A stretch of DNA of 64,000 bases from assembly GCA_018401755.1 (NCBI GenBank), contig JAGYKJ010000007.1, positions 620,001 to 684,000 on the forward strand, given 5' to 3'. Each line of letters begins with the position of its first letter. The stretch's first letter is position 1. Under the pieces are notes generated by a model that saw only the letters and a program-made list of their open reading frames with translations, had not been told where the DNA came from and searched no databases. This DNA comes from Litorivicinus sp. Its GTDB lineage: Bacteria; Pseudomonadota; Gammaproteobacteria; Pseudomonadales; Litorivicinaceae. Below, one piece after another: positions 1 through 64,000 of this stretch. Position numbers and translations under genes: made by a program.

Positions 1-286
1 GTTGAGTCGTTTTACCGCTCCCCGTCTCTCCCACCACAACCACCACCTGATTCGCTAGGATTGCTTGGCTCAACGCCTCCAATGCCTCAGTCACAGGCAG
101 ATCAGGGAAGCGAATCTCAAGCAGCTGGTCGGGGCGCCGCGGGTGAGGGATACGATGGGATACTTCGGTCAAGGGCACGACTCCAAATGGATCGCCAACC
201 CTACTGAGATTGCACTGAAAATCAAGCGAAACGCTAGCGCGGCGGACACCTGTTGTGTCAGGCTTAAGCGATTGGAGCGCATGCAT
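1..286 (-). CDS. hrpA: ATP-dependent RNA helicase HrpA, N-terminal part (runs off the left edge)
   Basis: Reading leftward from an ATG at 284-286, the frame stays open to the window edge. After about 75 residues it carries a DEAH-helicase Walker A motif, GETGSGKTTQ (around residues 86-95), preceded by the HrpA-like stretch LPVTEALEALSQAI. HrpA enzymes are RNA helicases acting on mRNA and ribosomes. HrpB normally has an APTGAGKS-type motif instead, so HrpA is preferred. Only the N-terminus is present, so the helicase core cannot be checked. The start shares a CATG with the divergent ppnN start. An in-frame GTG at 319 is possible but looks less natural. Confidence 0.8.
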   Translation of the reverse strand, partial: MHALQSLKPDTTGVRRASVSLDFQCNLSRVGDPFGVVPLTEVSHRIPHPRRPDQLLEIRFPDLPVTEALEALSQAILANQVVVVVGETGSGKTTQ

Positions 287-1670
287 GACACCCGACCTAT
301 TGAGTCCGAACCAGCACACGATTCTTGAGACCGCGGTTCATCCCCGTAATCACTTGGCGTTTTTGAGTCAGGCCGAAATCGATCGGCTAATCGACCGAAA
401 TGCTGATGGTCTCTATCCGCTCATTCGATCCTGTGCGCTTGCGATCCTCAATAGCGGCGTCAATACCGATGATTCGGTCGGGCTGTTTGCAAAACATCAA
501 GATTTCGATCTCACATTTGCCCGACATCCTCGGGGGCTCCGGATCACCCTACATCACGCGCCCAAGCAGGCCTTCGTCGATGGTGTCTTGATGGAAACCA
601 TCCATGACATGTTGTTTGCCATGCTACGTGATTTACTGCTCATCCGCGATTTGGTGACGGTACGTCCAGATCAGCCGGGAATTGCAGCAACGGATCTGGT
701 CTTCCAAGTGCTCCGGAATGCGAAGGTGCTGGATGCAGAACGTGAGCTCAATACCATCGTCTGCTGGGGCGGTCACGCCATTAACAAGGTCGAATACGAC
801 TACAGTGTTCGGGTTGGTGAAGCACTTGGTCTGCGTCGCTTTGATATTTGTACAGGCTGCGGCCCTGGCGCGATGAAGGGACCCATGCGAGGCGCTGCAC
901 ATGGGCACCGAAGGCAAAGCTGGCGACATGGCCGTTTCATTGGCATTACCGAACCCGGAATCATTGCGGCTGAGCCACCCAATGGCGTGGTGGGTGATCT
1001 GGTCATCATGCCGGATATTGAAAAGCGACTCGAGGCCTTTGTCAGGATCGCACATGGTCTGATTATTTTTCCTGGAGGGGTGGGTACCTTCGAAGAAATC
1101 CTCTATCTCATGGCCATTCTCAATGCCCCACATAATCATGAAGATCCGCTTCCGGTGGTGCTGACTGGACCCGTCGAATCAACCGACACTCTGCATGCTT
1201 TTCACACTTTTTTGGTGGAGACCCTAGGCAGCAAGGCCACCGGCCGTCTCGAACTCATCATCGATGATCCAGGGGCCGTGGCAGGACGTATGGTTGAGGG
1301 ACGCGAGGCAATTCGGAGACATCGACGCCAGGCCGAGGATGCGTACTTTTTTAACTGGACACTTGCGATTGAGGATCATCTCAAAATTCCCTTTACCCCG
1401 TCCCACGAGGCAATGGCATCCCTCAACTTACATCGGGATCAGCCAGCAACTGATTTGGCGCAGAATCTCCGAGCTTTGTTCTCAGGAATCGTCTCAGGGA
1501 ACGTCAAGCCCGCAATTCAGGCGGCGATTCAGCGTAACGGGCCCTTTATTATTCGAGGGGATCCGACACTTATGCATGCCGTCGATCGCTTATTGGCGCG
1601 TCTGGTTGCCGAACGTCGCATGAAGATGCAAGGTGGATATACACCGTGTTACCGCATCCAAACCGAGTAA
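285..1670 (+). CDS. ppnN: Pyrimidine/purine nucleotide 5'-monophosphate nucleosidase PpnN (YgdH family)
   Basis: 461 residues, matching the full-length PpnN/YgdH family. It hydrolyses nucleoside monophosphates to base and ribose 5-phosphate; the E. coli enzyme is a (p)ppGpp target. Visible family blocks are CWGGH (about residue 160), CTGCGPGAM, the long run around IIMPDIEKRLEAF and the Rossmann-like PGGVGTFEE loop near 263-271 that marks the LOG/lysine-decarboxylase fold. I chose the ATG at 285 because GGAG lies seven bases upstream. A GTG at 255 would add ten unlikely residues. It diverges from hrpA and is followed after 8 bp by the plsC-like gene. Confidence 0.93.
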   Translation: MTPDLLSPNQHTILETAVHPRNHLAFLSQAEIDRLIDRNADGLYPLIRSCALAILNSGVNTDDSVGLFAKHQDFDLTFARHPRGLRITLHHAPKQAFVDGVLMETIHDMLFAMLRDLLLIRDLVTVRPDQPGIAATDLVFQVLRNAKVLDAERELNTIVCWGGHAINKVEYDYSVRVGEALGLRRFDICTGCGPGAMKGPMRGAAHGHRRQSWRHGRFIGITEPGIIAAEPPNGVVGDLVIMPDIEKRLEAFVRIAHGLIIFPGGVGTFEEILYLMAILNAPHNHEDPLPVVLTGPVESTDTLHAFHTFLVETLGSKATGRLELIIDDPGAVAGRMVEGREAIRRHRRQAEDAYFFNWTLAIEDHLKIPFTPSHEAMASLNLHRDQPATDLAQNLRALFSGIVSGNVKPAIQAAIQRNGPFIIRGDPTLMHAVDRLLARLVAERRMKMQGGYTPCYRIQTE

Positions 1671-1678
1671 AGCGCGCC

Positions 1679-2488
1679 ATGCGCCATGTTGATCGTGTGG
1701 GTGCGGGGCTTCGTGCTGCTGTCCGGATCCTATTGTTGCTCGCGTGGACCTTTCTACTCTTTGTCCAGCAACTGCTTGGTTTGTTGCTTCGTACAGGCGA
1801 CGGACGGCATATCCGCTGCCGGTTCTATCGTGGCGCACTCCGCATTTTAGGTGTTCGAATGATGGTCCGTGGGCAGTTCAGCCCTCGCCGACCACTCCTG
1901 ATTGCATCAAACCACGTCTCCTATCTCGATATTTTTGTACTGGGTAGCCGGATACCTGGCGTATTCATCTCCAAAGACGATGTTCAGCAATGGCCTGTCA
2001 TCGGTTGGATTGCTCGCTTACAGAACACCATCTTTGTCTCTCGAAAACCGGGTCAAGCACGGCATGAACTCAATCCGATCGTTGCCCACCTAACCCTTGG
2101 ACATAACGTGTTTTTGTTTCCAGAAGGCACCAGCACAGACGGACGCCAGTTACTGCCGTTTAAGAGCAGTTTATTTGAGGCCGCCATCCAGGGCGGCGCC
2201 TACGTGCAACCGGTGGCGCTGGTCTATCGTCATCGCCATGGCGGCCCACTCTCGCTCAAAGAGCGCGCACTCTACACATGGGGAACCGATGCACCTTTTC
2301 TGACGCATTTTGTCAAAATGCTGTTAAGACCCGGTGTCGCTTGTGAAATTTGGGTGCGACCAGAAATTCCGCCGACCTCGCCCCGAAAAACACTCGCTCA
2401 GCTCACTCAAACACGCATCGCGGCGCCATTACGGCATCGTGAGCATCTCGACTTACTTGGACTCCAGCACGCAGACAGCGGCCGCTAA
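1679..2488 (+). CDS. 1-acyl-sn-glycerol-3-phosphate acyltransferase (PlsC family)
   Basis: 269 residues. The N-terminus has a hydrophobic helix (ILLLLAWTFLLFVQQLLGLL). It is followed by the acyltransferase catalytic motif NHVSYLD (about 78-84, the NHx4D signature) and the phosphate-binding motif FPEGTSTDG near 147. The family adds the second acyl chain to lysophosphatidate at the inner membrane, making phosphatidic acid; ornithine-lipid acyltransferases share the fold. The start is the ATG at 1679, 8 bp after ppnN. Its 3' end overlaps the convergent acpS by 36 bp. Confidence 0.85.
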   Translation: MRHVDRVGAGLRAAVRILLLLAWTFLLFVQQLLGLLLRTGDGRHIRCRFYRGALRILGVRMMVRGQFSPRRPLLIASNHVSYLDIFVLGSRIPGVFISKDDVQQWPVIGWIARLQNTIFVSRKPGQARHELNPIVAHLTLGHNVFLFPEGTSTDGRQLLPFKSSLFEAAIQGGAYVQPVALVYRHRHGGPLSLKERALYTWGTDAPFLTHFVKMLLRPGVACEIWVRPEIPPTSPRKTLAQLTQTRIAAPLRHREHLDLLGLQHADSGR

Positions 2489-2839
2489 GTCAGTTTCATC
2501 GGTGAGGCTAATCCAGTGATGGTCTGCTCCTCGATTGGCAAGCAGTTGGGCCACTACTGCACTAACCTGTAACCGTGGTGCACCCAACTCACAATGGGTG
2601 ACCCAAACATCAGTAAAGCCGAAGCCTCGTCCAATACCGGTCCCGAGCGCCTTGCTAAAGGCCTCCTTTGCAGCAAAGCGCTTCGCTAAAAATCCAGCCT
2701 GTTGACCCGTCGCAAGCGCTTCAAACTCAACCAGTTCAGGGGCAGCTAAGATGCGATGGCTAAATCGACCACCGTGCCGTTGAAGGGCCGCAGCGATCCG
2801 GTCGACCCGACAGATGTCAAGCCCTAATCCGATCAACAT
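2453..2839 (-). CDS. acpS: Holo-[acyl-carrier-protein] synthase
   Basis: 128 residues, typical length. AcpS moves the 4'-phosphopantetheine arm from CoA to a serine of acyl carrier protein. The two Mg/CoA-binding signatures are present: GLDICRVDRI at the N-terminus and FAAKEAFSKALGTGIG near the middle. It is the last gene of the rnc-era-recO-pdxJ-acpS run and overlaps the end of pdxJ by 7 bp, a conserved gammaproteobacterial arrangement. Its C-terminal codons overlap the convergent acyltransferase. Confidence 0.95.
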   Translation of the reverse strand: MLIGLGLDICRVDRIAAALQRHGGRFSHRILAAPELVEFEALATGQQAGFLAKRFAAKEAFSKALGTGIGRGFGFTDVWVTHCELGAPRLQVSAVVAQLLANRGADHHWISLTDETDLAAAVCVLESK

Positions 2840-3573
2840 CCAGTCACTGCCTCACGGATCAACTGCTTAAATTCCCCAACCGCCACCGGCAATCCAACCA
2901 TCAACGCGCGCGCAACCAAACTATGACCAATATTGAGTTCTTCGATTCCGGCAATGGCCGCCACTGGTTTGACATTGAACTTCGTTAACCCATGCCCGGC
3001 GTGCACCTCCAAGCCGAGTCGCTTGGCACGACCAACGGCTTCAGTGAGGGTCATTAACTGGATCGCACGCTCGTCACGATGCGAGGCATTGGCATACTCG
3101 CCAGTATGCAATTCAATCACAGGCGCTCCGGTCGCCGCTGCTGCGTCGATTTGCGCGGGATTGGGATCGATAAAGAGACTCACCCGAATCCCCAAGGCCT
3201 TCAGTGCATTGGTGCAGGCGGTGATTCGATCACTTTGCCCAGCCACATCCAAACCACCTTCGGTCGTCACTTCCAACCGGTGCTCTGGAACCAGACATAC
3301 GGCATGGGGCCGAACCCGAGCGGCAATCTCAATCATGGTATCTGTTGCGGCAATCTCCAGATTCATCGGAGTGCGTAAATGCGTAATCAACAGATCCACA
3401 TCCGCATCACGGATATGTCGACGGTCTTCTCGCAGATGGATGGTCACACCATCAGCCCCTGCCTCTTCGACTGCCAACGCCATTTGCAGGATATTTGGAT
3501 CCATCCCACCACGTGCATTCCGCAGCGTTGCAACATGATCAATATTGACACCCAGGCGTACGTTACGAGTCAT
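2833..3573 (-). CDS. pdxJ: Pyridoxine 5'-phosphate synthase
   Basis: 246 residues. PdxJ condenses 1-deoxyxylulose 5-phosphate with 3-amino-2-oxopropyl phosphate to make pyridoxine 5'-phosphate, the last ring-forming step of vitamin B6 synthesis. Diagnostic blocks include GVNIDHVATLRNARGG at the N-terminus, DGVTIHLREDRRHI, CLVPEHR, and HAGHGL and IGHSLVARA near the C-terminus. It overlaps recO by 11 bp upstream and acpS by 7 bp downstream, so translation is probably coupled. Confidence 0.96.
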   Translation of the reverse strand: MTRNVRLGVNIDHVATLRNARGGMDPNILQMALAVEEAGADGVTIHLREDRRHIRDADVDLLITHLRTPMNLEIAATDTMIEIAARVRPHAVCLVPEHRLEVTTEGGLDVAGQSDRITACTNALKALGIRVSLFIDPNPAQIDAAAATGAPVIELHTGEYANASHRDERAIQLMTLTEAVGRAKRLGLEVHAGHGLTKFNVKPVAAIAGIEELNIGHSLVARALMVGLPVAVGEFKQLIREAVTGC

Positions 3574-4228
3574 ACGTTGTCTTCTTCCATTCGATCAAAA
3601 GTTCACGGCTCACCAATCGGCGGCCTCCCAATGCGCGATCCAGCAAGGATCGATGTACCCGCATGGCAAATGCATGGGTGTGCTCGGACCATTGACCGTC
3701 CATCAACATTTGCCACCATTCCCCAAGGGCTGCGTCTGGCTCACAGGCCTCCACTTCAACCAATCGACCATCCTCTGTGACCCGATAATACCGATCCTGC
3801 TGAACCGTCTCATGGGACACATCACTCGGATACAGGTAGCGCCCAAGATCACGCAACAGATGCCGTTCTAAGGTCCGTAGGGCGATTGCTTGCAAATCCC
3901 GAGCGCAATCAGTGATACAACCGGTATAGGCATCAAAGAGACCCGGACAGACCGCCCCATCGGGAATCAGATAATACAAAATTTCGTTGGCATACAGACC
4001 TGAGATTAACTGAATTCCTGACAGCGGTAATCGTGCAGCGAGTGGCGCGACTTGCTGAATACGCGTCAGTCCAGTCCCACTGAAGGCGCCCTCACAGAGC
4101 TCAAACTCAGACCGACCATGACCACCACGAATCACCGCACGCAAGAGTTGATCCTGCTCGGTCAAGACCGTCACTAACACACTCGTCTCTCGATACGGCT
4201 GTCGTCGAATCAGCCAAAAGCGTTGCAT
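3563..4228 (-). CDS. recO: DNA repair protein RecO
   Basis: 221 residues. RecO helps RecR load RecA onto SSB-coated single-stranded DNA in the RecF pathway. The N-terminal OB-fold region (FWLIRRQPYRETSVLVTVLT) and the following LYANEILYYLI helix are typical. The zinc-finger cysteines of some RecO proteins are not obvious here. The ATG at 4228 overlaps the last base of era, and the 3' end overlaps pdxJ. Confidence 0.92.
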   Translation of the reverse strand: MQRFWLIRRQPYRETSVLVTVLTEQDQLLRAVIRGGHGRSEFELCEGAFSGTGLTRIQQVAPLAARLPLSGIQLISGLYANEILYYLIPDGAVCPGLFDAYTGCITDCARDLQAIALRTLERHLLRDLGRYLYPSDVSHETVQQDRYYRVTEDGRLVEVEACEPDAALGEWWQMLMDGQWSEHTHAFAMRVHRSLLDRALGGRRLVSRELLIEWKKTTYDS

Positions 4229-5121
4229 TAGTCGAACTCAAAATAACCGAGGCTCTTTAGAGCACGTTCATCATTTGACCAACTGGATCGCACTTTGACC
4301 CATAGCTTTAGCGCCACGTGCGCATCCAGAAGAGCTTCTAACTGCATGCGTGCTTCGATGCCGATCTGCTTCAAGCGTGCACCACCCTCCCCAACAATGA
4401 TGCCTTTTTGGCCTGGCCGTTCAACCGAAATCAAAGCATGAATCCCGACACGCGTCTCCTGTCGATCAAAGGACTCAATCTCAACCGTCGTTTCATAAGG
4501 GACCTCATCACCCAATTGCCGCATGATTTGTTCCCGAATGAGTTCGGCCGCCAAAAAACGCTCAGAGCGATCGGTCACTTGATCCTCACCAAATAGAAAC
4601 GGCCCTTCCGGCATCGCTTGCTTTAAATAGCCCAGTAAAGAATCCAGATTGAGGGTCTTCAATGCAGACACGGGAAACACCTCAGCAAACGCATGACGCG
4701 CTGTCACCGACTGGATGTGTGGGAGCAAGAGCCCCTTGTCTGCCAACTTATCGACCTTGTTGATGACCCACACGCGTGGAACATTGACGCGGGCGATCTT
4801 GTCGTAGACACGCTGATCGTCATCGGTCCAGCGCACCCCTTCTGTGAGCATCGCGATTACATCGACATCGTTCAGAGCGCTCTCGGCGGTTTGATTCATG
4901 AGTCGATTCATGGCCTTGGGCTGGTCTTGATGCATCCCTGGCGTATCCACAAACGCGACTTGGACAGACTCATCAGTCCAAATGCCGTGCAATCGATGCC
5001 GCGTGGTTTGGGGTTTCCGCGAGGTGATACTCAGTTTAAATCCGAGGATGTGATTCAACAGTGTGGACTTGCCCACGTTCGGGCGACCAATCAGTGCAAC
5101 GAACCCAAATCGTCTATCCAC
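4228..5121 (-). CDS. era: GTPase Era
   Basis: 297 residues from the GTG at 5121. Era is an essential GTPase that binds the 3' end of 16S rRNA during 30S maturation. Motifs in order: G1 GRPNVGKST, G3 DTPG, G4 NKVD, then the C-terminal KH domain with GEGGARLKQIG. The GTG overlaps the rnc stop region and has GGAG about 11 bases upstream. A longer start at 5169 would add 16 residues not expected in Era, so the GTG is preferred. Confidence 0.95.
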   Translation of the reverse strand: MDRRFGFVALIGRPNVGKSTLLNHILGFKLSITSRKPQTTRHRLHGIWTDESVQVAFVDTPGMHQDQPKAMNRLMNQTAESALNDVDVIAMLTEGVRWTDDDQRVYDKIARVNVPRVWVINKVDKLADKGLLLPHIQSVTARHAFAEVFPVSALKTLNLDSLLGYLKQAMPEGPFLFGEDQVTDRSERFLAAELIREQIMRQLGDEVPYETTVEIESFDRQETRVGIHALISVERPGQKGIIVGEGGARLKQIGIEARMQLEALLDAHVALKLWVKVRSSWSNDERALKSLGYFEFD

Positions 5122-5791
5122 CCTGTAACAACTCCAGCGCGCGTTGTGCTGCGACCTGTTCTGCGTCACGTCTGGACATTCCTGTGCCTTCAGTCACTTG
5201 CGCGAGTGCATCGACAACACAATGCACCCGAAATGCTTGCTGATGGGCAGGACCTGTCACTTCCATCACGACATAGGACGGCAGTGGATGGCGCTCCCGC
5301 TGTAACCACTCTTGCAGGGCCGTCTTCGGATCTTTTTCCACTTGATCTGGATTGACCCGATCGAGGTCCGCCTCAAACCAAGCGCCAATGCAGGTTTGAC
5401 AAGCATTCATTCCGCCATCGAGGTAGATCGCCCCAATCACCGCCTCCATCGCATCTGCCAAAATCGAGTCACGCCGACGACCACCACTCTTCCGCTCACC
5501 GGAGCCCAGTCGGAGCGCTTCACCGAGTTGCAAGCGACGCGCAAGTTCCGACAACGATTGTCCACGCACCAAGGCAGCACGCATACGCGTCAGCTTGCCT
5601 TCACGTGCTTCGCCATACTTTTGAAACAATGCTTCAGCCACCACAAAATTCACGATGGAATCACCCAAAAACTCAAGCCGTTCATTATGGGTTGGGCCCA
5701 TACTCCGATGGGTCAGCGCAGACTCCAAATGGGCTGGATCACGAAAGGTATATCCGAGCCTCGCTTGGAGCAGTGCGAGGGAGTCTGTCAC
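5114..5791 (-). CDS. rnc: Ribonuclease III
   Basis: 225 residues from the GTG at 5791, the family's usual size. RNase III cuts double-stranded RNA, including rRNA precursors. The signature NERLEFLGDS (36-45) carries the catalytic carboxylates; a second acidic site lies in DAMEAVIGAIY. The C-terminal double-stranded RNA-binding domain ends in SRRDAEQVAAQRALELL. The GTG overlaps the lepB stop as GTGA, which suggests coupled translation. A longer upstream reading would overlap lepB by about 60 bp and is unlikely. Confidence 0.95.
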   Translation of the reverse strand: MTDSLALLQARLGYTFRDPAHLESALTHRSMGPTHNERLEFLGDSIVNFVVAEALFQKYGEAREGKLTRMRAALVRGQSLSELARRLQLGEALRLGSGERKSGGRRRDSILADAMEAVIGAIYLDGGMNACQTCIGAWFEADLDRVNPDQVEKDPKTALQEWLQRERHPLPSYVVMEVTGPAHQQAFRVHCVVDALAQVTEGTGMSRRDAEQVAAQRALELLQGG

Positions 5792-6537
5792 CGGATCACC
5801 CGGACATCGGCAAAGGAAGGGATACTCAAAAACGTTTCCCAATACATCCAAACGGCCACTGCCCGTCCGACAATCAAGGAGTCATCCACAAAACCCCACA
5901 CGCGACTGTCATTGGAGTTATCACGATTATCACCCATGACAAAATACTGACCCTCTGGGACGACAAAAGGACCGTAGTTTCTGCCAGGAGTTAACCGCTT
6001 CCAGAGGTGGTATGGTTGATCGCCAAGGGCTTCAGTGACCTCCGCACTCAGTGGTGGCAGGGTCAATCCGTCGGTGACCTCAACGGTCGTCTGGAGTTGC
6101 TCTATTCCGTTAATAAACAGTGTTTTATTTCGATATTCGACCAAATCACCTGGGAGCCCAACGACCCGCTTGATAAAGTTAATCCGGGTGTCCTCTGGAT
6201 ATTTAAAGACCATCACATCACCACGGGCAGGCGCTCCTAGATCCACCACGCGTGTTCCCAAGACAGGCAACCGCAGACCATATTCGAACTTATTCACTAA
6301 GATGAAGTCACCAATTTTGAGTGTCGGCAGCATCGAGCCACTGGGGATTTGAAAGGGCTCGAACAGGAATGATCGCAACACCAACACGGCAGTCAATACT
6401 GGAAAAAATGAGCGGCTCTGCTCGACGAAAAAACCGGGCGGAGCATCCCCGCGACGGCGTTTGAGGACGGCCAAATCCAAGGCCATAATGACGCCAGTGA
6501 CCAACACCACCAGCACCAAAATCAACGTAAAATCCAT
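5788..6537 (-). CDS. lepB: Signal peptidase I
   Basis: 249 residues. LepB removes signal peptides from secreted proteins at the outer face of the inner membrane. There is an N-terminal transmembrane helix and a second near FFPVLTAVLVLRSFLF. The nucleophile Ser68 lies in IPSGSM and the general-base Lys123 in FIKRVVGLPG. Box E, GDNRDNSNDSR, is near the C-terminus. It lies 4 bp after lepA and overlaps rnc, the usual lepA-lepB-rnc-era order. Confidence 0.96.
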   Translation of the reverse strand: MDFTLILVLVVLVTGVIMALDLAVLKRRRGDAPPGFFVEQSRSFFPVLTAVLVLRSFLFEPFQIPSGSMLPTLKIGDFILVNKFEYGLRLPVLGTRVVDLGAPARGDVMVFKYPEDTRINFIKRVVGLPGDLVEYRNKTLFINGIEQLQTTVEVTDGLTLPPLSAEVTEALGDQPYHLWKRLTPGRNYGPFVVPEGQYFVMGDNRDNSNDSRVWGFVDDSLIVGRAVAVWMYWETFLSIPSFADVRVIR

Positions 6538-6541
6538 GGTG

Positions 6542-8338
6542 TCAGTCGACCTTCAGTACCGCCAAGAACGCATCTTGTGGGATCTCAACTCGCCCCACTT
6601 GCTTCATACGCTTTTTCCCAGCCTTTTGTTTTTCAAGAAGCTTACGCTTCCGACTCGCATCACCACCATAACATTTTGCGGTGACATTTTTACGTAGTGC
6701 CTTCACTGTGGTTCGTGCGATCACATGCCGACCAATCGCAGCCTGAATCGCCACATCGAACATTTGTCGGGGAATCAATTCACGTAGTTTGTCGGCCAAA
6801 TCACGCCCACGCGATTGCGACTGATCTCGATGCACAATCGCTGCCAAGGCATCCACGCGTTCGCCATTGATCAAAATATCCAATCGCACCAGGGGCGCTT
6901 CTTGAAAGCGAACAAAACCGTAATCCAAGGACCCAAATCCACGCGTCGCCGACTTCAGTCGATCAAAGAAATCCATCACTACTTCAGCCATGGGCATATC
7001 AAACTCAATTTGTACCTGCGAACCCATGAATTTGAGATTCCGTTGTACCCCCCGCTTTTCTAAGCACAGTGTCATGACGGTGCCCACGAATTCATTGGGG
7101 ACCAAAATCGTCGCAGCCACAATGGGCTCTCGCATCTCAGCGATTGACCCAATATCAGGCAACCGGGATGGATTATCCACATACAAGGTTGCGCCTTCAT
7201 TGGTGACCACCTCATAAATGACTGTTGGAGCAGAGGTGATCAGATCGAGATCATATTCTCGCTCGAGACGCTCCTGCACGATCTCCATGTGCAACATGCC
7301 GAGAAAACCACACCGAAAACCAAACCCTAACGCGTCAGAACTTTCCGGTTCATACACCAAACTGGCATCATTCAATGTCAGTTTTTCCAGTGCTTCCCGA
7401 AAATCTTCGAAGTCATCTGCGGCAACGGGAAATAGGCCCGCATACACCTGTGGCTTGACCTTCTTAAAGCCAGGTAGCGCTGGCGTATTTGGATGTTTGG
7501 TATCAATGATCGTGTCGCCAACAGGCGCGCCATGGATATCCTTGATTCCAGCGATCATATAGCCGACCTGACCGGCTAATACCTGTGATCGTGGTAATCG
7601 TTTGGGGGTAAACACACCGACTTCATCAATCTGCCAATCCCGTCCGGTACTGGTCATGCGGACCTTTTGGCCTTTCGACAAAATTCCTTGGGTCACACGA
7701 ACCAAGGATACGACGCCCAGATAATTGTCAAACCAGGAGTCAATGATCAATGCTTGAGTCGGCAGGGATCGATCCACATCGGGCGGTGGGATTTTCACAA
7801 TCAACTGCTCGAGTAAATCGTCAATCCCCATGCCTGACTTGGCTGAGCACTCCACCGCGTCTGTGGCATCAATTCCGATAATCTCTTCTATTTCAGCCTT
7901 GACCCGCTCAGGCTCGGCTTGTGGCAGGTCCATCTTGTTCAGAACAGGCACCACTTCAAGGCCTTGCTCAATGGCGGTATAACAATTTGCTACCGACTGC
8001 GCCTCGACCCCCTGTGCTGCATCCACGACCAGCAGCGCGCCTTCGCAGGCATAGAGTGACCGTGAGACTTCATAGCTAAAATCAACGTGCCCCGGCGTGT
8101 CGATGAAGTTCAGTTCATAGACCTGACCGTCGCGTGCGGTGTAATTGAGTGTCACGCTTTGCGCTTTGATGGTGATCCCGCGCTCACGCTCGATATCCAT
8201 CGAGTCGAGCACCTGGGCCCCCATCTCGCGCTCAGACAATCCTCCGCAGCGTTGGATGAACCGATCTGCCAGCGTCGATTTGCCATGATCGATGTGCGCA
8301 ATGATCGAGAAATTGCGAATATGTGATGGTTCTGCCAA
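6542..8338 (-). CDS. lepA: Translation elongation factor 4 (LepA)
   Basis: 598 residues, standard length. LepA is a ribosome-associated GTPase that acts during translation under stress and in initiation or assembly. Visible are the G1 loop [12 protein letters not shown], effector region [24 protein letters not shown] and the LepA-specific C-terminal domain ending in [17 protein letters not shown]. It sits between mucD and lepB, with a 33-bp gap after mucD. Confidence 0.97.
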
Positions 8339-8371
8339 ATGAGTTCATCCGAGTCAAAAAATCGCGGTAGT

Positions 8372-9751
8372 TTAACGGTCTATCCGTAGCGTAAGAAAGG
8401 TCGAATTACCGCCCCGTACGACCAAGACCGGAATCGGCCGGTCTGAGGGTAGATTCGGAACAATACGACGTAAATCCTCAAGAGCACGAATCGATTCGCC
8501 CGCTAACTGAGTAATCACGTCACCCGCGCGCAGTCCTGCTGACGTCGCGGGATCACCCGTCACCTCTTTGACTAATACACCACCCTCGAGGTTGAGATCA
8601 GAGCGCAGTGCGGATGACAAAGGCTCGACCGTCATCCCCAGCACAGATCGATTCGGGACTGGGCCCGCTTGACTCACCTGATCCGGCTCTGGGAGTTGCT
8701 CAATAGTGACCATCAAGGTCAAGGGTGATCCGTTACGTACGATATCCACAGGCACTGTGCGGCCTGGACGCACCAATCCGACCATCGGTGGTAAGTCAGA
8801 TGACCGCTCCACCGACTTGCCGTTGAACTGCACAACAATATCACCTGGCTGCACGCCCGCCTTCCCAGCAGGGCCATTCGGCGACGCCTGCGCAATCAAA
8901 GCACCCATCGGCTTCTCAAGTCCAAATGACAGTGCCAGATCGCGACTGACTTCTTGAATCAAGACGCCGAGCCAGCCCCGCTCAACCGAGCCAGTATCGC
9001 GAATCTGGTCTGCCACATTCATCACAAGGTTCGAGGGAATGGCAAATGACAAGCCCATAAATCCACCGGAACGCGTGAAGATCTGGCTATTGATCCCGAC
9101 AACCTCGCCATCTAGGTTAAATAGCGGCCCACCCGAGTTCCCGGGGTTGATCGCCACATCGGTTTGAATAAAGGGCACATAGCTCTCATCGGGCAGTGAT
9201 CGACCCAGTGCGGACACAATCCCAGCCGTGACACTGTAGTCAAATCCAAACGGCGACCCAATCGCGACGACCCACTGTCCTTGGCGGAGTCGGTCGCTGT
9301 CAGCGATCTTCACAACGGGAAGATTGGTGCCATCAATTTTGATCAATGCCACATCGGTCCGAGGATCGGTACCAATAATTTCGGCGAGATATTCGCGGCG
9401 ATCCGAGAGGCGAACGAGAATGGCATCTGCACCCTCAACAACATGGTTGTTGGTTAAAATATAACCGTCCGCACTAATGATGAACCCCGAGCCAAGGGAA
9501 CGTCCTTCCCGTTGCTGCGGAGGGGTTGGCAGTCCACGTTCAAAAAACTCTCGAAAAAATGGCGGCAACTGATCCAGGTCAGGCTGCTGGCCCTGCCGGG
9601 GCGACACCGGAGCCGACGACTGCGTCGAAATGTTCACCACTGCTGGCGAGACCTCTTCAACCAAATCCTGAAAGTCCGGTAAATTTGCAAAAACGGTAGG
9701 CGTTAGCAATACACACAAACACCAGATTGCAAGACGAAACGTTTGAGTCAT
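8372..9751 (-). CDS. mucD: Periplasmic serine protease of the DegP/DegQ/MucD (HtrA) family
   Basis: 459 residues. A signal peptide (cut after VFA near residue 23) precedes a trypsin-like domain with His103 (NNHVV), Asp133 (RTDVALIK) and Ser206 (GNSGGPL). Two PDZ domains follow, with a C-terminal GDVITQLAGE block. HtrA proteases degrade misfolded envelope proteins. The position after rpoE-rseABC points to MucD, which limits activation of the envelope-stress sigma factor. The ATG at 9751 overlaps the rseC stop as ATGA. Confidence 0.93.
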   Translation of the reverse strand: MTQTFRLAIWCLCVLLTPTVFANLPDFQDLVEEVSPAVVNISTQSSAPVSPRQGQQPDLDQLPPFFREFFERGLPTPPQQREGRSLGSGFIISADGYILTNNHVVEGADAILVRLSDRREYLAEIIGTDPRTDVALIKIDGTNLPVVKIADSDRLRQGQWVVAIGSPFGFDYSVTAGIVSALGRSLPDESYVPFIQTDVAINPGNSGGPLFNLDGEVVGINSQIFTRSGGFMGLSFAIPSNLVMNVADQIRDTGSVERGWLGVLIQEVSRDLALSFGLEKPMGALIAQASPNGPAGKAGVQPGDIVVQFNGKSVERSSDLPPMVGLVRPGRTVPVDIVRNGSPLTLMVTIEQLPEPDQVSQAGPVPNRSVLGMTVEPLSSALRSDLNLEGGVLVKEVTGDPATSAGLRAGDVITQLAGESIRALEDLRRIVPNLPSDRPIPVLVVRGGNSTFLTLRIDR

Positions 9752-10152
9752 GTTCTCACCTGTATCTCGATCCGAGCGTGGCGGGTCACCACGCGAAATA
9801 CTCCCATTGCAAGCAACCATGCCACGAGGGCAACCAACGCCTCAGGCCACTGCAACATGGCACCAATAGCGATCATGCCCAGAAGCGCAATCAAGGGTGC
9901 CGCATACGCACGAACAGTCCATTGCCGCATTGACGACTCAAGCACTGTCAGGCTGACAATGGCCCCCGGTGACACATCTATGGGTGCAGACAACGGAATC
10001 TCAATCTCAGACTGATGCGCGCGCGCACGTCCCGTCATCGCACGGCAGACGCCCTGACCAACACACGACGGACATAATGCATCCGACATAGGTTGCACAA
10101 CGATACGACCTGAGTCCACCGACAACACACGTGCTTTTTTTGAACAGCTCAC
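9748..10152 (-). CDS. rseC: SoxR-reducing system / sigma-E regulator RseC (MucC)
   Basis: 134 residues, GTG start overlapping the rseB stop. RseC/MucC are small inner-membrane proteins next to the rpoE operon; relatives belong to the Rsx-linked SoxR-reducing system. The N-terminus has four cysteines (SC near residue 3, then CPSCVGQGVC), consistent with an iron-sulphur or redox site. Two transmembrane helices follow (APLIALLGMIAIGAML and ALVALVAWLLAMGVF). Confidence 0.88.
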   Translation of the reverse strand: MSCSKKARVLSVDSGRIVVQPMSDALCPSCVGQGVCRAMTGRARAHQSEIEIPLSAPIDVSPGAIVSLTVLESSMRQWTVRAYAAPLIALLGMIAIGAMLQWPEALVALVAWLLAMGVFRVVTRHARIEIQVRT

Positions 10153-11114
10153 GATGACCGCTTTAACAGCGACTTAAGCCCTTCGACATCCAACGCGTCA
10201 ATAATCGTCAGCCCGGTGGACACCGGAATCTCACCAACCAACGTGACTCGTAACGACCCACCCTGCAACGCATAATCACGACCGACCGCAATAGTTGGCC
10301 CCAAAACAGCCTGAATCTGGGATTGCGAGACCTGCCCGATGAGTTCTAAAAAGATCGAAAACGTACCCAAACCATCACTGTAGACAAGCGTGTAGATAGA
10401 CTGCCCTGCAGCGCGCGATGGCAAGGCACTGACTAATTCATATCCCTGAGGTAACCAACTCGCCGGTGAAAATTGAATCACTGAATCTGAGGGCTGCACC
10501 GGATGAATCCGCATTTGCATCGGCTGATCACTATCGGATGACGTCACGGGAATCTGAAATTTCAGATCTGAAAACTCATATTGCTCCAACACCTGCTGGT
10601 TCGGACCTAGGATCTGACTTTTCAGTAATAACGACGTTTCTTCGTCGATCCAAAACCGATAGCTGTGGCGATGTCCATCGCGCGCTGTCACGTCGACAAT
10701 TTGCGCGCCACGGTCAGCAACCCGTGCACGCTCACCCATCAAGAATTCATAGGGAGCCTCAAAAAAACGCCGGCTATTAATGGCTATCGCACCAGGAACG
10801 GGGTGCCCTGAGCGCATCACATCTGGACCAGGCAAAAAATGAAGCATCTGGTCACCAATCCGAGCACGCTCTTCAGCCGTTCCGGATAATCGCCTTAAAC
10901 GTGCTTCCTCAACCCCATTTTTAATGTCATGCGAAAACACCAAGGAGGCTAGAATATCCGCGCGCTGATAAACCAAGGTTCCGCTGTATGATAGCGATCT
11001 GACGGCTTGCGCCATGGACTGCAATAGCGCGCGTGCGGACGCATCTGGCGCAGCCATGACCGCGTGACTCGTGATCCACCCCAGTAGACAACTGAGGAGC
11101 AGTACCCGTCTCAT
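10149..11114 (-). CDS. rseB: Sigma-E regulatory protein RseB (MucB)
   Basis: 321 residues with a signal peptide cut after VMAA near residue 22. RseB binds the periplasmic part of the anti-sigma factor RseA, shielding it from DegS and sensing lipoprotein-like or LPS signals. The mature protein begins with the LolA-like fold block ALLQSMAQAVRSLSYSGTLVYQR. The small C-terminal domain includes YTLVYSDGLGTFSIFLE. The start overlaps the rseA stop (ATGA). Confidence 0.93.
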   Translation of the reverse strand: MRRVLLLSCLLGWITSHAVMAAPDASARALLQSMAQAVRSLSYSGTLVYQRADILASLVFSHDIKNGVEEARLRRLSGTAEERARIGDQMLHFLPGPDVMRSGHPVPGAIAINSRRFFEAPYEFLMGERARVADRGAQIVDVTARDGHRHSYRFWIDEETSLLLKSQILGPNQQVLEQYEFSDLKFQIPVTSSDSDQPMQMRIHPVQPSDSVIQFSPASWLPQGYELVSALPSRAAGQSIYTLVYSDGLGTFSIFLELIGQVSQSQIQAVLGPTIAVGRDYALQGGSLRVTLVGEIPVSTGLTIIDALDVEGLKSLLKRSS

Positions 11115-11791
11115 TGGATCGGCTCGTCACGCCCCATGATACGTGCTAACGGCAACACAGACTGCGTACCGACCACCGATGAATTTTCAGCATGACGAAC
11201 TAAGTACTGTCCGAGGCGCTCAGAGACTAAACGCCGCACATCCGCTTCAGACATGAGCCGAGGTGTCGACGCTTCAGGCGACTCATCAACCGCAGTCACG
11301 CCGGTCTGAACAGCCACTTGCTCACGCTGAACAGGCAATTGGAATCGGATAATCTCAGGTGTCTCAACCGATGCAACAGCGGGTGGCTTCATCTCAACAG
11401 GCGCCACTACTTTGACCCCGATGACCACTGCAAACGCAATTGACGCAGCCATGGCGAGCTGTCCCGCAAAAATTCCAAAGCGACTTGGTAACGCCTCACG
11501 CGCTGGCAAGAAGGTAATGGTTGGATTCGCTGATTCAGGGCTCTGTGTCGCCGCAGGACGCGCCTGAGAAACCGGCTGCTCCGGTGCATCCAGGGCTGCA
11601 TGAATTCGAGTGAGGAGACTCTCCGGCACTAAAGACTCGCCTCTCAAGGTGGCGCCAATGCTCTGGTAGGCCCCAAAGCGTGCTTTCAGGTCGGGATTTG
11701 ACTTCAACGCTTCAAGCGCTCTGCGCGTTTCGAACTCAGACGCTTCTTGATCCACCAGTGCGGACAAGGCTGTCCGTAGCATTTCAGTCAT
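11111..11791 (-). CDS. rseA: Anti-sigma-E factor RseA (MucA)
   Basis: 226 residues. RseA holds sigma-E at the inner membrane until regulated proteolysis releases it. The N-terminal cytoplasmic domain has the RseA block LSALVDQEASEFETRRAL followed by ARFGAYQSIGATLRGE. A single transmembrane helix lies near FAGQLAMAASIAFAVVIGVKVV, and a periplasmic tail should bind RseB. It is 42 bp after rpoE and overlaps rseB. Confidence 0.92.
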   Translation of the reverse strand: MTEMLRTALSALVDQEASEFETRRALEALKSNPDLKARFGAYQSIGATLRGESLVPESLLTRIHAALDAPEQPVSQARPAATQSPESANPTITFLPAREALPSRFGIFAGQLAMAASIAFAVVIGVKVVAPVEMKPPAVASVETPEIIRFQLPVQREQVAVQTGVTAVDESPEASTPRLMSEADVRRLVSERLGQYLVRHAENSSVVGTQSVLPLARIMGRDEPIQ

Positions 11792-11833
11792 TCAAGCACT
11801 CTCTGTAACGGCGGTGATACCACTTTGACAAAA

Positions 11834-12448
11834 CTATGACACATAAGTTCCCGGAAATTGAGCTTGTATTTGATTGACCACGGATTCTCGGGCTCTAAAG
11901 ATCCTCGAGCGGACCGTACCAATCGGACAATCCATCCGTTCAGCGATGTCTTCGTAACTCATTCCTTCCAATTCACGTAACGTCAATGCTTGACATAAAT
12001 CATCTGGAAGCTGCTCGATCGCTTCTAAAATTGCCGCCTGCAGTTGATCTGTCGCTGATTGTTGATCAGGAGAACCGCTATCTTGAAAGGATGGCAAATG
12101 ATCAGTACCGCCAACCATGGACTCCATTGACACATCTAATTGCAACTTCGCCGATGCACTTGCGTAATTTTTCGCTGTATTGACCGCGATCCGATACAAC
12201 CACGTATAGAATGCGCTCTCACCACGAAATGATTCGAGTGATCGATAGGCTTTAACAAAGGTTTCCTGAACCACATCTAATGCATCGGATGGATTCGAAA
12301 GAATACGGGTGACCAAAGACAGGATGCGAGATTGGTACTTGAGTACCAGCAAATCAAACGCATGCCGATCTCCGCTTTTGGCGCGATCAACCAGTAACTG
12401 ATCATTTTTGAGATCCTTTGCTGGATCCGATTGGCTCACTGCGCTCAT
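11834..12448 (-). CDS. rpoE: RNA polymerase sigma factor RpoE (AlgU)
   Basis: 204 residues, an ECF sigma factor of the RpoE/AlgU type. Region 2 includes FDLLVLKYQSRI and ALDVVQETFVKAYR; region 4 includes LPDDLCQALTLRELEGMSYEDIAERM and PIGTVRSRIFRARE. It directs transcription of envelope-stress genes and normally its own operon. It heads the rpoE-rseA-rseB-rseC-mucD set and diverges from nadB with a 66-bp gap. I could not identify a clear sigma-E promoter in that gap. Confidence 0.96.
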   Translation of the reverse strand: MSAVSQSDPAKDLKNDQLLVDRAKSGDRHAFDLLVLKYQSRILSLVTRILSNPSDALDVVQETFVKAYRSLESFRGESAFYTWLYRIAVNTAKNYASASAKLQLDVSMESMVGGTDHLPSFQDSGSPDQQSATDQLQAAILEAIEQLPDDLCQALTLRELEGMSYEDIAERMDCPIGTVRSRIFRARESVVNQIQAQFPGTYVS

Positions 12449-12514
12449 GCTGTTTTTGATGCATCTTCAACGGGTTAGTAACAATGACACGGCATTCTTG
12501 AAAGGACAAGTCTG

Positions 12515-14113
12515 ATGCATGATCCCATCACCCATCACTTTGACGTGTTGATCCTTGGCGCAGGCGCGGCTGGTATGACAGCGGCTCTAAGCCTTCCTGC
12601 ACACTGCCGCGTCGCGGTCTTAACCAAAGACCCTGCGGGCGGGTCAACCCGATGGGCTCAGGGCGGCGTGGCCGCGGTCATTGACGATCAAGACTCGATC
12701 GCCAGCCATATCGAAGACACCTTGGTCGCTGGCGCAGGACTCTGCCACGACGATGTTGTGGAGTATGTCGTGACCGAAGCCCGCGAAGCGATCGATTGGC
12801 TTGTTAATCAGGGCGTTGCCTTTACGCGGGATGCAGATTCTGATGCCTTTCATCTCACTCGCGAAGGCGGTCATTCGCATCGCCGTATCTTGCATGCCGC
12901 CGATGCGACCGGCTGGGCGATTCAAGATGCATTAGATTGTCGCGCCGAGCAGGCTTCACATCTCGAATTTTTCCATAACTACATCGCGATCGATCTCATT
13001 TATGAGGCCGCTCGAGGACGCGTAGGCCGTAGGGTTCGTGGCTGTTATGTGTTGAATAAACAAACTGGTGTAATCGATACCTTTGCCGCCAATGCGATTA
13101 TTTTGGCGACTGGTGGCGCGAGTAAAGTCTACAAATATACGTCCAATCCAGATGGAGCGAGCGGCGACGGAATTGCGATGGCCTGGCGAGCAGGCTGTCG
13201 TGTCGCCAATATGGAATTCAATCAATTTCACCCCACCTGTTTGTATCACCCAGATGCAAAGTCATTTCTGATCTCAGAGGCTGTTCGTGGCGAGGGTGGC
13301 ATTCTCCGCCTCCCAGATGGCACCGCATTTATGTCTGGATTCGATCCACGTGCCGAACTGGCACCCCGCGACATTGTGGCACGCGCGATCGACCATGAAA
13401 TGAAGCGTCTCGGCCTACCCCATGTCTATCTTGATATCACGCATCGTGGCGCTGACTTCATTGGCGATCACTTTCCAACCATTCGCCAAAAGCTCCTCGA
13501 GCTTGATATCGATATGACCACCGATTGGATCCCTGTTGTCCCAGCAGCGCATTACACCTGCGGTGGCGTCTTAGTCGATCAACATGGCGAAACGGATCTC
13601 GCCGGGTTATACGCGATCGGTGAGGTATCGAGTACCGGCCTGCATGGGGCGAATCGAATGGCCTCGAATTCGTTATTAGAATGTATTGTATACGGCCGCG
13701 CTGCAGCCGCTCACGTGACCGAGCATCTCGGAACCTATACACACCGATCCTATGCACTTCCCGCTTGGGATGCATCACAGGTCACCGACAGCGACGAAGA
13801 TGTCATCATTACCCATAACTGGGCCGAGGTTCGGCGATTTATGTGGGACTACGTCGGTATTGTCCGCACTGATAAACGTCTCACGCGCGCACTCAATCGG
13901 GTGGAGTTACTTGCTCGAGAGGTCCAAGACTTCTATGCCAACTACCGGGTCACCGCCGACTTGATCGAACTCCGAAATTTGGTTGTGGTTGCTGAGTTAA
14001 TTATCCGATGCGCCTTAAAGCGCCAAGAGAGTCGAGGACTGCACTACACATTGGATCACCCTGATTTATCAAAACATCCCAATGATACGATTTTGATCCC
14101 AGGGAAAACTTAG
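12515..14113 (+). CDS. nadB: L-aspartate oxidase
   Basis: 532 residues. NadB oxidises L-aspartate to iminoaspartate, the first step of NAD synthesis. The N-terminal FAD-binding loop is LGAGAAGMTAALSL; the active-site region shows LTREGGHSHRRI and PAAHYTCGGV. The C-terminal helical domain is complete. It lies divergent to rpoE, as in many gammaproteobacteria. The last four bases overlap the convergent ygfX-like gene. Confidence 0.96.
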   Translation: MHDPITHHFDVLILGAGAAGMTAALSLPAHCRVAVLTKDPAGGSTRWAQGGVAAVIDDQDSIASHIEDTLVAGAGLCHDDVVEYVVTEAREAIDWLVNQGVAFTRDADSDAFHLTREGGHSHRRILHAADATGWAIQDALDCRAEQASHLEFFHNYIAIDLIYEAARGRVGRRVRGCYVLNKQTGVIDTFAANAIILATGGASKVYKYTSNPDGASGDGIAMAWRAGCRVANMEFNQFHPTCLYHPDAKSFLISEAVRGEGGILRLPDGTAFMSGFDPRAELAPRDIVARAIDHEMKRLGLPHVYLDITHRGADFIGDHFPTIRQKLLELDIDMTTDWIPVVPAAHYTCGGVLVDQHGETDLAGLYAIGEVSSTGLHGANRMASNSLLECIVYGRAAAAHVTEHLGTYTHRSYALPAWDASQVTDSDEDVIITHNWAEVRRFMWDYVGIVRTDKRLTRALNRVELLAREVQDFYANYRVTADLIELRNLVVVAELIIRCALKRQESRGLHYTLDHPDLSKHPNDTILIPGKT

Positions 14114-14403
14114 CGGGAATCCCAATGTACGGCACTCAACCAGCGCATACGTCGCCATCGAAAGGAACGTCTTCCCCAGATGCACAAATGAATCGGGGAG
14201 CAGGTGCTGCGGGTGTCCGAAACAATGACACAGGGGCCACACACCCAAAGTGCTGACTGATGCGATTGCCATTGCACAGAATCAGTCATCCCTTGGAGAC
14301 GGATCTCGAGATGTGATGGCATGATCCGCAGATCTTCAACCCACACAACACCCAGGAGGTGAGGCCACCCTGAGCGCGCAGTACTCCAAATCAGTCCCTT
14401 CAA
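14110..14403 (-). CDS. Small YgfX/CptA-like protein (shortened, no membrane segment)
   Basis: 97 residues, starting with a TTG that overlaps the sdhE stop as TTGA. This is the place where gammaproteobacteria carry ygfX (cptA) after sdhE. The second half (VQWQSHQSALWVCGP, then IHLCIWGRRSFRWRRMRWL) resembles the soluble C-terminal part of YgfX. The two N-terminal membrane helices of the family are absent. I infer a shortened or degenerating YgfX. The match is by eye and weak, and the protein could be unrelated. Confidence 0.4.
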   Translation of the reverse strand: MKGLIWSTARSGWPHLLGVVWVEDLRIMPSHLEIRLQGMTDSVQWQSHQSALWVCGPCVIVSDTRSTCSPIHLCIWGRRSFRWRRMRWLSAVHWDSR

Positions 14404-14672
14404 GGGGTCTGCTGGAATGCCAAGTCGCCCACACGAGAACGAATCTCTATCACAATGCGGGCCAGATTCGGATCTTCAGGAGGCTTAAAGCCCCGTAACC
14501 ACTCCCAGATGTCCTGATCTTCACAATCCAGCAGTTGGCGATATGCAACCTGATCCGCATCGGATAATGTTTTGAAGTGATGCTGAGTAAAGGGCATCAG
14601 CATCACATCAATTTCCAACATACCGCGACGAGAATGCCAATACAGCCGGTTGAATTCAGCGCGTTCGTCCAT
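14400..14672 (-). CDS. sdhE: FAD assembly factor SdhE
   Basis: 90 residues. SdhE promotes covalent attachment of FAD to succinate dehydrogenase and fumarate reductase. The signature RRGMLEID (the RGxxE motif) sits near residue 20, and the conserved CEDQDIWEWL block follows. The ATG at 14672 has GGGAG just upstream. It is divergent from ygfZ with a 36-bp gap, and its stop overlaps the small downstream gene. Confidence 0.92.
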   Translation of the reverse strand: MDERAEFNRLYWHSRRGMLEIDVMLMPFTQHHFKTLSDADQVAYRQLLDCEDQDIWEWLRGFKPPEDPNLARIVIEIRSRVGDLAFQQTP

Positions 14673-14708
14673 ACTCCCTCCTTTCAAGCCAAGAGTGTAG
14701 CACCGCCC

Positions 14709-15515
14709 ATGCAAACGACACCGACTGCAATCGCACCCCACTATATTTGTCTCGCAGTGCGAGGCCCAAACGCACTGGCAATGCTCAATGGGCAATGCAC
14801 TCAAGCAGTCAAATCATTGGATGATCGACACGCGCCTCTTGCAGGATTTTGCTCGACCAAAGGACGGTTAATCGCATCAGGTCGTATCTGGGCCACTCAA
14901 GACGGGGCCTGTATTGTCACTGTTGGCGATGTCGTGGACGCCTTGACTCAACACCTCACTCCCTTTGCACGCTTGGCGCGCGTGGAATTAGCTCGCGATC
15001 CCACTCCAGTCTCGCTACAGCTCGCCGACCAGCCCCTCGAGCCGGGTGTGCTACACCACAATGGTTCACTGTGGCAAATCGGTGAACACGGAGGCACATG
15101 TTGGGTGTTTGGACGCGATCGTGAAGTTCAGGTAGAAGCCCGACTGGCGCATATCGAGGCAGGGTTTGCGCTCATCAGTGAGGCGATTCGTGATCGTTTT
15201 TTACCGCAGCAGTTGCACTACCCGCTCCTGCATGGAGTGAATTTTCAAAAAGGGTGTTATACCGGACAAGAAGTCGTGGCAAGACTCGAACATTTGGGCA
15301 AGGTGAAGCGCTATGCCCAGCGTCTTGACAGCCCTGATACCCTCTCAACTGGTCAAGAAATTACCGTCGAACAATGGACTGGTGAGGTTGTTGACACAGT
15401 GTCCACGCCGACTGGATCACGCGCATTGGTCGTTATTGACGCCAACGCGCAATCAGAACAATTGCGGGGTGTGCCCTTCACTATTCAGCCTGTGGTCCCC
15501 CGGCAACGTCCATGA
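14709..15515 (+). CDS. ygfZ: Folate-binding protein YgfZ (tRNA-modifying / Fe-S cluster maintenance)
   Basis: 268 residues. YgfZ belongs to the GcvT-like fold and supports folate-dependent repair or assembly of certain Fe-S enzymes such as MiaB. The diagnostic KGCYTGQEVVARLEH motif with its conserved cysteine lies near residue 182. The start is the ATG at 14709; a longer reading would run into sdhE on the other strand. The 3' end overlaps the convergent ung by 63 bp. Confidence 0.9.
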   Translation: MQTTPTAIAPHYICLAVRGPNALAMLNGQCTQAVKSLDDRHAPLAGFCSTKGRLIASGRIWATQDGACIVTVGDVVDALTQHLTPFARLARVELARDPTPVSLQLADQPLEPGVLHHNGSLWQIGEHGGTCWVFGRDREVQVEARLAHIEAGFALISEAIRDRFLPQQLHYPLLHGVNFQKGCYTGQEVVARLEHLGKVKRYAQRLDSPDTLSTGQEITVEQWTGEVVDTVSTPTGSRALVVIDANAQSEQLRGVPFTIQPVVPRQRP

Positions 15516-16172
15516 CAATGGCTCTTGGCCGTGCGCAATGAGGGCTGCGTTGACCCGTGAAAACGGTCTCGATCCAAAAAAGCCACGATACGCAGACAGG
15601 GGCGAGGGATGGACACCACTGAGACAGGTATGGTGGTCACGAATCAATGGTCTGAGCGCTTGTGCATCCTTTCCCCACAAAACAAATACGCAATGAGCCT
15701 GGCGCGCGCTCAGTGTCTCAATCACCGCATCAGTCAAGGCCTCCCATCCCAGTGAACGGTGACTCCCAGCCATCCCCAGACGCACAGTGAGAACACGGTT
15801 CAGTAACAGAACGCCAGCATCTGCCCATGCAGTTAAATCCCCACTGGCTCCCGCAATCAATCCGAGATCAGACGTGCGCTCGTGAAACAGATTCTTAAGC
15901 GAGGGTGGAATGGCTTGACCTGGTGGGACCGAAAAGCTCAAACCCATGGCTTGACCCTGTCCGTGGTAAGGATCTTGTCCCACAAGCACGCACCGTACCG
16001 TGTCAGGATCTGTTCGCGCGAAGGCCTGAAACACCTGATGCGCCGGAGGCGCAACCTCAGTCTCTAAGGCCACTTGGTTTAGGCGCTCCTGAATCGTCGC
16101 AAGTGCTGCCGAGAGCGCACGCATATCAAGCTGGTTTGCCCAGCACTCAGGGAAAGATGGGAGGCGATACAT
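15453..16172 (-). CDS. ung: Uracil-DNA glycosylase
   Basis: 239 residues, family 1 UNG. It removes uracil from DNA. The water-activating loop GQDPYHGQGQAMGLSFSV is intact, and the leucine-intercalation loop HPSPLSAYRGFFG near the C-terminus is present. The last 21 codons lie over the 3' end of ygfZ on the opposite strand. Confidence 0.96.
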   Translation of the reverse strand: MYRLPSFPECWANQLDMRALSAALATIQERLNQVALETEVAPPAHQVFQAFARTDPDTVRCVLVGQDPYHGQGQAMGLSFSVPPGQAIPPSLKNLFHERTSDLGLIAGASGDLTAWADAGVLLLNRVLTVRLGMAGSHRSLGWEALTDAVIETLSARQAHCVFVLWGKDAQALRPLIRDHHTCLSGVHPSPLSAYRGFFGSRPFSRVNAALIAHGQEPLSWTLPGDHRLNSEGHTPQLF

Positions 16173-16222
16173 TCTCGGTCAGATCCATGGCTATACTATG
16201 CGTTGGTGAAAAGGATAACTGA

Positions 16223-17365
16223 ATGCACCCCACAACAGATATCACACCCTACAGCGATGAGGATGTCGCTCGGGTGGTTGACACACTGCTGCACAATCGA
16301 GACTTGATTGATGCGATTGGTACCTATCGTCTGGGCCTGTGGTATCGGCTATTCAGTGTCCTGTTACGAAACCGCATTTCGTCGGAATTACGGAAAAGTT
16401 TTGGAGGCCTGAATTCAATTCGCGGCTTCCAAGAAGCCATTGAACCCTATCTGGCTCAAATTCTTCGAGTATCAACAGAGTCGTTTACTGTGTCGGGGCT
16501 CGAGCACTTATCCCATGACCAGACGTATGTCTTTTTGAGTAATCACCGAGATATCGCGATGGATCCGGCGTTTGTGAATTGGGCGCTGTACAACAACGGA
16601 TTTGACACAGTCCGGATCGCGATTGGCGATAATCTCGTGCGCAAGGACTACATTGGCGACCTGATGCGCCTGAATAAAAGCTTTATTGTCCGTCGAAACC
16701 TATCGGGTCCCCGCGAAATGCTCAAGACCTATTCCGCCTTATCTGGCTATATTCGAGACAGTATCGACACCGGCCACTCGGTCTGGATCGCGCATCGGGA
16801 GGGTCGTGCAAAGGACGGTATCGACACCACAGATCCAGCCATTCTGAAAATGCTAGCCATGGCAGGTAAAGTGCATCATGAATCCTTTGCACCGGCGCTA
16901 TCTGCTCTGCGTATTGTGCCAGTCTCTATTTCTTATGAATTTGATCCCTGCGCCCCGATGAAAGCTCGTGAACTCAGGATGCGTCGTGAACATGGGGATT
17001 ACACCAAAGCGGAGAATGAAGATCTTGTCAGTATCACAACAGGCATTCTCGGCTGGAAAGGACAGGTACACCTTCATTTTGGTGAAGTAATGCGCACCAT
17101 TGGCGATGATGACCCCAACCAACTGGCGGCCCGGATCGATCAGAGTATCCATGCTGGACAACGGATCTTCGATACCAGTCGTCTCGCCGATCAGCTACTG
17201 AAAGGAGAACCCATTCGCGATGGTTTACTCCCGGATGTCGTGACGCGATTTAAAGCGTTATTGGAAACCACGCCCGATGCAGATCGCACTCAGTTACTGG
17301 AGATTTATGCGAATCCGCTCCGGCAATTCACCGCGCATCAAGAGAGCCAGTTCGAGTCGATCTGA
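16223..17365 (+). CDS. Glycerol-phosphate/lysophosphatidate acyltransferase family protein
   Basis: 380 residues. A helical N-terminal region precedes the acyltransferase motif SNHRDIAMDPAF (near 107-117; NHRDxxxD is the PlsB-like form of NHx4D), then HREGRAKDG near 192, equivalent to the substrate-binding motif III. The long N- and C-terminal extensions distinguish it from the plsC-type gene at 1679. The likely role is membrane phospholipid acylation or remodelling; exact substrates are unknown. AAGGAT lies upstream of the ATG. The 3' end overlaps the convergent luxR gene by 72 bp. Confidence 0.8.
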   Translation: MHPTTDITPYSDEDVARVVDTLLHNRDLIDAIGTYRLGLWYRLFSVLLRNRISSELRKSFGGLNSIRGFQEAIEPYLAQILRVSTESFTVSGLEHLSHDQTYVFLSNHRDIAMDPAFVNWALYNNGFDTVRIAIGDNLVRKDYIGDLMRLNKSFIVRRNLSGPREMLKTYSALSGYIRDSIDTGHSVWIAHREGRAKDGIDTTDPAILKMLAMAGKVHHESFAPALSALRIVPVSISYEFDPCAPMKARELRMRREHGDYTKAENEDLVSITTGILGWKGQVHLHFGEVMRTIGDDDPNQLAARIDQSIHAGQRIFDTSRLADQLLKGEPIRDGLLPDVVTRFKALLETTPDADRTQLLEIYANPLRQFTAHQESQFESI

Positions 17366-17911
17366 GGCGTCTGTTTTTTGAAAAATGCTACTGAGATGGG
17401 CTTTCACAGTGCGTTCGGTCACGGCCATGCGAAGTGCAATCCGTTTATTGGGTAACCCAGCAGCGACATACCGTGCGACCTCGATTTCGCGGGGCGACAA
17501 GGCTCTCATGGGGAAGTTTCGGTGAGGTGATTCAATCTCAAGCATCCCTCGAATCAGACTGTGCAAAATCGCCCTGCTTGCCCACAACTCACCAGATGCA
17601 ACCACTTCAAGCGCATGCACGCAATCGGCAATGGAGAGTTGATCGCTGTCGTAGCCTGCGCCGCCTGCCCGCAAAATCAATTTGCCGTTTTCAAGGCTCA
17701 TTGACGGATCTAGCACCAAAATCGGATAAGCAGGCTCGTCAATTAATAGCGATAACACGGAATCCAGACTGGTACTTGCCAGTGAGATCAAGCCGGCATC
17801 GCAGTCCGTCATCGCGTGCAGTCCAAGAGGCTCTACTCGGAATTCCCACTCTCGGGCAGTGATTGCCTGACGCATGGCTTGGGAAATAAAAGTTGGGGTC
17901 GCTATTCGCAT
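17294..17911 (-). CDS. LuxR-family transcriptional regulator with a degenerate receiver-like N-terminus
   Basis: 205 residues from the ATG at 17911, which has AGGAGAT seven bases upstream. The C-terminus is a complete GerE/LuxR helix-turn-helix: LSPREIEVARYVAAGLPNKR and then TERTVKAHLSSIFQKT. The N-terminal 130 residues look like a receiver fold (PAYPILVLDPSM) but without an obvious phospho-acceptor aspartate pocket, so activation may not be by phosphorylation. Target genes are unknown. The divergent neighbour is the YbaK-like gene. Its 3' end lies over the acyltransferase. Confidence 0.8.
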   Translation of the reverse strand: MRIATPTFISQAMRQAITAREWEFRVEPLGLHAMTDCDAGLISLASTSLDSVLSLLIDEPAYPILVLDPSMSLENGKLILRAGGAGYDSDQLSIADCVHALEVVASGELWASRAILHSLIRGMLEIESPHRNFPMRALSPREIEVARYVAAGLPNKRIALRMAVTERTVKAHLSSIFQKTDASDRLELALLMRGELPERIRINLQ

Positions 17912-18050
17912 TGCTAAATCTCCTGTGTTGAGGCTTAGCATAAAGTCATCAAGATTTCCCTCTAGCCAGGATCTGCACAGAAAACGCACCGGGGCCTTGC
18001 AGAAATCGACCACCATATCTTGACGGGGAATTCGTGATAAAGTTCTGTGA

Positions 18051-18500
18051 ATGAAAACAATTAACCCCCCACTTGGTCTGCTCGAATACCTAGAGCGCGT
18101 GGGTTCAAATGCCAAGTTGTATGCGGTTCCTGTAGAACGCGACAACTTGGCCTTGGAACTCGGCTGCGAAGAGTCGCATATTCTGCAGGCGACCCTAGTG
18201 CTTCGCCCGGAAGCTGCACCTCGCATTGGGGTACACCCCTGGACGAGTGCCTGTGTCCATGGCTCCCATGAACGCGTTGCCTCCCCCGCGCAAACGCTAT
18301 TGCTAACAGGCTACCCCTGTGCCTGGTTACCCCCCTTCGGCCACCCTCACCTTCTCGAAGTCAGTCTCGACCCAAGTATTCTGGTGATGCCTTGTGTCTG
18401 GGTTCCTGGAGGCATTGCGCAGAGTTGGATGGCTCTCGAACCCAGCGAGCTGGTTGCACTCACGGATCACACACGATGGAGTCAGGTGTTTGCTGCCTAA
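18051..18500 (+). CDS. YbaK/EbsC-like aminoacyl-tRNA deacylase homologue lacking the conserved lysine
   Basis: 149 residues. The C-terminal half fits the YbaK/ProX editing fold: TGYPCAWLPPFGHP, then LEVSLDPSIL and MALEPSELVALT. YbaK-type proteins hydrolyse mischarged aminoacyl-tRNA. In the family the strand after the first helix reads roughly VxKTLV, with an essential lysine; here it reads HILQATLVL, with Ala or Gln at that place. Either another residue serves or the protein is a non-catalytic relative. Upstream ribosome site is weak. Confidence 0.65.
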   Translation: MKTINPPLGLLEYLERVGSNAKLYAVPVERDNLALELGCEESHILQATLVLRPEAAPRIGVHPWTSACVHGSHERVASPAQTLLLTGYPCAWLPPFGHPHLLEVSLDPSILVMPCVWVPGGIAQSWMALEPSELVALTDHTRWSQVFAA

Positions 18501-18501
18501 G

Positions 18502-19116
18502 TTAATGAGAAACAGCCAAACCGGTTGCAGCCACAAGGAATAGCAGGCCAAACAACTGTTGCGTGCGCCGCATGTGTAACGGACTTTGAAGAAAAATACG
18601 GATCCGAGCTGCCATTGCCGCATACCCCAACATGACTGCTGTATCAATCGATACGGACGTGATCGCCAATACTCCATATTGCGGGAGTAGTGGATCATCC
18701 AACACCACAAAGCGCGGAAAAAATGCACCGAGAAAGACAAAAGACTTGGGGTTCGTGCTGTTAATTAGAATGGCCCGCACAAATCGTCCGCGACTGCCAT
18801 CATCGGCATTGACCACCGGCGGCGCACCCGCATCACGAATCTTTTCAATGCCAATCCATGCAAGATAGAGCACCCCCGCCCACTGCAATATGGCAAAGGC
18901 CCACGGTGTTGTGGCGAGCACAGCGCTCAATCCGATCCCAACCACGACGAGCTGGATCATCAACCCTACCTGAAGACCTGCGATCGCTGGCCACGCACCC
19001 CGAAACCCAACCGCCAGTGCCGTGGATAAGGTGTTCATGCAACCCGAACCCGGAGACAGACTGATGAGCAGCATCGCACCGACATAGGCCAACCATAGAT
19101 CAATAGTCACGATCAA
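18502..19116 (-). CDS. LysE/RhtB-family amino-acid exporter
   Basis: 204 residues with about six hydrophobic helices. The N-terminal family motif LLISLSPGSGCMNTL (P-G-P/S-type) and the NSTNPKSFVFLGAFFPRF loop are characteristic. The family exports amino acids such as lysine, homoserine or threonine; the substrate here is unknown. The start is a TTG overlapping the upstream stop as TTGA; a GTG two codons later is an alternative. It forms a two-gene unit with the CPXCG protein. Confidence 0.88.
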   Translation of the reverse strand: MIVTIDLWLAYVGAMLLISLSPGSGCMNTLSTALAVGFRGAWPAIAGLQVGLMIQLVVVGIGLSAVLATTPWAFAILQWAGVLYLAWIGIEKIRDAGAPPVVNADDGSRGRFVRAILINSTNPKSFVFLGAFFPRFVVLDDPLLPQYGVLAITSVSIDTAVMLGYAAMAARIRIFLQSPLHMRRTQQLFGLLFLVAATGLAVSH

Positions 19117-19298
19117 TCGTCATCGCGTCGGGTCAATAACTGATACGCACCTCGGTTGTCGATGACCAGGTCACATAGAATCGGACAACAGCAAACCTGA
19201 CAATCTTGCCAATAGGATTGATCCCCTGCCGAGGTATCCACATCAATCGATTGAGTCTCACCACAATAGGGGCAAGAAATTTCAGTAAATTCGAGCAT
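19113..19298 (-). CDS. CPXCG-motif cysteine-rich small protein
   Basis: 61 residues. Two cysteine pairs are visible, CPYCGE at 9-14 and CQVCCCPI near 35-42, as in the Cys-rich CPXCG family, likely a zinc-binding protein of unknown function. The ATG at 19298 has AAGGAG upstream. Its stop overlaps the exporter start, so they are probably co-translated. Confidence 0.85.
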   Translation of the reverse strand: MLEFTEISCPYCGETQSIDVDTSAGDQSYWQDCQVCCCPILCDLVIDNRGAYQLLTRRDDD

Positions 19299-19477
19299 AA
19301 AACTCCTTCGTTGCCTGCCGAACACGGCCAGCGTGAGTGGTCGGGGTGTAAGCGATCCATTCGCCCGCAAAAGATTCTTTTCATCACACGGCACCTTGAG
19401 ACGCAAATAATACGCTGTAACGGTCCCTTTCGATCTCGAAAAATCATTCGCAAGCAAAAAGAATGAGGAACAAGTAT

Positions 19478-19558
19478 AGGAGGTAACCCTATGAATTTAT
19501 GTTAATAAATCCGATTGATTTTTAAAAGTCCTTCGATAAACTGCGCACCTCGAAGGGG
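19478..19558 (+). promoter_or_regulatory. Candidate translational-attenuation leader before the small membrane protein gene
   Basis: A perfect Shine-Dalgarno AGGAGGT (19478-19484) serves a four-codon ORF (ATG at 19491, Met-Asn-Leu-Cys-stop). Downstream, CCTTCGA (19530-19536) pairs perfectly with TCGAAGG (19550-19556) around a 13-nt loop, hiding the AAGGGG ribosome site of the gene that starts at 19565. ACCTC (19547-19551) in that hairpin can also pair with GAGGT of the first Shine-Dalgarno, giving an alternative fold. This is the logic of leader-peptide attenuators. The function is inferred, not shown. Confidence 0.4.
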
Positions 19559-19564
19559 ATCAAC

Positions 19565-19885
19565 ATGGATCAAGGCATGACATTAATCGGTTGGGTTGGA
19601 GGGATACTTTACCTTCTCGCCTACCTATGTCTTGTGAAGGGATGGCTTCTCGGGACGTCTTATCGATTTCATGGCGCTAATATTACCAGCGGCTCGCTGC
19701 TTGCCCTGAGTTGCGCCTACTTTGGCGCGATTCCATCCATGGTCATCAATATCGTGTTTGTGGCCATTGGCGTGTACTACGTGATTCAAAAATCATGGCG
19801 CTCAGCCCGCATGCAGGTCGTGTCTGCGCAAACCGTGCACTTTGATTCGGCGCATCCAGCAAACCAATCACTCGAAGCAGCCTAG
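19565..19885 (+). CDS. Small membrane protein, CBU_0592-like domain
   Basis: 106 residues with three hydrophobic stretches: LIGWVGGILYLLAYLCLV, ITSGSLLALSCAYFGA and MVINIVFVAIGVYYVI. The layout matches small transporter-like proteins annotated with the CBU_0592 domain; no substrate is known. A basic and polar tail follows. The ribosome site AAGGGG is good but lies in a hairpin preceded by a mini-ORF with its own Shine-Dalgarno (19478-19558). Confidence 0.75.
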   Translation: MDQGMTLIGWVGGILYLLAYLCLVKGWLLGTSYRFHGANITSGSLLALSCAYFGAIPSMVINIVFVAIGVYYVIQKSWRSARMQVVSAQTVHFDSAHPANQSLEAA

Positions 19886-19997
19886 CCTCCCGCGGCCCCT
19901 ATACCTGTCTTTTTTGCATAAATTTATAGCCGAAACGGTTGTCATCACGACAAAAGTCTCTACACTTCGCGCCATCTGAGCTTCTTATAGAGGATTT

Positions 19998-20012
19998 ATG
20001 CTCGTTATGTAG
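19998..20012 (+). other. Four-codon mini-ORF (Met-Leu-Val-Met) immediately upstream of speD
   Basis: ATG at 19998 is preceded by GAGGA and reads four codons to a TAG at 20010-20012. The speD ATG at 20017 comes four bases later and has no clear Shine-Dalgarno of its own. This geometry would allow ribosomes to terminate and restart on speD. The spacing of the leader ribosome site is short, so it may be chance. Confidence 0.3.
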
Positions 20013-20016
20013 CGCG

Positions 20017-20526
20017 ATGCCAACCCGCCGGGTGTCATCGCAATTGACTGACACAGACCGGATCCAGGGGGTATCACCTGAATTGAGCACGTTGACCGCT
20101 GTCGCCACACAAGCCTGGCCACACCACGACCAATTAGCCCAGAATGATCAAGCACTTGATCATTTCATTCACCGCGACGGCGAGATCTTTGCCGGCACTC
20201 ACCTCATTATCGATCTATGGGACGCACGCGATCTCGATTGCCTTGAGCGTATGGAGACTGCCATGCGGACATGCGTAGAGGAGTGTGCGGCCACGTTATT
20301 GCACATTCACCTGCATCATTTCACGCCCAATGGCGGTATCAGTGGTGTTGCTGTGCTCGCTGAGTCGCATATTTCCGTCCACACATGGCCCGAGAAAAAC
20401 TATGCGGCCTTTGACGTATTCATGTGCGGCGACTCTAACCCACATCGCGCCATTGAGATTTTGAGTCGGTATTTTCGGCCAGGTCGCGTGGAAGTCGTTG
20501 AAGAGCGGCGCGGCAAAGTCAGTTAA
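20017..20526 (+). CDS. speD: S-adenosylmethionine decarboxylase proenzyme (bacterial SpeH type)
   Basis: 169 residues from the ATG at 20017. It makes decarboxylated SAM, the aminopropyl donor for spermidine. The self-cleavage site is ESHISVHTWPE; Ser117 becomes the pyruvoyl group, with His122 and the later Cys in DVFMCGD completing the active site. The first 45 residues are longer than in the short SpeH enzymes, so the true start could be a later TTG (20083 or 20092). The stop overlaps speE by one base. Confidence 0.9.
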   Translation: MPTRRVSSQLTDTDRIQGVSPELSTLTAVATQAWPHHDQLAQNDQALDHFIHRDGEIFAGTHLIIDLWDARDLDCLERMETAMRTCVEECAATLLHIHLHHFTPNGGISGVAVLAESHISVHTWPEKNYAAFDVFMCGDSNPHRAIEILSRYFRPGRVEVVEERRGKVS

Positions 20527-21395
20527 TGCGCTTCCAAGAGTCCCTCTACCCCGCGTGGGGCCAAAACTTTGGCCAAACGCGGGTCCTGTTCGAGCATCAA
20601 ACAGATCATCAGCATCTTGTCATTTTTGAGAATGACCTGTTTGGACGGGTGATGGCCTTAGATGGCGTGACTCAAACCACCAGTCGTGATGAATTTGTGT
20701 ATCACGAAATGATGGTGCATGTTCCTTTACTAACCCACCCGAACCCTCAACGTATTCTCATTATCGGAGGTGGTGATGGGGGGATCTTGCGTGAAGTCTG
20801 TAAGCACAAGGGTGTGACACACATTACCCAAGTCGAAATTGATGCAAGCGTGGTGGAGATGTGCAAGACCTACTTCCCAAACCACTCTGCCGGCAGTTTC
20901 GATGATCCACGCTTAACACTTGTTATTGACGACGGCGCAGCCTTTGTCCGCCAGTGTAAAGGGCAATTCGATGTCATCATCGCAGACTCAACTGATCCAA
21001 TTGGCCCTGCCGAGGTGTTGTTTGAGACGGATTTCTATCGCCACTGCGCAGGTCTTTTGTCATCGGCTGGTATTTTGGTCACACAAAATGGCGTGCCCTT
21101 CCTGCAGGGCCAGGAACTGACCAACACCTTTCAGCGTTGGAAGGGGCTGTTTGCGACCCGATGGTGCTATCTCACCACCGTTCCAACCTATGTCGGTGGC
21201 CCCATGGCGATGGGGTTTGCCAGTCCGAGTGCCATGACACTGCCCGATCTCAAAACCTTGCATGCCCGGACTGAACAGCTGCAAGGACTGAAGTACTACA
21301 CACCCGAGGCGCACCTTGGCGCATTCGGATTACCCCTCTATGTTCAAAAACTGCTCGTCGACTCGGGCATGTCACCAAATCGCAACAGGTCCTGA
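20526..21395 (+). CDS. speE: Spermidine synthase
   Basis: 289 residues. SpeE moves an aminopropyl group from decarboxylated SAM to putrescine. The SAM-binding motif GGGDGG (81-86), the VEIDASVVEMCK loop and the catalytic DSTDPIGPAEVLF block are intact. It is co-transcribed with speD (overlapping TAATG). Confidence 0.95.
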   Translation: MRFQESLYPAWGQNFGQTRVLFEHQTDHQHLVIFENDLFGRVMALDGVTQTTSRDEFVYHEMMVHVPLLTHPNPQRILIIGGGDGGILREVCKHKGVTHITQVEIDASVVEMCKTYFPNHSAGSFDDPRLTLVIDDGAAFVRQCKGQFDVIIADSTDPIGPAEVLFETDFYRHCAGLLSSAGILVTQNGVPFLQGQELTNTFQRWKGLFATRWCYLTTVPTYVGGPMAMGFASPSAMTLPDLKTLHARTEQLQGLKYYTPEAHLGAFGLPLYVQKLLVDSGMSPNRNRS

Positions 21396-21519
21396 CAGAT
21401 CCGTTCCACACCTGCAATCACCACCCGACAACGCTAGCGATCCGCCAACTTTGACGCTCACGCGATCCTTTGTTCAATGACCGAAGTCCTTTATGATGCG
21501 CGCACAGTCGGGAGGAACC

Positions 21520-21939
21520 ATGCAACGGACGCTACTTGCGAGCAAATTACATCGTGTGACGACGACCGCAGCGGAACTGAATTACATCGGCTCGTGTGCG
21601 ATCGATCAAGATTTGTTGGATATCGCAGGAATTTATCCATACGAACAAATTCATATCTGGAACGTCAACACTGGCGCTCGCTTGATCACCTATGCCATTG
21701 ACGCACCACGCGGTTCAGGGATGATTTCAGTCAATGGGTCGGCGGCACGACAGGTCGCAGTGGGTGACATATTGATCATCGCCACATTTGGACAGTTCAC
21801 GCCAACGGATGCACTTGAACACCAACCCAACATCGTCTTTGTCGACCAGGCAAATCGGGTCATCACTCAGTCAGAGGCCAACGCACTGGGGAGGCTAAAT
21901 AACCCGGTTTCGAATCCGCGAGAGAATCCACCAGACTGA
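21520..21939 (+). CDS. panD: Aspartate 1-decarboxylase (pyruvoyl, PanD)
   Basis: 139 residues. PanD makes beta-alanine for pantothenate and CoA. The proenzyme cleaves between Gly24 and Ser25 (NYIGSCAID). Lys9 (ASKLH) and the [12 protein letters not shown] block match the family. GGGAGG lies just upstream of the ATG at 21520. The C-terminal tail is a little longer than usual and overlaps the convergent DUF3422 gene by 45 bp. Confidence 0.95.
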
Positions 21940-23094
21940 ACCGACAATAACGGGTGCTAAGCCCGCTTTGACCCAACCCAAAAACGCAAGCGGAACCCAA
22001 GGCTCGACCATGGGTGTGATCAAATTCAGGGCATAGTACGCGATCGCCACTGTCGACAATCCCTCAACAGCCGTTTGTAAGCGGATTTGCGTGACCGCAC
22101 TCCGCTCAAGGCTGGCAAGTAAATCACGTGTTTGGTTTTGTAAATTCAACTGGAGCTGGGTTCGCAGCAAGTCTGCACGGTCCTCCACCTGACGTGCGAG
22201 TTCATCCCGTCGCCGCATGACCGTCTCCATAGTCGCGATCGCCGGCGTCAATCTCCGTCGAAGAAACTGAGACAATCCAACAGCGCCATCGTAGGGTTGA
22301 TCAGCCAAATCGGTCAGTCGCTGAAATACAAGGTTGTGGTAGGCCTGATTCGCACCGATCCGCCAAGCCAGCTGCTCCCAAATATCATGCAGTTTCGAGG
22401 CTTCCGCCGTCAGAATTTCCAGCATCATGAGCATTTGCGAATGCTCTAATGCTTTCTCTGCACTGCTTGGCAGGGCTGTTGCGACCGACTGCAATACGGG
22501 ATGGGCTTGTCGCACTTTATCAATACCAATCACCGCCAAGGTTCGATAAGTTTCAATCTCTAACACAAGTTGCAAAATCCGCCCCGCAGTCTCGGGGCCA
22601 GGATCCTCCAAAAACCGCACTTGCCAATTGGAAAATCCAGCCGTATCAGGACTAAAATTCGAGGCTGCTCGAACGCGTCCATCGAGAAACTCACTGACCG
22701 CTTCAAATTGAGGATCAAACGCAGTTTGTCCAACTTCCGAGGTCAATCGCGCCATGACAAAAATGTCACTCGGTACTTGCGAAAGCCATTGCGCGTCTGC
22801 TACCTCTGAAAATTGCAGACCGTCTGGGACGACCAAGGTAATCGCAACAAACTCGGTATGTAGCTCAACACGACACCATCCATCCATGGCATCACGAATC
22901 CATCTCCCAGCAAATTCATTGGGAAGATCTTGCAACCGCGTCTGAATCCATTGCCGCACCATCGGCCAGGTTTTAGGTGACGAGCGAACACAACAATGTA
23001 CTAAACGGACATGTGCCGGAAGCTCAGGAAAAGGACGCGCATGTAGCTCTTTATTCGCACCCAACCGAATGCGATGAGGGTCAAATTCAGACAT
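21895..23094 (-). CDS. DUF3422 family membrane-anchored protein
   Basis: 399 residues. The family hallmark [13 protein letters not shown] is at the N-terminus. A long helical middle region ([23 protein letters not shown]) suggests coiled coil, and two C-terminal hydrophobic helices ([13 protein letters not shown] and [18 protein letters not shown]) would anchor it in the inner membrane. The function is unknown. The start lies 3 bp after a tiny lipoprotein gene. Confidence 0.88.
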
Positions 23095-23097
23095 ACA

Positions 23098-23160
23098 TTA
23101 AAACAACGAAATACAGCCCGACAACGTCAGGGCCAGACAAAGCATGACAGTCAAACGCAT
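23098..23160 (-). CDS. Twenty-residue lipoprotein-like peptide
   Basis: A very small ORF, MRLTVMLCLALTLSGCISLF, with AAGGAG about six bases upstream of its ATG at 23160. It is a complete type II signal peptide with lipobox LSGC (cysteine 16), leaving a five-residue mature lipopeptide if processed. It lies between the TRAP permease and the DUF3422 gene on the same strand, 3 bp before the latter. It may be a real micro-lipoprotein or a translation-coupling leader. Confidence 0.55.
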   Translation of the reverse strand: MRLTVMLCLALTLSGCISLF

Positions 23161-23189
23161 GGTGCTCTCCTTAAATATTCCCGAGTGTA

Positions 23190-25289
23190 TCAGGCTTTTT
23201 CACTGCGCCAACGGGTCTGCATGAGCGTTACCAGGAAACAACCGATGACACCAACCACGCCAAACCAAGCGATCTGTGGTTCTGGCCATAATGCGGCGAT
23301 GCCAGCGACACCCATCACCATCCGCATCACTACGCCGATGCGTTGCTCAGTCGCGCCTTCCAAGCACGCCGCAATTCCATAGATGCCGAACAAGGCACAC
23401 AGGCTTATTTGTAATACTTGAGGCCAGGGCGCCGTCAAAATTGGGGTATAAGCAAACAGCAGCGGGACGATATACAGACCTTTGGCGATCTTCCAGCTGG
23501 TCAATCCAGTCCGCATCGGGTGAGACCCGGCAATGGCAGCGGCTGTAAAAGCTGCAAGACAGACAGGTGGAGTCACATTCGAATCCTGACTCAGCCAAAA
23601 TACGATCATATGCCCGGCAAGTAGAGCTGCCACCAGAATCTCAGGACTCAACAAACTGTCTCGCAACACCCCCAAGGTCTCAATCGGCGCACTCTGGATC
23701 AGACCCTTAATCGCCTCACGATCCATGCCAGGTTCATAACTTGGCAGCACGAATGAGACCACTGCACGCATCTCGTCTGAGACACCGAGCACTAAACTCG
23801 AGATCAATGCTTCATTCGCAATGAGTCCGGCAAGTGCTGGCGCACTCAAGGTCGCCAATACGATATAAGCAGCGGTGACAGGTAAGCCCATGCCCAAGAC
23901 CAAAGAGGCAATGGCGACAAGAATCATCGCGATCAATAGATTCCCATCCGACCAATCCATGATCATGAGTGAAAACGTATTGCCGATTCCGGCTGTCGCA
24001 ATGACGTTAATCATCAGCCCCACTGCGCACAGTAAAATCGCTGTTAACACCATATTGCGCGTACCCATCGCGAGTGCATTGAGCACATCCATCACCCCCA
24101 TTCGACGCGGTGTCAGCCAACTGGATGCGATGACGGCGACAATTCCAGCAACAGCGGCATAGGTCGGGGTATAGCCATCCAGTAACATCCAGACGACCAG
24201 CCCGATGGGGAGTAAAAACGTCACGCCCCCCTGGGCAAATGCATCACGGACTGATGGCGCCTCCTCATCTTCGAAGGCTGATACGGAGTGCTTCATCGCC
24301 TCGATACGTACAAAAATCGCAACAGATGCAAAATATAAGAGCGCTGGCATCAAGGCTGCCAGGGCAATTTGCTCGTACGGAATCTGTGTGTAGGAGGCCA
24401 TGACAAAGGCCCCTGCACCCATGATCGGAGGCATCAATTGTCCTCCGGTCGAGGCCGCTGCTTCCACGGCGGCTGCAAACTTCGGGTCAAACCCCGCTTT
24501 TTTCATCATTGGAATGGTAATCACACCGGTCGATGCGGTGTTGGCGACCGCCGACCCATTGATGGTCCCTGTCAGGCCCGAGGCAATCACAGCAACAATT
24601 CCTGGACCGCCCCGCACTCTGCCAGCAACGATACGGGCGATATTAACGACAAATTCACCGGCCCCGGACCGTGTCAGAAATGCACCAAAAATAATAAATA
24701 AAAATACGTAGGTTGCTGAAATACTTGCGATTGTTCCAAACAGTGCATCATCGCCATAAATGGAACGAAACATCACCGACTCAAGCGACAATCCCCCGAA
24801 ACGGAAGATACCCGGGACGTACTGCCCCAAAAATGCCACATAGGCCAAGGCAACCACGATTAGACATGGAATGATCCAGCCCGAAACACGTCGTGCGTAC
24901 TCAATCGCACCGACAATAACTACCACACCAGCGCACCAATCCAAGATGGATAATCGTACGCCACGCGCGTAGATACCGTCTTCAGCCCAGGCTAAATACA
25001 CGGCAGCAACCGCCACGATGCAGGCGAACAGCACGTCAACGACCACTTCTTTGGCCGACACAATCCCCGCATGCATTGGAAAGACCAACGCACAGAGTAC
25101 GGCGAAGCCAGCAAAGTGTAGGGTGTTACGTTCAAAATCGGAGACAAAAGGAACCCAGGCCACGGCCAGATGGAACAAGGCCATCGCGAGTGCCAGAGCA
25201 AACGCACAGAGCCGCAACCACGAGGGGGCGTCCCGTGTGGCGAACGCGGCATCGATCCAACGAATCGACGCCGCCTGTGTCGACATCAT
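23190..25289 (-). CDS. TRAP transporter permease, fused small and large subunits (TAXI-associated)
   Basis: 699 residues with many transmembrane helices. The first part is the small (Q-type) membrane subunit, and from about residue 170 the large M subunit follows, as in fused TRAP 4TM/12TM proteins. Motifs include GSAVANTASTGVITIPMMKK and the conserved block GMGLPVTAAYIVLATLSAP. It uses an ion gradient to import an organic acid delivered by the binding protein one gene upstream; 1 bp separates the two. The substrate is unknown. Confidence 0.92.
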   Translation of the reverse strand: MMSTQAASIRWIDAAFATRDAPSWLRLCAFALALAMALFHLAVAWVPFVSDFERNTLHFAGFAVLCALVFPMHAGIVSAKEVVVDVLFACIVAVAAVYLAWAEDGIYARGVRLSILDWCAGVVVIVGAIEYARRVSGWIIPCLIVVALAYVAFLGQYVPGIFRFGGLSLESVMFRSIYGDDALFGTIASISATYVFLFIIFGAFLTRSGAGEFVVNIARIVAGRVRGGPGIVAVIASGLTGTINGSAVANTASTGVITIPMMKKAGFDPKFAAAVEAAASTGGQLMPPIMGAGAFVMASYTQIPYEQIALAALMPALLYFASVAIFVRIEAMKHSVSAFEDEEAPSVRDAFAQGGVTFLLPIGLVVWMLLDGYTPTYAAVAGIVAVIASSWLTPRRMGVMDVLNALAMGTRNMVLTAILLCAVGLMINVIATAGIGNTFSLMIMDWSDGNLLIAMILVAIASLVLGMGLPVTAAYIVLATLSAPALAGLIANEALISSLVLGVSDEMRAVVSFVLPSYEPGMDREAIKGLIQSAPIETLGVLRDSLLSPEILVAALLAGHMIVFWLSQDSNVTPPVCLAAFTAAAIAGSHPMRTGLTSWKIAKGLYIVPLLFAYTPILTAPWPQVLQISLCALFGIYGIAACLEGATEQRIGVVMRMVMGVAGIAALWPEPQIAWFGVVGVIGCFLVTLMQTRWRSEKA

Positions 25290-25290
25290 G

Positions 25291-26307
25291 CTATTTTGCG
25301 ATTAATCGACTTGGGATATTGATGCCCTGCTCTTGATAGAACTTCGTTGCACCTGGATGCAAAGGCGCAGGCAGACCAGAGATGGCTCTCTCGAGTGCCA
25401 TGGCCTTTGTTGCTGGGTGGATTGCATTCAAAAACGGCAGGTTTTCATAAATCGACTTGGTGAGCAGGTAAACATGCTCCTCGCTGACATCTTGATGTGT
25501 TGCCAGGAAATTAGGCTGCGCTAACGTGGTCACCGCGTCAGTTTGATTTGGGTAGGTACCGGCTGGAATCTCAAATGCTGTCCATAAATTGGCACCGTCG
25601 TCTGCCCGCGTAATCTGGTCGCTGCTAAAGGTTAAGAGTCGAACCTTATCGGCACCAGAGGCCATCAGCTTCGTCACTGCACTCGCTGGAACACCAGCTG
25701 CAATACCTGCACCCGCCACCTGACCGTTTTGCAACGCGTCCGCGGACGGACCATAGCCGGCATAGTAGTGTTCGACATCCTTATCCAAATCAACACCGAG
25801 ACCACCCAACAAATGACCATTGGACCCAATCGTTCCGGAATTCTTTGCGCCCATGGCGACAGTTTTTCCCTTCAGGCCGAGCAAATCATCCGCGGTTCCT
25901 GTCTTTGCCAAATCCGCAGAAACCAGGAAGTGCTCGACGTTTTGCCAGAGCATGGAGACCGATCGGATATATGTCTGAGGACCATCATTGGCTAACGGAC
26001 CAGTTCCTGATGCGGCGTAATAACCGAACAGTCCCTGTAAAATGGCGAACTGCGCTTCGTTCTCGCGAAGCAGACGAATATTTTCACCAGATCCTGCTGA
26101 ACTGATCGCTGACACACTGAACTTGTGCTTTGGCTGCAGCTTCACTTTCGCCAGTGTTGAAATCGCAACCCCGACTGGGTAGTAGGTCCCGCCTGTCGAG
26201 GCAGTCGCCAGGATATAGTCCTGATCGGATGCGACAGCGGTTGCCGACAGCGTCAGGGATGCAGTCAATACGCCAGCTGACGCCAGCAAAAGAGAACGAC
26301 GTTTCAT
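25291..26307 (-). CDS. TAXI-family TRAP transporter solute-binding protein
   Basis: 338 residues with a signal peptide (hydrophobic core then TAVA before SDQ near residue 27). The TAXI-family opening ILATASTGGTYYPVGVAIS and the conserved VSAISSAGSGENIRLLRENEAQFAI block are clear. It captures a small carboxylate in the periplasm for the fused permease encoded next. The neighbouring 2-hydroxyacid oxidase suggests a dicarboxylate substrate, which is inference. Confidence 0.92.
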   Translation of the reverse strand: MKRRSLLLASAGVLTASLTLSATAVASDQDYILATASTGGTYYPVGVAISTLAKVKLQPKHKFSVSAISSAGSGENIRLLRENEAQFAILQGLFGYYAASGTGPLANDGPQTYIRSVSMLWQNVEHFLVSADLAKTGTADDLLGLKGKTVAMGAKNSGTIGSNGHLLGGLGVDLDKDVEHYYAGYGPSADALQNGQVAGAGIAAGVPASAVTKLMASGADKVRLLTFSSDQITRADDGANLWTAFEIPAGTYPNQTDAVTTLAQPNFLATHQDVSEEHVYLLTKSIYENLPFLNAIHPATKAMALERAISGLPAPLHPGATKFYQEQGINIPSRLIAK

Positions 26308-26355
26308 GTTTCTAATCTCCTAAGACATGAATATTATTGTGTAATCCGTCCTTGG

Positions 26356-27144
26356 CTAAGTATGCATATTGCGGATAAACCCTCCGTCCACACGCAAGTG
26401 ACTTCCAGTGACATAGGCAGCTTGCTCGCTGGCCAAAAATGCAACCACTGACGCCAGTTCCTGGGGTTGTCCATAACGCCCAGCGGGAATTGTTGCGGCT
26501 GATTTAGCTTGCACCTCAGCAACACTGACTCCCATTTTTTGTGCGTTTAACGCATCGATTTGTTGTGTCCGATCTGTCTCAATACGACCGGGTAAAACCA
26601 TATTACAGGTGATTCCCGCAGATGCTACTTGTTCCGCTAAGCTTTTCATGTAGCCACCAAGTGCAGACCGCAGGGTATTGGATACCGCTAAATGTGGAAT
26701 TGGAATCGACATCCCAGAGGAGCCGATCGCAATAATCCGTCCAAAGCCCGAGGTGCGCATTTTGGCGACCGACGCGTCGATGATCTCAATTAATCCAACC
26801 ACCATTGATTCAAATTCGGATCGCCATGTGTCACTCGCAATCCCCGGAGCCGCCCCCGGCTTAGGTCCACCGGAGTTGGCAACTAAGACATCCAGACGTG
26901 GCGCATTGGCGATCCAATCCATCACTGACTGCCGCGAGTCTGAATCGCCAAGATCACAGATGATGGCCTCAGCGGAGCCGCCAGCTGCGACTATTTCTGC
27001 AACCACAGCATCCAAGACATCGCGTCGGCGAGCCGCAACAACCACATGCGCTCCTTCGGCAGCTAGCGCATGCGCTGAGGCGGCGCCAAGGCCTTGAGAT
27101 GCTCCCAAAATGAGGGCTACGCGCCCAGTCAGTCCTAAATCCAT
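26356..27144 (-). CDS. SDR-family oxidoreductase, atypical active site
   Basis: 262 residues. The N-terminal dinucleotide motif GASQGLGAASA and VANSGGPKPG are SDR features; it ends in TGSHLRVDGGF. The usual YxxxK pair is replaced by a PHLAVSNTLRSA stretch, as in a subgroup of FabG-like SDRs with a SN..R motif. The substrate is unknown. It lies 10 bp after the LhgO-like gene and 48 bp before the TAXI gene, so all probably share a transcript. Confidence 0.8.
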   Translation of the reverse strand: MDLGLTGRVALILGASQGLGAASAHALAAEGAHVVVAARRRDVLDAVVAEIVAAGGSAEAIICDLGDSDSRQSVMDWIANAPRLDVLVANSGGPKPGAAPGIASDTWRSEFESMVVGLIEIIDASVAKMRTSGFGRIIAIGSSGMSIPIPHLAVSNTLRSALGGYMKSLAEQVASAGITCNMVLPGRIETDRTQQIDALNAQKMGVSVAEVQAKSAATIPAGRYGQPQELASVVAFLASEQAAYVTGSHLRVDGGFIRNMHT

Positions 27145-27154
27145 TCTTATTTCC

Positions 27155-28366
27155 TTATTCTCTCGTTGTCAGGTAGTGATCGATCACATGACGTGCAAAT
27201 GCAAAACTCGCAGTAAATGCAGGGCTAATCGCATTCAGAATATGGACCACTCCATCGCGCTCTATCACAACAAAATCGTTCACCAGTCGCTGTGCCTTTG
27301 GATCGAAAATTTGCGACCGTATCCCAACTTTTGCAAGACTTTCGGAAAAATCCGTAGAACGGACTCCCCGGATCAGTCCCGCTAATTCCGCAGCGACCCC
27401 CGACTTCGTCAAGAGCTTGGCTTCGCGCCATGCAAGTGTTCGTAACCCGTTGGTATTGCGGAAGAGTTTGGCACACAGCCCCATGCCTAAGCGCAGCCCG
27501 TCACCCCATTGCAGCCCTTGCAAACCGCGATAATTCTCGCGACCCAAGATCGGCGTTGAGCTCGGTCCAAAAAAGACTTCGCCCGCCTCGTTATGTGCCG
27601 TATGCACACCCAAAAACGGCAGCTGCAAGTCAGGCACCGGATAAACTAAGCGCCGCATCCGAAATTCAGGGTCATGATGCTTCCAATATTTTCCTTTGAA
27701 TGGCTGAAAGCTATAGTGCAATTCGAGTCCAGCTTCTTCGGCCACCCGATCTGCATGCAGTCCAGCCGCATTAATAATGGCTCCAGCGCCGATCATCTCA
27801 CCTGGGATCATTACGTCACGCCCTTCGATCCCTTGAACCGGAGTACCGTATCGGATCGATACACCAGACGCGATAAGTCGCGTCGCAAGATGACCCGCCA
27901 CCGCTTTGGGATTAACAACGGACGTTGACGGGATCCATAACGCTTGACCGTATCGAGTCTCAACACGCGGCTCCAATTCCAACATCGCCTTTGCATCGAC
28001 CAGCTCGGTCGTCACACCATTGGCATGGCCGCGCTCGACGAGAATTGGCAAGGTGTCACAGGCAGCGTCCGACGTTGGTACCAGGAGCTTTCCGCACGGA
28101 TCCATCCAAAGATCATGCTCTGACACGTAGGCCTTCATCAACGACTGGCCTTCAACACATAATCGAGCACGCAGACTGCCGGTTCCGTAGTAAATACCAG
28201 AGTGCAATACCCCCGAATTCCGGCCAGTCCCATGCGCGATTGAATTGGCTTCTTTCTCAAGGATCACAATCCGTGCCTTGGGATCTCGCTCGCGCCAAGT
28301 CGCGGCCAGCGTCAATCCAACAATACCGCCGCCCACAATGACTAAATCCGCAGTGCTACGATCCAA
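27155..28366 (-). CDS. L-2-hydroxyglutarate dehydrogenase/oxidase (LhgO/LhgD family)
   Basis: 403 residues. The FAD-binding loop VIVGGGIVGLTLA, the family segment GRNSGVLHSGIYYGTGSLRARLC and the FKGKYWKH block match LhgO-type enzymes, which oxidise L-2-hydroxyglutarate to 2-oxoglutarate and pass electrons to quinone or oxygen. The start is a TTG inside the last codons of the AEC gene (11-bp overlap). The TRAP and SDR genes follow. Confidence 0.85.
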   Translation of the reverse strand: MDRSTADLVIVGGGIVGLTLAATWRERDPKARIVILEKEANSIAHGTGRNSGVLHSGIYYGTGSLRARLCVEGQSLMKAYVSEHDLWMDPCGKLLVPTSDAACDTLPILVERGHANGVTTELVDAKAMLELEPRVETRYGQALWIPSTSVVNPKAVAGHLATRLIASGVSIRYGTPVQGIEGRDVMIPGEMIGAGAIINAAGLHADRVAEEAGLELHYSFQPFKGKYWKHHDPEFRMRRLVYPVPDLQLPFLGVHTAHNEAGEVFFGPSSTPILGRENYRGLQGLQWGDGLRLGMGLCAKLFRNTNGLRTLAWREAKLLTKSGVAAELAGLIRGVRSTDFSESLAKVGIRSQIFDPKAQRLVNDFVVIERDGVVHILNAISPAFTASFAFARHVIDHYLTTRE

Positions 28367-29301
28367 GGCGAATCACCCCCATTGAAGCGGCCAAAAGTAA
28401 TGTCACCGGGATGGTGAACAGCGCCAATAGCGTTTGACTTGCAACGATCGCGGCCATTGCTGGCGCGTCACCGCCTAACTGCTTAGCCAAGATATAGCTT
28501 GATGGCGCGGTCGGAACCGAAAATACCACGAGAACGACCAACACCCAGTGGATATCCAAACCCATGCTCAGGGCTAGACCAACCCCGACGAGTGGCTTCA
28601 CCAAAAATTGCAAGCCGATACTCAGTGATGTGGTTGCGAATGCACGACGCATGGCCTCAGCCTGCAACCCTGCACCCAAGACCAAAATCCCCATCGGCAA
28701 GGCTGCCTGACCAATCAAACGAAGACTTTCTCCCACAACGGACTCTGCAGGGATTCCCAATTGCCGACAGACCGCACCCAGGAGGCATGCCGAGAATGAG
28801 CGGATTCCGGCGAAGCTCATTGACAATCCGAGGCAACGCGCCGTGGCGATCTCCCTGCAGCGACATCAAGCTCACGCACAGTACATTGATCACCACGATA
28901 ATACAGGCCGCTGCAATCGCCACATGCGACAGCAATGAGCGATCAAGGCCTGCCATCAGAGCAAGCGCAATAAAGGTGTTAAACCGAATCACCCCTTGAT
29001 ACAGCGAGGTAAATCGGGGAAATCCCTGTCGATGAAGACCCAATTTCCATGCCGCCCATAGAATGAGTGACAGGATCGCTAAGGTGCCATAAAGGGTGGT
29101 TAACAAATCGAACCAAGGCACGGATAAATCCGGCGCTCGCATGATGACAGAGACCAAGAGCGCGGGCATCAACACCCAATAGCTCACCCACTCCAGTCCG
29201 CGCCAAAAATCGGGGGGCACGAGGCGACGCGACCTGATCCAAACACCAAGCATGAGGACACACCCGAGGGGTACGATTGCGTTCACCACGAGCAGTATCA
29301 T
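28356..29301 (-). pseudogene. AEC-family (auxin efflux carrier type) transporter, interrupted by a single-base frameshift
   Basis: Two overlapping frames give the halves of one AEC carrier. The N-terminal frame runs from the ATG at 29301 through NELRRNPLIL, then loses homology. The next frame continues with ACLLGAVCRQLGI and a normal second half to 28356. Removing one base of the CC at 28790-28791 (GG on the coding strand) restores a 314-residue protein of usual length with about ten helices. No slippery heptamer is visible. It may be a real mutation or a sequence error. The 5' end overlaps the EamA gene as ATGA. Confidence 0.85.
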
Positions 29302-30176
29302 TGGTCAATTACCATCCGCCGACCGCGCTCTTGCATCATCCGATAGACAAATAAACTCGACAGTGCAGTCAACAAAATCGCACCGCCGATGAGATCGCGC
29401 GTCGTCGGTGACTCGCCGACCAAGAACCAGACAAAAATCGGGCCAATCAGCGTTTCCAATAATAGGTAAAGACCGACCTCAGGCGCTGGTAAATACCGAG
29501 GTGCAATGGTGATTAATGCAAAAGAAACCGGAACAACCAGACAGGCGTTAAAGACCATCCACAGTTCACTCCCCGCTGGTACCGTGAAGACGGGAATCAC
29601 AAGCCCAATTGCGAGCGCACCTAAGCCACTGGATAGACCATACAAAGGCCAAATGCGCGCACCCTCGAATGCGCGCGTTAAACTCAGTCCGATGCCCATC
29701 AAGGTCGGAACACCCAGCGCGCCCAGCCAACCGATCCATGGCACCTCATGCGTCACCCCGCTCCCAGCGATACTCGCACCGACCACGCCAGCACCGATGG
29801 CACACCACAGCGGCCCGTCAGTCCGTTCTCGAAATAGGACCCAGCTGGCAATGGCACTCGCTAAGGGTGTTGTCGACACCAACACCAAGACGGTCGGCGC
29901 ACCCAAATAGGTGACAGCCAATACAAAGCTGATTTGCGACAGTCCAAAGGTCACAACAATGGCGACCCCGGTCCATCCCGGATGCCTTAATTGGTGCCAC
30001 CAACCACGCGGATCTGTCAATAGCGCGAGCAGCCAGATCACGGAACAAATACCGACACCACGCCAAAACGATACGATCCATGGATCACCATCAATCTTTC
30101 GTAAGGTCGCCGAATCTGGAGACAAAATAAGGACCCCACACACCATGATTAAGGTGCCCAACAAGTAACGCGACAT
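29298..30176 (-). CDS. EamA/DMT-family transporter
   Basis: 292 residues from the ATG at 30176, with about ten transmembrane helices in two EamA repeats (LLGTLIMVCGVLILSPDS opening; LYLLLETLIGPIFVWFL in repeat two). The family exports or exchanges small metabolites. A longer reading to 30287 would overlap the LysE gene and lacks family sequence. It is sandwiched between a LysE exporter and the AEC carrier, all on one transcript by spacing. Confidence 0.85.
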   Translation of the reverse strand: MSRYLLGTLIMVCGVLILSPDSATLRKIDGDPWIVSFWRGVGICSVIWLLALLTDPRGWWHQLRHPGWTGVAIVVTFGLSQISFVLAVTYLGAPTVLVLVSTTPLASAIASWVLFRERTDGPLWCAIGAGVVGASIAGSGVTHEVPWIGWLGALGVPTLMGIGLSLTRAFEGARIWPLYGLSSGLGALAIGLVIPVFTVPAGSELWMVFNACLVVPVSFALITIAPRYLPAPEVGLYLLLETLIGPIFVWFLVGESPTTRDLIGGAILLTALSSLFVYRMMQERGRRMVIDQ

Positions 30177-30184
30177 TGAATCTC

Positions 30185-30793
30185 CTAGGGCAAAATGATG
30201 AGGCAGGCAGCAGACGCAAGTGCAACACCGGTGATTCTCGAGACCCATCGAGCGCCCTGCTCGTCGGAAAGCAGTCGAGCCAACCATTGTCCACCATAGG
30301 CATAGAGGGCAATGGCTGCAATTTCGATCAACAGAAACGTCCCTCCCATGACGACAATCTGCGGCGCGATTGGTGCGCTCGGATTCACGAACTGCGGGAA
30401 AAACGCGTAAAAGATGAGAATGAGTTTTGGGTTCGTTCCTGCGATCAACGCTTCAGTACGCGCCATGCGCCATAGGCTTGCTCTCTCCCCAGATGCGCTG
30501 CCAACCCTGACATGCGCGGTGAATGCTCGCCAAGCCATCCAGAGTAAATAGAGCGCTCCCACCAATCGGATCCACTGAAAAGCCGCCGCACTGGTTGCCA
30601 ATAGAACCTCCAGTCCCACAGCAAGCAACATCAGCATCAGAATCATGACTGGCAATCTGGCCAGACCAGCCAGAGAAGCACGCCAAGCATCGGTCTCAGT
30701 GCCGTGCACCAAGGCAACCAAATTATTGGGACCGGGGAAAAAATTCATTCCGATGCAGGCAGGAAGGAAAATCCACCACGCTGTTTGCGACAC
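30185..30793 (-). CDS. LysE-family transporter
   Basis: 202 residues from a GTG at 30793 with GGAG seven bases upstream. The motifs FFPGPNNLVALVHG and AGTNPKLILIFYAFFPQF identify the LysE/RhtB family. It is the first gene of the leftward run down to 21895. A perfect palindrome (30819-30832) lies just upstream, between it and the divergent phosphatase. Confidence 0.88.
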   Translation of the reverse strand: MSQTAWWIFLPACIGMNFFPGPNNLVALVHGTETDAWRASLAGLARLPVMILMLMLLAVGLEVLLATSAAAFQWIRLVGALYLLWMAWRAFTAHVRVGSASGERASLWRMARTEALIAGTNPKLILIFYAFFPQFVNPSAPIAPQIVVMGGTFLLIEIAAIALYAYGGQWLARLLSDEQGARWVSRITGVALASAACLIILP

Positions 30794-30818
30794 GATCGAC
30801 TCCGAAAACAAAAGGCAG

Positions 30819-30832
30819 TCAGTGTACACTGA
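30819..30832. promoter_or_regulatory. 14-bp perfect palindrome between divergent genes (operator candidate)
   Basis: TCAGTGTACACTGA is a perfect inverted repeat in the 66-bp space between the LysE-type gene (start 30793, leftward) and the histidine phosphatase gene (start 30860, rightward). Its position suits a dimeric repressor controlling both directions. No regulator gene is adjacent. Confidence 0.4.
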
Positions 30833-30859
30833 GGGCCTAGTTCCGCCGAGGGTACTGCA

Positions 30860-31411
30860 ATGAATCGCATTCGTCTGTTCATCGTCACACTCCTGTTCTC
30901 CGTGATGAGCTACGCCGACCTCTCAATAGAAGAAGCCGTCAATCGACCCGGTACTGTGATTTTAATGCGCCATGCTCTGGCGCCAGGCATTGGTGATCCA
31001 GAGACATTTCAGGTCGACCGCTGTGAGACGCAACGGGTTCTCAACGACACGGGACGCCGACAAGCTCAGCGACTCGGCGATCAACTGCGCCGAGCGGGCT
31101 TAGCAGCCACCCAAGTCTATTCAAGCCAATGGTGTCGTTGTCTCGAAACAGCTGAACTGCTTGATCTTGGTCCAGTGATCGAGGAGCCTGGGTTGAACTC
31201 ATTCTTCCAAGGATATGTCTCACGGACAGAGGCATTGCGTCTCCTCAATCAGCGTCTCAATACCCTCCCCCTCGATCAGCCACCGGTCGTCATGGTCACG
31301 CATCAAGTCACCATTAGTGCGGTCACAGGTCTTTACACGCAGTCGGGTGGCATGGTGTCCTTTGACCTGAAGACCGGCCGCGCGGCACCCATCATTGGGG
31401 CAACACCCTAG
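30860..31411 (+). CDS. Periplasmic histidine phosphatase-family protein
   Basis: 183 residues. A signal peptide (RLFIVTLLFSVMSYA) precedes a phosphoglycerate-mutase-like domain with the phospho-histidine motif LMRHALAPG (RHG-type) and the second histidine in MVTHQVT. DRCETQRVLNDTGRRQA and SSQWCRCLETA are conserved in this group. The substrate is unknown. It directly abuts the GMC oxidoreductase gene. Confidence 0.85.
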   Translation: MNRIRLFIVTLLFSVMSYADLSIEEAVNRPGTVILMRHALAPGIGDPETFQVDRCETQRVLNDTGRRQAQRLGDQLRRAGLAATQVYSSQWCRCLETAELLDLGPVIEEPGLNSFFQGYVSRTEALRLLNQRLNTLPLDQPPVVMVTHQVTISAVTGLYTQSGGMVSFDLKTGRAAPIIGATP

Positions 31412-33004
31412 GTGCGGCAGACTCAATCCACCGACATCCTCATTCTGGGTGCGGGGAGCGCAGGGTGCGTGCTCGCCAATCGTCTGTCGGCAAACCCAAA
31501 TCAGACGGTCCGACTGTTAGAGGCAGGCGGACAGGATCGCTGGCATTGGATTCATATTCCGATTGGATACCTCTATACGATGGGCAATCCAAAAACGGAC
31601 TGGTGTTATCACACCACCTCACAGCCCTACCTGAATCACCGCACACTGCCCTTCCCCCGTGGACGCGTGCTCGGTGGATCATCGTCTATTAACGGCATGA
31701 TTTATATGCGTGGGCAGGCTGAAGACTATGCCAGCTGGGGGTTGGCGGATTGGTCGTGGGAGGCTGTTCTGCCTTATTTTATGCGATCCGAACACTATCA
31801 TCGCGGGGCAGATAAGGTCCATGGTGCGGATGGACCCTTACGGGTTGAGCAACAGCGGCTGCACTGGCCAATTTTGGATGCTTTCAAGGCCGCTTGCGAA
31901 GCAGCTGGGTTTCAAGATCAGTCGGATTTCAATCGTGGCGACAATGCCGGCGTTGGCTATTTTGAGGTGACTCAAACCAAAGGGCGTCGGCTGTCATCCG
32001 CCGGTGCATTTTTGCACCCTATTCGGCATCGCACTAATCTTGATCTGCAGACGGGTTGCCTGATTGATCGGCTGGAGCTTTCCGGAAATCGCATTATCGC
32101 GGTCTATGGAACACAGCATGGGCAACCCGTGCGATGGCAGGCTGACCGCATTATTCTGGCCACTGGCGCTGTGGCAACCCCAGTCATTCTTGAACGCTCA
32201 GGGATCGGTGATCCGGACCATTTGGCTCAGTTAGACATTGCCACAGCCCACCCATTACCGGGCGTCGGACAGAACTTGCAAGATCACCTGCAAATTAGAA
32301 TGGCTTATCGTTTATCACAGGGAGACACCCTCAACCAACGTGCCAATCGATGGCAGTCGCGCTGCGCAATGGCACTTGACTATGCGCTCAATCGCTCTGG
32401 GCCCTTAGCCATGGCCCCCAGCCAATTAGGCGCATTCTTTCGCTCCAGCGAAACCGTTGATCGTCCTGACCTCGAGTTTCATATTCAGCCATTGTCTGCC
32501 GATCGTCTGGGAACGCAGTTGCATCCATGGCCTGGTATCACCGCAAGCGTGTGTCACTTAAGGCCACGTAGTCGAGGGACCATTCATGCGGCGTCTCGCG
32601 ATCCCCATGCGGCACCTCGAATCGATCCTCAGTACCTCTCAGATCCCTTTGATCAAGCCATTGCCATCCAAGCCATGCGAAAGACACGTTCGATCCTGCA
32701 GCAACCCAATCTGAGACCCTTTCAACCCGAAGAATTCCGACCAGGGGCCGATGCACAATCCGACGCCTCCTTACTCCAAGCAGCAGGCCAAATTGCCACC
32801 ACCATCTTTCACCCTGTAGGGACTGCAAAAATGGGACTTGCATCTGATCGCACCGCCGTCGTCTCGCCGCGCTTACAAGTCCATGGGCTGGACAACCTCT
32901 GGATTGGCGACGCCTCCGTGTTTCCCTTGATCCCCAGCGGCAATACCCATGCACCCACTGTGATGGTCGCAGAGCGATTAGCAGACTGGCTGCTCAACGC
33001 CTAA
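31412..33004 (+). CDS. GMC-family FAD-dependent oxidoreductase (choline/alcohol dehydrogenase-like)
   Basis: 530 residues from a GTG immediately after the previous stop. FAD-binding LILGAGSAGCVLANRL, GMC signature 1 PRGRVLGGSSSINGMIY, signature 2 near TGAVATPVILERSGIG and the active-site pair FHPVGTAKMG and GNTHAPTVM are intact. The family oxidises choline or other alcohols to aldehydes. Without betaine aldehyde dehydrogenase or BetI next to it, choline is not certain. The stop overlaps the convergent small gene by 4 bp. Confidence 0.9.
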   Translation: MRQTQSTDILILGAGSAGCVLANRLSANPNQTVRLLEAGGQDRWHWIHIPIGYLYTMGNPKTDWCYHTTSQPYLNHRTLPFPRGRVLGGSSSINGMIYMRGQAEDYASWGLADWSWEAVLPYFMRSEHYHRGADKVHGADGPLRVEQQRLHWPILDAFKAACEAAGFQDQSDFNRGDNAGVGYFEVTQTKGRRLSSAGAFLHPIRHRTNLDLQTGCLIDRLELSGNRIIAVYGTQHGQPVRWQADRIILATGAVATPVILERSGIGDPDHLAQLDIATAHPLPGVGQNLQDHLQIRMAYRLSQGDTLNQRANRWQSRCAMALDYALNRSGPLAMAPSQLGAFFRSSETVDRPDLEFHIQPLSADRLGTQLHPWPGITASVCHLRPRSRGTIHAASRDPHAAPRIDPQYLSDPFDQAIAIQAMRKTRSILQQPNLRPFQPEEFRPGADAQSDASLLQAAGQIATTIFHPVGTAKMGLASDRTAVVSPRLQVHGLDNLWIGDASVFPLIPSGNTHAPTVMVAERLADWLLNA

Positions 33005-33285
33005 TCGGGGGAGCGGGTCACCTCCACAAAATCATCCAACCAGCGCGACGCCTTGAGATGTTGAAGCGTTTCCACTTGTGCCTTGAGCTCATCAATCAGC
33101 GGCTCGAGTTCAGAGTCACCACATTCAGCAAATTCAACCATGTTGCAACAAAAAATATGGAGGTTCACAAGCAGGTAATACGCATTATTCTCGACCATCA
33201 GCGCCTTCGCACGATCAGGAGCTAGGTCCATTAAGGATTCCGTGATTGACAAAAAACGCGCAGAATCAAAAACAATATTGGCCAT
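33001..33285 (-). CDS. Hypothetical protein, 94 residues
   Basis: Starts at the ATG 33285 with GAGGAGGG upstream, which supports translation. The predicted protein is soluble, helical and acidic, with a CC pair in NLHIFCCNMVEFAECGD and a leucine-rich C-terminal helix. I do not recognise a family. It lies divergent to the VOC gene and its stop overlaps the GMC gene. Confidence 0.65.
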   Translation of the reverse strand: MANIVFDSARFLSITESLMDLAPDRAKALMVENNAYYLLVNLHIFCCNMVEFAECGDSELEPLIDELKAQVETLQHLKASRWLDDFVEVTRSPD

Positions 33286-33343
33286 GTTTCCCTCCTCACG
33301 GACCGACAGGCCCCAACAACCACAATAAGGAGTTTCAGACGTC

Positions 33344-33760
33344 ATGCAACCTTTTCATCTCGCCTTTCCAGTGACTGACCTTGAGGCCACGCGTCATCTT
33401 TTCTGCGACATTCTTGAGTGTCCCACTGGGCGTGAAGACAGCCGTTGGATTGACTTCAATTTTTTTGGACATCAAATCACCGCACACTTGGTTGAGGCCG
33501 ATCCCAATGGACCACCAACCAATCCAGTGGACGGGGAAGATGTCCCAGCCTCTCACTTCGGTATCATTCTCGAATGGAACGCCTGGCATACCTTGCGGGA
33601 TCGATTGATCAACGCAGGGATTCACTTTCTAATCGAACCCCAAATTCGGTTTGCTGGGCAAATCGGTGAACAAGCCACCCTATTTTTCAAAGACTCATCA
33701 GGCAATGCCCTCGAGTTCAAAGCATTCAAAGATCCGGCAATGATCTTCGCCAGAGACTGA
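33344..33760 (+). CDS. VOC-family (glyoxalase/dioxygenase fold) protein
   Basis: 138 residues with the beta-alpha-beta-beta-beta VOC pattern: [21 protein letters not shown] at the start and [16 protein letters not shown] at the end, with the metal ligands His5 and the late Glu in place. Members include small dioxygenases and isomerases; the reaction here is unknown. AAGGAG lies upstream. A strong hairpin follows its stop. Confidence 0.85.
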
Positions 33761-33778
33761 CTTGAAGTTGACTGAACC

Positions 33779-33819
33779 GCACCCACCGTTGAATCAATGA
33801 ATCATTCAACGGCGGGTGC
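33779..33819 (+). terminator. Strong hairpin between the VOC gene and the next ORF
   Basis: Two 16-nt arms (33779-33794 and 33804-33819) pair at 15 of 16 positions around a 9-nt loop. The second arm ends directly before an ATG at 33820. There is no T-run, so it is not a classic intrinsic terminator. It may protect the VOC mRNA end or mask translation of the next gene. Confidence 0.4.
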
Positions 33820-34203
33820 ATGAAAACAGAGTCTCTCGCAGCCATGGCGCTAATGCTGGCGTTAGAAGACAGCGTTCTGAACGAAGACGGGGAAGGCATT
33901 CACCCGGAGGCTTGGGAGTTGTTGTTTGTCGCAGGAAGTCCATTGCTGACAGACCTCATTGACTTCGATCATCATCTGCCGTTTTTGGCAATGCAGACCC
34001 CAACCAAAGAACAAATCCAACTCATCTACGAGAGTTATCGCTCGCGCCTCCAAAGCATCGCGCTGACGCCACCGCTTCGCGCCTATCGCCATGCGTTGCT
34101 GGCAGACGCGCTGTTTCCACACGGCCATGCGGCCTATCTGATACGAGCGGCTGTGCTCGATGCGCTTATCGCGCTCCTGAGCAAAGAAACCCGCACCCAA
34201 TAA
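33820..34203 (+). CDS. Hypothetical protein, 127 residues
   Basis: An alpha-helical, leucine- and alanine-rich protein (SLAAMALMLALEDSVL; ALLADALFPHGHAAYLIRAA) without membrane segments or a family I recognise. The first ATG abuts a hairpin and has no clear ribosome site. A start at the ATG of residue 9 (33844) would move it clear of the hairpin. It is convergent with the DsbA-like gene 8 bp away. Confidence 0.5.
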   Translation: MKTESLAAMALMLALEDSVLNEDGEGIHPEAWELLFVAGSPLLTDLIDFDHHLPFLAMQTPTKEQIQLIYESYRSRLQSIALTPPLRAYRHALLADALFPHGHAAYLIRAAVLDALIALLSKETRTQ

Positions 34204-34211
34204 TCTGGCGC

Positions 34212-34886
34212 TCAATGGGTGACATGCGGGAGCCCTAATGCATCCAAAATATCGACACACATTTGATCAGCCGCACCATGACGAACCGCAATGGGTGTTC
34301 CCTGTCCTTGATGAATCAGCATCAGACTCGGATAACCACTCATCCCTAACCGCTCCGCCAATCCACGTTGTTCAGCATGCACTGCATGGATATCGTTAGC
34401 GTGCAGCATTTCTGCGAAGCCTCCTGGATCAAAGCCAATCCCCTCAGCCAAAGCCACCAGTACATCATCTCGCCAGACATTCTGCGCCTCTTGGTAATAC
34501 GCATCCTGAATCCGCGATGTCATGACGTCGCCGCGTCCAGCAATCCGCTCGGCCGCAATCACAGCCCGGCATGCCGGATAGGTCGACCGCGGCGGCGTTG
34601 GCGTTTGCGACCAATACGCCAAATTCATTGGGACCCCGCAGATCGAAGCAACGCGCGACCAGGTCGCGGCAAGATGCTGCGCCAACTCCGCGGGCATCGG
34701 TTCATCACTGTCCGGTGCAAGCCCCCCAACCAAGGCGACCACAGACAGTGCACTGGGAAGAATCGCACGCAAACCAACCCAAGTCGGCCGAAATCCATAA
34801 CACCAACTGCACATCGGATCATGCACATAGACCAACACAGCATCCTCAGGGATCGTCACTTCAGCGGGTTCAAGAGTGACCGTCAT
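34212..34886 (-). CDS. DsbA-family thioredoxin-fold protein (cytoplasmic)
   Basis: 224 residues. The CSWC redox motif (Cys26, Cys29) follows a short beta strand VLVYVHDPM, and the cis-proline loop is MSGYPSLMLI near the C-terminus. No signal peptide is visible, so it probably works in the cytoplasm, like FrnE-type or 2-hydroxychromene-isomerase relatives. It overlaps the aldehyde dehydrogenase stop (ATGA), so it belongs to that operon. Confidence 0.85.
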   Translation of the reverse strand: MTVTLEPAEVTIPEDAVLVYVHDPMCSWCYGFRPTWVGLRAILPSALSVVALVGGLAPDSDEPMPAELAQHLAATWSRVASICGVPMNLAYWSQTPTPPRSTYPACRAVIAAERIAGRGDVMTSRIQDAYYQEAQNVWRDDVLVALAEGIGFDPGGFAEMLHANDIHAVHAEQRGLAERLGMSGYPSLMLIHQGQGTPIAVRHGAADQMCVDILDALGLPHVTH

Positions 34887-36337
34887 ACCCTGTCATCCTG
34901 CGATCCCAGATCAAAGCAGCCATATTTCACTTCGAGGAACTCATCAATGCCATGTGGACCCCCTTCACGACCCAATCCAGATTCTTTCACACCGCCGAAG
35001 GGTGCGACCTCCGTTGAGATAATCCCAGTATTTATTCCGACGATCCCATACTCCAACCCCTCGTACATCCGAAATGCGCGCCCAAGATCGCGTGTATAGC
35101 AATAGGCAGCCAATCCGTAGGGTGTGTCGTTGGCAAGCGCAAGTGCTTCTGACTCAGTGGCGAATCGATAAATCGGAGCAACTGGACCGAATGTCTCTTC
35201 GCTCGCCATTCGCATCTGAGGAGTCACTCCAGAGACAACGGTCGGCGTGAAAAACAGAGGTCCAGCTGAATGTCTCATACCACCCACTTCGATCTGAGCG
35301 CCGCGCGCAACCGCATCAGCTAGATGCGCTTCAACCTTCGCCAGCCCATCCGCATTAATGAGGGGACCAATCTCGACACCGGGTTGATCACCTGCTCCAA
35401 CTGTCAGTGCTCGAACCCGCGCAGAGAAACGGGCGACAAAGTCTGAGTACACCCGCTCTTGCACGAAAATCCGATTCGCACAGACACAGGTCTGCCCTGC
35501 ATTTCTGAATTTGCTCAGCATGGCGCCATCCACGGCCGCCTCGATATCGGCGTCATTCATCACAATGAAGGGTGCGTTGCCCCCCAGTTCGAGTGACAAC
35601 TTCTTCACTGTCGCCGCGGACAGCTCGTACAGGATCTTTCCAACTGCAGTGGACCCTGTAAAGGTCACCTTACGCACCCGAGTATCCGCGATTAATGCGT
35701 GGCCAATCCCAGGTGCATCCACCCCAGTGACGATATTCAGGACACCCGGTGGAAAGCCTGCATCAAGTGCGAGTTGCGCCAACTTCAACGCCGTTAACGG
35801 CGTATCTTCCGAGGGTTTGACAACCACAGTGCAGCCGGCGGCGAGCGCAGGCGACACTTTACGAGTAATCATGGCCAGTGGAAAATTCCACGGTGTAATG
35901 GCAACCACCACGCCCACCGGCTGTTTTGTGACAAGGATTCGTTGACTGGGCTGATGCGCAGGGATTGTTTGCCCGTACACCCGCTTTGCTTCTTCAGCAA
36001 ACCACTCCACAAAGCTCGCACCGTAAGCCACCTCGCCCCGACTTTCAGCCAGGGGTTTCCCCATTTCTAAGGTAATCAACGCTGCCAGCGCGTCTTGATC
36101 CTGTAAAATCAATTGGTGCCAGCGCCTTAAGATTCCTGCCCGATCACGGGCAGACAGTTTGGCCCAACCAGGCTGCGCCCGATGAGCCGCATCAACAGCG
36201 CGTACGGCATCCCCAGCGGAGAGATCAGCGACTCGAGCAATGCATCCCCCCGAGGCAGGGTTAATGACCGCAAACTCTTCTCCTGAGGATGCGGTGACCC
36301 AAGCGCCATCAACGAATGCCTTGGTATGTTCAATCAT
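34883..36337 (-). CDS. NAD(P)-dependent aldehyde dehydrogenase, succinate-semialdehyde dehydrogenase type
   Basis: 484 residues from the ATG at 36337 with AGGACGG upstream. Catalytic Glu250 lies in SLELGGNAPF and Cys284 in NAGQTCVCANR. The sequence pattern (ITPWNFPLAMITRK, GREGGPHGIDEFLEVKY) fits GabD-type enzymes that oxidise succinate semialdehyde to succinate, though related semialdehydes are possible. The alcohol dehydrogenase gene just upstream could supply the aldehyde. Confidence 0.88.
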   Translation of the reverse strand: MIEHTKAFVDGAWVTASSGEEFAVINPASGGCIARVADLSAGDAVRAVDAAHRAQPGWAKLSARDRAGILRRWHQLILQDQDALAALITLEMGKPLAESRGEVAYGASFVEWFAEEAKRVYGQTIPAHQPSQRILVTKQPVGVVVAITPWNFPLAMITRKVSPALAAGCTVVVKPSEDTPLTALKLAQLALDAGFPPGVLNIVTGVDAPGIGHALIADTRVRKVTFTGSTAVGKILYELSAATVKKLSLELGGNAPFIVMNDADIEAAVDGAMLSKFRNAGQTCVCANRIFVQERVYSDFVARFSARVRALTVGAGDQPGVEIGPLINADGLAKVEAHLADAVARGAQIEVGGMRHSAGPLFFTPTVVSGVTPQMRMASEETFGPVAPIYRFATESEALALANDTPYGLAAYCYTRDLGRAFRMYEGLEYGIVGINTGIISTEVAPFGGVKESGLGREGGPHGIDEFLEVKYGCFDLGSQDDRV

Positions 36338-36347
36338 CTCAACCGTC

Positions 36348-37475
36348 CTATGCAAAGGTCACAATCTGACGAATCGCCGCACCACTCGCCAGCCGTTCCA
36401 TCGCCTCATTGATTTCCGGCAAGGCGATCTCGTGTGAAACCAGCTGGTCCACCGGAAGCCGCCCAGAGCGATACATGGCCAACCAATTGGGAATATCACG
36501 ACTTGGGACTGACGACCCCACATAAGATCCGAGCAAGGCGCGCTCTTCAGTCACTAAAGTCGCGGCTTGCAGCGACAAGCGATCATTCGGATTCGGCAGC
36601 GCAGCGGTGACCGTACGACCCCCTCTGCGAGTGGCAGCAATGGCTAATTCGAGCGCAGGCATCACACCCGCAAATTCTGCCGCCAACTCAACACCGCCTT
36701 GCGACAATGCGCGAATTTGCGACGCTGCCTCCGGATCGCGCGCATCCACAAAATGGTCTGCACCCAACTGCAATGCGACCTCAGCTTTGCTTGGATTCGC
36801 ATCAACAGCAATGATCTTGCGCGCACCACCAGCCCGTGCACCTAATAACGCAGCCAAGCCAACCCCACCGAGTCCTACGACGGCGACCTGCTCACCCATC
36901 CTCAGCCGGGCTGTATTTAAAATGGCGCCGCAACCAGTGAGGACAGCACAACCAAACACTGCTTGCTGAACAGGATCCATGTCTGCATCAATTTTCACCA
37001 AGCTTGCACGATGACACACTGCATAATCGGCGAAACATGAAATGCCAAGATGGTGCAGGACTGGTTGTCCCTCAAGATGTATGCGAATCGCCCCAGACAG
37101 AAGCGTCCCTTTGGAATTCACAACCAGACCAGGTTCGCACAGCGCGGGACGGCCTTCTGCACAGGTTGGACAATGGCCGCACGAGGGCACAAACACCAAT
37201 GCAACACGATCACCCGGTGACAAATCGCCCACCATCTCGCCACACTGAACCACCTCAGCGACACCTTCATGTCCCAGCGCGATTGGGGTTGGACGCGGCC
37301 TATCGCCATTAATCACCGATAAATCGGAATGACACACGCCAGCTGCAAGAATTCGCACACAGACTTCTTCTGGGCCGGGTGGATCAAGCTCTGCATCCGT
37401 GATTTGAAGGGGCAATGTGTCGGTGTAGGGGCGGGGAATTCCCATCTGAGGTAACAAGGCGATTCGTGTCTGCAC
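36348..37475 (-). CDS. Zinc-dependent alcohol dehydrogenase (MDR family)
   Basis: 375 residues. Catalytic zinc ligands Cys48 (GVCHSD) and His69-Glu70 (GHEG), and the four structural-zinc cysteines 99, 102, 105 and 113 (CGHCPTC, then C), are all present. The NAD-binding loop is VGLGGVGLAALLGA. The class resembles aryl-alcohol and class III-like dehydrogenases. With the downstream aldehyde dehydrogenase it could convert an alcohol to an acid in two steps. Confidence 0.88.
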   Translation of the reverse strand: MQTRIALLPQMGIPRPYTDTLPLQITDAELDPPGPEEVCVRILAAGVCHSDLSVINGDRPRPTPIALGHEGVAEVVQCGEMVGDLSPGDRVALVFVPSCGHCPTCAEGRPALCEPGLVVNSKGTLLSGAIRIHLEGQPVLHHLGISCFADYAVCHRASLVKIDADMDPVQQAVFGCAVLTGCGAILNTARLRMGEQVAVVGLGGVGLAALLGARAGGARKIIAVDANPSKAEVALQLGADHFVDARDPEAASQIRALSQGGVELAAEFAGVMPALELAIAATRRGGRTVTAALPNPNDRLSLQAATLVTEERALLGSYVGSSVPSRDIPNWLAMYRSGRLPVDQLVSHEIALPEINEAMERLASGAAIRQIVTFA

Positions 37476-37504
37476 AACAGCTCCTTGGCGTGTTTTCTGC
37501 GACC

Positions 37505-38470
37505 TTAGGAGGTCACCCGACTCCGGTCAACAGGGACCGCACGCACCCACTCGGCACGACGCCCCATCATGACACACAGGGTGACTGCGCAGGCAGCACT
37601 GATCACTGGCCATGCAAGCGACTCTCCGAGTAACCAGGTACTAAATCCCAAGGTGATGAATACTTGCAACAACTGCACTTGCCCAATCCGTCCAATACCA
37701 CCAGCGCTCAATGCCGAGTTCCATGCCACAAAACCAAGATACATAGAGATCAATCCCAAGCTGACTAACGCGGACAGGCTTGTCAGTGGGCGAGCCCAGA
37801 AAAACGGTGGCCACCACAACACGCTGATCAAGAGCGATAATGGCAACATCAATATCACCATCCAACTAATCACCCACCACCCTGGTCGAGCTTGGGTTCG
37901 TCGATTGGATAACACGTATCCCAAGGACGCACAGACACCTGCACACAAGACCCAAAGATCACCGAATGCCCATTGGATTCCTTCCGTCCAGACGATGAAG
38001 GCGATGACGATGCTGCCACCCAAACTGGACCAGCCCCAAAACGCCCAACTTCGGATCTCACCTAATAAAATCCGTGCCCACATCAGGGTCATCAATGGCA
38101 ATATGCCCAGCACAACGGCTCCATGTGTCGCGGGCACCGATTGCATGGCCAGGGCGATGCAGCCCGGGAAGCCAAAAACCAACAATAGACCACTGAGGGT
38201 CAAATCACGTCGCTCCGAGGTAGTCGGCGGTGGTCGGCGCCAAATTAGAAGCACTAATCCACCCAAACAGGCCGCCAAAACACCACGAAACCCTGTGATG
38301 AATGCACTTGAAAAATCCTCGAGTGCGATCACTGTGACAGGGAGCGTAATGGCAAAACAACTAATGCCGATCAATGCCACCCCATAGGGCCAGACATGAC
38401 CATCCGCTGAACGCGACGCTGGGCTTGAGACCGTCAAATTTGAATTAGTTACAGGAGATTGATCACGCAT
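37505..38470 (-). CDS. EamA/DMT-family transporter
   Basis: 321 residues, ten predicted helices with the EamA repeat pattern (ITGFRGVLAACLGGLVLLIW; LQVFITLGFSTWLLGE). The ATG at 38470 shares its CATG with the start of the divergent GNAT gene. It lies 29 bp before the alcohol dehydrogenase gene, so it is probably the first gene of the EamA-adh-aldehyde dehydrogenase-DsbA operon. Confidence 0.82.
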   Translation of the reverse strand: MRDQSPVTNSNLTVSSPASRSADGHVWPYGVALIGISCFAITLPVTVIALEDFSSAFITGFRGVLAACLGGLVLLIWRRPPPTTSERRDLTLSGLLLVFGFPGCIALAMQSVPATHGAVVLGILPLMTLMWARILLGEIRSWAFWGWSSLGGSIVIAFIVWTEGIQWAFGDLWVLCAGVCASLGYVLSNRRTQARPGWWVISWMVILMLPLSLLISVLWWPPFFWARPLTSLSALVSLGLISMYLGFVAWNSALSAGGIGRIGQVQLLQVFITLGFSTWLLGESLAWPVISAACAVTLCVMMGRRAEWVRAVPVDRSRVTS

Positions 38471-38954
38471 GACCACGAGCATGGCGAATCCGAACGCAAA
38501 GCACCAGCCTATTTCGCGAGAAGCGGTTGCATCAGTGAACCAGGTCGTCGCAGACAGTATGCGTCGCTGGAATCTCTCTGAACGTTTGTATCGAGTGAGC
38601 GTGCCAGCCTACCAATACAGCCCAGCAGACTGGATCGACCATGCATTTTATGGCGTTGAAGATCCTGACCTCAATGCGGTGATCGTGCTGAGCATTCTCG
38701 ACGAGGTCGTCAAGATCTCAGGCCGTGCCACGCTCATCCACGGGCTGTATGTCAAACGCGCGTGCCAAGGACAGGGATATGGGCGCGCGCTCATCGATGT
38801 TGCACAAACCTGGGCGCGCAGCCAAAACACCAATGGCCTGTTCATCAGAGCCCATGCGAGTGCCGTGGGTTATTTTGAACACCTGGGCTTTGAGCAGCAG
38901 CCTGTGCGCGATCCTGCACGTGATTATCCACACCGTATGTGGCGTCCAAACTAG
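38469..38954 (+). CDS. GNAT-family N-acetyltransferase
   Basis: 161 residues. The acetyl-CoA loop is seen in YVKRACQGQGYGRALID (Q/R-x-x-G-x-G/A), followed by FIRAHASAVGYFEHLGFE, the usual motif B end. The substrate is unknown. AGGAG lies about 11 bases upstream of the ATG at 38469; an ATG at 38481 is also possible. The stop overlaps the convergent small lipoprotein gene by 4 bp. Confidence 0.85.
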   Translation: MTTSMANPNAKHQPISREAVASVNQVVADSMRRWNLSERLYRVSVPAYQYSPADWIDHAFYGVEDPDLNAVIVLSILDEVVKISGRATLIHGLYVKRACQGQGYGRALIDVAQTWARSQNTNGLFIRAHASAVGYFEHLGFEQQPVRDPARDYPHRMWRPN

Positions 38955-39307
38955 GGTGCAATGCCCTGCTCGCGCGCCACATCGAGGCGAATTGCGTGGA
39001 CAATTTCTGGACGCGTCGGACCCTCAAGTGCTGCTAAGGTGGCCCGAATCTCTGCTTCGATCTGCGGCATCTGTGCATCGAGTCTCAGCGACAGCGCGCG
39101 AGCGCGCGCTGCAAGCGCGGCCTGTCCCGCATCGATTCGGGACATCTCGGCTGCAATCATAGTTTCGATTTCGGCATTCGTGGTCGCCAGAATACGGGCC
39201 TCCAAGGCGGCGTCCCGCTCCCACCAGACGCCGCCATCCTGTGCGCATGCGGCAAATGACATACACAATCCAACGACAATGTTCGGAATAGTCTTCCAAT
39301 CTTTCAT
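38951..39307 (-). CDS. Small exported protein, possible lipoprotein
   Basis: 118 residues. An N-terminal hydrophobic segment (IVVGLCMSFAACAQDG) could be a lipobox with Cys21 or a plain signal peptide. The mature part is helical, rich in Ala, Glu and Arg (ARARALSLRLDAQ), likely coiled coil. I recognise no family. It diverges from the glxR-like gene. Confidence 0.6.
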   Translation of the reverse strand: MKDWKTIPNIVVGLCMSFAACAQDGGVWWERDAALEARILATTNAEIETMIAAEMSRIDAGQAALAARARALSLRLDAQMPQIEAEIRATLAALEGPTRPEIVHAIRLDVAREQGIAP

Positions 39308-39354
39308 AAGCTTGGTATCGTCACGTGTTTAGAAAACATAAGGATAATCGCACG

Positions 39355-40236
39355 GTGCGGGTTGGATTTGTGGGTCTCGGTACAATGGGATTACCCATGG
39401 TGCGCCATCTGTTGGCAGCGGGCCGTGACCTCTATGTCTATGCACGCCGTGCTGAGATCTTTGCGGATCAGGCGGCTGACGTTGTGGCCCGCGGCGCAGT
39501 GGTCTGTGAATCGCCCGCGATGCTTGTTAAACACTGTGACGTGCTCATGATCAATGTCATTACGACATCAGATGTCGAATCGTTGTGCTTGGGTCCAAAG
39601 GGTGTGTTAGCCAATGCGCGACCTGGAACGATCATCGTCGATCACAGCACAATCGACCCGGATGCGACCAAAGAACTTGCAACCAAGGCGGCTGACGCAG
39701 GATTACATTGGGTTGATGCACCCGTCTCGGGAGGAGTCTGGGCCGCGGAGTCAGGGACATTAGTCACGATGATGGGCGGATCTGACGAGGCGATCGCCGC
39801 TGTCATGCCCATCGTGACGCATTATACGAAGATACGGCACCATGTTGGTCCAGCCGGTCATGGGCAAATTGCAAAGCTATGTAATCAGATTGCACAAGTC
39901 GTCACCATTCAAGGAGTTGCAGAATCGGTCCATTTTGCGCGACTGATGGGCGGAGATCCTGCGCGCATATTGGATTCCATGATCGATGGAATGGGAGGCA
40001 GTCCGATGATGCGATTGCTTGGGCCAAAGATGGTATCTGGGGATTTTCAAGCAGGTATCCAGTTGCGTCTCCATGCGAAGGATGCCCAACTCGCTGTCGA
40101 GGCAGCAGCGCGACTCGGAAGCCCTCTGCCTGCCACCTCGCTGGTCGCGTCTCATTATCAACAGTTAGTCACTCAGCATTTGGGTGATCAGGATACCGCT
40201 TCACTGATTCGCCTGCTCGAGGACTTACGGCCATGA
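39355..40236 (+). CDS. glxR: 2-hydroxy-3-oxopropionate (tartronate semialdehyde) reductase-type beta-hydroxyacid dehydrogenase
   Basis: 293 residues from a GTG at 39355 with AAGGA upstream; an earlier GTG at 39325 would add ten charged residues. NAD(P) motif GFVGLGTMGLPM, substrate motif DAPVSGGVWAAESGTL and catalytic Lys in GHGQIAKLCNQI are intact. The overlap with a hydroxypyruvate isomerase gene (ATGA) fits GlxR, which reduces tartronate semialdehyde to glycerate. GarR-type or 3-hydroxyisobutyrate enzymes are alternatives. Confidence 0.8.
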   Translation: MRVGFVGLGTMGLPMVRHLLAAGRDLYVYARRAEIFADQAADVVARGAVVCESPAMLVKHCDVLMINVITTSDVESLCLGPKGVLANARPGTIIVDHSTIDPDATKELATKAADAGLHWVDAPVSGGVWAAESGTLVTMMGGSDEAIAAVMPIVTHYTKIRHHVGPAGHGQIAKLCNQIAQVVTIQGVAESVHFARLMGGDPARILDSMIDGMGGSPMMRLLGPKMVSGDFQAGIQLRLHAKDAQLAVEAAARLGSPLPATSLVASHYQQLVTQHLGDQDTASLIRLLEDLRP

Positions 40237-41024
40237 CCGTCGCTGCCAATCTAAGTATGTTATTTACCGAGCTTCCACCATTGGAGCGATTCCACGCAGC
40301 AAAGGTGGCAGGCTTCACGGAAGTTGAGTTCTTATTTCCGTATGACGTAGGGGTCGACGCCATCGCCGAGGTGCTGGCACGCGAAGCCTTGTCGATGGTA
40401 CTCATCAATGCGCCTGCGGGTAATTGGATTGACGGCGAGCGTGGGTTGCTCGCTGATCCTCGACAAGAAGAGGCCTTTTGGTCCTCACTCGAGACAGGAC
40501 TGGCTGCCTGCGTCACCCTGAACTGTCACAAGCTCCATGTGTTGGGTGGGTGCCATCCACTGCCAGACTGGGACATGATCACAGAACGTCTCTCCCACGC
40601 TGCCGATCGAGCAGCTGAGGTCGGGGTCACACTTCTGTTAGAGCCCCTGAATACACGAGACGTCCCCGGATACTATCTATGGCATCAAGATGCGGCGGCG
40701 ACCCTGATTCGGCTTGTCAATCGCCCCAACCTGAAATTGCAGATGGATCTGTATCACTGCCAAATTATGGAAGGCGACTTGATGACCAAATTAGGGCGGC
40801 ACAGTGACCTCATTGGTCATATTCAGATCGCCTCGGTGCCACAGCGTGGTGAACCAGATCTCGGCGAAATCCGCCTTGAGGCCCTGTGGCCATTGATCGA
40901 GGCGATCGGTTGCGATGTCGCATTGGAATATCATCCAGCTGGTAATACTGGATTGGGTTTAAAACGCCTTGCCAAGGTCATGCCGTTTCTCGGGCTCAGT
41001 CCTGCTCGGATTGATGCAACCTAA
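40233..41024 (+). CDS. hyi: Hydroxypyruvate isomerase family (Hyi/OtnI)
   Basis: 263 residues, TIM-barrel fold. Family segments: ANLSMLFTELPPLERFHAA, INAPAGNW, LLEPLNTRDVPGYYL with a metal-binding Glu, LKLQMDLYHCQIMEGDL and ALEYHPAGNT. Hyi interconverts hydroxypyruvate and tartronate semialdehyde; OtnI does a similar step for 2-oxotetronate. Its pairing with the reductase fits either pathway. Glyoxylate carboligase is not in the window. Confidence 0.85.
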   Translation: MTVAANLSMLFTELPPLERFHAAKVAGFTEVEFLFPYDVGVDAIAEVLAREALSMVLINAPAGNWIDGERGLLADPRQEEAFWSSLETGLAACVTLNCHKLHVLGGCHPLPDWDMITERLSHAADRAAEVGVTLLLEPLNTRDVPGYYLWHQDAAATLIRLVNRPNLKLQMDLYHCQIMEGDLMTKLGRHSDLIGHIQIASVPQRGEPDLGEIRLEALWPLIEAIGCDVALEYHPAGNTGLGLKRLAKVMPFLGLSPARIDAT

Positions 41025-41246
41025 TCACCGTGTTCGCGCAGAAATCTCCGACAGATAGGCCTGCGCAAGCGCCGTCTGAAATCGACGCAAAAACGCATCC
41101 TCACTGAGTTCAATCGCATCCTCAGCAACATGAGTTCCCTCGGGAGCCTCCGCCAGACAATGCGCTGTATCCATCCGAAATACGCGTCCCCCTGGCGCGA
41201 GCACCACGGGTGACTGGTTCTCATCGTAAAATCTCAACTCAGGCAT
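41025..41246 (-). CDS. Hypothetical protein, 73 residues
   Basis: Small soluble protein with a leading beta-rich part (ELRFYDENQSPVVLAPGG) and an acidic C-terminal helix ending FQTALAQAYLSE. GAGGAG lies upstream of the ATG at 41246. No family recognised. It converges on hyi without a gap and diverges from the MarC gene. Confidence 0.6.
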   Translation of the reverse strand: MPELRFYDENQSPVVLAPGGRVFRMDTAHCLAEAPEGTHVAEDAIELSEDAFLRRFQTALAQAYLSEISARTR

Positions 41247-41300
41247 TGCTTTGTCTCTCTCCTCAATCTAGGTATTCTGCGGGCGCGAGAAGGAGTTGCA

Positions 41301-41891
41301 ATGGATACCTTAGCGGTTGCCTTTACCCTGTTCTTGATTATTGACCCATTGGGAAATATTCCAATCTTCCTATCAATCTTAAAGCCGGTTGCTGACTCGC
41401 GTCGTCGGTTCGTTTTGATGCGCGAATTAGCCATCGCACTGCTCCTGATGTTGCTATTTTTGTGGCTAGGACCAAGCCTTCTGCATGCTCTGAGTCTTTC
41501 GCCTGAGGCAGTGTCAATCAGCGGTGGATTGATTCTTTTAATCATCGCCATTCGCATGATTTTCCCGTCACGCGGTGGTGTGATGGCCGATGATGACGCA
41601 AGCGGAGAACCCTTAATCGTGCCGCTTGCAACGCCCCTGTTCGCAGGACCATCAATTTTGGCAACCCTCGTTCTCCTCTCCGAATCCAGTCCACAACGTA
41701 ACGTCGACTGGACCTTAGCGATTCTGCTGGCATGGGCAGTGAGTGCGATCATTTTATTTGCCGGTTCATTTTTCTATCAGGTCCTTGGCCATCGCGGCCT
41801 AAAAGCGGTGGAGCGACTGATGGGGATGCTATTGATCTCGATTGCGGTCCAGATGTTATTGGATGGCGTTCGCGCCGCCATGACTCACTGA
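41301..41891 (+). CDS. MarC/YhgN-family inner-membrane protein
   Basis: 196 residues with about six helices. The family opening FTLFLIIDPLGNIPIFLSIL and the second repeat PLATPLFAGPSILATLVLL are conserved in MarC proteins. No transport substrate is firmly established for the family. GGAG is upstream. The stop overlaps the convergent GDPD gene by 7 bp. Confidence 0.88.
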   Translation: MDTLAVAFTLFLIIDPLGNIPIFLSILKPVADSRRRFVLMRELAIALLLMLLFLWLGPSLLHALSLSPEAVSISGGLILLIIAIRMIFPSRGGVMADDDASGEPLIVPLATPLFAGPSILATLVLLSESSPQRNVDWTLAILLAWAVSAIILFAGSFFYQVLGHRGLKAVERLMGMLLISIAVQMLLDGVRAAMTH

Positions 41892-42601
41892 ACAAGCGCC
41901 CCAACTAAGCGCAATGGATCATCCGAGAACACCCCATCAATCGTCGCGCGGTCTAACCCGATCAAGGCGTTCACCGAATTCACGGTGTAGTAATACACTG
42001 GGAGCTCTAAGTCATGCACTTGGTCGATCTCTGCCTGGCTGGCACCCTCAACGCTCAGATGCAAGCTCGCCAACTCATGCACCCCGGATAACAGCGGACG
42101 GACATCCTCCAACCTGCGCGCGGCGAGTGCAAAGCTCGATCCGATAAAGTGGCGCTTGGCGAGCGTGATAGCCTCCCATGAAAATGAAGACACGCGCACC
42201 TGCGCGGGATCGAGCTTCGAGGCAACAAGAGCACGATGAGCCGCCTGAACTGCGCGAACCACCTCACGGTCATGGACCTTAATCTCCAAGTGCACAAACA
42301 AGTTGTAGTCTGCGGCAACATCAAGATAGGTCGACGCGAGTGGAATCGTTGTCGGTCCCTCACTCTCAGGGCCCGCCACCACATATTGAGACAACTGCGA
42401 TGCGGTCTGTGATAGCACCGTTCCGGGCTGCCCAGTCAGCCGCTGTAACTGCTCATCATGAAAAACGACGGCAACATCATCAGCCGCAACAGAAATGTCG
42501 CATTCAATCTGTTTAATACCAAAGCGGCCCGCGTAATGTAGGCCAGCTAGGGTATTCTCAGGCGCACGCAGTGCCGCGCCACGATGCCCAATAATGATCA
42601 C
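41885..42601 (-). CDS. Glycerophosphodiester phosphodiesterase family protein
   Basis: 238 residues from the GTG at 42601 with GGAGG five bases upstream. GHRGAALRAPENTLAG, ECDISVAADDVAVVFHDE and HLEIKV give the metal-binding Glu/Asp/His set of GDPD enzymes, which release glycerol 3-phosphate from glycerophosphodiesters. No signal peptide, so cytoplasmic, UgpQ-like. The next gene upstream (divergent) encodes an EEP-family phosphatase. Confidence 0.88.
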   Translation of the reverse strand: MIIIGHRGAALRAPENTLAGLHYAGRFGIKQIECDISVAADDVAVVFHDEQLQRLTGQPGTVLSQTASQLSQYVVAGPESEGPTTIPLASTYLDVAADYNLFVHLEIKVHDREVVRAVQAAHRALVASKLDPAQVRVSSFSWEAITLAKRHFIGSSFALAARRLEDVRPLLSGVHELASLHLSVEGASQAEIDQVHDLELPVYYYTVNSVNALIGLDRATIDGVFSDDPLRLVGALVQ

Positions 42602-42638
42602 ACCAAGTCCTCCAGCGCTACTAGGGTGACAGACAAAC

Positions 42639-43685
42639 ATGACAAATCGCGTACAGCATCTCACGATTCCCACTGTTACTCTTCGCGATCGCGCACTGGC
42701 GGGTCTTGATCACGGCGACAGCTATGCGCTGTGGCGCGATGCATTTCCTGTCCTTGACGAGATCCAAGTCGGGCATGGGCGTAACCAACCTCCATTGGTT
42801 GATCATTTGACGGTTGGGGCCTGGAATCTCGAACGCGGCGCTTGCTGGGAAGCCGCCGCTGAGCGTGTGCTGGCCGAGAACTTGGATGTCTTACTGGCGA
42901 GTGAAATGGATTGCGGAATGAGTCGCTCTGCCCAGAGTCATACCACCCAGGCGTTAGCCAATGCACTGGGCTGGCATTGGGTCTATGGGATTGAATTCAT
43001 TGAACTTGGTACTGGCTCGCCATGGGAGCAGAACCAACCCGAGGCCGATGCGACAAATGACTGTGGGTTACATGGCAATGCCATCCTCAGTCGGTATCCC
43101 TTGGATGCAATCAGACTGATTCGCTACGAAAACGGTGACGGAGAATGGTGGCATCGGCGTTGGAACGAGCCGCGACTCGGTGGACGCATGGCCCTCATCG
43201 CGTCAATCCATTCGGCATATGGACCGGTGCAACTGGTCTCCACACACCTGGAGTCCAATAGTCATCCAATGCACCGAGCCAGCCAGATGAGTGAACTTTT
43301 GGACGCTATTGACCCATCGATTGCGACCGTTGTGGGCGGTGATCTCAATACCAATACTCTCGATGTTCAGGCAGTTTCCGATATTTTCAGGACACGGCAG
43401 TTACTCCAACAAGCAGACCCCACACGATTTCTTCAGCCGGAGCCCTATGAACCACTGTTCACTGTCTTGGCCAATGCCGGATATCGGAAAGGTACAGCCA
43501 ATACCAACGAGGCGACCCAACGACCGCGAGAACGGGGTTATCCAAAGCCTCCGTTTGGGCGCATTGATTGGCTTTTTGTCCGTGGATGTCTCGCCGCAAA
43601 TCCAAGAACCGTCCCGGCGCTTGATCACCAAGGCGCTACCATCTCAGATCATGAACTGATCGCCACCGAGATCTTGCTACGTTAG
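42639..43685 (+). CDS. Endonuclease/exonuclease/phosphatase (EEP) family protein
   Basis: 348 residues. EEP motifs in order: GAWNLERG, LLASEMD, STHLESNSH, GGDLNTNT and the final ISDHELI with the catalytic Asp-His. The fold includes phosphodiesterases and lipid phosphatases. No signal peptide is visible. It is transcribed divergently from the GDPD gene, which may point to a shared lipid or phosphodiester role. A terminator-like hairpin follows. Confidence 0.82.
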   Translation: MTNRVQHLTIPTVTLRDRALAGLDHGDSYALWRDAFPVLDEIQVGHGRNQPPLVDHLTVGAWNLERGACWEAAAERVLAENLDVLLASEMDCGMSRSAQSHTTQALANALGWHWVYGIEFIELGTGSPWEQNQPEADATNDCGLHGNAILSRYPLDAIRLIRYENGDGEWWHRRWNEPRLGGRMALIASIHSAYGPVQLVSTHLESNSHPMHRASQMSELLDAIDPSIATVVGGDLNTNTLDVQAVSDIFRTRQLLQQADPTRFLQPEPYEPLFTVLANAGYRKGTANTNEATQRPRERGYPKPPFGRIDWLFVRGCLAANPRTVPALDHQGATISDHELIATEILLR

Positions 43686-43704
43686 CGGGTGCATCATCTG
43701 CGTG

Positions 43705-43727
43705 CGACCATACCGGAGGGTGGGTCG
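43705..43727 (+). terminator. Terminator-like hairpin after the EEP gene
   Basis: CGACC-A-TACC pairs with GGTG-GGTCG around the loop GGAG, a nine-base-pair stem with one bulged A and one G-T pair, followed by TATTTACTTGTT. The T-tract is imperfect, so termination may be partial. Confidence 0.45.
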
Positions 43728-43790
43728 TATTTACTTGTTGCACTGCTGAGCGTTTTGATGGACTAGAACCCATCCCTCGAGGAGGCCGTC

Positions 43791-44072
43791 ATGCGCGACA
43801 GGATGCAACCGGGATCAACCCCGACCGATGTCACTCTAGACACAGACCGCGACGTTGAAGCGTGGCCCATTGATCAGGTGAGTCAATCACACTGGCCCCC
43901 ACGAAGTTGGGAACACCATGAGATTGAGGATTTTTTACGACTGCATCAGCCTGATCATCGCGATCACGCAGACGCATTCGCCACGGTATGGGATAGAGTC
44001 CAAATCGCTGACATCCTCGGTTACGAGGATGCGCATGTGCATCACTTAGAAGCGCTTGGACTCGACGACTGA
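43791..44072 (+). CDS. Hypothetical protein, 93 residues
   Basis: Starts at an ATG with a full AGGAGG nine bases upstream, which strongly supports translation. It is acidic and rich in Asp, His and Trp (SHWPPRSWEHHEIEDFLRL; HQPDHRDHADAF), without membrane segments. I recognise no family. The stop region overlaps the convergent exported protein by 31 bp. Confidence 0.65.
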   Translation: MRDRMQPGSTPTDVTLDTDRDVEAWPIDQVSQSHWPPRSWEHHEIEDFLRLHQPDHRDHADAFATVWDRVQIADILGYEDAHVHHLEALGLDD

Positions 44073-44443
44073 TCTTGACGTGCGCATCGCCAGATTGTGG
44101 TTATCTGATCGGAGCGGATTTGATCAGGTGCAGTCTCTAATTTGCGAAGGTACTCAGGCCGAAACGTGACATCCCCCATGCGTCCTGACAACTTATCAAG
44201 ATGGAAGAATCGCGAATAAAGAATATTGACGCGGCGCGTTGCCATCGTGAGCATGGCCTTATTGTTGACCACCATCGCCAGCGGATCCAAGTTGCCCAAG
44301 CGGGCGTGGGACCAACGGACATCGTCACCATCCACCGTAAAGGTCAAGGGTTCCCGCGATGGGTCCCGATGTTGACACAGCCAAGTCTCCGCAAACACAG
44401 GCGTGGTTAGGAGTAGCAGGCTAAAAAATATGCTCGATCGCAT
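44042..44443 (-). CDS. Small exported protein, 133 residues
   Basis: A clear signal peptide (SSIFFSLLLLTTPVFA, cut before ETW) leads a 115-residue mature domain with a cysteine near each end (WLCQH and WRCARQ) that may form a disulphide. The start is the ATG at 44443 with AGAGG upstream. No family recognised. It is divergent from the small ORF at 44595. Confidence 0.65.
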   Translation of the reverse strand: MRSSIFFSLLLLTTPVFAETWLCQHRDPSREPLTFTVDGDDVRWSHARLGNLDPLAMVVNNKAMLTMATRRVNILYSRFFHLDKLSGRMGDVTFRPEYLRKLETAPDQIRSDQITTIWRCARQDQSSSPSASK

Positions 44444-44594
44444 GATGCACCTCTTCTTATTTATCGACAGATCGATAGACAACTTGATTCGACCACAGAT
44501 TGCTTGTGTCGACCTGCATTCCATGGCACCTTTATTCGACCAAGGTGGTAGTCCAAGACAAGGAGCGTCACGATCCCGACTATCGGAGCAAGTG

Positions 44595-44765
44595 ATGACG
44601 AATAGCGATCCCAAGGTACTGTACCAAAACCCCTTCGCAATGACCCCAGACGAGTTCAAAGCATGGTGGCTGCGCATCGATTCTGATCTAGAAGCCGACA
44701 CGGCACCGCCACTAGACATCATCTATTTGGGATCAGAACGCGAAGCCAGTGGCAGCGACCACTAA
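44595..44765 (+). CDS. Hypothetical small protein, 56 residues
   Basis: ATG at 44595 with GGAG eight bases upstream. The sequence NPFAMTPDEFKAWWLRIDSD looks like a short helical protein with an acidic centre; no family recognised. It is isolated between the exported protein gene and the DUF1643 gene. Confidence 0.5.
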   Translation: MTNSDPKVLYQNPFAMTPDEFKAWWLRIDSDLEADTAPPLDIIYLGSEREASGSDH

Positions 44766-44780
44766 TCAGCACGAAGGGTG

Positions 44781-45266
44781 CTAGTGGTCTAGAAAGCGCA
44801 ACAGTCTGGCGTGATTGGGCAGATATAAGGGATGCTTCGGCATTCCTTCAGCGGTCACTCCAAAACACAGTGCGTTAACGTCCGATGCAATCACATCCTG
44901 AACATCTGGATGCCGACGTCCGTTTGCTCCCCACATCCATAACCGCGCGTCAGTTCGGGAGGTTATGCGGTGAAATCGCCGCCAGTCAGACACTGTCCAC
45001 CGCCCTTCAGTCCGAATCACCTTGCTCGGCTGAACTGCAATCTGTGACCACAAATTCAGCAGCATCACTGCCCCAAATCCATGGGCATCAAGCAATCGCA
45101 CCAATCGCCTCAGGGTTGGATCATCTTGGGTCGCACTCGCGATCGACGGATTAAGCCCAACCGCCAAGACAGTTGGGCCGATCGCCCAACGGCGCATCAG
45201 GAAAAACCGACGCGTCTTATCGCGACTGAACTGTGCTTTGGCCTCAAGGATCAGCGGTAAACCCAT
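44781..45266 (-). CDS. DUF1643 family protein
   Basis: 161 residues. DUF1643 features: VGLNPSIASATQDDPTLRRL, VMLLNLWSQIAVQP and WMWGANGRR. Function unknown; some relatives sit in phage or defence contexts, which is not the case here. The chosen ATG at 45266 overlaps the end of the GlcG-type gene by 23 bp; other starts nearby are possible. Confidence 0.8.
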   Translation of the reverse strand: MGLPLILEAKAQFSRDKTRRFFLMRRWAIGPTVLAVGLNPSIASATQDDPTLRRLVRLLDAHGFGAVMLLNLWSQIAVQPSKVIRTEGRWTVSDWRRFHRITSRTDARLWMWGANGRRHPDVQDVIASDVNALCFGVTAEGMPKHPLYLPNHARLLRFLDH

Positions 45267-45669
45267 GCGCCTGAATCGCGCGGATCGCAAGATCTTCATC
45301 TTGATCCGACGTATCGCCAGTCACCCCCAGGGCACCAAGCACCACACCTGCGGTATCACGAATCAAAACACCGCCAGGAACCGGCACCAATGATCCATCG
45401 GCCAAGGCATTCATGGCTTGAATAAAGTACGCTTGGGACTCTGCTCGCTCGCCCAATTTACGCGAGCCGACACCCATCAACACCGCCCCGCGCGCCTTTC
45501 CGGTAGCGAGGTCCACACGAATCGGCGATGCACCATCTTCGCGCGCTGAGGCGATCACATGGCCTCCAGCATCAACGACGACAGCAGTCATCGGTTTCAA
45601 ATCAGTTCGCGAGGCTGTTTCGGCCAGAATCGTCTGGATCAAACCTTGCGCGTGAGACAGCGTTAGCAT
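45244..45669 (-). CDS. GlcG/HbpS-family heme-binding-like protein
   Basis: 141 residues. The pattern MTAVVVDAGGHVIASAREDGA, then AYFIQAMNALADGSLVPVPGGVLIRD and GALGVTGDTSDQDE, matches GlcG/HbpS (DUF336) proteins, often beside glycolate or propanediol genes. Members bind heme or degraded heme, but the role in glycolate clusters is unknown. It faces the 400-bp AT-rich gap. Confidence 0.85.
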   Translation of the reverse strand: MLTLSHAQGLIQTILAETASRTDLKPMTAVVVDAGGHVIASAREDGASPIRVDLATGKARGAVLMGVGSRKLGERAESQAYFIQAMNALADGSLVPVPGGVLIRDTAGVVLGALGVTGDTSDQDEDLAIRAIQAHGFTADP

Positions 45670-46072
45670 CAAAACACTCCTTTAATTCCTATCACGCCAT
45701 GGTCGCACACTGACACCTCACTTGCAGAGGTTCTCATAGCTAAATCGGTGGAATATCAGCAACGCTCTAACAAAAAATTATGATCGCAAGCGTTGACAAA
45801 TCAGTTGTCCACGCAAGCTGTGGATAACTCTTTGGATATTTTTTGGGAGGGTCTAAAATCCCTTGAAATAGCGGGGTTTTCTCCCTCTGCTCAAAATTTG
45901 AGCAATAAAATTTAATCAATAAAAAACAATAACATATCAAGATTTAGTGATGCGAAAGAGGATAAAATTTCGCTAACCTACACGAATTCAATTTGATCGG
46001 GTGCACACCGTGCTTGTGGACACACGCCCTGCATGGTATCGAAATCACTCCTGAAACCGAGGGCCTGACCGC
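45670..46072. other. 403-bp AT-rich intergenic region with inverted repeats
   Basis: No convincing gene on either strand. It holds an inverted repeat of AGTTGTCCAC (45803-45812) and GTGGATAACT (45820-45829); the second arm contains a perfect DnaA-box sequence TGTGGATAA. A 15-nt perfect odd palindrome GCTCAAAATTTGAGC lies at 45889-45903. GGGAG and CTCCC arms flank a loop at about 45845-45885. The stretch 45895-45970 is very AT-rich. It separates two divergent genes, so promoters are expected. Confidence 0.6.
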
Positions 46073-46729
46073 ATGGATCTCACCTTGAACCCGGCCGTAC
46101 TTCCAGAGATCGACTTGTATTGTGAGCGCGAGACCAATGATTGGCTCGATGAACCCTTGGGACTAGTCAGTAATAGTGCATTTTTAGCAGCCGCTTGGCA
46201 CAGCGCGCGCCCGAATTTCAAAAATCACTCACCTGCTGTGCAATGGCTTATCGGCGTGCTTGCAGCGATTGGGATTGGGTCCGCCTTATTTCATGCAACA
46301 GCAACACGATGGGCATTGCTCATGGATGTGATTCCCATTCAACTGTTCATTCTCAGCGCACTCTGGATTCTGCTTCGTGCACAACTCCAGTGTCGTGCCG
46401 GTCTTGCAGTTATTGTCATGATTGGTTTTCTCGCGGTCTCCAGTCTCGTGCCAAGCCATGTACTCAACGGATCGGCCAGTTACCTTCCGGCCTGGCTTGC
46501 GTTATTACTCATCACCCTATTGAGCCCTCCAGGCCTGGCACGGTCGTGGCTCATCCGTGCCACCGTCCTGTTTCCAGTCTCCCTTACTTTTCGAACCCTC
46601 GATCTTCCCGCTTGTACGCTGGTCCCGGTTGGCACACACTTTCTGTGGCATCTATGTAATGCCCTTGTGCTTTGGATGATCATTGAGGCAGTGAAGGCGC
46701 GACCAGCGCCATCGCATGGCAAAAACTAA
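46073..46729 (+). CDS. Ceramidase-like seven-helix membrane protein
   Basis: 218 residues with about six or seven hydrophobic helices. It has the alkaline ceramidase/PAQR-like motifs: YCER near residue 17 followed by EPLGLVSN, SALFHATATRWALLMDVIPI (His and Asp zinc ligands) and GTHFLWHLCNA near the C-terminus. Such proteins hydrolyse amide bonds in membrane lipids; the bacterial substrate is unknown. A GAGGG lies upstream. Confidence 0.78.
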   Translation: MDLTLNPAVLPEIDLYCERETNDWLDEPLGLVSNSAFLAAAWHSARPNFKNHSPAVQWLIGVLAAIGIGSALFHATATRWALLMDVIPIQLFILSALWILLRAQLQCRAGLAVIVMIGFLAVSSLVPSHVLNGSASYLPAWLALLLITLLSPPGLARSWLIRATVLFPVSLTFRTLDLPACTLVPVGTHFLWHLCNALVLWMIIEAVKARPAPSHGKN

Positions 46730-46792
46730 GCAAAGGTTTCCATTAACGCAAATTTTGCATAATAATCCGCCGAACTTAACAAGGAAGGATCC

Positions 46793-47047
46793 ATGAGAAT
46801 GAAACCGTCGGAATTCAAAGCATGGCGTAAGCACTTAAAGCTCACGCAAAAAGATGCGGCTCACAAACTTGGTCTCAAGTCTCGCATTATTCAGTACTAC
46901 GAGAAGGGAGAGCGCAATGGCGACAAGTTCGAAATTCCCCGAGCAATTGAGCTGGCTTGCTATGCCATCACCCTCGGCGTCGAACGCTATCATGGACCAG
47001 AACCAAAGAAATCTGGCAAAAAGAAGGCCGACGTCGAGATCGTTTGA
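46793..47047 (+). CDS. Small XRE-family helix-turn-helix regulator
   Basis: 84 residues, GGAAGGA upstream of the ATG. The helix-turn-helix covers residues 5-50 (FKAWRKHLKLTQKDAAHKLG, then IIQYYEKGER). A basic tail (KKSGKKKADVEIV) follows. Targets are unknown; the next gene is dsbB, 46 bp away. Confidence 0.85.
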   Translation: MRMKPSEFKAWRKHLKLTQKDAAHKLGLKSRIIQYYEKGERNGDKFEIPRAIELACYAITLGVERYHGPEPKKSGKKKADVEIV

Positions 47048-47073
47048 CTTTGGTCGCATGCATCACGAGACTC

Positions 47074-47086
47074 CCTCCAACGGAGG
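47074..47086 (+). promoter_or_regulatory. Small hairpin covering the dsbB ribosome site
   Basis: CCTCC (47074-47078) pairs with the Shine-Dalgarno GGAGG (47082-47086) around a three-base loop. The hairpin is short and may only tune translation. Confidence 0.3.
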
Positions 47087-47095
47087 AACCTGTTG

Positions 47096-47609
47096 ATGCT
47101 TAACCGAGTACTTTGGGGTGTGCTGGCCAGTGGGACTGGATTATTTGCAGCCGCCTTTTACATGGAATACGTCATGGGATTAGTGCCTTGTGCACTGTGT
47201 CTTGCCCAACGAATCGCCCTCGGCTTGACCCTTGTTGCAGTGCTCTTCAGTGCTGGTAACACCGCGTTGGGGACGCGCACTGGGTGCCTTGTTGATGGCC
47301 TGTTTCGCAGCAGGTGGTGCAGCACTCGCCGCCCGGCAAGTCTGGCTTCAATCGCTTCCACCTGATCAAGTCCCTGACTGTGGTCCGGATATTTATTTTA
47401 TGCTGGACCGATTCCCACTCACTGAATCAATTCGGGCCATGCTCCTCGGGACAGGCAATTGTGCTGAAGTGCAGTGGACCTTTCTTACGCTATCGATTCC
47501 TCAGTGGACGCTGTTGTGGTTCCTCGCGTACGCGGTGGTTGGGTTGACGGTGCTGATCGCGACCCTACGGCAACCGACAGATCCTGTGCCAGGCGCGCTC
47601 ACACCCTAA
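47096..47609 (+). pseudogene. dsbB: Disulfide bond formation protein B, interrupted by a single-base frameshift
   Basis: The first frame (ATG 47096, GGAGG nine bases upstream) encodes the N-terminus with the CALC redox pair (VPCALC) and two helices through LVAVLFSAGNTALG. The frame then shifts at about 47267-47276, and the rest (GRALGALLMACF to the end at 47609) continues in the next frame with the second cysteine pair (VPDCGP and TGNCAEV). Removing one base near the GGGG run gives a normal 170-residue DsbB with all four cysteines. It re-oxidises DsbA by passing electrons to quinone. A genuine break or a sequence error are both possible. Confidence 0.88.
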
Positions 47610-47659
47610 GCGCCAACCTTGGAAGCATCCTGGACAATGCACCGACTGCCACGACGCAG

Positions 47660-48190
47660 TCAAACATGCATATCCTCTGGGCCGTTCTTGGATGAGCTGT
47701 TGAATGGCCAATGCAGATCAACACCTGATCCGGAGTCAAAAAACACCTCATCACAATTGGCTTCCTGACCATGACGATCAATCACTAAAAATCGCTGTGG
47801 CTGAGTCACCAGCAACGGGTGATGCCAAACGCCCGCATGATAGTTCACACCCTGATCACCGCGAGCCCAGAATGCCCGGACGTCATCACTGGTCGGCGTT
47901 GACGCGACAACCACAAGCCACGGATAGGGATCCAACGGCATGAAGGCCTGACTCCCATAGGGGTGGCATTCCACCATCCGAATCGTCAAGGGTCGAGGGC
48001 GACCGAGAAAAAAGCTGACAATCGCCTTGGCGCCGTTTCCCAGCGTCTGGATATCGCAAAGATTGTGCACCCGCGTGGTATAGCCATGATTGATTTCAAA
48101 TGCATGCGCACCATCCACCTGCAACACCTCTCCAAAGGGGGCAAAGGCCTCAGCAGTCAGGGCTGCTGGCTGAACCACTCGGATACTCAT
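47660..48190 (-). CDS. allA: Ureidoglycolate lyase
   Basis: 176 residues. AllA splits ureidoglycolate into glyoxylate and urea, the last step of allantoin breakdown to glyoxylate. Family blocks: AFAPFGEVLQVDG, VECHPYGSQAFMPL, VVVASTPTSDDVRAF and the metal-binding-like NYHAGVWHHPLL. The ATG overlaps the allantoicase stop (ATGA). It is last in the puuE-uraD-alc-allA operon. Confidence 0.95.
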   Translation of the reverse strand: MSIRVVQPAALTAEAFAPFGEVLQVDGAHAFEINHGYTTRVHNLCDIQTLGNGAKAIVSFFLGRPRPLTIRMVECHPYGSQAFMPLDPYPWLVVVASTPTSDDVRAFWARGDQGVNYHAGVWHHPLLVTQPQRFLVIDRHGQEANCDEVFFDSGSGVDLHWPFNSSSKNGPEDMHV

Positions 48191-49164
48191 GCGCTCACCC
48201 CAAAAATCCGCAGTCGCGAGATACCGCCATCAGGGTAGGTGTTGAGTTTGACATGCGTCACCTCAGTTTGCGTCGCACAGGCAAAGGGATGTATCGCATC
48301 TGCCGTTAAGGCTGTCTGAGGAAGGACTTCAGGCCAAAACATGGCTTGGGTGACCAGCGCATCGCGACCCAAGGCAGGCATCTGCGCCGCTTGTAGCGAA
48401 CAGGCTGCCGGAAAATTCCCCTTAAAATGCGCGGTATCGACCTCGATCCGGGTAATGCACCCCGGTACACCTAATTGCACGATAATCCATTCATTGCCAG
48501 GAACTCGGCGACGTGCGGTCTCCCAGCCATCACCCATCGTCTCGCCGCGACCCGGGGTTAGGATGACTTCTGGATTCCCATAATGCGCATCCGAATAGGC
48601 AACCACCCGACTGCCGTGCAATAGACTGGATAACTCCAACTCAGTTCCGGAAGCGACCGTGGGCGCAACCGGGGTCCCATAAACCCGCAGTCGCGCGACT
48701 CCACCGTCTGGATAAATTTTCAAGCGAATCCAGCGGATACCCTGTTCGGTTGGCTGCGCATCGAAAAAGTGTTGGCGATTCCCCTCCAGCCCGACCTCAT
48801 CGAGTAACGAAATCCAGGTCGACTCATCCGACGGCTGGACCTCACCCGTTGCACCTTCAATACAGGCGCCAGGAGGATAATTCCCGGTAAAATGCCGAGT
48901 ATCAAGATCAAACCCCACGATCACGCCAGGGACTGCCAAACGGATCACGCACCAATCAAATCCAGCACTTCTGCGTCGGCGTGACTCCCAGCCATCCATC
49001 CACTTGCCATTGTGGTCGTATTTACCGACTAAAAAGACTGGCTCTGCATCCTGGATGAGCCGCGACATGTCTGCGAAAAAATCATCACTGCAGGCCACCG
49101 TTTGTGCCCCGAGCTTGGCGCTTGCGAGATTGAGATACGCGGAATATGGATGACGCTCATGCAT
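48187..49164 (-). CDS. alc: Allantoicase
   Basis: 325 residues in two similar allantoicase repeats: each contains an NLAS/SLL-type strand, a DGWE(S/T)RRRR(S/V)xG block (DGWESRRRRSAG; DGWETARRRVPG) and a GxIxxxxxDTxHFxGN segment. The enzyme hydrolyses allantoate to ureidoglycolate and urea. The ATG at 49164 has GGAGG eight bases upstream; a start at 49194 would overlap uraD further. It overlaps uraD by 8 bp and allA by 4. Confidence 0.94.
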   Translation of the reverse strand: MHERHPYSAYLNLASAKLGAQTVACSDDFFADMSRLIQDAEPVFLVGKYDHNGKWMDGWESRRRRSAGFDWCVIRLAVPGVIVGFDLDTRHFTGNYPPGACIEGATGEVQPSDESTWISLLDEVGLEGNRQHFFDAQPTEQGIRWIRLKIYPDGGVARLRVYGTPVAPTVASGTELELSSLLHGSRVVAYSDAHYGNPEVILTPGRGETMGDGWETARRRVPGNEWIIVQLGVPGCITRIEVDTAHFKGNFPAACSLQAAQMPALGRDALVTQAMFWPEVLPQTALTADAIHPFACATQTEVTHVKLNTYPDGGISRLRIFGVSA

Positions 49165-49660
49165 GGGATAATGCCTCCAATCGTAAACGCGCAATGCGAT
49201 GAACTTGGTTCAGTGCAGTCTGAAATTCGGTGTCCTGATCATGCCGAACCCGCTGACGAAACGCTGCCAAAATATCTGTTCGATGGAACCCACGGACTGC
49301 AAAAATAAATGGAAACCCAAAGGTTTCAAGATACTGTGCATTCAACTGCTGAAATTCTGCGAGCTCTTCCGGGGTGCACTGATCAAGACCGGCCCCTTTC
49401 TGCTCATCCTGTGAATGTCTGGTCAACGAGGCCAACGCCAATCGACCAGCCAGGTCTGGGTGTGCGCGCAGTAACGCCAACTGCACCTCAGCCGATGCCG
49501 CATCGACGCGCACCTGCATCTGACTCGCCAACTGCTCTGCCGACTCACCGGGCTCAACTACCTCAAACACCGCCTCGGCGACCCACTCCGCGTGCTCATA
49601 AATCGATCCAAAACGATCAATGAATGCATCCCGACTCAGTGCCATTGGATAGGGCGTCAC
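49157..49660 (-). CDS. uraD: 2-oxo-4-hydroxy-4-carboxy-5-ureidoimidazoline (OHCU) decarboxylase
   Basis: 167 residues from the GTG at 49660 that overlaps the puuE stop (GTGA). UraD makes S-allantoin from OHCU. The catalytic His67 sits in RAHPDLAGRL, and the C-terminal block FGFPFIFAVRG with HRTDILAAF is characteristic. It works right after HiuH in urate breakdown. Confidence 0.94.
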   Translation of the reverse strand: MTPYPMALSRDAFIDRFGSIYEHAEWVAEAVFEVVEPGESAEQLASQMQVRVDAASAEVQLALLRAHPDLAGRLALASLTRHSQDEQKGAGLDQCTPEELAEFQQLNAQYLETFGFPFIFAVRGFHRTDILAAFRQRVRHDQDTEFQTALNQVHRIARLRLEALSHA

Positions 49661-50577
49661 CGAATGTCTCCTGGATAGGGGACCTGTGTTGCAAAGTGGC
49701 GCGCAAGATCGATCCGTCGACACACCCACACCGCATCATGTGCCAAGACATAATCGAGGAATCGTTGCAGCCCAGCAAATCGAGCAGGTCGACCAATCAG
49801 TCGACAATGCAATCCCACCGAGAGCATTTTTGGACAGGTTGCGCCCTCTGCATAGAGCACATCGAATGCATCTTTGAGATAGGTCTCAAACTGTTCAGCT
49901 GTATGAAATCCCTGCGCAGTGGCGAACCGCATGTCATTGGTATCGAGCGTATACGGGACCACTAAATGCGGCCGATGGGTCTCCAAACGACTCCAAAACG
50001 GCAAGTCATCTGAGTAATCATCCGCATCATATTCAAAATGATCAAAACTATTGACGAGACTTCGGGTATGTTCACTGGTCCGACCGGTATACCACCCAAA
50101 TGGCTTCTCTCCCGTCAATGCCTGATGCATGTCAATTGCTTGCTCCATGTGCGCACGTTCATCAGCGCGCGTAAACCCATCGTAATTAATCCAACGGTAC
50201 CCATGGCTGGCAATCTCATGACCATCCTTGAGCATCTGCTCCACCACCCCGGGGTTGCGCGCCATTGCCATGGCCACACCAAATACGGTCAATGGCACTT
50301 GACGCGACCGAAACAGGTCGAGAATTCGCCACACGCCAGCGCGACTACCGTACTCATAAATGGATTCCATCGACAAATGACGACGGCCTTGGAAGGCAGT
50401 CGCACCAATGATCTCAGACAAAAAAATCTCACTCGCGGCATCCCCATGAAGGACGGAGTTTTCCGCCCCTTCTTCGTAGTTCAGGACAAACTGAACAGCG
50501 ACACGCGCATTCGCTGGCCAGCTGATCTGGGGTGGATGCGCGGCATAGCCAATGAGATCTCGAGGATATTGCGTCAA
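49657..50577 (-). CDS. puuE: Allantoinase PuuE (polysaccharide-deacetylase fold)
   Basis: 306 residues. PuuE is the metal-independent allantoinase that opens allantoin to allantoate. Family features: RDLIGYAAHPPQISWP, NYEEGAENSVLHGD, EYGSRAGVWRILDLF, HEIASHGYRWINY and a C-terminal LHCRLIGRPAR. The start is a TTG at 50577 with AGGG upstream. It is the first gene of the leftward purine operon, divergent from puuD. Confidence 0.94.
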   Translation of the reverse strand: MTQYPRDLIGYAAHPPQISWPANARVAVQFVLNYEEGAENSVLHGDAASEIFLSEIIGATAFQGRRHLSMESIYEYGSRAGVWRILDLFRSRQVPLTVFGVAMAMARNPGVVEQMLKDGHEIASHGYRWINYDGFTRADERAHMEQAIDMHQALTGEKPFGWYTGRTSEHTRSLVNSFDHFEYDADDYSDDLPFWSRLETHRPHLVVPYTLDTNDMRFATAQGFHTAEQFETYLKDAFDVLYAEGATCPKMLSVGLHCRLIGRPARFAGLQRFLDYVLAHDAVWVCRRIDLARHFATQVPYPGDIR

Positions 50578-50633
50578 TTGTGGGCCCTATCAAACAACAC
50601 CAATGCGATTATCCAATAAAACAGACTGACCAC

Positions 50634-50652
50634 TATCAATTTTTAGTTGATA
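50634..50652. promoter_or_regulatory. Inverted repeat in the puuE-puuD divergent promoter region
   Basis: TATCAA (50634-50639) and TTGATA (50647-50652) form a spaced inverted repeat in the 154-bp gap between the two purine operons. A second short repeat, AGTCT and AGACT around GAGT, lies further right at about 50687-50700. These could be sites for the LysR regulator encoded after puuD. No binding motif is known to me for this regulator. Confidence 0.3.
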
Positions 50653-50731
50653 ATCCAACGCTTATTTCCGTCTAATCAAAATTGAGAGTCTGAGTAGACT
50701 AGGCGTCTCACAACACAACGGGGGTACAGGC

Positions 50732-51916
50732 ATGGCCGACTATTGGATGGAGTGGGCGAGTTTACTGCTAAGGTGGTTACACGTCATTACTGCAATCGCA
50801 TGGATTGGCAGCTCCTTCTACTTTGTCTGGCTGGACCTTTCGTTGAGAAAACGTGATGGCTTGACTCCGGGTGTCCATGGAGAATCGTGGTCTGTCCATG
50901 GCGGCGGCTTTTACCATGTCCAAAAATACCTGGTGGCGCCTGCACAAATGCCCCCCGAACTGCATTGGTTCAAATATGAAAGCTACTTCACCTGGATCAG
51001 TGGCTTTAGTTTATTGGTGGTGACCTACTACTGGGGCGCATCTGCGTATCTAATTGACACATCCGTTGCCGCCTGGAGCCCTCTGCAAGCAGTCGGTCTC
51101 TCCCTTTTTGGCTTAATCATCGGATGGCTGATCTACGACGGGCTGTGTCGAAGCCCGCTGGGACGACACCTGCCCATCCTCGCTTGGTCTGTGTTTCTGA
51201 TGATCTTAGTGGCAAGTTGGCTATTCAGCCAAACCTTCAGTAGCCGAGCCGCCCTGCTACACGTGGGTGCCATGATTGCAACTTGGATGACGGCTAATGT
51301 CTTTTTCATCATCATTCCGAACCAGAAAAAAGTAGTGCGCAGTCTCGAAGCAGGTGAAGCCCCTGATCCATCGCTGGGTCTCCAAGCGAAGCAGCGGTCG
51401 ACGCACAACAATTATCTCACCCTACCCGTCCTCTTTATGATGCTCTCAAATCATTACCCGATGACCTTTGTGGGGGATCAATTATGGATCTTGGTGGGTT
51501 TTGTGGTGTTGATCGGTGGCGTCGTACGTGACTACTTTAATGCCTCGCATGCAGGGGGAGATGGCTGGCGTATTCGCTGGCAATGGCCGCTCGCATCCAT
51601 GTTGACGCTCACTCTCGCAGTCTGGGCAATGCCATCCAGCCTGACGCGTGGTCCACCGAGTACTGCTGTGACAGACACAGAGGTATTACAAATTGTGACC
51701 ACGCACTGCGCCGGATGTCATGCATCGGTTCCAACGCAAGTGGGCTTTCAGAATGCTCCTAAAGGAGTTGTGCTGGAGACATTAGTGGATATCGATCGCT
51801 ACCAAGCGCAGATCTACAGCCAAAGTGTGGCAAGCCAAGCAATGCCCTTGGCAAATATCACGCAAATGTCTGAGGACGAGCGTGCCCGTCTAGGCGCATG
51901 GATTCAGGCCCGCTAG
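50732..51916 (+). CDS. puuD: Membrane-bound urate hydroxylase PuuD with C-terminal cytochrome c domain
   Basis: 394 residues. Eight or so transmembrane helices (HVITAIAWIGSSFYFVWLD opening) carry the urate-oxidising domain, followed by a periplasmic cytochrome c domain with heme motif CAGCH (326-330) and probable axial Met371 (QAMPLANIT). PuuD oxidises urate to 5-hydroxyisourate and passes electrons to the respiratory chain, without making peroxide. The LysR gene follows after 3 bp. Confidence 0.94.
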   Translation: MADYWMEWASLLLRWLHVITAIAWIGSSFYFVWLDLSLRKRDGLTPGVHGESWSVHGGGFYHVQKYLVAPAQMPPELHWFKYESYFTWISGFSLLVVTYYWGASAYLIDTSVAAWSPLQAVGLSLFGLIIGWLIYDGLCRSPLGRHLPILAWSVFLMILVASWLFSQTFSSRAALLHVGAMIATWMTANVFFIIIPNQKKVVRSLEAGEAPDPSLGLQAKQRSTHNNYLTLPVLFMMLSNHYPMTFVGDQLWILVGFVVLIGGVVRDYFNASHAGGDGWRIRWQWPLASMLTLTLAVWAMPSSLTRGPPSTAVTDTEVLQIVTTHCAGCHASVPTQVGFQNAPKGVVLETLVDIDRYQAQIYSQSVASQAMPLANITQMSEDERARLGAWIQAR

Positions 51917-51919
51917 TCG

Positions 51920-52858
51920 ATGCACGCGGTCTCCGACATCGACATCTTTTGCCGCGTCGTCGAACTGGAAAGTTTTTCAGAAGCGGGACGTCATTTGCGG
52001 ATTTCGACGGCGGTGGTCAGTGCACGGATTCAGAAGCTCGAGGATAAGTTGGGCGTCCGGCTTCTCAATCGAACCACTCGGTCAGTCGGAGTCACTGAGG
52101 CCGGTGCACTCTACTACGCCACCTGTCGCGAGGTCACTGAACGTCTGCGCGAGACCGAAGCACACCTCGAATACATGAAAGATAAGCCCCAAGGCATCAT
52201 TAAAATTAGTGCCCCCTATGCCCTGGGTCGACGTGTCATCGCCCCGTTACTGGCTCAATTTAAAGCCGCCTATCCGTATGTCGAGTGTCGCTTGGATGTC
52301 ACCGATCGAACCGTCAACCTCGTCGATGATCAAATTGATCTTGCCATTCGCCAGGGTATTCTTCCGGACTCATCCTGGATCATGCGGCGTCTCGTGCCGG
52401 ATCACCGGATTACTGCTGCAAGTCCTGTCTATCTGGATCGCCATTCCCCGATCACACATCCCAATGACTTAAAGATGCACCAATGTTTACTCCTGCGATT
52501 TGCGGGCTCCACTCGATTTCACTGGCAATTCCAGATCAATGGGCGCGTCGCATATCACACTGTGCAAGGAGACCTTGACAGTTCATCCAGTGAGATTTTA
52601 ACAGCCTGGGCTGTGGCTGATTTAGGCGTGGTCCAGCAAAGCCTGTGGAGCCTTAGCCATGCGTTGGATGGACAACAACTGGTTCCAATTTTGGCACCCT
52701 ATGAGGTCACTGGATTACATATTCACGCACTCACACCGGAGCGTAAGAGTCGAACCTTGAAAGTGGATTTGCTGCTTGACTATCTCGAGGCGCATCTACA
52801 GGCTCATCCCATCACGCAACGTGTGGTCCATTACCAACAACTGGGAGTGCTGGAATGA
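51920..52858 (+). CDS. LysR-family transcriptional regulator in the purine cluster
   Basis: 312 residues. The N-terminal winged helix (DIDIFCRVVELESFSEAGRH; RIQKLEDKLGVRLLNRTTR) is complete; the effector domain follows (IKISAPYALGRRVIAPLLAQF). It lies between puuD and hiuH, overlapping the latter by ATGA, so it probably controls urate breakdown in response to urate or a downstream product. The target is inferred from position. Confidence 0.9.
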   Translation: MHAVSDIDIFCRVVELESFSEAGRHLRISTAVVSARIQKLEDKLGVRLLNRTTRSVGVTEAGALYYATCREVTERLRETEAHLEYMKDKPQGIIKISAPYALGRRVIAPLLAQFKAAYPYVECRLDVTDRTVNLVDDQIDLAIRQGILPDSSWIMRRLVPDHRITAASPVYLDRHSPITHPNDLKMHQCLLLRFAGSTRFHWQFQINGRVAYHTVQGDLDSSSSEILTAWAVADLGVVQQSLWSLSHALDGQQLVPILAPYEVTGLHIHALTPERKSRTLKVDLLLDYLEAHLQAHPITQRVVHYQQLGVLE

Positions 52859-53202
52859 TTACCCTATCGACGCATGTTCTCGATACCGCGCGCGGAATGC
52901 CTGCAGAGGGACTGTCTTTGCAGATCGAGCGACTGACACCCATGCCCGACCAGCTCGGTCTCTTTACAACGAACGCAGATGGTCGTGTGCCCGGGGGCTT
53001 ATTATCCCCTGAGCAAGCCGTTCCAGGGACGTATCGCATACGCTTCGAAGCCGGCGACTATCTCCGGAAATACCATGGAGACCTCCCAGAATTCCCGTTC
53101 CTTGACAGTATTCCGATCGAATTCGGGATCACTGCGGATGGTCACTACCACGTGCCTTTACTGTTAAGTCCGTATGGGTATTCAACCTATCGTGGCAGCT
53201 AG
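52855..53202 (+). CDS. hiuH: 5-hydroxyisourate hydrolase
   Basis: 115 residues, transthyretin-like fold. It hydrolyses 5-hydroxyisourate to OHCU. LSTHVLDTARGMPAEGL with His7 opens the protein, and the C-terminal YRGS signature is present. There is no signal peptide, so it is cytoplasmic. It overlaps the regulator gene and converges on ureG. Confidence 0.95.
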   Translation: MITLSTHVLDTARGMPAEGLSLQIERLTPMPDQLGLFTTNADGRVPGGLLSPEQAVPGTYRIRFEAGDYLRKYHGDLPEFPFLDSIPIEFGITADGHYHVPLLLSPYGYSTYRGS

Positions 53203-53214
53203 TCTGTCCGCGAT

Positions 53215-53826
53215 CTAAAGTCGATCAACCAGTAATCCCCGATCGACAATAAAGCGGATAATGGCCTCCAGGCCTTGGCCCGTTTTCATGTTTGAAAACA
53301 CCACCGGTGCTGCGCCCCGCATTCGACGCGCATCGCGATCCATCACATCCAAGGACGCTCCGACCATAGGTGCAATATCAATCTTATTGATAACCAACAA
53401 ATCACTCTTGGTGATGCCTGGCCCACCCTTTCGGGGAATCTTGTCACCGGCTCCTACATCAATGACATACAAGGTCAAATCAGAGAGCTCTGGGCTAAAT
53501 GTTGCACTTAAGTTGTCACCACCGGATTCCACGAGCACCAACTCCAATCCGGGGTGTGTGGCGATGAGTTGATCAATCGCCTGCAAATTCATTGAGGCAT
53601 CCTCGCGAATCGCCGTATGTGGACAGCCGCCGGTCTCAACACCGGCAATCCGATCCGCCTCGAGTGCCGCGTGACGCGTTAAAAAGTCTGCATCTTCACG
53701 GGTATAAATATCATTGGTGACCACCGCCATATTGTAGTGAGTGCGAAGCGCTTCGCATAACTTCAAGGTCAAGGCAGTTTTACCCGATCCCACTGGCCCT
53801 CCAATGCCAACGCGTAATGCATCCAT
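53215..53826 (-). CDS. ureG: Urease accessory protein UreG (GTPase)
   Basis: 203 residues. P-loop [15 protein letters not shown], the nickel-site [11 protein letters not shown] (CPH motif), [10 protein letters not shown] and [12 protein letters not shown] are all present. UreG hydrolyses GTP to drive nickel insertion with UreD-UreF. It is the last gene of ureDABCEFG, 8 bp after ureF. Confidence 0.97.
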
Positions 53827-53834
53827 ATCAGCTC

Positions 53835-54494
53835 CTATGACCGAAATAAGCGTGAATATTGCGTTTCATGCTGCGCACTCAAAAGACTTTGCATAAACGT
53901 GCTATTGCTCCAGGGAGTGTCACCGTCAACAGGCGACTGGCTCACAGCGAGCAAGGTGGGTTTCAGATCGACCAACACACGGCTGAGCGCCTGTTGTCCC
54001 AAAGGAATCGACTTGGCGGCAACGATCATTTGGTTTTCCAACCACGACCACCCATAGCCCAGCACAGCAACGGACTCTGGCATCGCCCATTGGCGTGCGA
54101 TCTCAGCGTACCTGCTCACTACCGAGACTGGCTCCACAGCTGTGAGAGAAAGACCAATACCAGACGCCCAGCGAGTTAACGCTTGTCCCAATAGCGCATC
54201 CTCTTGACGCAATTCACGGGTTTCGCGTGATGCCAATAGATCCGCATTCAACCTGGTCCATTCAGCGACAGTCTGGGCACGTATCAGTTGCTTCAGAGCC
54301 ACAAAGTCCAGGGTGCCAAGACCATACAGTAAGATCCCACGACACCACTGTGTCAGGGTCTCTGGATCACTAACCTGGCCTGATTCGATGGCCGCCTCGA
54401 GTGCCTGGCTAAATGCGAACGCACCAATCGGAAGCTGCGACGAAAATACATGCAGGGAATTCAGAACCGCGCGAGGGTCGATCGATTCAGCCAT
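53835..54494 (-). CDS. ureF: Urease accessory protein UreF
   Basis: 219 residues from the ATG at 54494, overlapping ureE by 8 bp. The helical UreF fold begins [22 protein letters not shown], followed by [15 protein letters not shown]. UreF bridges UreD-bound apo-urease and UreG during nickel activation. Confidence 0.93.
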
Positions 54495-54933
54495 GATGAT
54501 GTCCCTGATATGGGACGGCGTATGCACCCAGCTCGGGCTCAAATGGCCGCTCAACCTGACTGATCAGGCCGCCCCAGGAATGACACATCTGCTCGAGGAC
54601 ATGATCAGGCGGAAACCAGAGCTGCCCATGGCTAATCTCAACTTGCGTATGCCGGTTACCCAAGTGATAACACACCTGCGCAAATCGCGTGAGATCTTCA
54701 ACCACCACTGCCGTTAAGGTCTCCGATGCTGCTTGGATGTGCACCACCGCTCCATCGTTACTCGCAAGCAACAAGCCAGCGCGTAAGGTCTGTCCTCGAG
54801 GTACGATCAATCCCCACACACTGCCGTCGGATCGCTGTACTGACGTGCGGCTCCGCTGACGGATCGCATAGGGCAATGCGATCACGATCGCATGATCAGG
54901 CGCACTTTTTGTCGGTTGATCAAATTGCTTCAT
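54487..54933 (-). CDS. ureE: Urease accessory protein UreE (nickel chaperone)
   Basis: 148 residues. An N-terminal beta domain (ALPYAIRQRSRTSVQR) precedes the metal-binding domain CYHLGNRHTQVEI. The C-terminus ends in GHHHG, a short His tail rather than a long poly-His region, so nickel storage capacity is probably modest. It lies 3 bp after ureC. Confidence 0.93.
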   Translation of the reverse strand: MKQFDQPTKSAPDHAIVIALPYAIRQRSRTSVQRSDGSVWGLIVPRGQTLRAGLLLASNDGAVVHIQAASETLTAVVVEDLTRFAQVCYHLGNRHTQVEISHGQLWFPPDHVLEQMCHSWGGLISQVERPFEPELGAYAVPYQGHHHG

Positions 54934-54936
54934 CGA

Positions 54937-56637
54937 CTAGAACAGGTAATACCGTTGTGTGAGGGGCAGCTCAAGTGCTGGCTCACAGTACAGGAGTTGA
55001 CCATCTGCGCGAACTGCATAGGTTTGCGGGTCGACCTCAATCACAGGCTGGCGATCATTGAGCACCATATCTCGTTTTTGCAGGGTTCTGGTGTTTTTCA
55101 CGGCCACCAAACGACGCCGTGTTTCGGCCATCCAGGGATTTCCGTGCTCCATTGATAGTGCCGAGACAAAGGTCACCCCGAGCCGCTCGGAAGCCGCCCC
55201 CATGGCCCCAAACATCGGTCGATAATGCACTGGTTGTGGTGTCGGAATCGATGCATTGGGATCGCCCATCGGGGCCATCACAATCAACCCACTTTTGATC
55301 ACCAGTGCCGGCTTGGTCCCAAAAAAAGCGGGCTTCCAAAGCACGAGATCGGCAAGCTTACCCACTTCAATCGAGCCGACCTCATGGGCAATGCCGTGTG
55401 TCAATGCAGGGTTCATGGCGTATTTTGCAATGTAACGACGGGCCCGAAAGTTATCGTGCCAATCCGGATCCTCCGAAAGTGAGCCAAATTGCACCTTCAT
55501 TTTATGTGCGGTTTGCCAGGTTCGCGTAATGACCTCACCGACCCGCCCCATCGCCTGAGAATCCGATGCAATCATGCTAAAGACACCCCAATCATGCAGG
55601 ATATCTTCGGCGGCGATGGTTTCCTTACGAATCCGTGAGTCTGCAAAGGCAACGTCCTCGGGAATCGCTGGGGATAGGTGATGACACACCATCAACATAT
55701 CCAGATGCTCATCCACGGTATTGATCGTGTAGGGTCGGGTTGGATTGGTTGATGACGGCAACACGTGACTCATGCCAGCCGCTTTAATGATATCTGGCGC
55801 GTGGCCGCCACCGGCACCCTCAGTGTGATAGGTGTGAATTGTCCGACCTGCTATGGCCGCGAGAGTATCTTCGACAAAGCCACTTTCATTGAGCGTATCG
55901 GTGTGAATCGCGACCTGGACATCACACTGATCCGCCACCGTTAAACAAGTATCAATTGCTTGCGGTGTGGTTCCCCAATCCTCATGCAATTTCAATCCAC
56001 AGGCACCTGCCGCGACTTGCTCCATCAAAGGAGCGGCCGAACTCGTATTTCCCTTACCGAGAAACCCCAAGTTCATGGGCGATGCCGCGGTCGCCGCCAT
56101 CATCAGCTCCAGGTGATGCGGACCCGGCGTACAGGTTGTGGCATTGGTTCCTGTGGCTGGGCCCGTCCCGCCGCCCAGCATGGTGGTAATTCCAGAGGCC
56201 AGAGCTTCTTCGATTTGCTGCGGACAAATAAAGTGAATGTGGGCATCGACTCCACCAGGAGTGAGAATCTTTCCTTCACCTGCAATGATTTCTGTCCCTG
56301 GCCCAATGATTAGTGTGACGCCGGGTTGCACATCTGGATTCCCCGCCTTGCCGATTCCTGCAATGCGTCCGTCCTTGACGCCGACATCGGCTTTGACAAC
56401 GCCCCAATAATCGAGGATCAAGGCATTGGTGATGACTAAATCCATGGCATCCCGACACAGTCGTTGCGATTGCCCCATGCCATCTCGAATCACCTTGCCA
56501 CCACCAAAGCTCACCTCTTCACCGGCGATGGCGGCATCACGCTCTGGACTGATCCACAGTGCGGTATCACCGAGTCGGATACGATCGCCCACGGTCGGAC
56601 CATAGAGATCTGCGTATGCCTGACGTGATATCTTCAT
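54937..56637 (-). CDS. ureC: Urease subunit alpha
   Basis: 566 residues. Nickel ligands His134 and His136 (DAHIHFI), carbamylated Lys216 (GLKLHEDWG), His245, His271 and Asp359 (ASDSQAMGR), plus the mobile-flap Cys318-His319 (MVCHHLS), all align with the catalytic residues of characterised ureases. It hydrolyses urea to ammonia and carbamate. It overlaps ureB by 4 bp. Confidence 0.98.
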
Positions 56638-56954
56638 GCGCTCGGCTCCTCTAACGCGCCCATCACCAGACCGCGAAAACCATAGACACAGCGATCACCG
56701 GACAGCGCCACCAATGTGACTTGGCGAGTCTGGCCAGGTTCAAATCGCACTGCAGTCCCGGCGGGGATGTTCAAGCGGAAACCACGGGTGACGGATCGAT
56801 CAAAAGACAGTGCCTGATTGGTCTCAAAAAAATGGAAATGGGAGCCGACCTGAATCGGTCGATCACCGGTATTGGCCACCACAACCACGCAGGTTGCTCG
56901 GTCGACATTGAGCGAGATTTCGCCAGGTGCCGTCACAATTTCGCCCGGAATCAT
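56634..56954 (-). CDS. ureB: Urease subunit beta
   Basis: 106 residues: [16 protein letters not shown] opening, [17 protein letters not shown] and [15 protein letters not shown] separate beta subunit with ureA and ureC indicates the three-chain bacterial urease. It overlaps ureA and ureC by ATGA. Confidence 0.97.
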
Positions 56955-57265
56955 ACGACAGCCTCCTGAATGGGGTGATGCACAGTCACCAGCTTGGTTC
57001 CATCCGGAAAGGTCGCCTCGACCTGCACCTCGTCCACCATGGCTGCAATGCCATCCATGACTTGATCGACTGTCAGAATCGTGCGGCCATGGGCCATTAA
57101 CTCTGCCACTGTTCGACCATCTCGGGCGCCTTCAAGAATGGCCATACTGATCAACGCAATCGCTTCTGGATAATTCAGTTTCAATCCACGCGCCAAACGA
57201 CGCTCAGCGACAAGGCCAGCGGTATAGAGCAACAGCTTATCTTTTTCGCGGGGGGTCAATTCCAT
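56951..57265 (-). CDS. ureA: Urease subunit gamma
   Basis: 104 residues from the ATG at 57265, with GGAGG upstream. The sequence opens [17 protein letters not shown] and contains [14 protein letters not shown] and [20 protein letters not shown]. It lies 4 bp after ureD. Confidence 0.97.
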
Positions 57266-57269
57266 CGTG

Positions 57270-58112
57270 TCAGGTCCTCCAGATACGGGGTGGATGCACA
57301 GACTGACCAACGCACAAAGGCGTCCAGTCTGTCCAAAGAGATTCGAGATATTGACGGACTTGCAACGCGTCATCGCCTAAGACTCGGACAATCCCAAGCT
57401 CTGCAGTGACTGCTGTCGCTCCCGTCCAAAGCCCCGACGACGGTGTCGACTGCCGTGCGATCTCGATCGCGGGAATCACTGAGTGTCCCTCCGGTAAGAC
57501 AATCCACAGAACCGCCATCACGGTCAATCCGGCCAGTCCAGCTAAGGATGCGAGCACATCCGGAGTGATGCTGATCCGATCGCGATACAACGCGATACCA
57601 GCCCGATGAATACAGACAGATTGACTGAATTGACCGCTCTGAAACGGTGCATTGGACGCACGCCGGCCAAAGGTCACCTGTTCCCAGCCGACATGCCAAG
57701 CAGAGGGCGCGACAGAGATATCAAAGGATTGCCGCACCCGTGCTCGATCAAAGCAAATGGTGTCCTGTGGTAACCAGGCAAGCCCCGTCTCGTCCGCCAT
57801 CTGTAGACGCACCTCGGTCTGCTGCCACCCTGCCGTATGACGTGCGCCATAGACCTTTCCCGCGGCTGGCGTCGTCACCAGCACGCAAGCCTTCTCGGCA
57901 AGCATCATCTCAATCGCAAGCGAATCCCCCGTTACCAACCCACCCGGTGGATGCAAGAGATAACACTCCGCCCATGGGCCGGTCTGAAATAAGCGCTGAA
58001 TCCGCAGGGGGCCTCGGTGACTCAAACGAACTAATTGCGTCGCACCGTGACGATCACGCTGAAATCGGCCGCTGAGCTCCGCAGGCCATTCAGATAACAG
58101 CGCTTCGTGCAT
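57270..58112 (-). CDS. ureD: Urease accessory protein UreD (UreH)
   Basis: 280 residues from the ATG at 58112. UreD binds apo-urease and recruits UreF-UreG for nickel loading. Family blocks: [29 protein letters not shown] and [13 protein letters not shown]. Longer readings to 58178 or 58211 exist, but the likely transcription start from the sigma-54 promoter is near 58180 and UreD proteins normally begin close to the [12 protein letters not shown] region, so the later ATG is preferred. The ribosome site is weak. Confidence 0.88.
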
Positions 58113-58190
58113 CACCGCTGGGGATGGGCAGACGGTCTGAATCGATGGCTTGGGTTCCAGGACAGTACTTTTCATCATGGGGTTTGCCTG

Positions 58191-58207
58191 TGCCAGAAAT
58201 GTGCCAA
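58191..58207 (-). promoter_or_regulatory. Sigma-54-type promoter of the urease operon
   Basis: On the minus strand, TTGGCACATTTCTGGCA matches the -24/-12 consensus TTGGCACRNNNNTTGCW with one mismatch in the -12 element and keeps the essential GG-N10-GC spacing (GG 58205-58204, GC 58193-58192). Transcription would start about 58180, before ureD. Confidence 0.6.
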
Positions 58208-58258
58208 GCACAAATGACCAGTGAACCCGGACCTTCAGAACCCACGGTTATGTCCTAA

Positions 58259-58275
58259 TGCACCATCGATGTGCA
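58259..58275. promoter_or_regulatory. NtrC-like binding site 1
   Basis: TGCACCATCGATGTGCA matches the NtrC consensus TGCACC-N5-GGTGCA at 11 of 12 defined positions. Its centre lies about 87 bp upstream of the predicted ureD transcription start, a typical enhancer distance. Confidence 0.6.
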
Positions 58276-58301
58276 CCGAACGCCAGACCCAGTGCATGCG
58301 A

Positions 58302-58318
58302 CGCACCAAAATGACGCG
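58302..58318. promoter_or_regulatory. NtrC-like binding site 2 (weaker)
   Basis: CGCACCAAAATGACGCG matches 8 of 12 defined NtrC positions and includes the GCACCAAAATG core seen in glnA enhancer sites. It lies 43 bp from site 1, about four helical turns, on the same face of the DNA. Confidence 0.4.
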
Positions 58319-58398
58319 CAGAATCGATGGCGAAGGACTAGACAGTCCAGATCCATGCAGTCATAAAGGTGCTTTGTTTATCGCACCAGGGAATCGTC

Positions 58399-59151
58399 AT
58401 GGTCCATCCATTACTCTCAGTCGCTGGGCACACGGTCTTAATCACCGGGGCATCGCGGGGGATCGGTCGCGCCTTAGCGATTGGTTATGCGGAGGCAGGT
58501 GCAACCGTGCTGTGTTTGGCACGCCCGTCTGAGGCACTGTTCTCGCTCATCGAGTCACTGCATGCGCAGGGACACCAGGCGCACGCAGTTCCTGCGGATC
58601 TCACGACCCTGTCTTATGCAGAGATTCTGGAGGATCTTCCAGCTCTGAATGCGGTCATTCACGCGGCTGGCCTTGCCAGACATCGACCCTTTGGCGAGAT
58701 GACTCGGGATGACTATGCGGCAGTGATGGCATTGAATGTCGAAGCGCCGATGTTCCTCACCCAGGCGATCAGTCAGCGATGGATTTCGACCAACACACCC
58801 GGCTCTGTGGTCTTCATCTCGTCACAATTAGCACATGTCGGCGCATCCGAGCGGGCCCTCTACTGTGGCAGCAAGGCGGCGCTCGAAGGCATCACTCGCG
58901 GGCTTGCTATCGAGCTTGCGCCCCATGGCATCCGCGTCAATACCCTCTGCCCAACCTTTACGCTCACCGAAATGACGGCATCTGCTCTCGCCGATCCTGC
59001 ATTTAAGGCCGCTGTCATTGGACGCATCCCCTTGGGACGTCTGGGTGAGCCCTCAGATTATCTCGGTGCATGTGTGCTACTGACGTCACCCGCTGGGCAG
59101 ATGATCACCGGATCAAGCCTTCGGGTTGATGGTGGTTGGACAGCACAGTGA
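58399..59151 (+). CDS. SDR-family oxidoreductase, first gene of the 5-oxoprolinase operon
   Basis: 250 residues from the ATG at 58399, with AGGGA upstream. Dinucleotide loop TGASRGIGRA, NAVIHAAG, catalytic YCGSK (Y-x-x-x-K) and the closing TGSSLRVDGGW are typical SDR features. The substrate is unknown. The stop overlaps the pxpB start (GTGA), so it belongs to the pxpBC-TRAP operon; it may act on a compound taken up by that transporter or be an unrelated passenger. Confidence 0.88.
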   Translation: MVHPLLSVAGHTVLITGASRGIGRALAIGYAEAGATVLCLARPSEALFSLIESLHAQGHQAHAVPADLTTLSYAEILEDLPALNAVIHAAGLARHRPFGEMTRDDYAAVMALNVEAPMFLTQAISQRWISTNTPGSVVFISSQLAHVGASERALYCGSKAALEGITRGLAIELAPHGIRVNTLCPTFTLTEMTASALADPAFKAAVIGRIPLGRLGEPSDYLGACVLLTSPAGQMITGSSLRVDGGWTAQ

Positions 59152-59852
59152 CCGCTTCGTGGACGCATTGGCAACGGCTAGAGTGGCTCTCAGAGGACAC
59201 ACTCCTGGTTCACTTTCCAAACCCTACGGATGTTGCGACGGCAGCACAGCTTGCCAATCTGGTGCAAGCACTGTTTGCGGATCGCCCAGACTGGTTGTGG
59301 GATGTCACTCCCGGATTTGGGAAGCTCTTGGTGCATTATCGACCGGATCGAATCGACCCCTTAACCTTGGAGCAGGCACTGTCCAAAGCATTGCGTCGGG
59401 CAGTCGCCGCCGATGCGCAGGAAACACAGTCAGTGATTGAGATCCCAGTATGTTACGACCCGCGGGTGGCGCCCGATCTGGCCGATGTGGCGACCTATGC
59501 TGACTTATCGATTGATGCAGTGGTTGCACTCCACTGCAGTGTCGAATATCGCGTTCTGGCTGTGGGGTTTGCGCTCGGATTTGCCTACATGGGACCACTC
59601 CCCGCACCGATTCAATTGCCACGAAAGCGAACACCACGCACCCAAGTTCCCGCCGGCAGCGTGGCGATTGCCGAGGCGCAAACGACCGTGTATCCAATTG
59701 ATACTCCAGGGGGTTGGCATTTGATTGGGCGAACACACCAGCCCCTCGTTCGATTGAGCGACACCATTGACCTCACCCTGCCCCTGGGCAGCCGAGTGCG
59801 ATTCACCCCGATCTCCTATGCTGAGTCTCTCACTCTGGAAAACGCCCGTTGA
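59148..59852 (+). CDS. pxpB: 5-oxoprolinase subunit PxpB
   Basis: 234 residues from the GTG at 59148. It belongs to the carboxyltransferase C/D (allophanate hydrolase subunit 1) family: VCYDPRVAPDLADVA, GFALGFAYMGPLP, RKRTPRTQVPAGSVAIAE and the TPGGWHLIGRT end. With PxpA and PxpC it turns 5-oxoproline into glutamate using ATP. It overlaps pxpC as TTGA. Confidence 0.92.
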   Translation: MTASWTHWQRLEWLSEDTLLVHFPNPTDVATAAQLANLVQALFADRPDWLWDVTPGFGKLLVHYRPDRIDPLTLEQALSKALRRAVAADAQETQSVIEIPVCYDPRVAPDLADVATYADLSIDAVVALHCSVEYRVLAVGFALGFAYMGPLPAPIQLPRKRTPRTQVPAGSVAIAEAQTTVYPIDTPGGWHLIGRTHQPLVRLSDTIDLTLPLGSRVRFTPISYAESLTLENAR

Positions 59853-60772
59853 GTTTACGTATCCACCATGCGAGCCCTCTGCATACGCTTCAAGACTGGG
59901 GCCGCTTCGGGTATCAATCGCTCGGCGTGACCACTGCAGGCCCCTTGGATCTCCTTGCCTTTTGCTGGCTTCAACACATCCTAGGTGACCCCAAGCAAAC
60001 CGCAGCGATCGAGATCATCCGAGGAGGCTTTGTCGCCGAGTTCACCCAGGCCGTCAGTTTTGCCCTCACCGGAGCCGACTGTCGTGCCGACTTGGCCGGT
60101 CGCCCCTGCCCCAACTGGATCACGCAGAACGCAAAACCAGGGGATCTACTGCGCCTAAACAGTCCCAGCCATGGGCAAATCACGTATCTGTCGATTGCTG
60201 GCGGATTCGATGTCAAACGCCGGTTTGGAAGTGTTGCCACGAGCCGGCGCGATCAACTCGGCGGACTGGATGGCGACGGCTCACCCCTCAAAGCCGGGGA
60301 CGAACTTCCCTTTAGAAATCCCCACCAGCATCTAAGCGGTGTGCCCCGCCGCTTTATTCCGAACTATCAAGAGACCCTGACGCTTCGTTTCATGCCCTGC
60401 TATCAAGCCGAGGCTTTTAGCCAGGAAGGACTCCACTGTCTGCTTCACGAGGCCTATCAAGTCAGCCATGACATCAGTCGGATGGGCTACCGTCTGCAGG
60501 GACCACCGTTACCAGATGTCCCACCCGCCGGGCTGTCTGAGCCGATTGCGTTTGGATCGATCCAAGTCCCGCCCGATGGACAACCCATTGTCCTATTGCG
60601 AGACCGTCAGTCCTTGGGGGGATACCCGAAAATCGGCATTGTAATGCGCGAGGATATCGGCGCATTGTGCCAACGACGACCCGGAGACCCGATCCGCTGG
60701 CAGGCGATACACCGGCAAATCTGTCTGGATCGTTTTTTGCAACTCAGGGGTTATTTTGGCGTGATTGTTTGA
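59849..60772 (+). CDS. pxpC: 5-oxoprolinase subunit PxpC
   Basis: 307 residues from a TTG that overlaps the pxpB stop. The family opening LHTLQDWGRFGYQSLGV, AIEIIRGGFVAEF, the serine-rich middle region and the C-terminal QSLGGYPKIGIVMREDIG block identify the biotin-carboxyltransferase-like PxpC. It is separated from the TRAP gene dctP by 83 bp with its own promoter-like sequence. Confidence 0.92.
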   Translation: MSLRIHHASPLHTLQDWGRFGYQSLGVTTAGPLDLLAFCWLQHILGDPKQTAAIEIIRGGFVAEFTQAVSFALTGADCRADLAGRPCPNWITQNAKPGDLLRLNSPSHGQITYLSIAGGFDVKRRFGSVATSRRDQLGGLDGDGSPLKAGDELPFRNPHQHLSGVPRRFIPNYQETLTLRFMPCYQAEAFSQEGLHCLLHEAYQVSHDISRMGYRLQGPPLPDVPPAGLSEPIAFGSIQVPPDGQPIVLLRDRQSLGGYPKIGIVMREDIGALCQRRPGDPIRWQAIHRQICLDRFLQLRGYFGVIV

Positions 60773-60793
60773 CATACGAAATCGTGATACACC

Positions 60794-60823
60794 TTGGGAT
60801 GATGTCAGCCATCAATTCATAAT
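60794..60823 (+). promoter_or_regulatory. Possible sigma-70 promoter before dctP
   Basis: TTGGGA (60794-60799) and CATAAT (60818-60823) are separated by 18 bp in the 83-bp pxpC-dctP gap. This may give dctP an extra promoter inside the operon. Confidence 0.3.
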
Positions 60824-60855
60824 AAATGATCATCACTCACTCAGGAGTATCGACC

Positions 60856-61830
60856 ATGACAATCGCATTTCGTCCAGTGGCCACTGGACTCGCATTCGCA
60901 GCCACCTTTGGCTTTGCTCAAGCTGTGACTGCAGACACTTGGGACATGCCAACACCCTACCCAGACGCGACCTTCCATACCGTCAATATTCAACAGTTCG
61001 CGAAGGATGTCGCCGCAAACAGTGGTGGTAAACTGACCATTACCGTGCATTCAGCAGGTTCCTTGTTTAAGCATCCGGAGATCAAAAACGCCGTGCGTAA
61101 CGGCCAGGTTCCAATGGGGGAGTTTTTCCTGTCTTTGTTAACCAACGAAAACCCTGCTTTTGGCATTGACTCACAACCCTTTTTAGCGACCAACTATGCG
61201 GATGCAAAACGACTCTGGGCCGCGCAAAAACCGGTCGTTGATAAACTCCTCGATGCGCAAGGGTTGATGGCTCTCTATGCAGTGCCCTGGCCACCACAGG
61301 GGCTCTACACCAAGCGTGAAGTGAATTCCCTCGCAGACCTCAAGGGCATGAAATTCCGGACCAATAACGCGGTTCTTGAAAAACTTGCGCAGAAAGCTGG
61401 CGCAGCGCCAACACAGATCGAGGTACCCGATATTCCACAAGCATTTGCAACCGGTCGTGTTGAGGCGATGATCACCTCACCGTCAACAGGTGCAAACTCG
61501 AAAGCTTGGGACTATCTGAACCATTTCTATGACACCCAAGCATGGGTTCCTAAGAACATCGTGGTGGTAAACAAGCGCGCCTTCCAACGACTGGATGCCG
61601 CCACCCAAAAAGCGGTGAAAGATGCGGCCGCAGCTGCAGAGACCCGCGGTTGGGACATGAGTCAGAAGGAAACTGCAGAAAAGATCGCGATTTTAAAGCA
61701 AAACGGGATCACCGTGCACACGCCCTCAGCTGAGCTCATGAATGGCCTAAAGGCACTTGGCACTGAAATGATCACTGAATGGAAGGCCAGCGCAGGCGCT
61801 GATGGCGCCTCCATCTTGGCGAACTATTAA
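60856..61830 (+). CDS. TRAP transporter solute-binding protein, DctP family
   Basis: 324 residues from the ATG at 60856 with AGGAG upstream. The signal peptide (ATGLAFAATFGFAQAVTA) is cut before DTWDMP. The DctP fold has the LKGMKFRTNNAVLEKLA block that contains the carboxylate-binding arginine, and GAAPTQIEVPDIPQAFATG. Its place among pxp genes suggests 5-oxoproline as ligand, as reported for certain Bordetella DctP proteins. The ligand is inferred. Confidence 0.93.
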   Translation: MTIAFRPVATGLAFAATFGFAQAVTADTWDMPTPYPDATFHTVNIQQFAKDVAANSGGKLTITVHSAGSLFKHPEIKNAVRNGQVPMGEFFLSLLTNENPAFGIDSQPFLATNYADAKRLWAAQKPVVDKLLDAQGLMALYAVPWPPQGLYTKREVNSLADLKGMKFRTNNAVLEKLAQKAGAAPTQIEVPDIPQAFATGRVEAMITSPSTGANSKAWDYLNHFYDTQAWVPKNIVVVNKRAFQRLDAATQKAVKDAAAAAETRGWDMSQKETAEKIAILKQNGITVHTPSAELMNGLKALGTEMITEWKASAGADGASILANY

Positions 61831-61836
61831 GGATCT

Positions 61837-61860
61837 GACGCCACGCACTCGCGTGGCGTC
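61837..61860 (+). terminator. Strong hairpin between dctP and dctQ
   Basis: GACGCCACGC (61837-61846) pairs perfectly with GCGTGGCGTC (61851-61860) around a four-base loop, six bases after the dctP stop. There is no T-run. It is suited to slowing 3' decay of the dctP message or partly stopping transcription, so that the binding protein outnumbers the membrane subunits. Confidence 0.55.
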
Positions 61861-61867
61861 GTCCTAT

Positions 61868-62383
61868 ATGCGCGCCCTGTTGCAACTTAGCTATCGAGCC
61901 AGCGCACTCTGTGGTGCGCTGGCTTTAGTTTGCATCTGCGTAATCATTACGATCCAAGTCATCTTTAATACCATCGATAAGCTGATGTTTTTACTGACCG
62001 GCGAAGCCATTGGCCTAACCGTCCCCAGTTACTCGGAATTTTCCGGACTATTTCTTGCTGCAGGGACTTTTTTGGCACTGGGCTATACCTTCCGCGAATC
62101 TGCCCATATTCGGGTGACCTTGTTGTTACAAGCCCTACCCAATCAGTGGCGACACCGCGCTGAGCAACTGAGCCTTGTCGTCGCGATCGCCATGGTCGGC
62201 TTTTTAACCTGGTATCTCGGCGTGATTACCTGGGAAGCTTGGATTTATCACGATGTCACCTCTGGGATTATCCCTGTTCCCATTTGGATTCCTCAACTGC
62301 TGATGACACTGGGCAGCGGCGTGCTCAGTCTTGCACTGATTGATACCCTCATTTGGGGACCGCAGGCCGCCTCTGATGACTGA
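61868..62383 (+). CDS. TRAP transporter small permease subunit, DctQ family
   Basis: 171 residues with four predicted helices: ASALCGALALVCICVIITIQVIF, FSGLFLAAGTFLALGYTF with ESAHIRVTLL, LSLVVAIAMVGFLTWYLG and LLMTLGSGVLSLALI. The ATG at 61868 has no clear ribosome site because a hairpin stands just before it; an in-frame GTG at 61853 is an alternative. It overlaps dctM by 8 bp. Confidence 0.88.
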   Translation: MRALLQLSYRASALCGALALVCICVIITIQVIFNTIDKLMFLLTGEAIGLTVPSYSEFSGLFLAAGTFLALGYTFRESAHIRVTLLLQALPNQWRHRAEQLSLVVAIAMVGFLTWYLGVITWEAWIYHDVTSGIIPVPIWIPQLLMTLGSGVLSLALIDTLIWGPQAASDD

Positions 62384-63674
62384 ACTCTGGCTCACTCTTG
62401 CGATTTTTATCGGCCTAATCGCATTACTTGCAATGGGCATTTGGGTCGGCATTGCACTGCTCATCGTCGGTCTCATCAGTTTATTACTGTTCGCCAATGC
62501 GCCCGCCGGAATTGTGCTCGCAACCACCACTTGGGGAACACTCAATTCCTGGTCCTTGGCCGCACTGCCTCTATTTATCTGGATGGGTGAAATCCTGTTT
62601 CGATCACGCCTGTCCACCACCCTATTTTCTGGTCTTGCACCTTGGCTTGGCGGACTTCCAGGCCGACTCTTGCACGTCAATATTTTCGGCTCAGCCGTCT
62701 TCGCAGCCGTCAGCGGATCATCTGCAGCGACCGCGGCCACCATTGGTAAAATGTCGATGCCTGAGCTACGCCGGCGTGGGTATCCTGAGCGGCTGATGAT
62801 TGGCACGCTGGCTGGCTCTGCAACGCTTGGATTGCTGATCCCGCCGTCCATTATTCTCATTGTCTATGGGGTTGCCACGGACCAATCCATTGCCCGTTTA
62901 TTTATCGCCGGGATCGCTCCCGGTGCCCTACTGGTTGCCCTCTTTGCCGGCTATGTCATCGTTTGGGGGCTGTTGAATCCATCACTCGTGCCTCGTGAAG
63001 AAGCCAGCTCACTGCGATTCAAATTACGCGCCAGTCGGGATTTGCTGCCGGTCATCGGCCTCATCGTCGGGGTCATCGGATCCGTGTATGCGGGTCTTGC
63101 ATCCCCGACCGATGCGGCAGCACTTGGCGTTGTCCTGGCACTCCTCTTAACAGCGATCCAAGGTGATCTGACGTGGTCTGTCTTCACAGCAGGTTTATTA
63201 GGAGCAGTCAAAACGTCCTGCATGATCGGACTGATTTTGGTCGGAGCCGGTTTTCTAACGGTCGCCATGGGATTTGCCGGCATTCCCCGAATGATCGCCA
63301 GTTGGATCGGCGAGTTGGGGTTGACGCCGGGCGAACTGCTGATTGCGTTGACGCTGTTTTTTGTGGTGCTCGGCTGTTTCTTGGATGGGATCTCAATTGT
63401 TGTCCTGACGACATCCATCATCATGCCAATGGTGTTGCAAGCTGGCATTGATCCGATTTGGTTTGGAATTTATCTCGTCTTAGTGGTCGAGATGTCTCAA
63501 ATCACACCCCCCGTCGGATTCAATCTATTCGTCTTACAAACCATGACTCAGCGTAATATCTTGCAGATTGCACTTGATGCCGTTCCTTTTTTCTTACTGA
63601 TGGTGTTCGCTATTGTGTTGATTACTTGGATGCCTGAGATCGTATTAACACTGCCAAACATGATGGGGCGCTAG
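62376..63674 (+). CDS. TRAP transporter large permease subunit, DctM family
   Basis: 432 residues, about twelve helices. Conserved parts: SLAALPLFIWMGEILFRSRL, FAAVSGSSAATAATIG, SATLGLLIPPSIILIVYG and the C-terminal QITPPVGFNLFVLQ. It is the ion-coupled transport channel of the DctPQM system. The pxpA gene follows after 2 bp, tying transport to 5-oxoproline metabolism. Confidence 0.94.
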   Translation: MTELWLTLAIFIGLIALLAMGIWVGIALLIVGLISLLLFANAPAGIVLATTTWGTLNSWSLAALPLFIWMGEILFRSRLSTTLFSGLAPWLGGLPGRLLHVNIFGSAVFAAVSGSSAATAATIGKMSMPELRRRGYPERLMIGTLAGSATLGLLIPPSIILIVYGVATDQSIARLFIAGIAPGALLVALFAGYVIVWGLLNPSLVPREEASSLRFKLRASRDLLPVIGLIVGVIGSVYAGLASPTDAAALGVVLALLLTAIQGDLTWSVFTAGLLGAVKTSCMIGLILVGAGFLTVAMGFAGIPRMIASWIGELGLTPGELLIALTLFFVVLGCFLDGISIVVLTTSIIMPMVLQAGIDPIWFGIYLVLVVEMSQITPPVGFNLFVLQTMTQRNILQIALDAVPFFLLMVFAIVLITWMPEIVLTLPNMMGR

Positions 63675-63676
63675 AC

Positions 63677-64000
63677 ATGACCCTCCTTCTCAATGCAGAT
63701 ATCGGCGAGAGTTTTGGGCCCTGGACAATGGGCAATGATGCGGCCTTGATGCCTGTCATCGACATGGCCAACATTGCCTGTGGCGGCCACGCCTCAGATC
63801 CTGTGACGATGCAAAAAACTGTCCGGCTTGCGTTATCTCATGGGATCACTCTAGGGGCTCACCCAAGCTACCCCGATCTGTTGGGGTTTGGCCGCCGCCC
63901 GATGGCATTGCCCGTTGGTGAAATTGAGGCCCATGTCTTAGCGCAAGTTGGCGCATTGGCGGCGATCGTAAAGGCTGAGGGAGGACAGTTAAGCTACGTC
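63677..64000 (+). CDS. pxpA: 5-oxoprolinase subunit PxpA (LamB/YcsF family), N-terminal part
   Basis: The first 108 residues are in the window; the gene continues past the right edge. The opening LLNADIGESFGPWTMGND, then NIACGGHASDP and LGAHPSYPDLLGFGRR, are the LamB/YcsF signature. It completes the PxpABC set that hydrolyses 5-oxoproline with ATP. It lies 2 bp after dctM. Confidence 0.94.
   Translation, partial: MTLLLNADIGESFGPWTMGNDAALMPVIDMANIACGGHASDPVTMQKTVRLALSHGITLGAHPSYPDLLGFGRRPMALPVGEIEAHVLAQVGALAAIVKAEGGQLSYV

Follow-up and report, generated by a model that had tools for sequence, protein, structure and literature searches.

The current analysis indicates that the seven-gene operon beginning at position 58399 of the window (i.e., the entire 64,000-nucleotide stretch of Litorivicinus DNA analysed here, 53.8% G+C) is most likely a TRAP transporter version of a known kind of 5-oxoproline uptake and hydrolysis operon, to which the association of a short-chain dehydrogenase/reductase (SDR) gene adds an unexplained element. 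The confidence that can be placed in a 5-oxoproline uptake and hydrolysis function is high, but it extends to the transport and hydrolysis core only. 5-oxoproline, also called pyroglutamate, is a common spontaneous product of glutamate. On the forward strand, the operon encodes in order an SDR-family oxidoreductase of 250 aa (58399–59151; Pfam adh_short_C2, E 6.6e-49, aligned with its genus orthologues), the 5-oxoprolinase subunits PxpB (59148–59852) and PxpC (59849–60772), a pyroglutamate-type TRAP solute-binding protein, DctP (60856–61830, from sequence and structure matches), the small permease DctQ (61868–62383; Pfam DctQ, E 6.1e-17), the large permease DctM (62376–63674; TIGR00786, 356.5 bits against a cut-off of 268.45) and the subunit PxpA, which starts at 63677 and continues past the window end at 64000 to approximately 64420. 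From the genome sequence, the whole pxpA gene encodes 247 aa and matches LamB_YcsF with 302.5 bits. Open reading frames, Pfam and NCBIfam thus bear out the gene identities and order proposed in the initial annotation. Its description of the TRAP genes as joined by 2 to 8 bp junctions holds for the 8 bp overlap of dctQ with dctM and the 2 bp gap between dctM and pxpA, whereas pxpC and dctP are separated by 83 bp and dctP and dctQ by 37 bp, so the claim is true only for the junctions on the pxpA side of the block. The latter distance assumes the dctQ start picked here, the ATG at 61868; an ATG at 61802 is open as well. Elsewhere, SDR/pxpB and pxpB/pxpC each overlap by 4 bp, and an AGGAG precedes the dctP ATG. 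The 83 bp gap includes a sigma-70-like match (60794–60823), but as the region yields 3 such matches versus 4.1 expected, this one does not constitute evidence of a promoter.

The presence of dctP, dctQ and dctM together identifies a TRAP transporter, and the most informative of the three products is the receptor. Among PDB chains, DctP matches 2pfy (1.5e-89), 2pfz (4.3e-89) and 6wgm (5.2e-72) far better than the next entry (2.8e-23), and a structural model (mean pLDDT 88) gives the same grouping, with Z scores of 41.8 for 2pfz, 41.5 for 2pfy and 40.5 for 6wgm compared to 34.7 for the next rows. The titles of all three structures specify pyroglutamate or pyroglutamic acid binding or specificity. 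By both nearest sequence and nearest fold, DctP consequently falls within the pyroglutamate-binding subfamily and is well separated from the remaining TRAP receptors of solved structure. Binding of an unrelated acid would speak against a 5-oxoproline unit, and the placement of DctP with these three receptors by sequence and model points away from it; together, these comparisons provide strong, albeit indirect, support for 5-oxoproline as the probable DctP ligand and for the uptake and hydrolysis unit proposed at the outset. 2pfz and 2pfy are DctP6 and DctP7 of Bordetella pertussis, which in structure alignments are 45 and 46% identical to the window DctP, and 6wgm, the third solved match at 42% identity, is a pyroglutamate TRAP receptor from a marine metagenome. 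DctP7 binds 5-oxoproline with a KD of 0.3 uM, as stated in PMC13274462.

All three PxpABC subunit families are found together in the operon, with CT_C_D, CT_A_B and LamB_YcsF scoring far over their Pfam cut-offs, and the PxpA and PxpB families each have a single match in the genome. At the finer level of NCBIfam, the assignments are less secure: PxpB (TIGR00370, 150.7 bits against 145.55) and the PxpC domain model (TIGR00724, 231.5 against 230.2) pass narrowly, and PxpC reaches only 190.3 bits against the cut-off of 500 for the equivalog NF045499, while the PxpA scan covered the 108 aa inside the window. Due to the low equivalog score of PxpC and the narrow passes, it is conceivable that the substrate of PxpABC is a small lactam other than 5-oxoproline. 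A distinct form of the PxpA ACGxHA motif in TRAP-linked loci was also considered and rejected, as GGHAS occurs in the genus with or without TRAP genes. In TRAP-linked loci outside the genus, the motif reads GFHAS, GYHAS or GFHAA, and TRAP-linked PxpA proteins are scattered over several places of the PxpA tree (37 of 44 loci; the other seven either yielded no PxpA by the motif filter or lay on contigs without pxpA). Separately, a gene of the HglS (2-oxoadipate dioxygenase/decarboxylase) family is encoded downstream of pxpA in locus L006 (7040–7936, minus strand), and HglS-like genes are likewise found near pxpBCA or pxpA in L038, L043, L047 and L056.

Based upon these features, a simple sequence of events can be proposed. 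5-oxoproline would be captured in the periplasm by DctP and carried into the cell by DctQM, and PxpABC would then hydrolyze it to L-glutamate in an ATP-driven reaction. Known TRAP systems are ion-driven.

The association between this type of receptor and 5-oxoprolinase is also evident beyond the genus. In a class-level sample of 369 genomes, such a DctP (matches at E 1e-60 or better) is encoded by 22, pxpA by 40 and both by 12. With the window genome excluded, 11 of 21 DctP-bearing genomes also encode pxpA (Fisher p 8e-7, a guide only, since the genomes are related). As a point against the proposed unit, pxpA is missing from 10 of the 22. Among the 12 with both, dctP and pxpA lie at most 3 kb apart in five (the window genome G000 plus G095, G191, G243 and G317), while in the other seven they occupy separate contigs. 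In G243, the PxpA-family match (C1:447372–448070), which is separated by roughly 2 kb from the gene for a DctP of this type, contains one in-frame stop and is possibly a decaying copy or the product of a sequencing error. From the opposite direction, a DctPQM block adjoins pxpABC in 6 of 28 pxp loci outside the family, the loci having been picked by PxpB or PxpC score and not randomly; these six comprise two Cocleimonas records and four other genomes, and their DctP proteins are 49–54% identical to that of the window. A limited literature search found no published link between a TRAP transporter and pxpABC in one operon, which is a weak negative result.

The closest functional parallel is the pxpTABC operon of Corynebacterium glutamicum, in which 5-oxoprolinase genes and a 5-oxoproline uptake gene are encoded together, according to a 2026 report (PMC13274462) that treats TRAP transporters as a separate class of 5-oxoproline importer. 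The window operon similarly joins 5-oxoprolinase genes to predicted uptake genes. However, the C. glutamicum transporter PxpT consists of one protein, an APC superfamily member nearest to NRAMP, and the operon has a GntR-type regulator, PxpR, whereas the window operon encodes a three-part TRAP transporter and is led by the SDR gene. The same source places the B. pertussis DctP6 and DctP7 genes near a eukaryotic-type 5-oxoprolinase, unlike the pxpABC genes found here.

The role of the SDR is considerably less clear than that of the core. Its sequence contains TGASRGIG and Ser-Tyr-x-x-x-Lys, which we take to be the Rossmann glycine motif and the classical SDR signature, and G17, G21, G23, S142, Y155 and K159 are invariant in all six genus orthologues, as in a classical SDR. 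None of the best 25 of 225 matched NCBIfam models reached its cut-off. The structural model (mean pLDDT 80) matches the HpsO structure 8wwf with a Z score of 30.4, level with many polyol and hexonate dehydrogenases, and with so many comparable fits no substrate can be named. Orthologues of at least 45% identity are encoded by 6 of 22 genus genomes and sit directly before pxpB in each of the six. A search at E 1e-30 returned eight genomes, of which G008 and G018 (38 and 35% identical) were set aside as paralogues by identity alone; these two genes have no pxp gene within 1.5 kb and, having been removed by a motif filter, are absent from the trees. The 5-oxoproline-type DctP is likewise found in 6 of the 22 genomes, with both genes in five, only one in two and neither in 15 (Fisher p 0.0013 for SDRs of at least 45% identity, uncorrected for relatedness). 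Both exceptions lie on contigs that end early: G016 encodes the SDR with no DctP found, its contig ending inside a DadA-like gene before any TRAP gene, and G002 (96% complete) encodes DctP and a racemase with neither SDR nor PxpB-family match, its contig ending at the racemase before any SDR. Seven further genus genomes, four of them less than 80% complete, have pxpB with neither SDR nor DctP, and reading of the DNA in all seven revealed no SDR match directly upstream of pxpB. By position and by co-occurrence, the SDR belongs to the unit, and its association within this one genus is real. The SDR may contribute to the import module by acting upon a small acid with a hydroxyl or keto group, either imported or derived, and not upon 5-oxoproline itself; such a step is a guess based upon co-occurrence and enzyme family.

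When examining SDR relatives outside the genus, a different genetic context is apparent, and it is this context that favors regarding the SDR as a passenger, namely a dehydrogenase of polyols or hydroxy acids, from the broad group to which HpsO also belongs, that became fixed before pxpB in the genus and acts on an unrelated substrate. We consider this a serious contender with somewhat less than an even chance of being correct. In the 37 loci of the nearest outside relatives (flanks of about 1.5 kb; genome G818 contributed no locus to this set), an HpsN-like gene of the histidinol dehydrogenase family, whose best solved match is sulfopropanediol 3-dehydrogenase, adjoins the SDR in 30, and pxp genes are beside it in none. 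Furthermore, the SDR and TRAP genes form one contiguous block in G001, G009 and G010, so that their joint absence elsewhere may reflect one event, and several of the genomes lacking the SDR are incomplete (G004, 60%; G017, 56%; G018, 78%; G020, 72%). Several observations argue against a passenger. A search of the window, L006 and 13 genus loci at E 1e-4 detected no HpsN-like gene, so the SDR has no apparent neighbor of the kind that partners HpsO, the 2,3-dihydroxypropanesulfonate (DHPS) dehydrogenase. HpsO, which together with HpsN belongs to DHPS catabolism (PMC11131964), is an SDR of the same broad group as the window SDR. In addition, the pxp-linked SDRs form one side of a branch separating them from the 37 others with support of 100/99, although the tree is unrooted and one bootstrap is unsettled. 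Lastly, two operon layouts, with DctP proteins only 39% identical, both have the SDR directly before pxpB. The second layout belongs to sibling genomes whose DctP has 6wgm as its best solved match (E 4e-174), which places it in that lineage, and is 38–39% identical to the window DctP, and the retention of the SDR in two layouts with two receptor lineages argues for an SDR role.

The pairing of an SDR with an HpsN-like gene is itself widespread, as seen in L111–L139, L094–L101 and L104; in L104, the pair occurs together with SnoaL-like, cupin, RraA-like and methionine-synthase-like genes. Adjacency of SDR and pxpB as a wide trait was rejected, with none of the 28 pxp loci outside the family, neither of two short same-family loci and none of the 37 SDR-relative loci exhibiting it; an SDR of 28% identity lies about 2 kb away in one of the 28, L054. 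Class-wide SDR relatives accompanied by pxpA (six of eight) or DctP (five of eight) were dropped as support, five of the eight being from two genera.

The sibling clusters also bear upon the substrate of the whole unit. In G001, G009, G010 and, up to its contig end, G016, the cluster adds racemase-family, EamA transporter and DadA-like oxidase genes, with a 2OG-Fe(II) oxygenase gene close by in G001 and G009 and a RidA-like gene in G001 and G016 (families named from the G001 copies). The hydantoin-racemase-family gene directly precedes the SDR in the clusters L037 (2043–12443, from G001), L040, L041 and L044. Such clusters are candidates for a D-5-oxoproline or modified-lactam branch. One could therefore imagine that PxpABC and the TRAP transporter serve a 5-oxoproline analogue, such as a hydroxylated or D-form lactam, with the SDR making or removing the extra group, a reading favored by these added sibling genes and by the way in which the SDR tracks the TRAP receptor across the genus. 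We nonetheless regard it as rather unlikely, because the window operon has none of the added genes, a racemase search of its genome and of G007 gave no match, and DctP clusters with receptors for unmodified pyroglutamate. Similarly tentative, and also improbable on balance, is the proposal that the SDR is a lactam-use enzyme, whereby a 5-oxoproline relative carrying a hydroxy or keto group would enter via the same TRAP transporter and PxpABC would be the common ring-opener. If correct, the genus would use a family of lactams, not 5-oxoproline alone.

Upstream of the 5-oxoproline operon, the gap between the SDR and the divergent ureD encodes potential control elements. Where divergent NtrC sites had been suggested, we find one good dyad and not several, TGCAC-N7-GTGCA (58259–58275), which is NtrC-like by consensus; its core GCAC-N7-GTGC is present as a single copy in the window (58260) and at about the same place in the relative G007. 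A sigma-54-like element with one mismatch lies at 58191–58206 on the minus strand, points toward ureD and has a counterpart in G007; its TGGCA-N6-TGGCA pattern is present as a single copy in the window. Overall, the scans do not exceed chance, as the TGCAC-N7-GTGCA dyad is found at three places in the 2.19-Mb genome (estimated as about chance), a looser search for TGCACC-N5-GGTGCA with up to three mismatches gave 30 matches versus 41 expected, and sigma-54-like elements totaled 41 versus 45 expected. The case for these sites accordingly rests upon their place and their conservation in G007. No sigma-54-like match with two or fewer mismatches points at the SDR within the gap, and since the element by the NtrC-like site faces ureD, we rejected NtrC control of the SDR-pxp operon, an influence that had been entertained previously. 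On the SDR side, GGACTAGACAGT (58335–58346) and GTCATAAAG (58360–58368) are conserved in G007 and possibly constitute a promoter or operator.

Beside the operon, positions 47660–58211 encode a urate-to-ammonia set. Pfam matches include urate oxidase, hydroxyisourate hydrolase, OHCU decarboxylase, allantoicase, ureidoglycolate lyase and UreD, together with a polysaccharide-deacetylase-family gene that is presumably allantoinase-like; urease genes other than UreD were named by eye from the open reading frames. It is with these neighbors in mind that the entire unit could be viewed as part of an NtrC-controlled nitrogen starvation island that also takes in the divergent genes for urease and urate use, as a complete-looking urate-to-urea set and urease adjoin the operon, the motifs of the common gap recur in G007 and the rpoN family is present in the genome. 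This seems distinctly unlikely, the least probable of the readings weighed here, given the orientation of the sigma-54-like element toward ureD only, the chance level of the scans and the lack of any urease gene in the SDR-bearing stretches of G001, G009, G010 and G016 (5.9 to 19.9 kb).

A 5-oxoproline uptake and hydrolysis operon would assign a TRAP transporter a predicted, directly testable substrate and brings solved pyroglutamate receptors together with the PxpABC enzyme in one operon. Should the SDR catalyze a step of its own, the pathway would be extended; otherwise, this would be an ordinary nutrient-scavenging operon.
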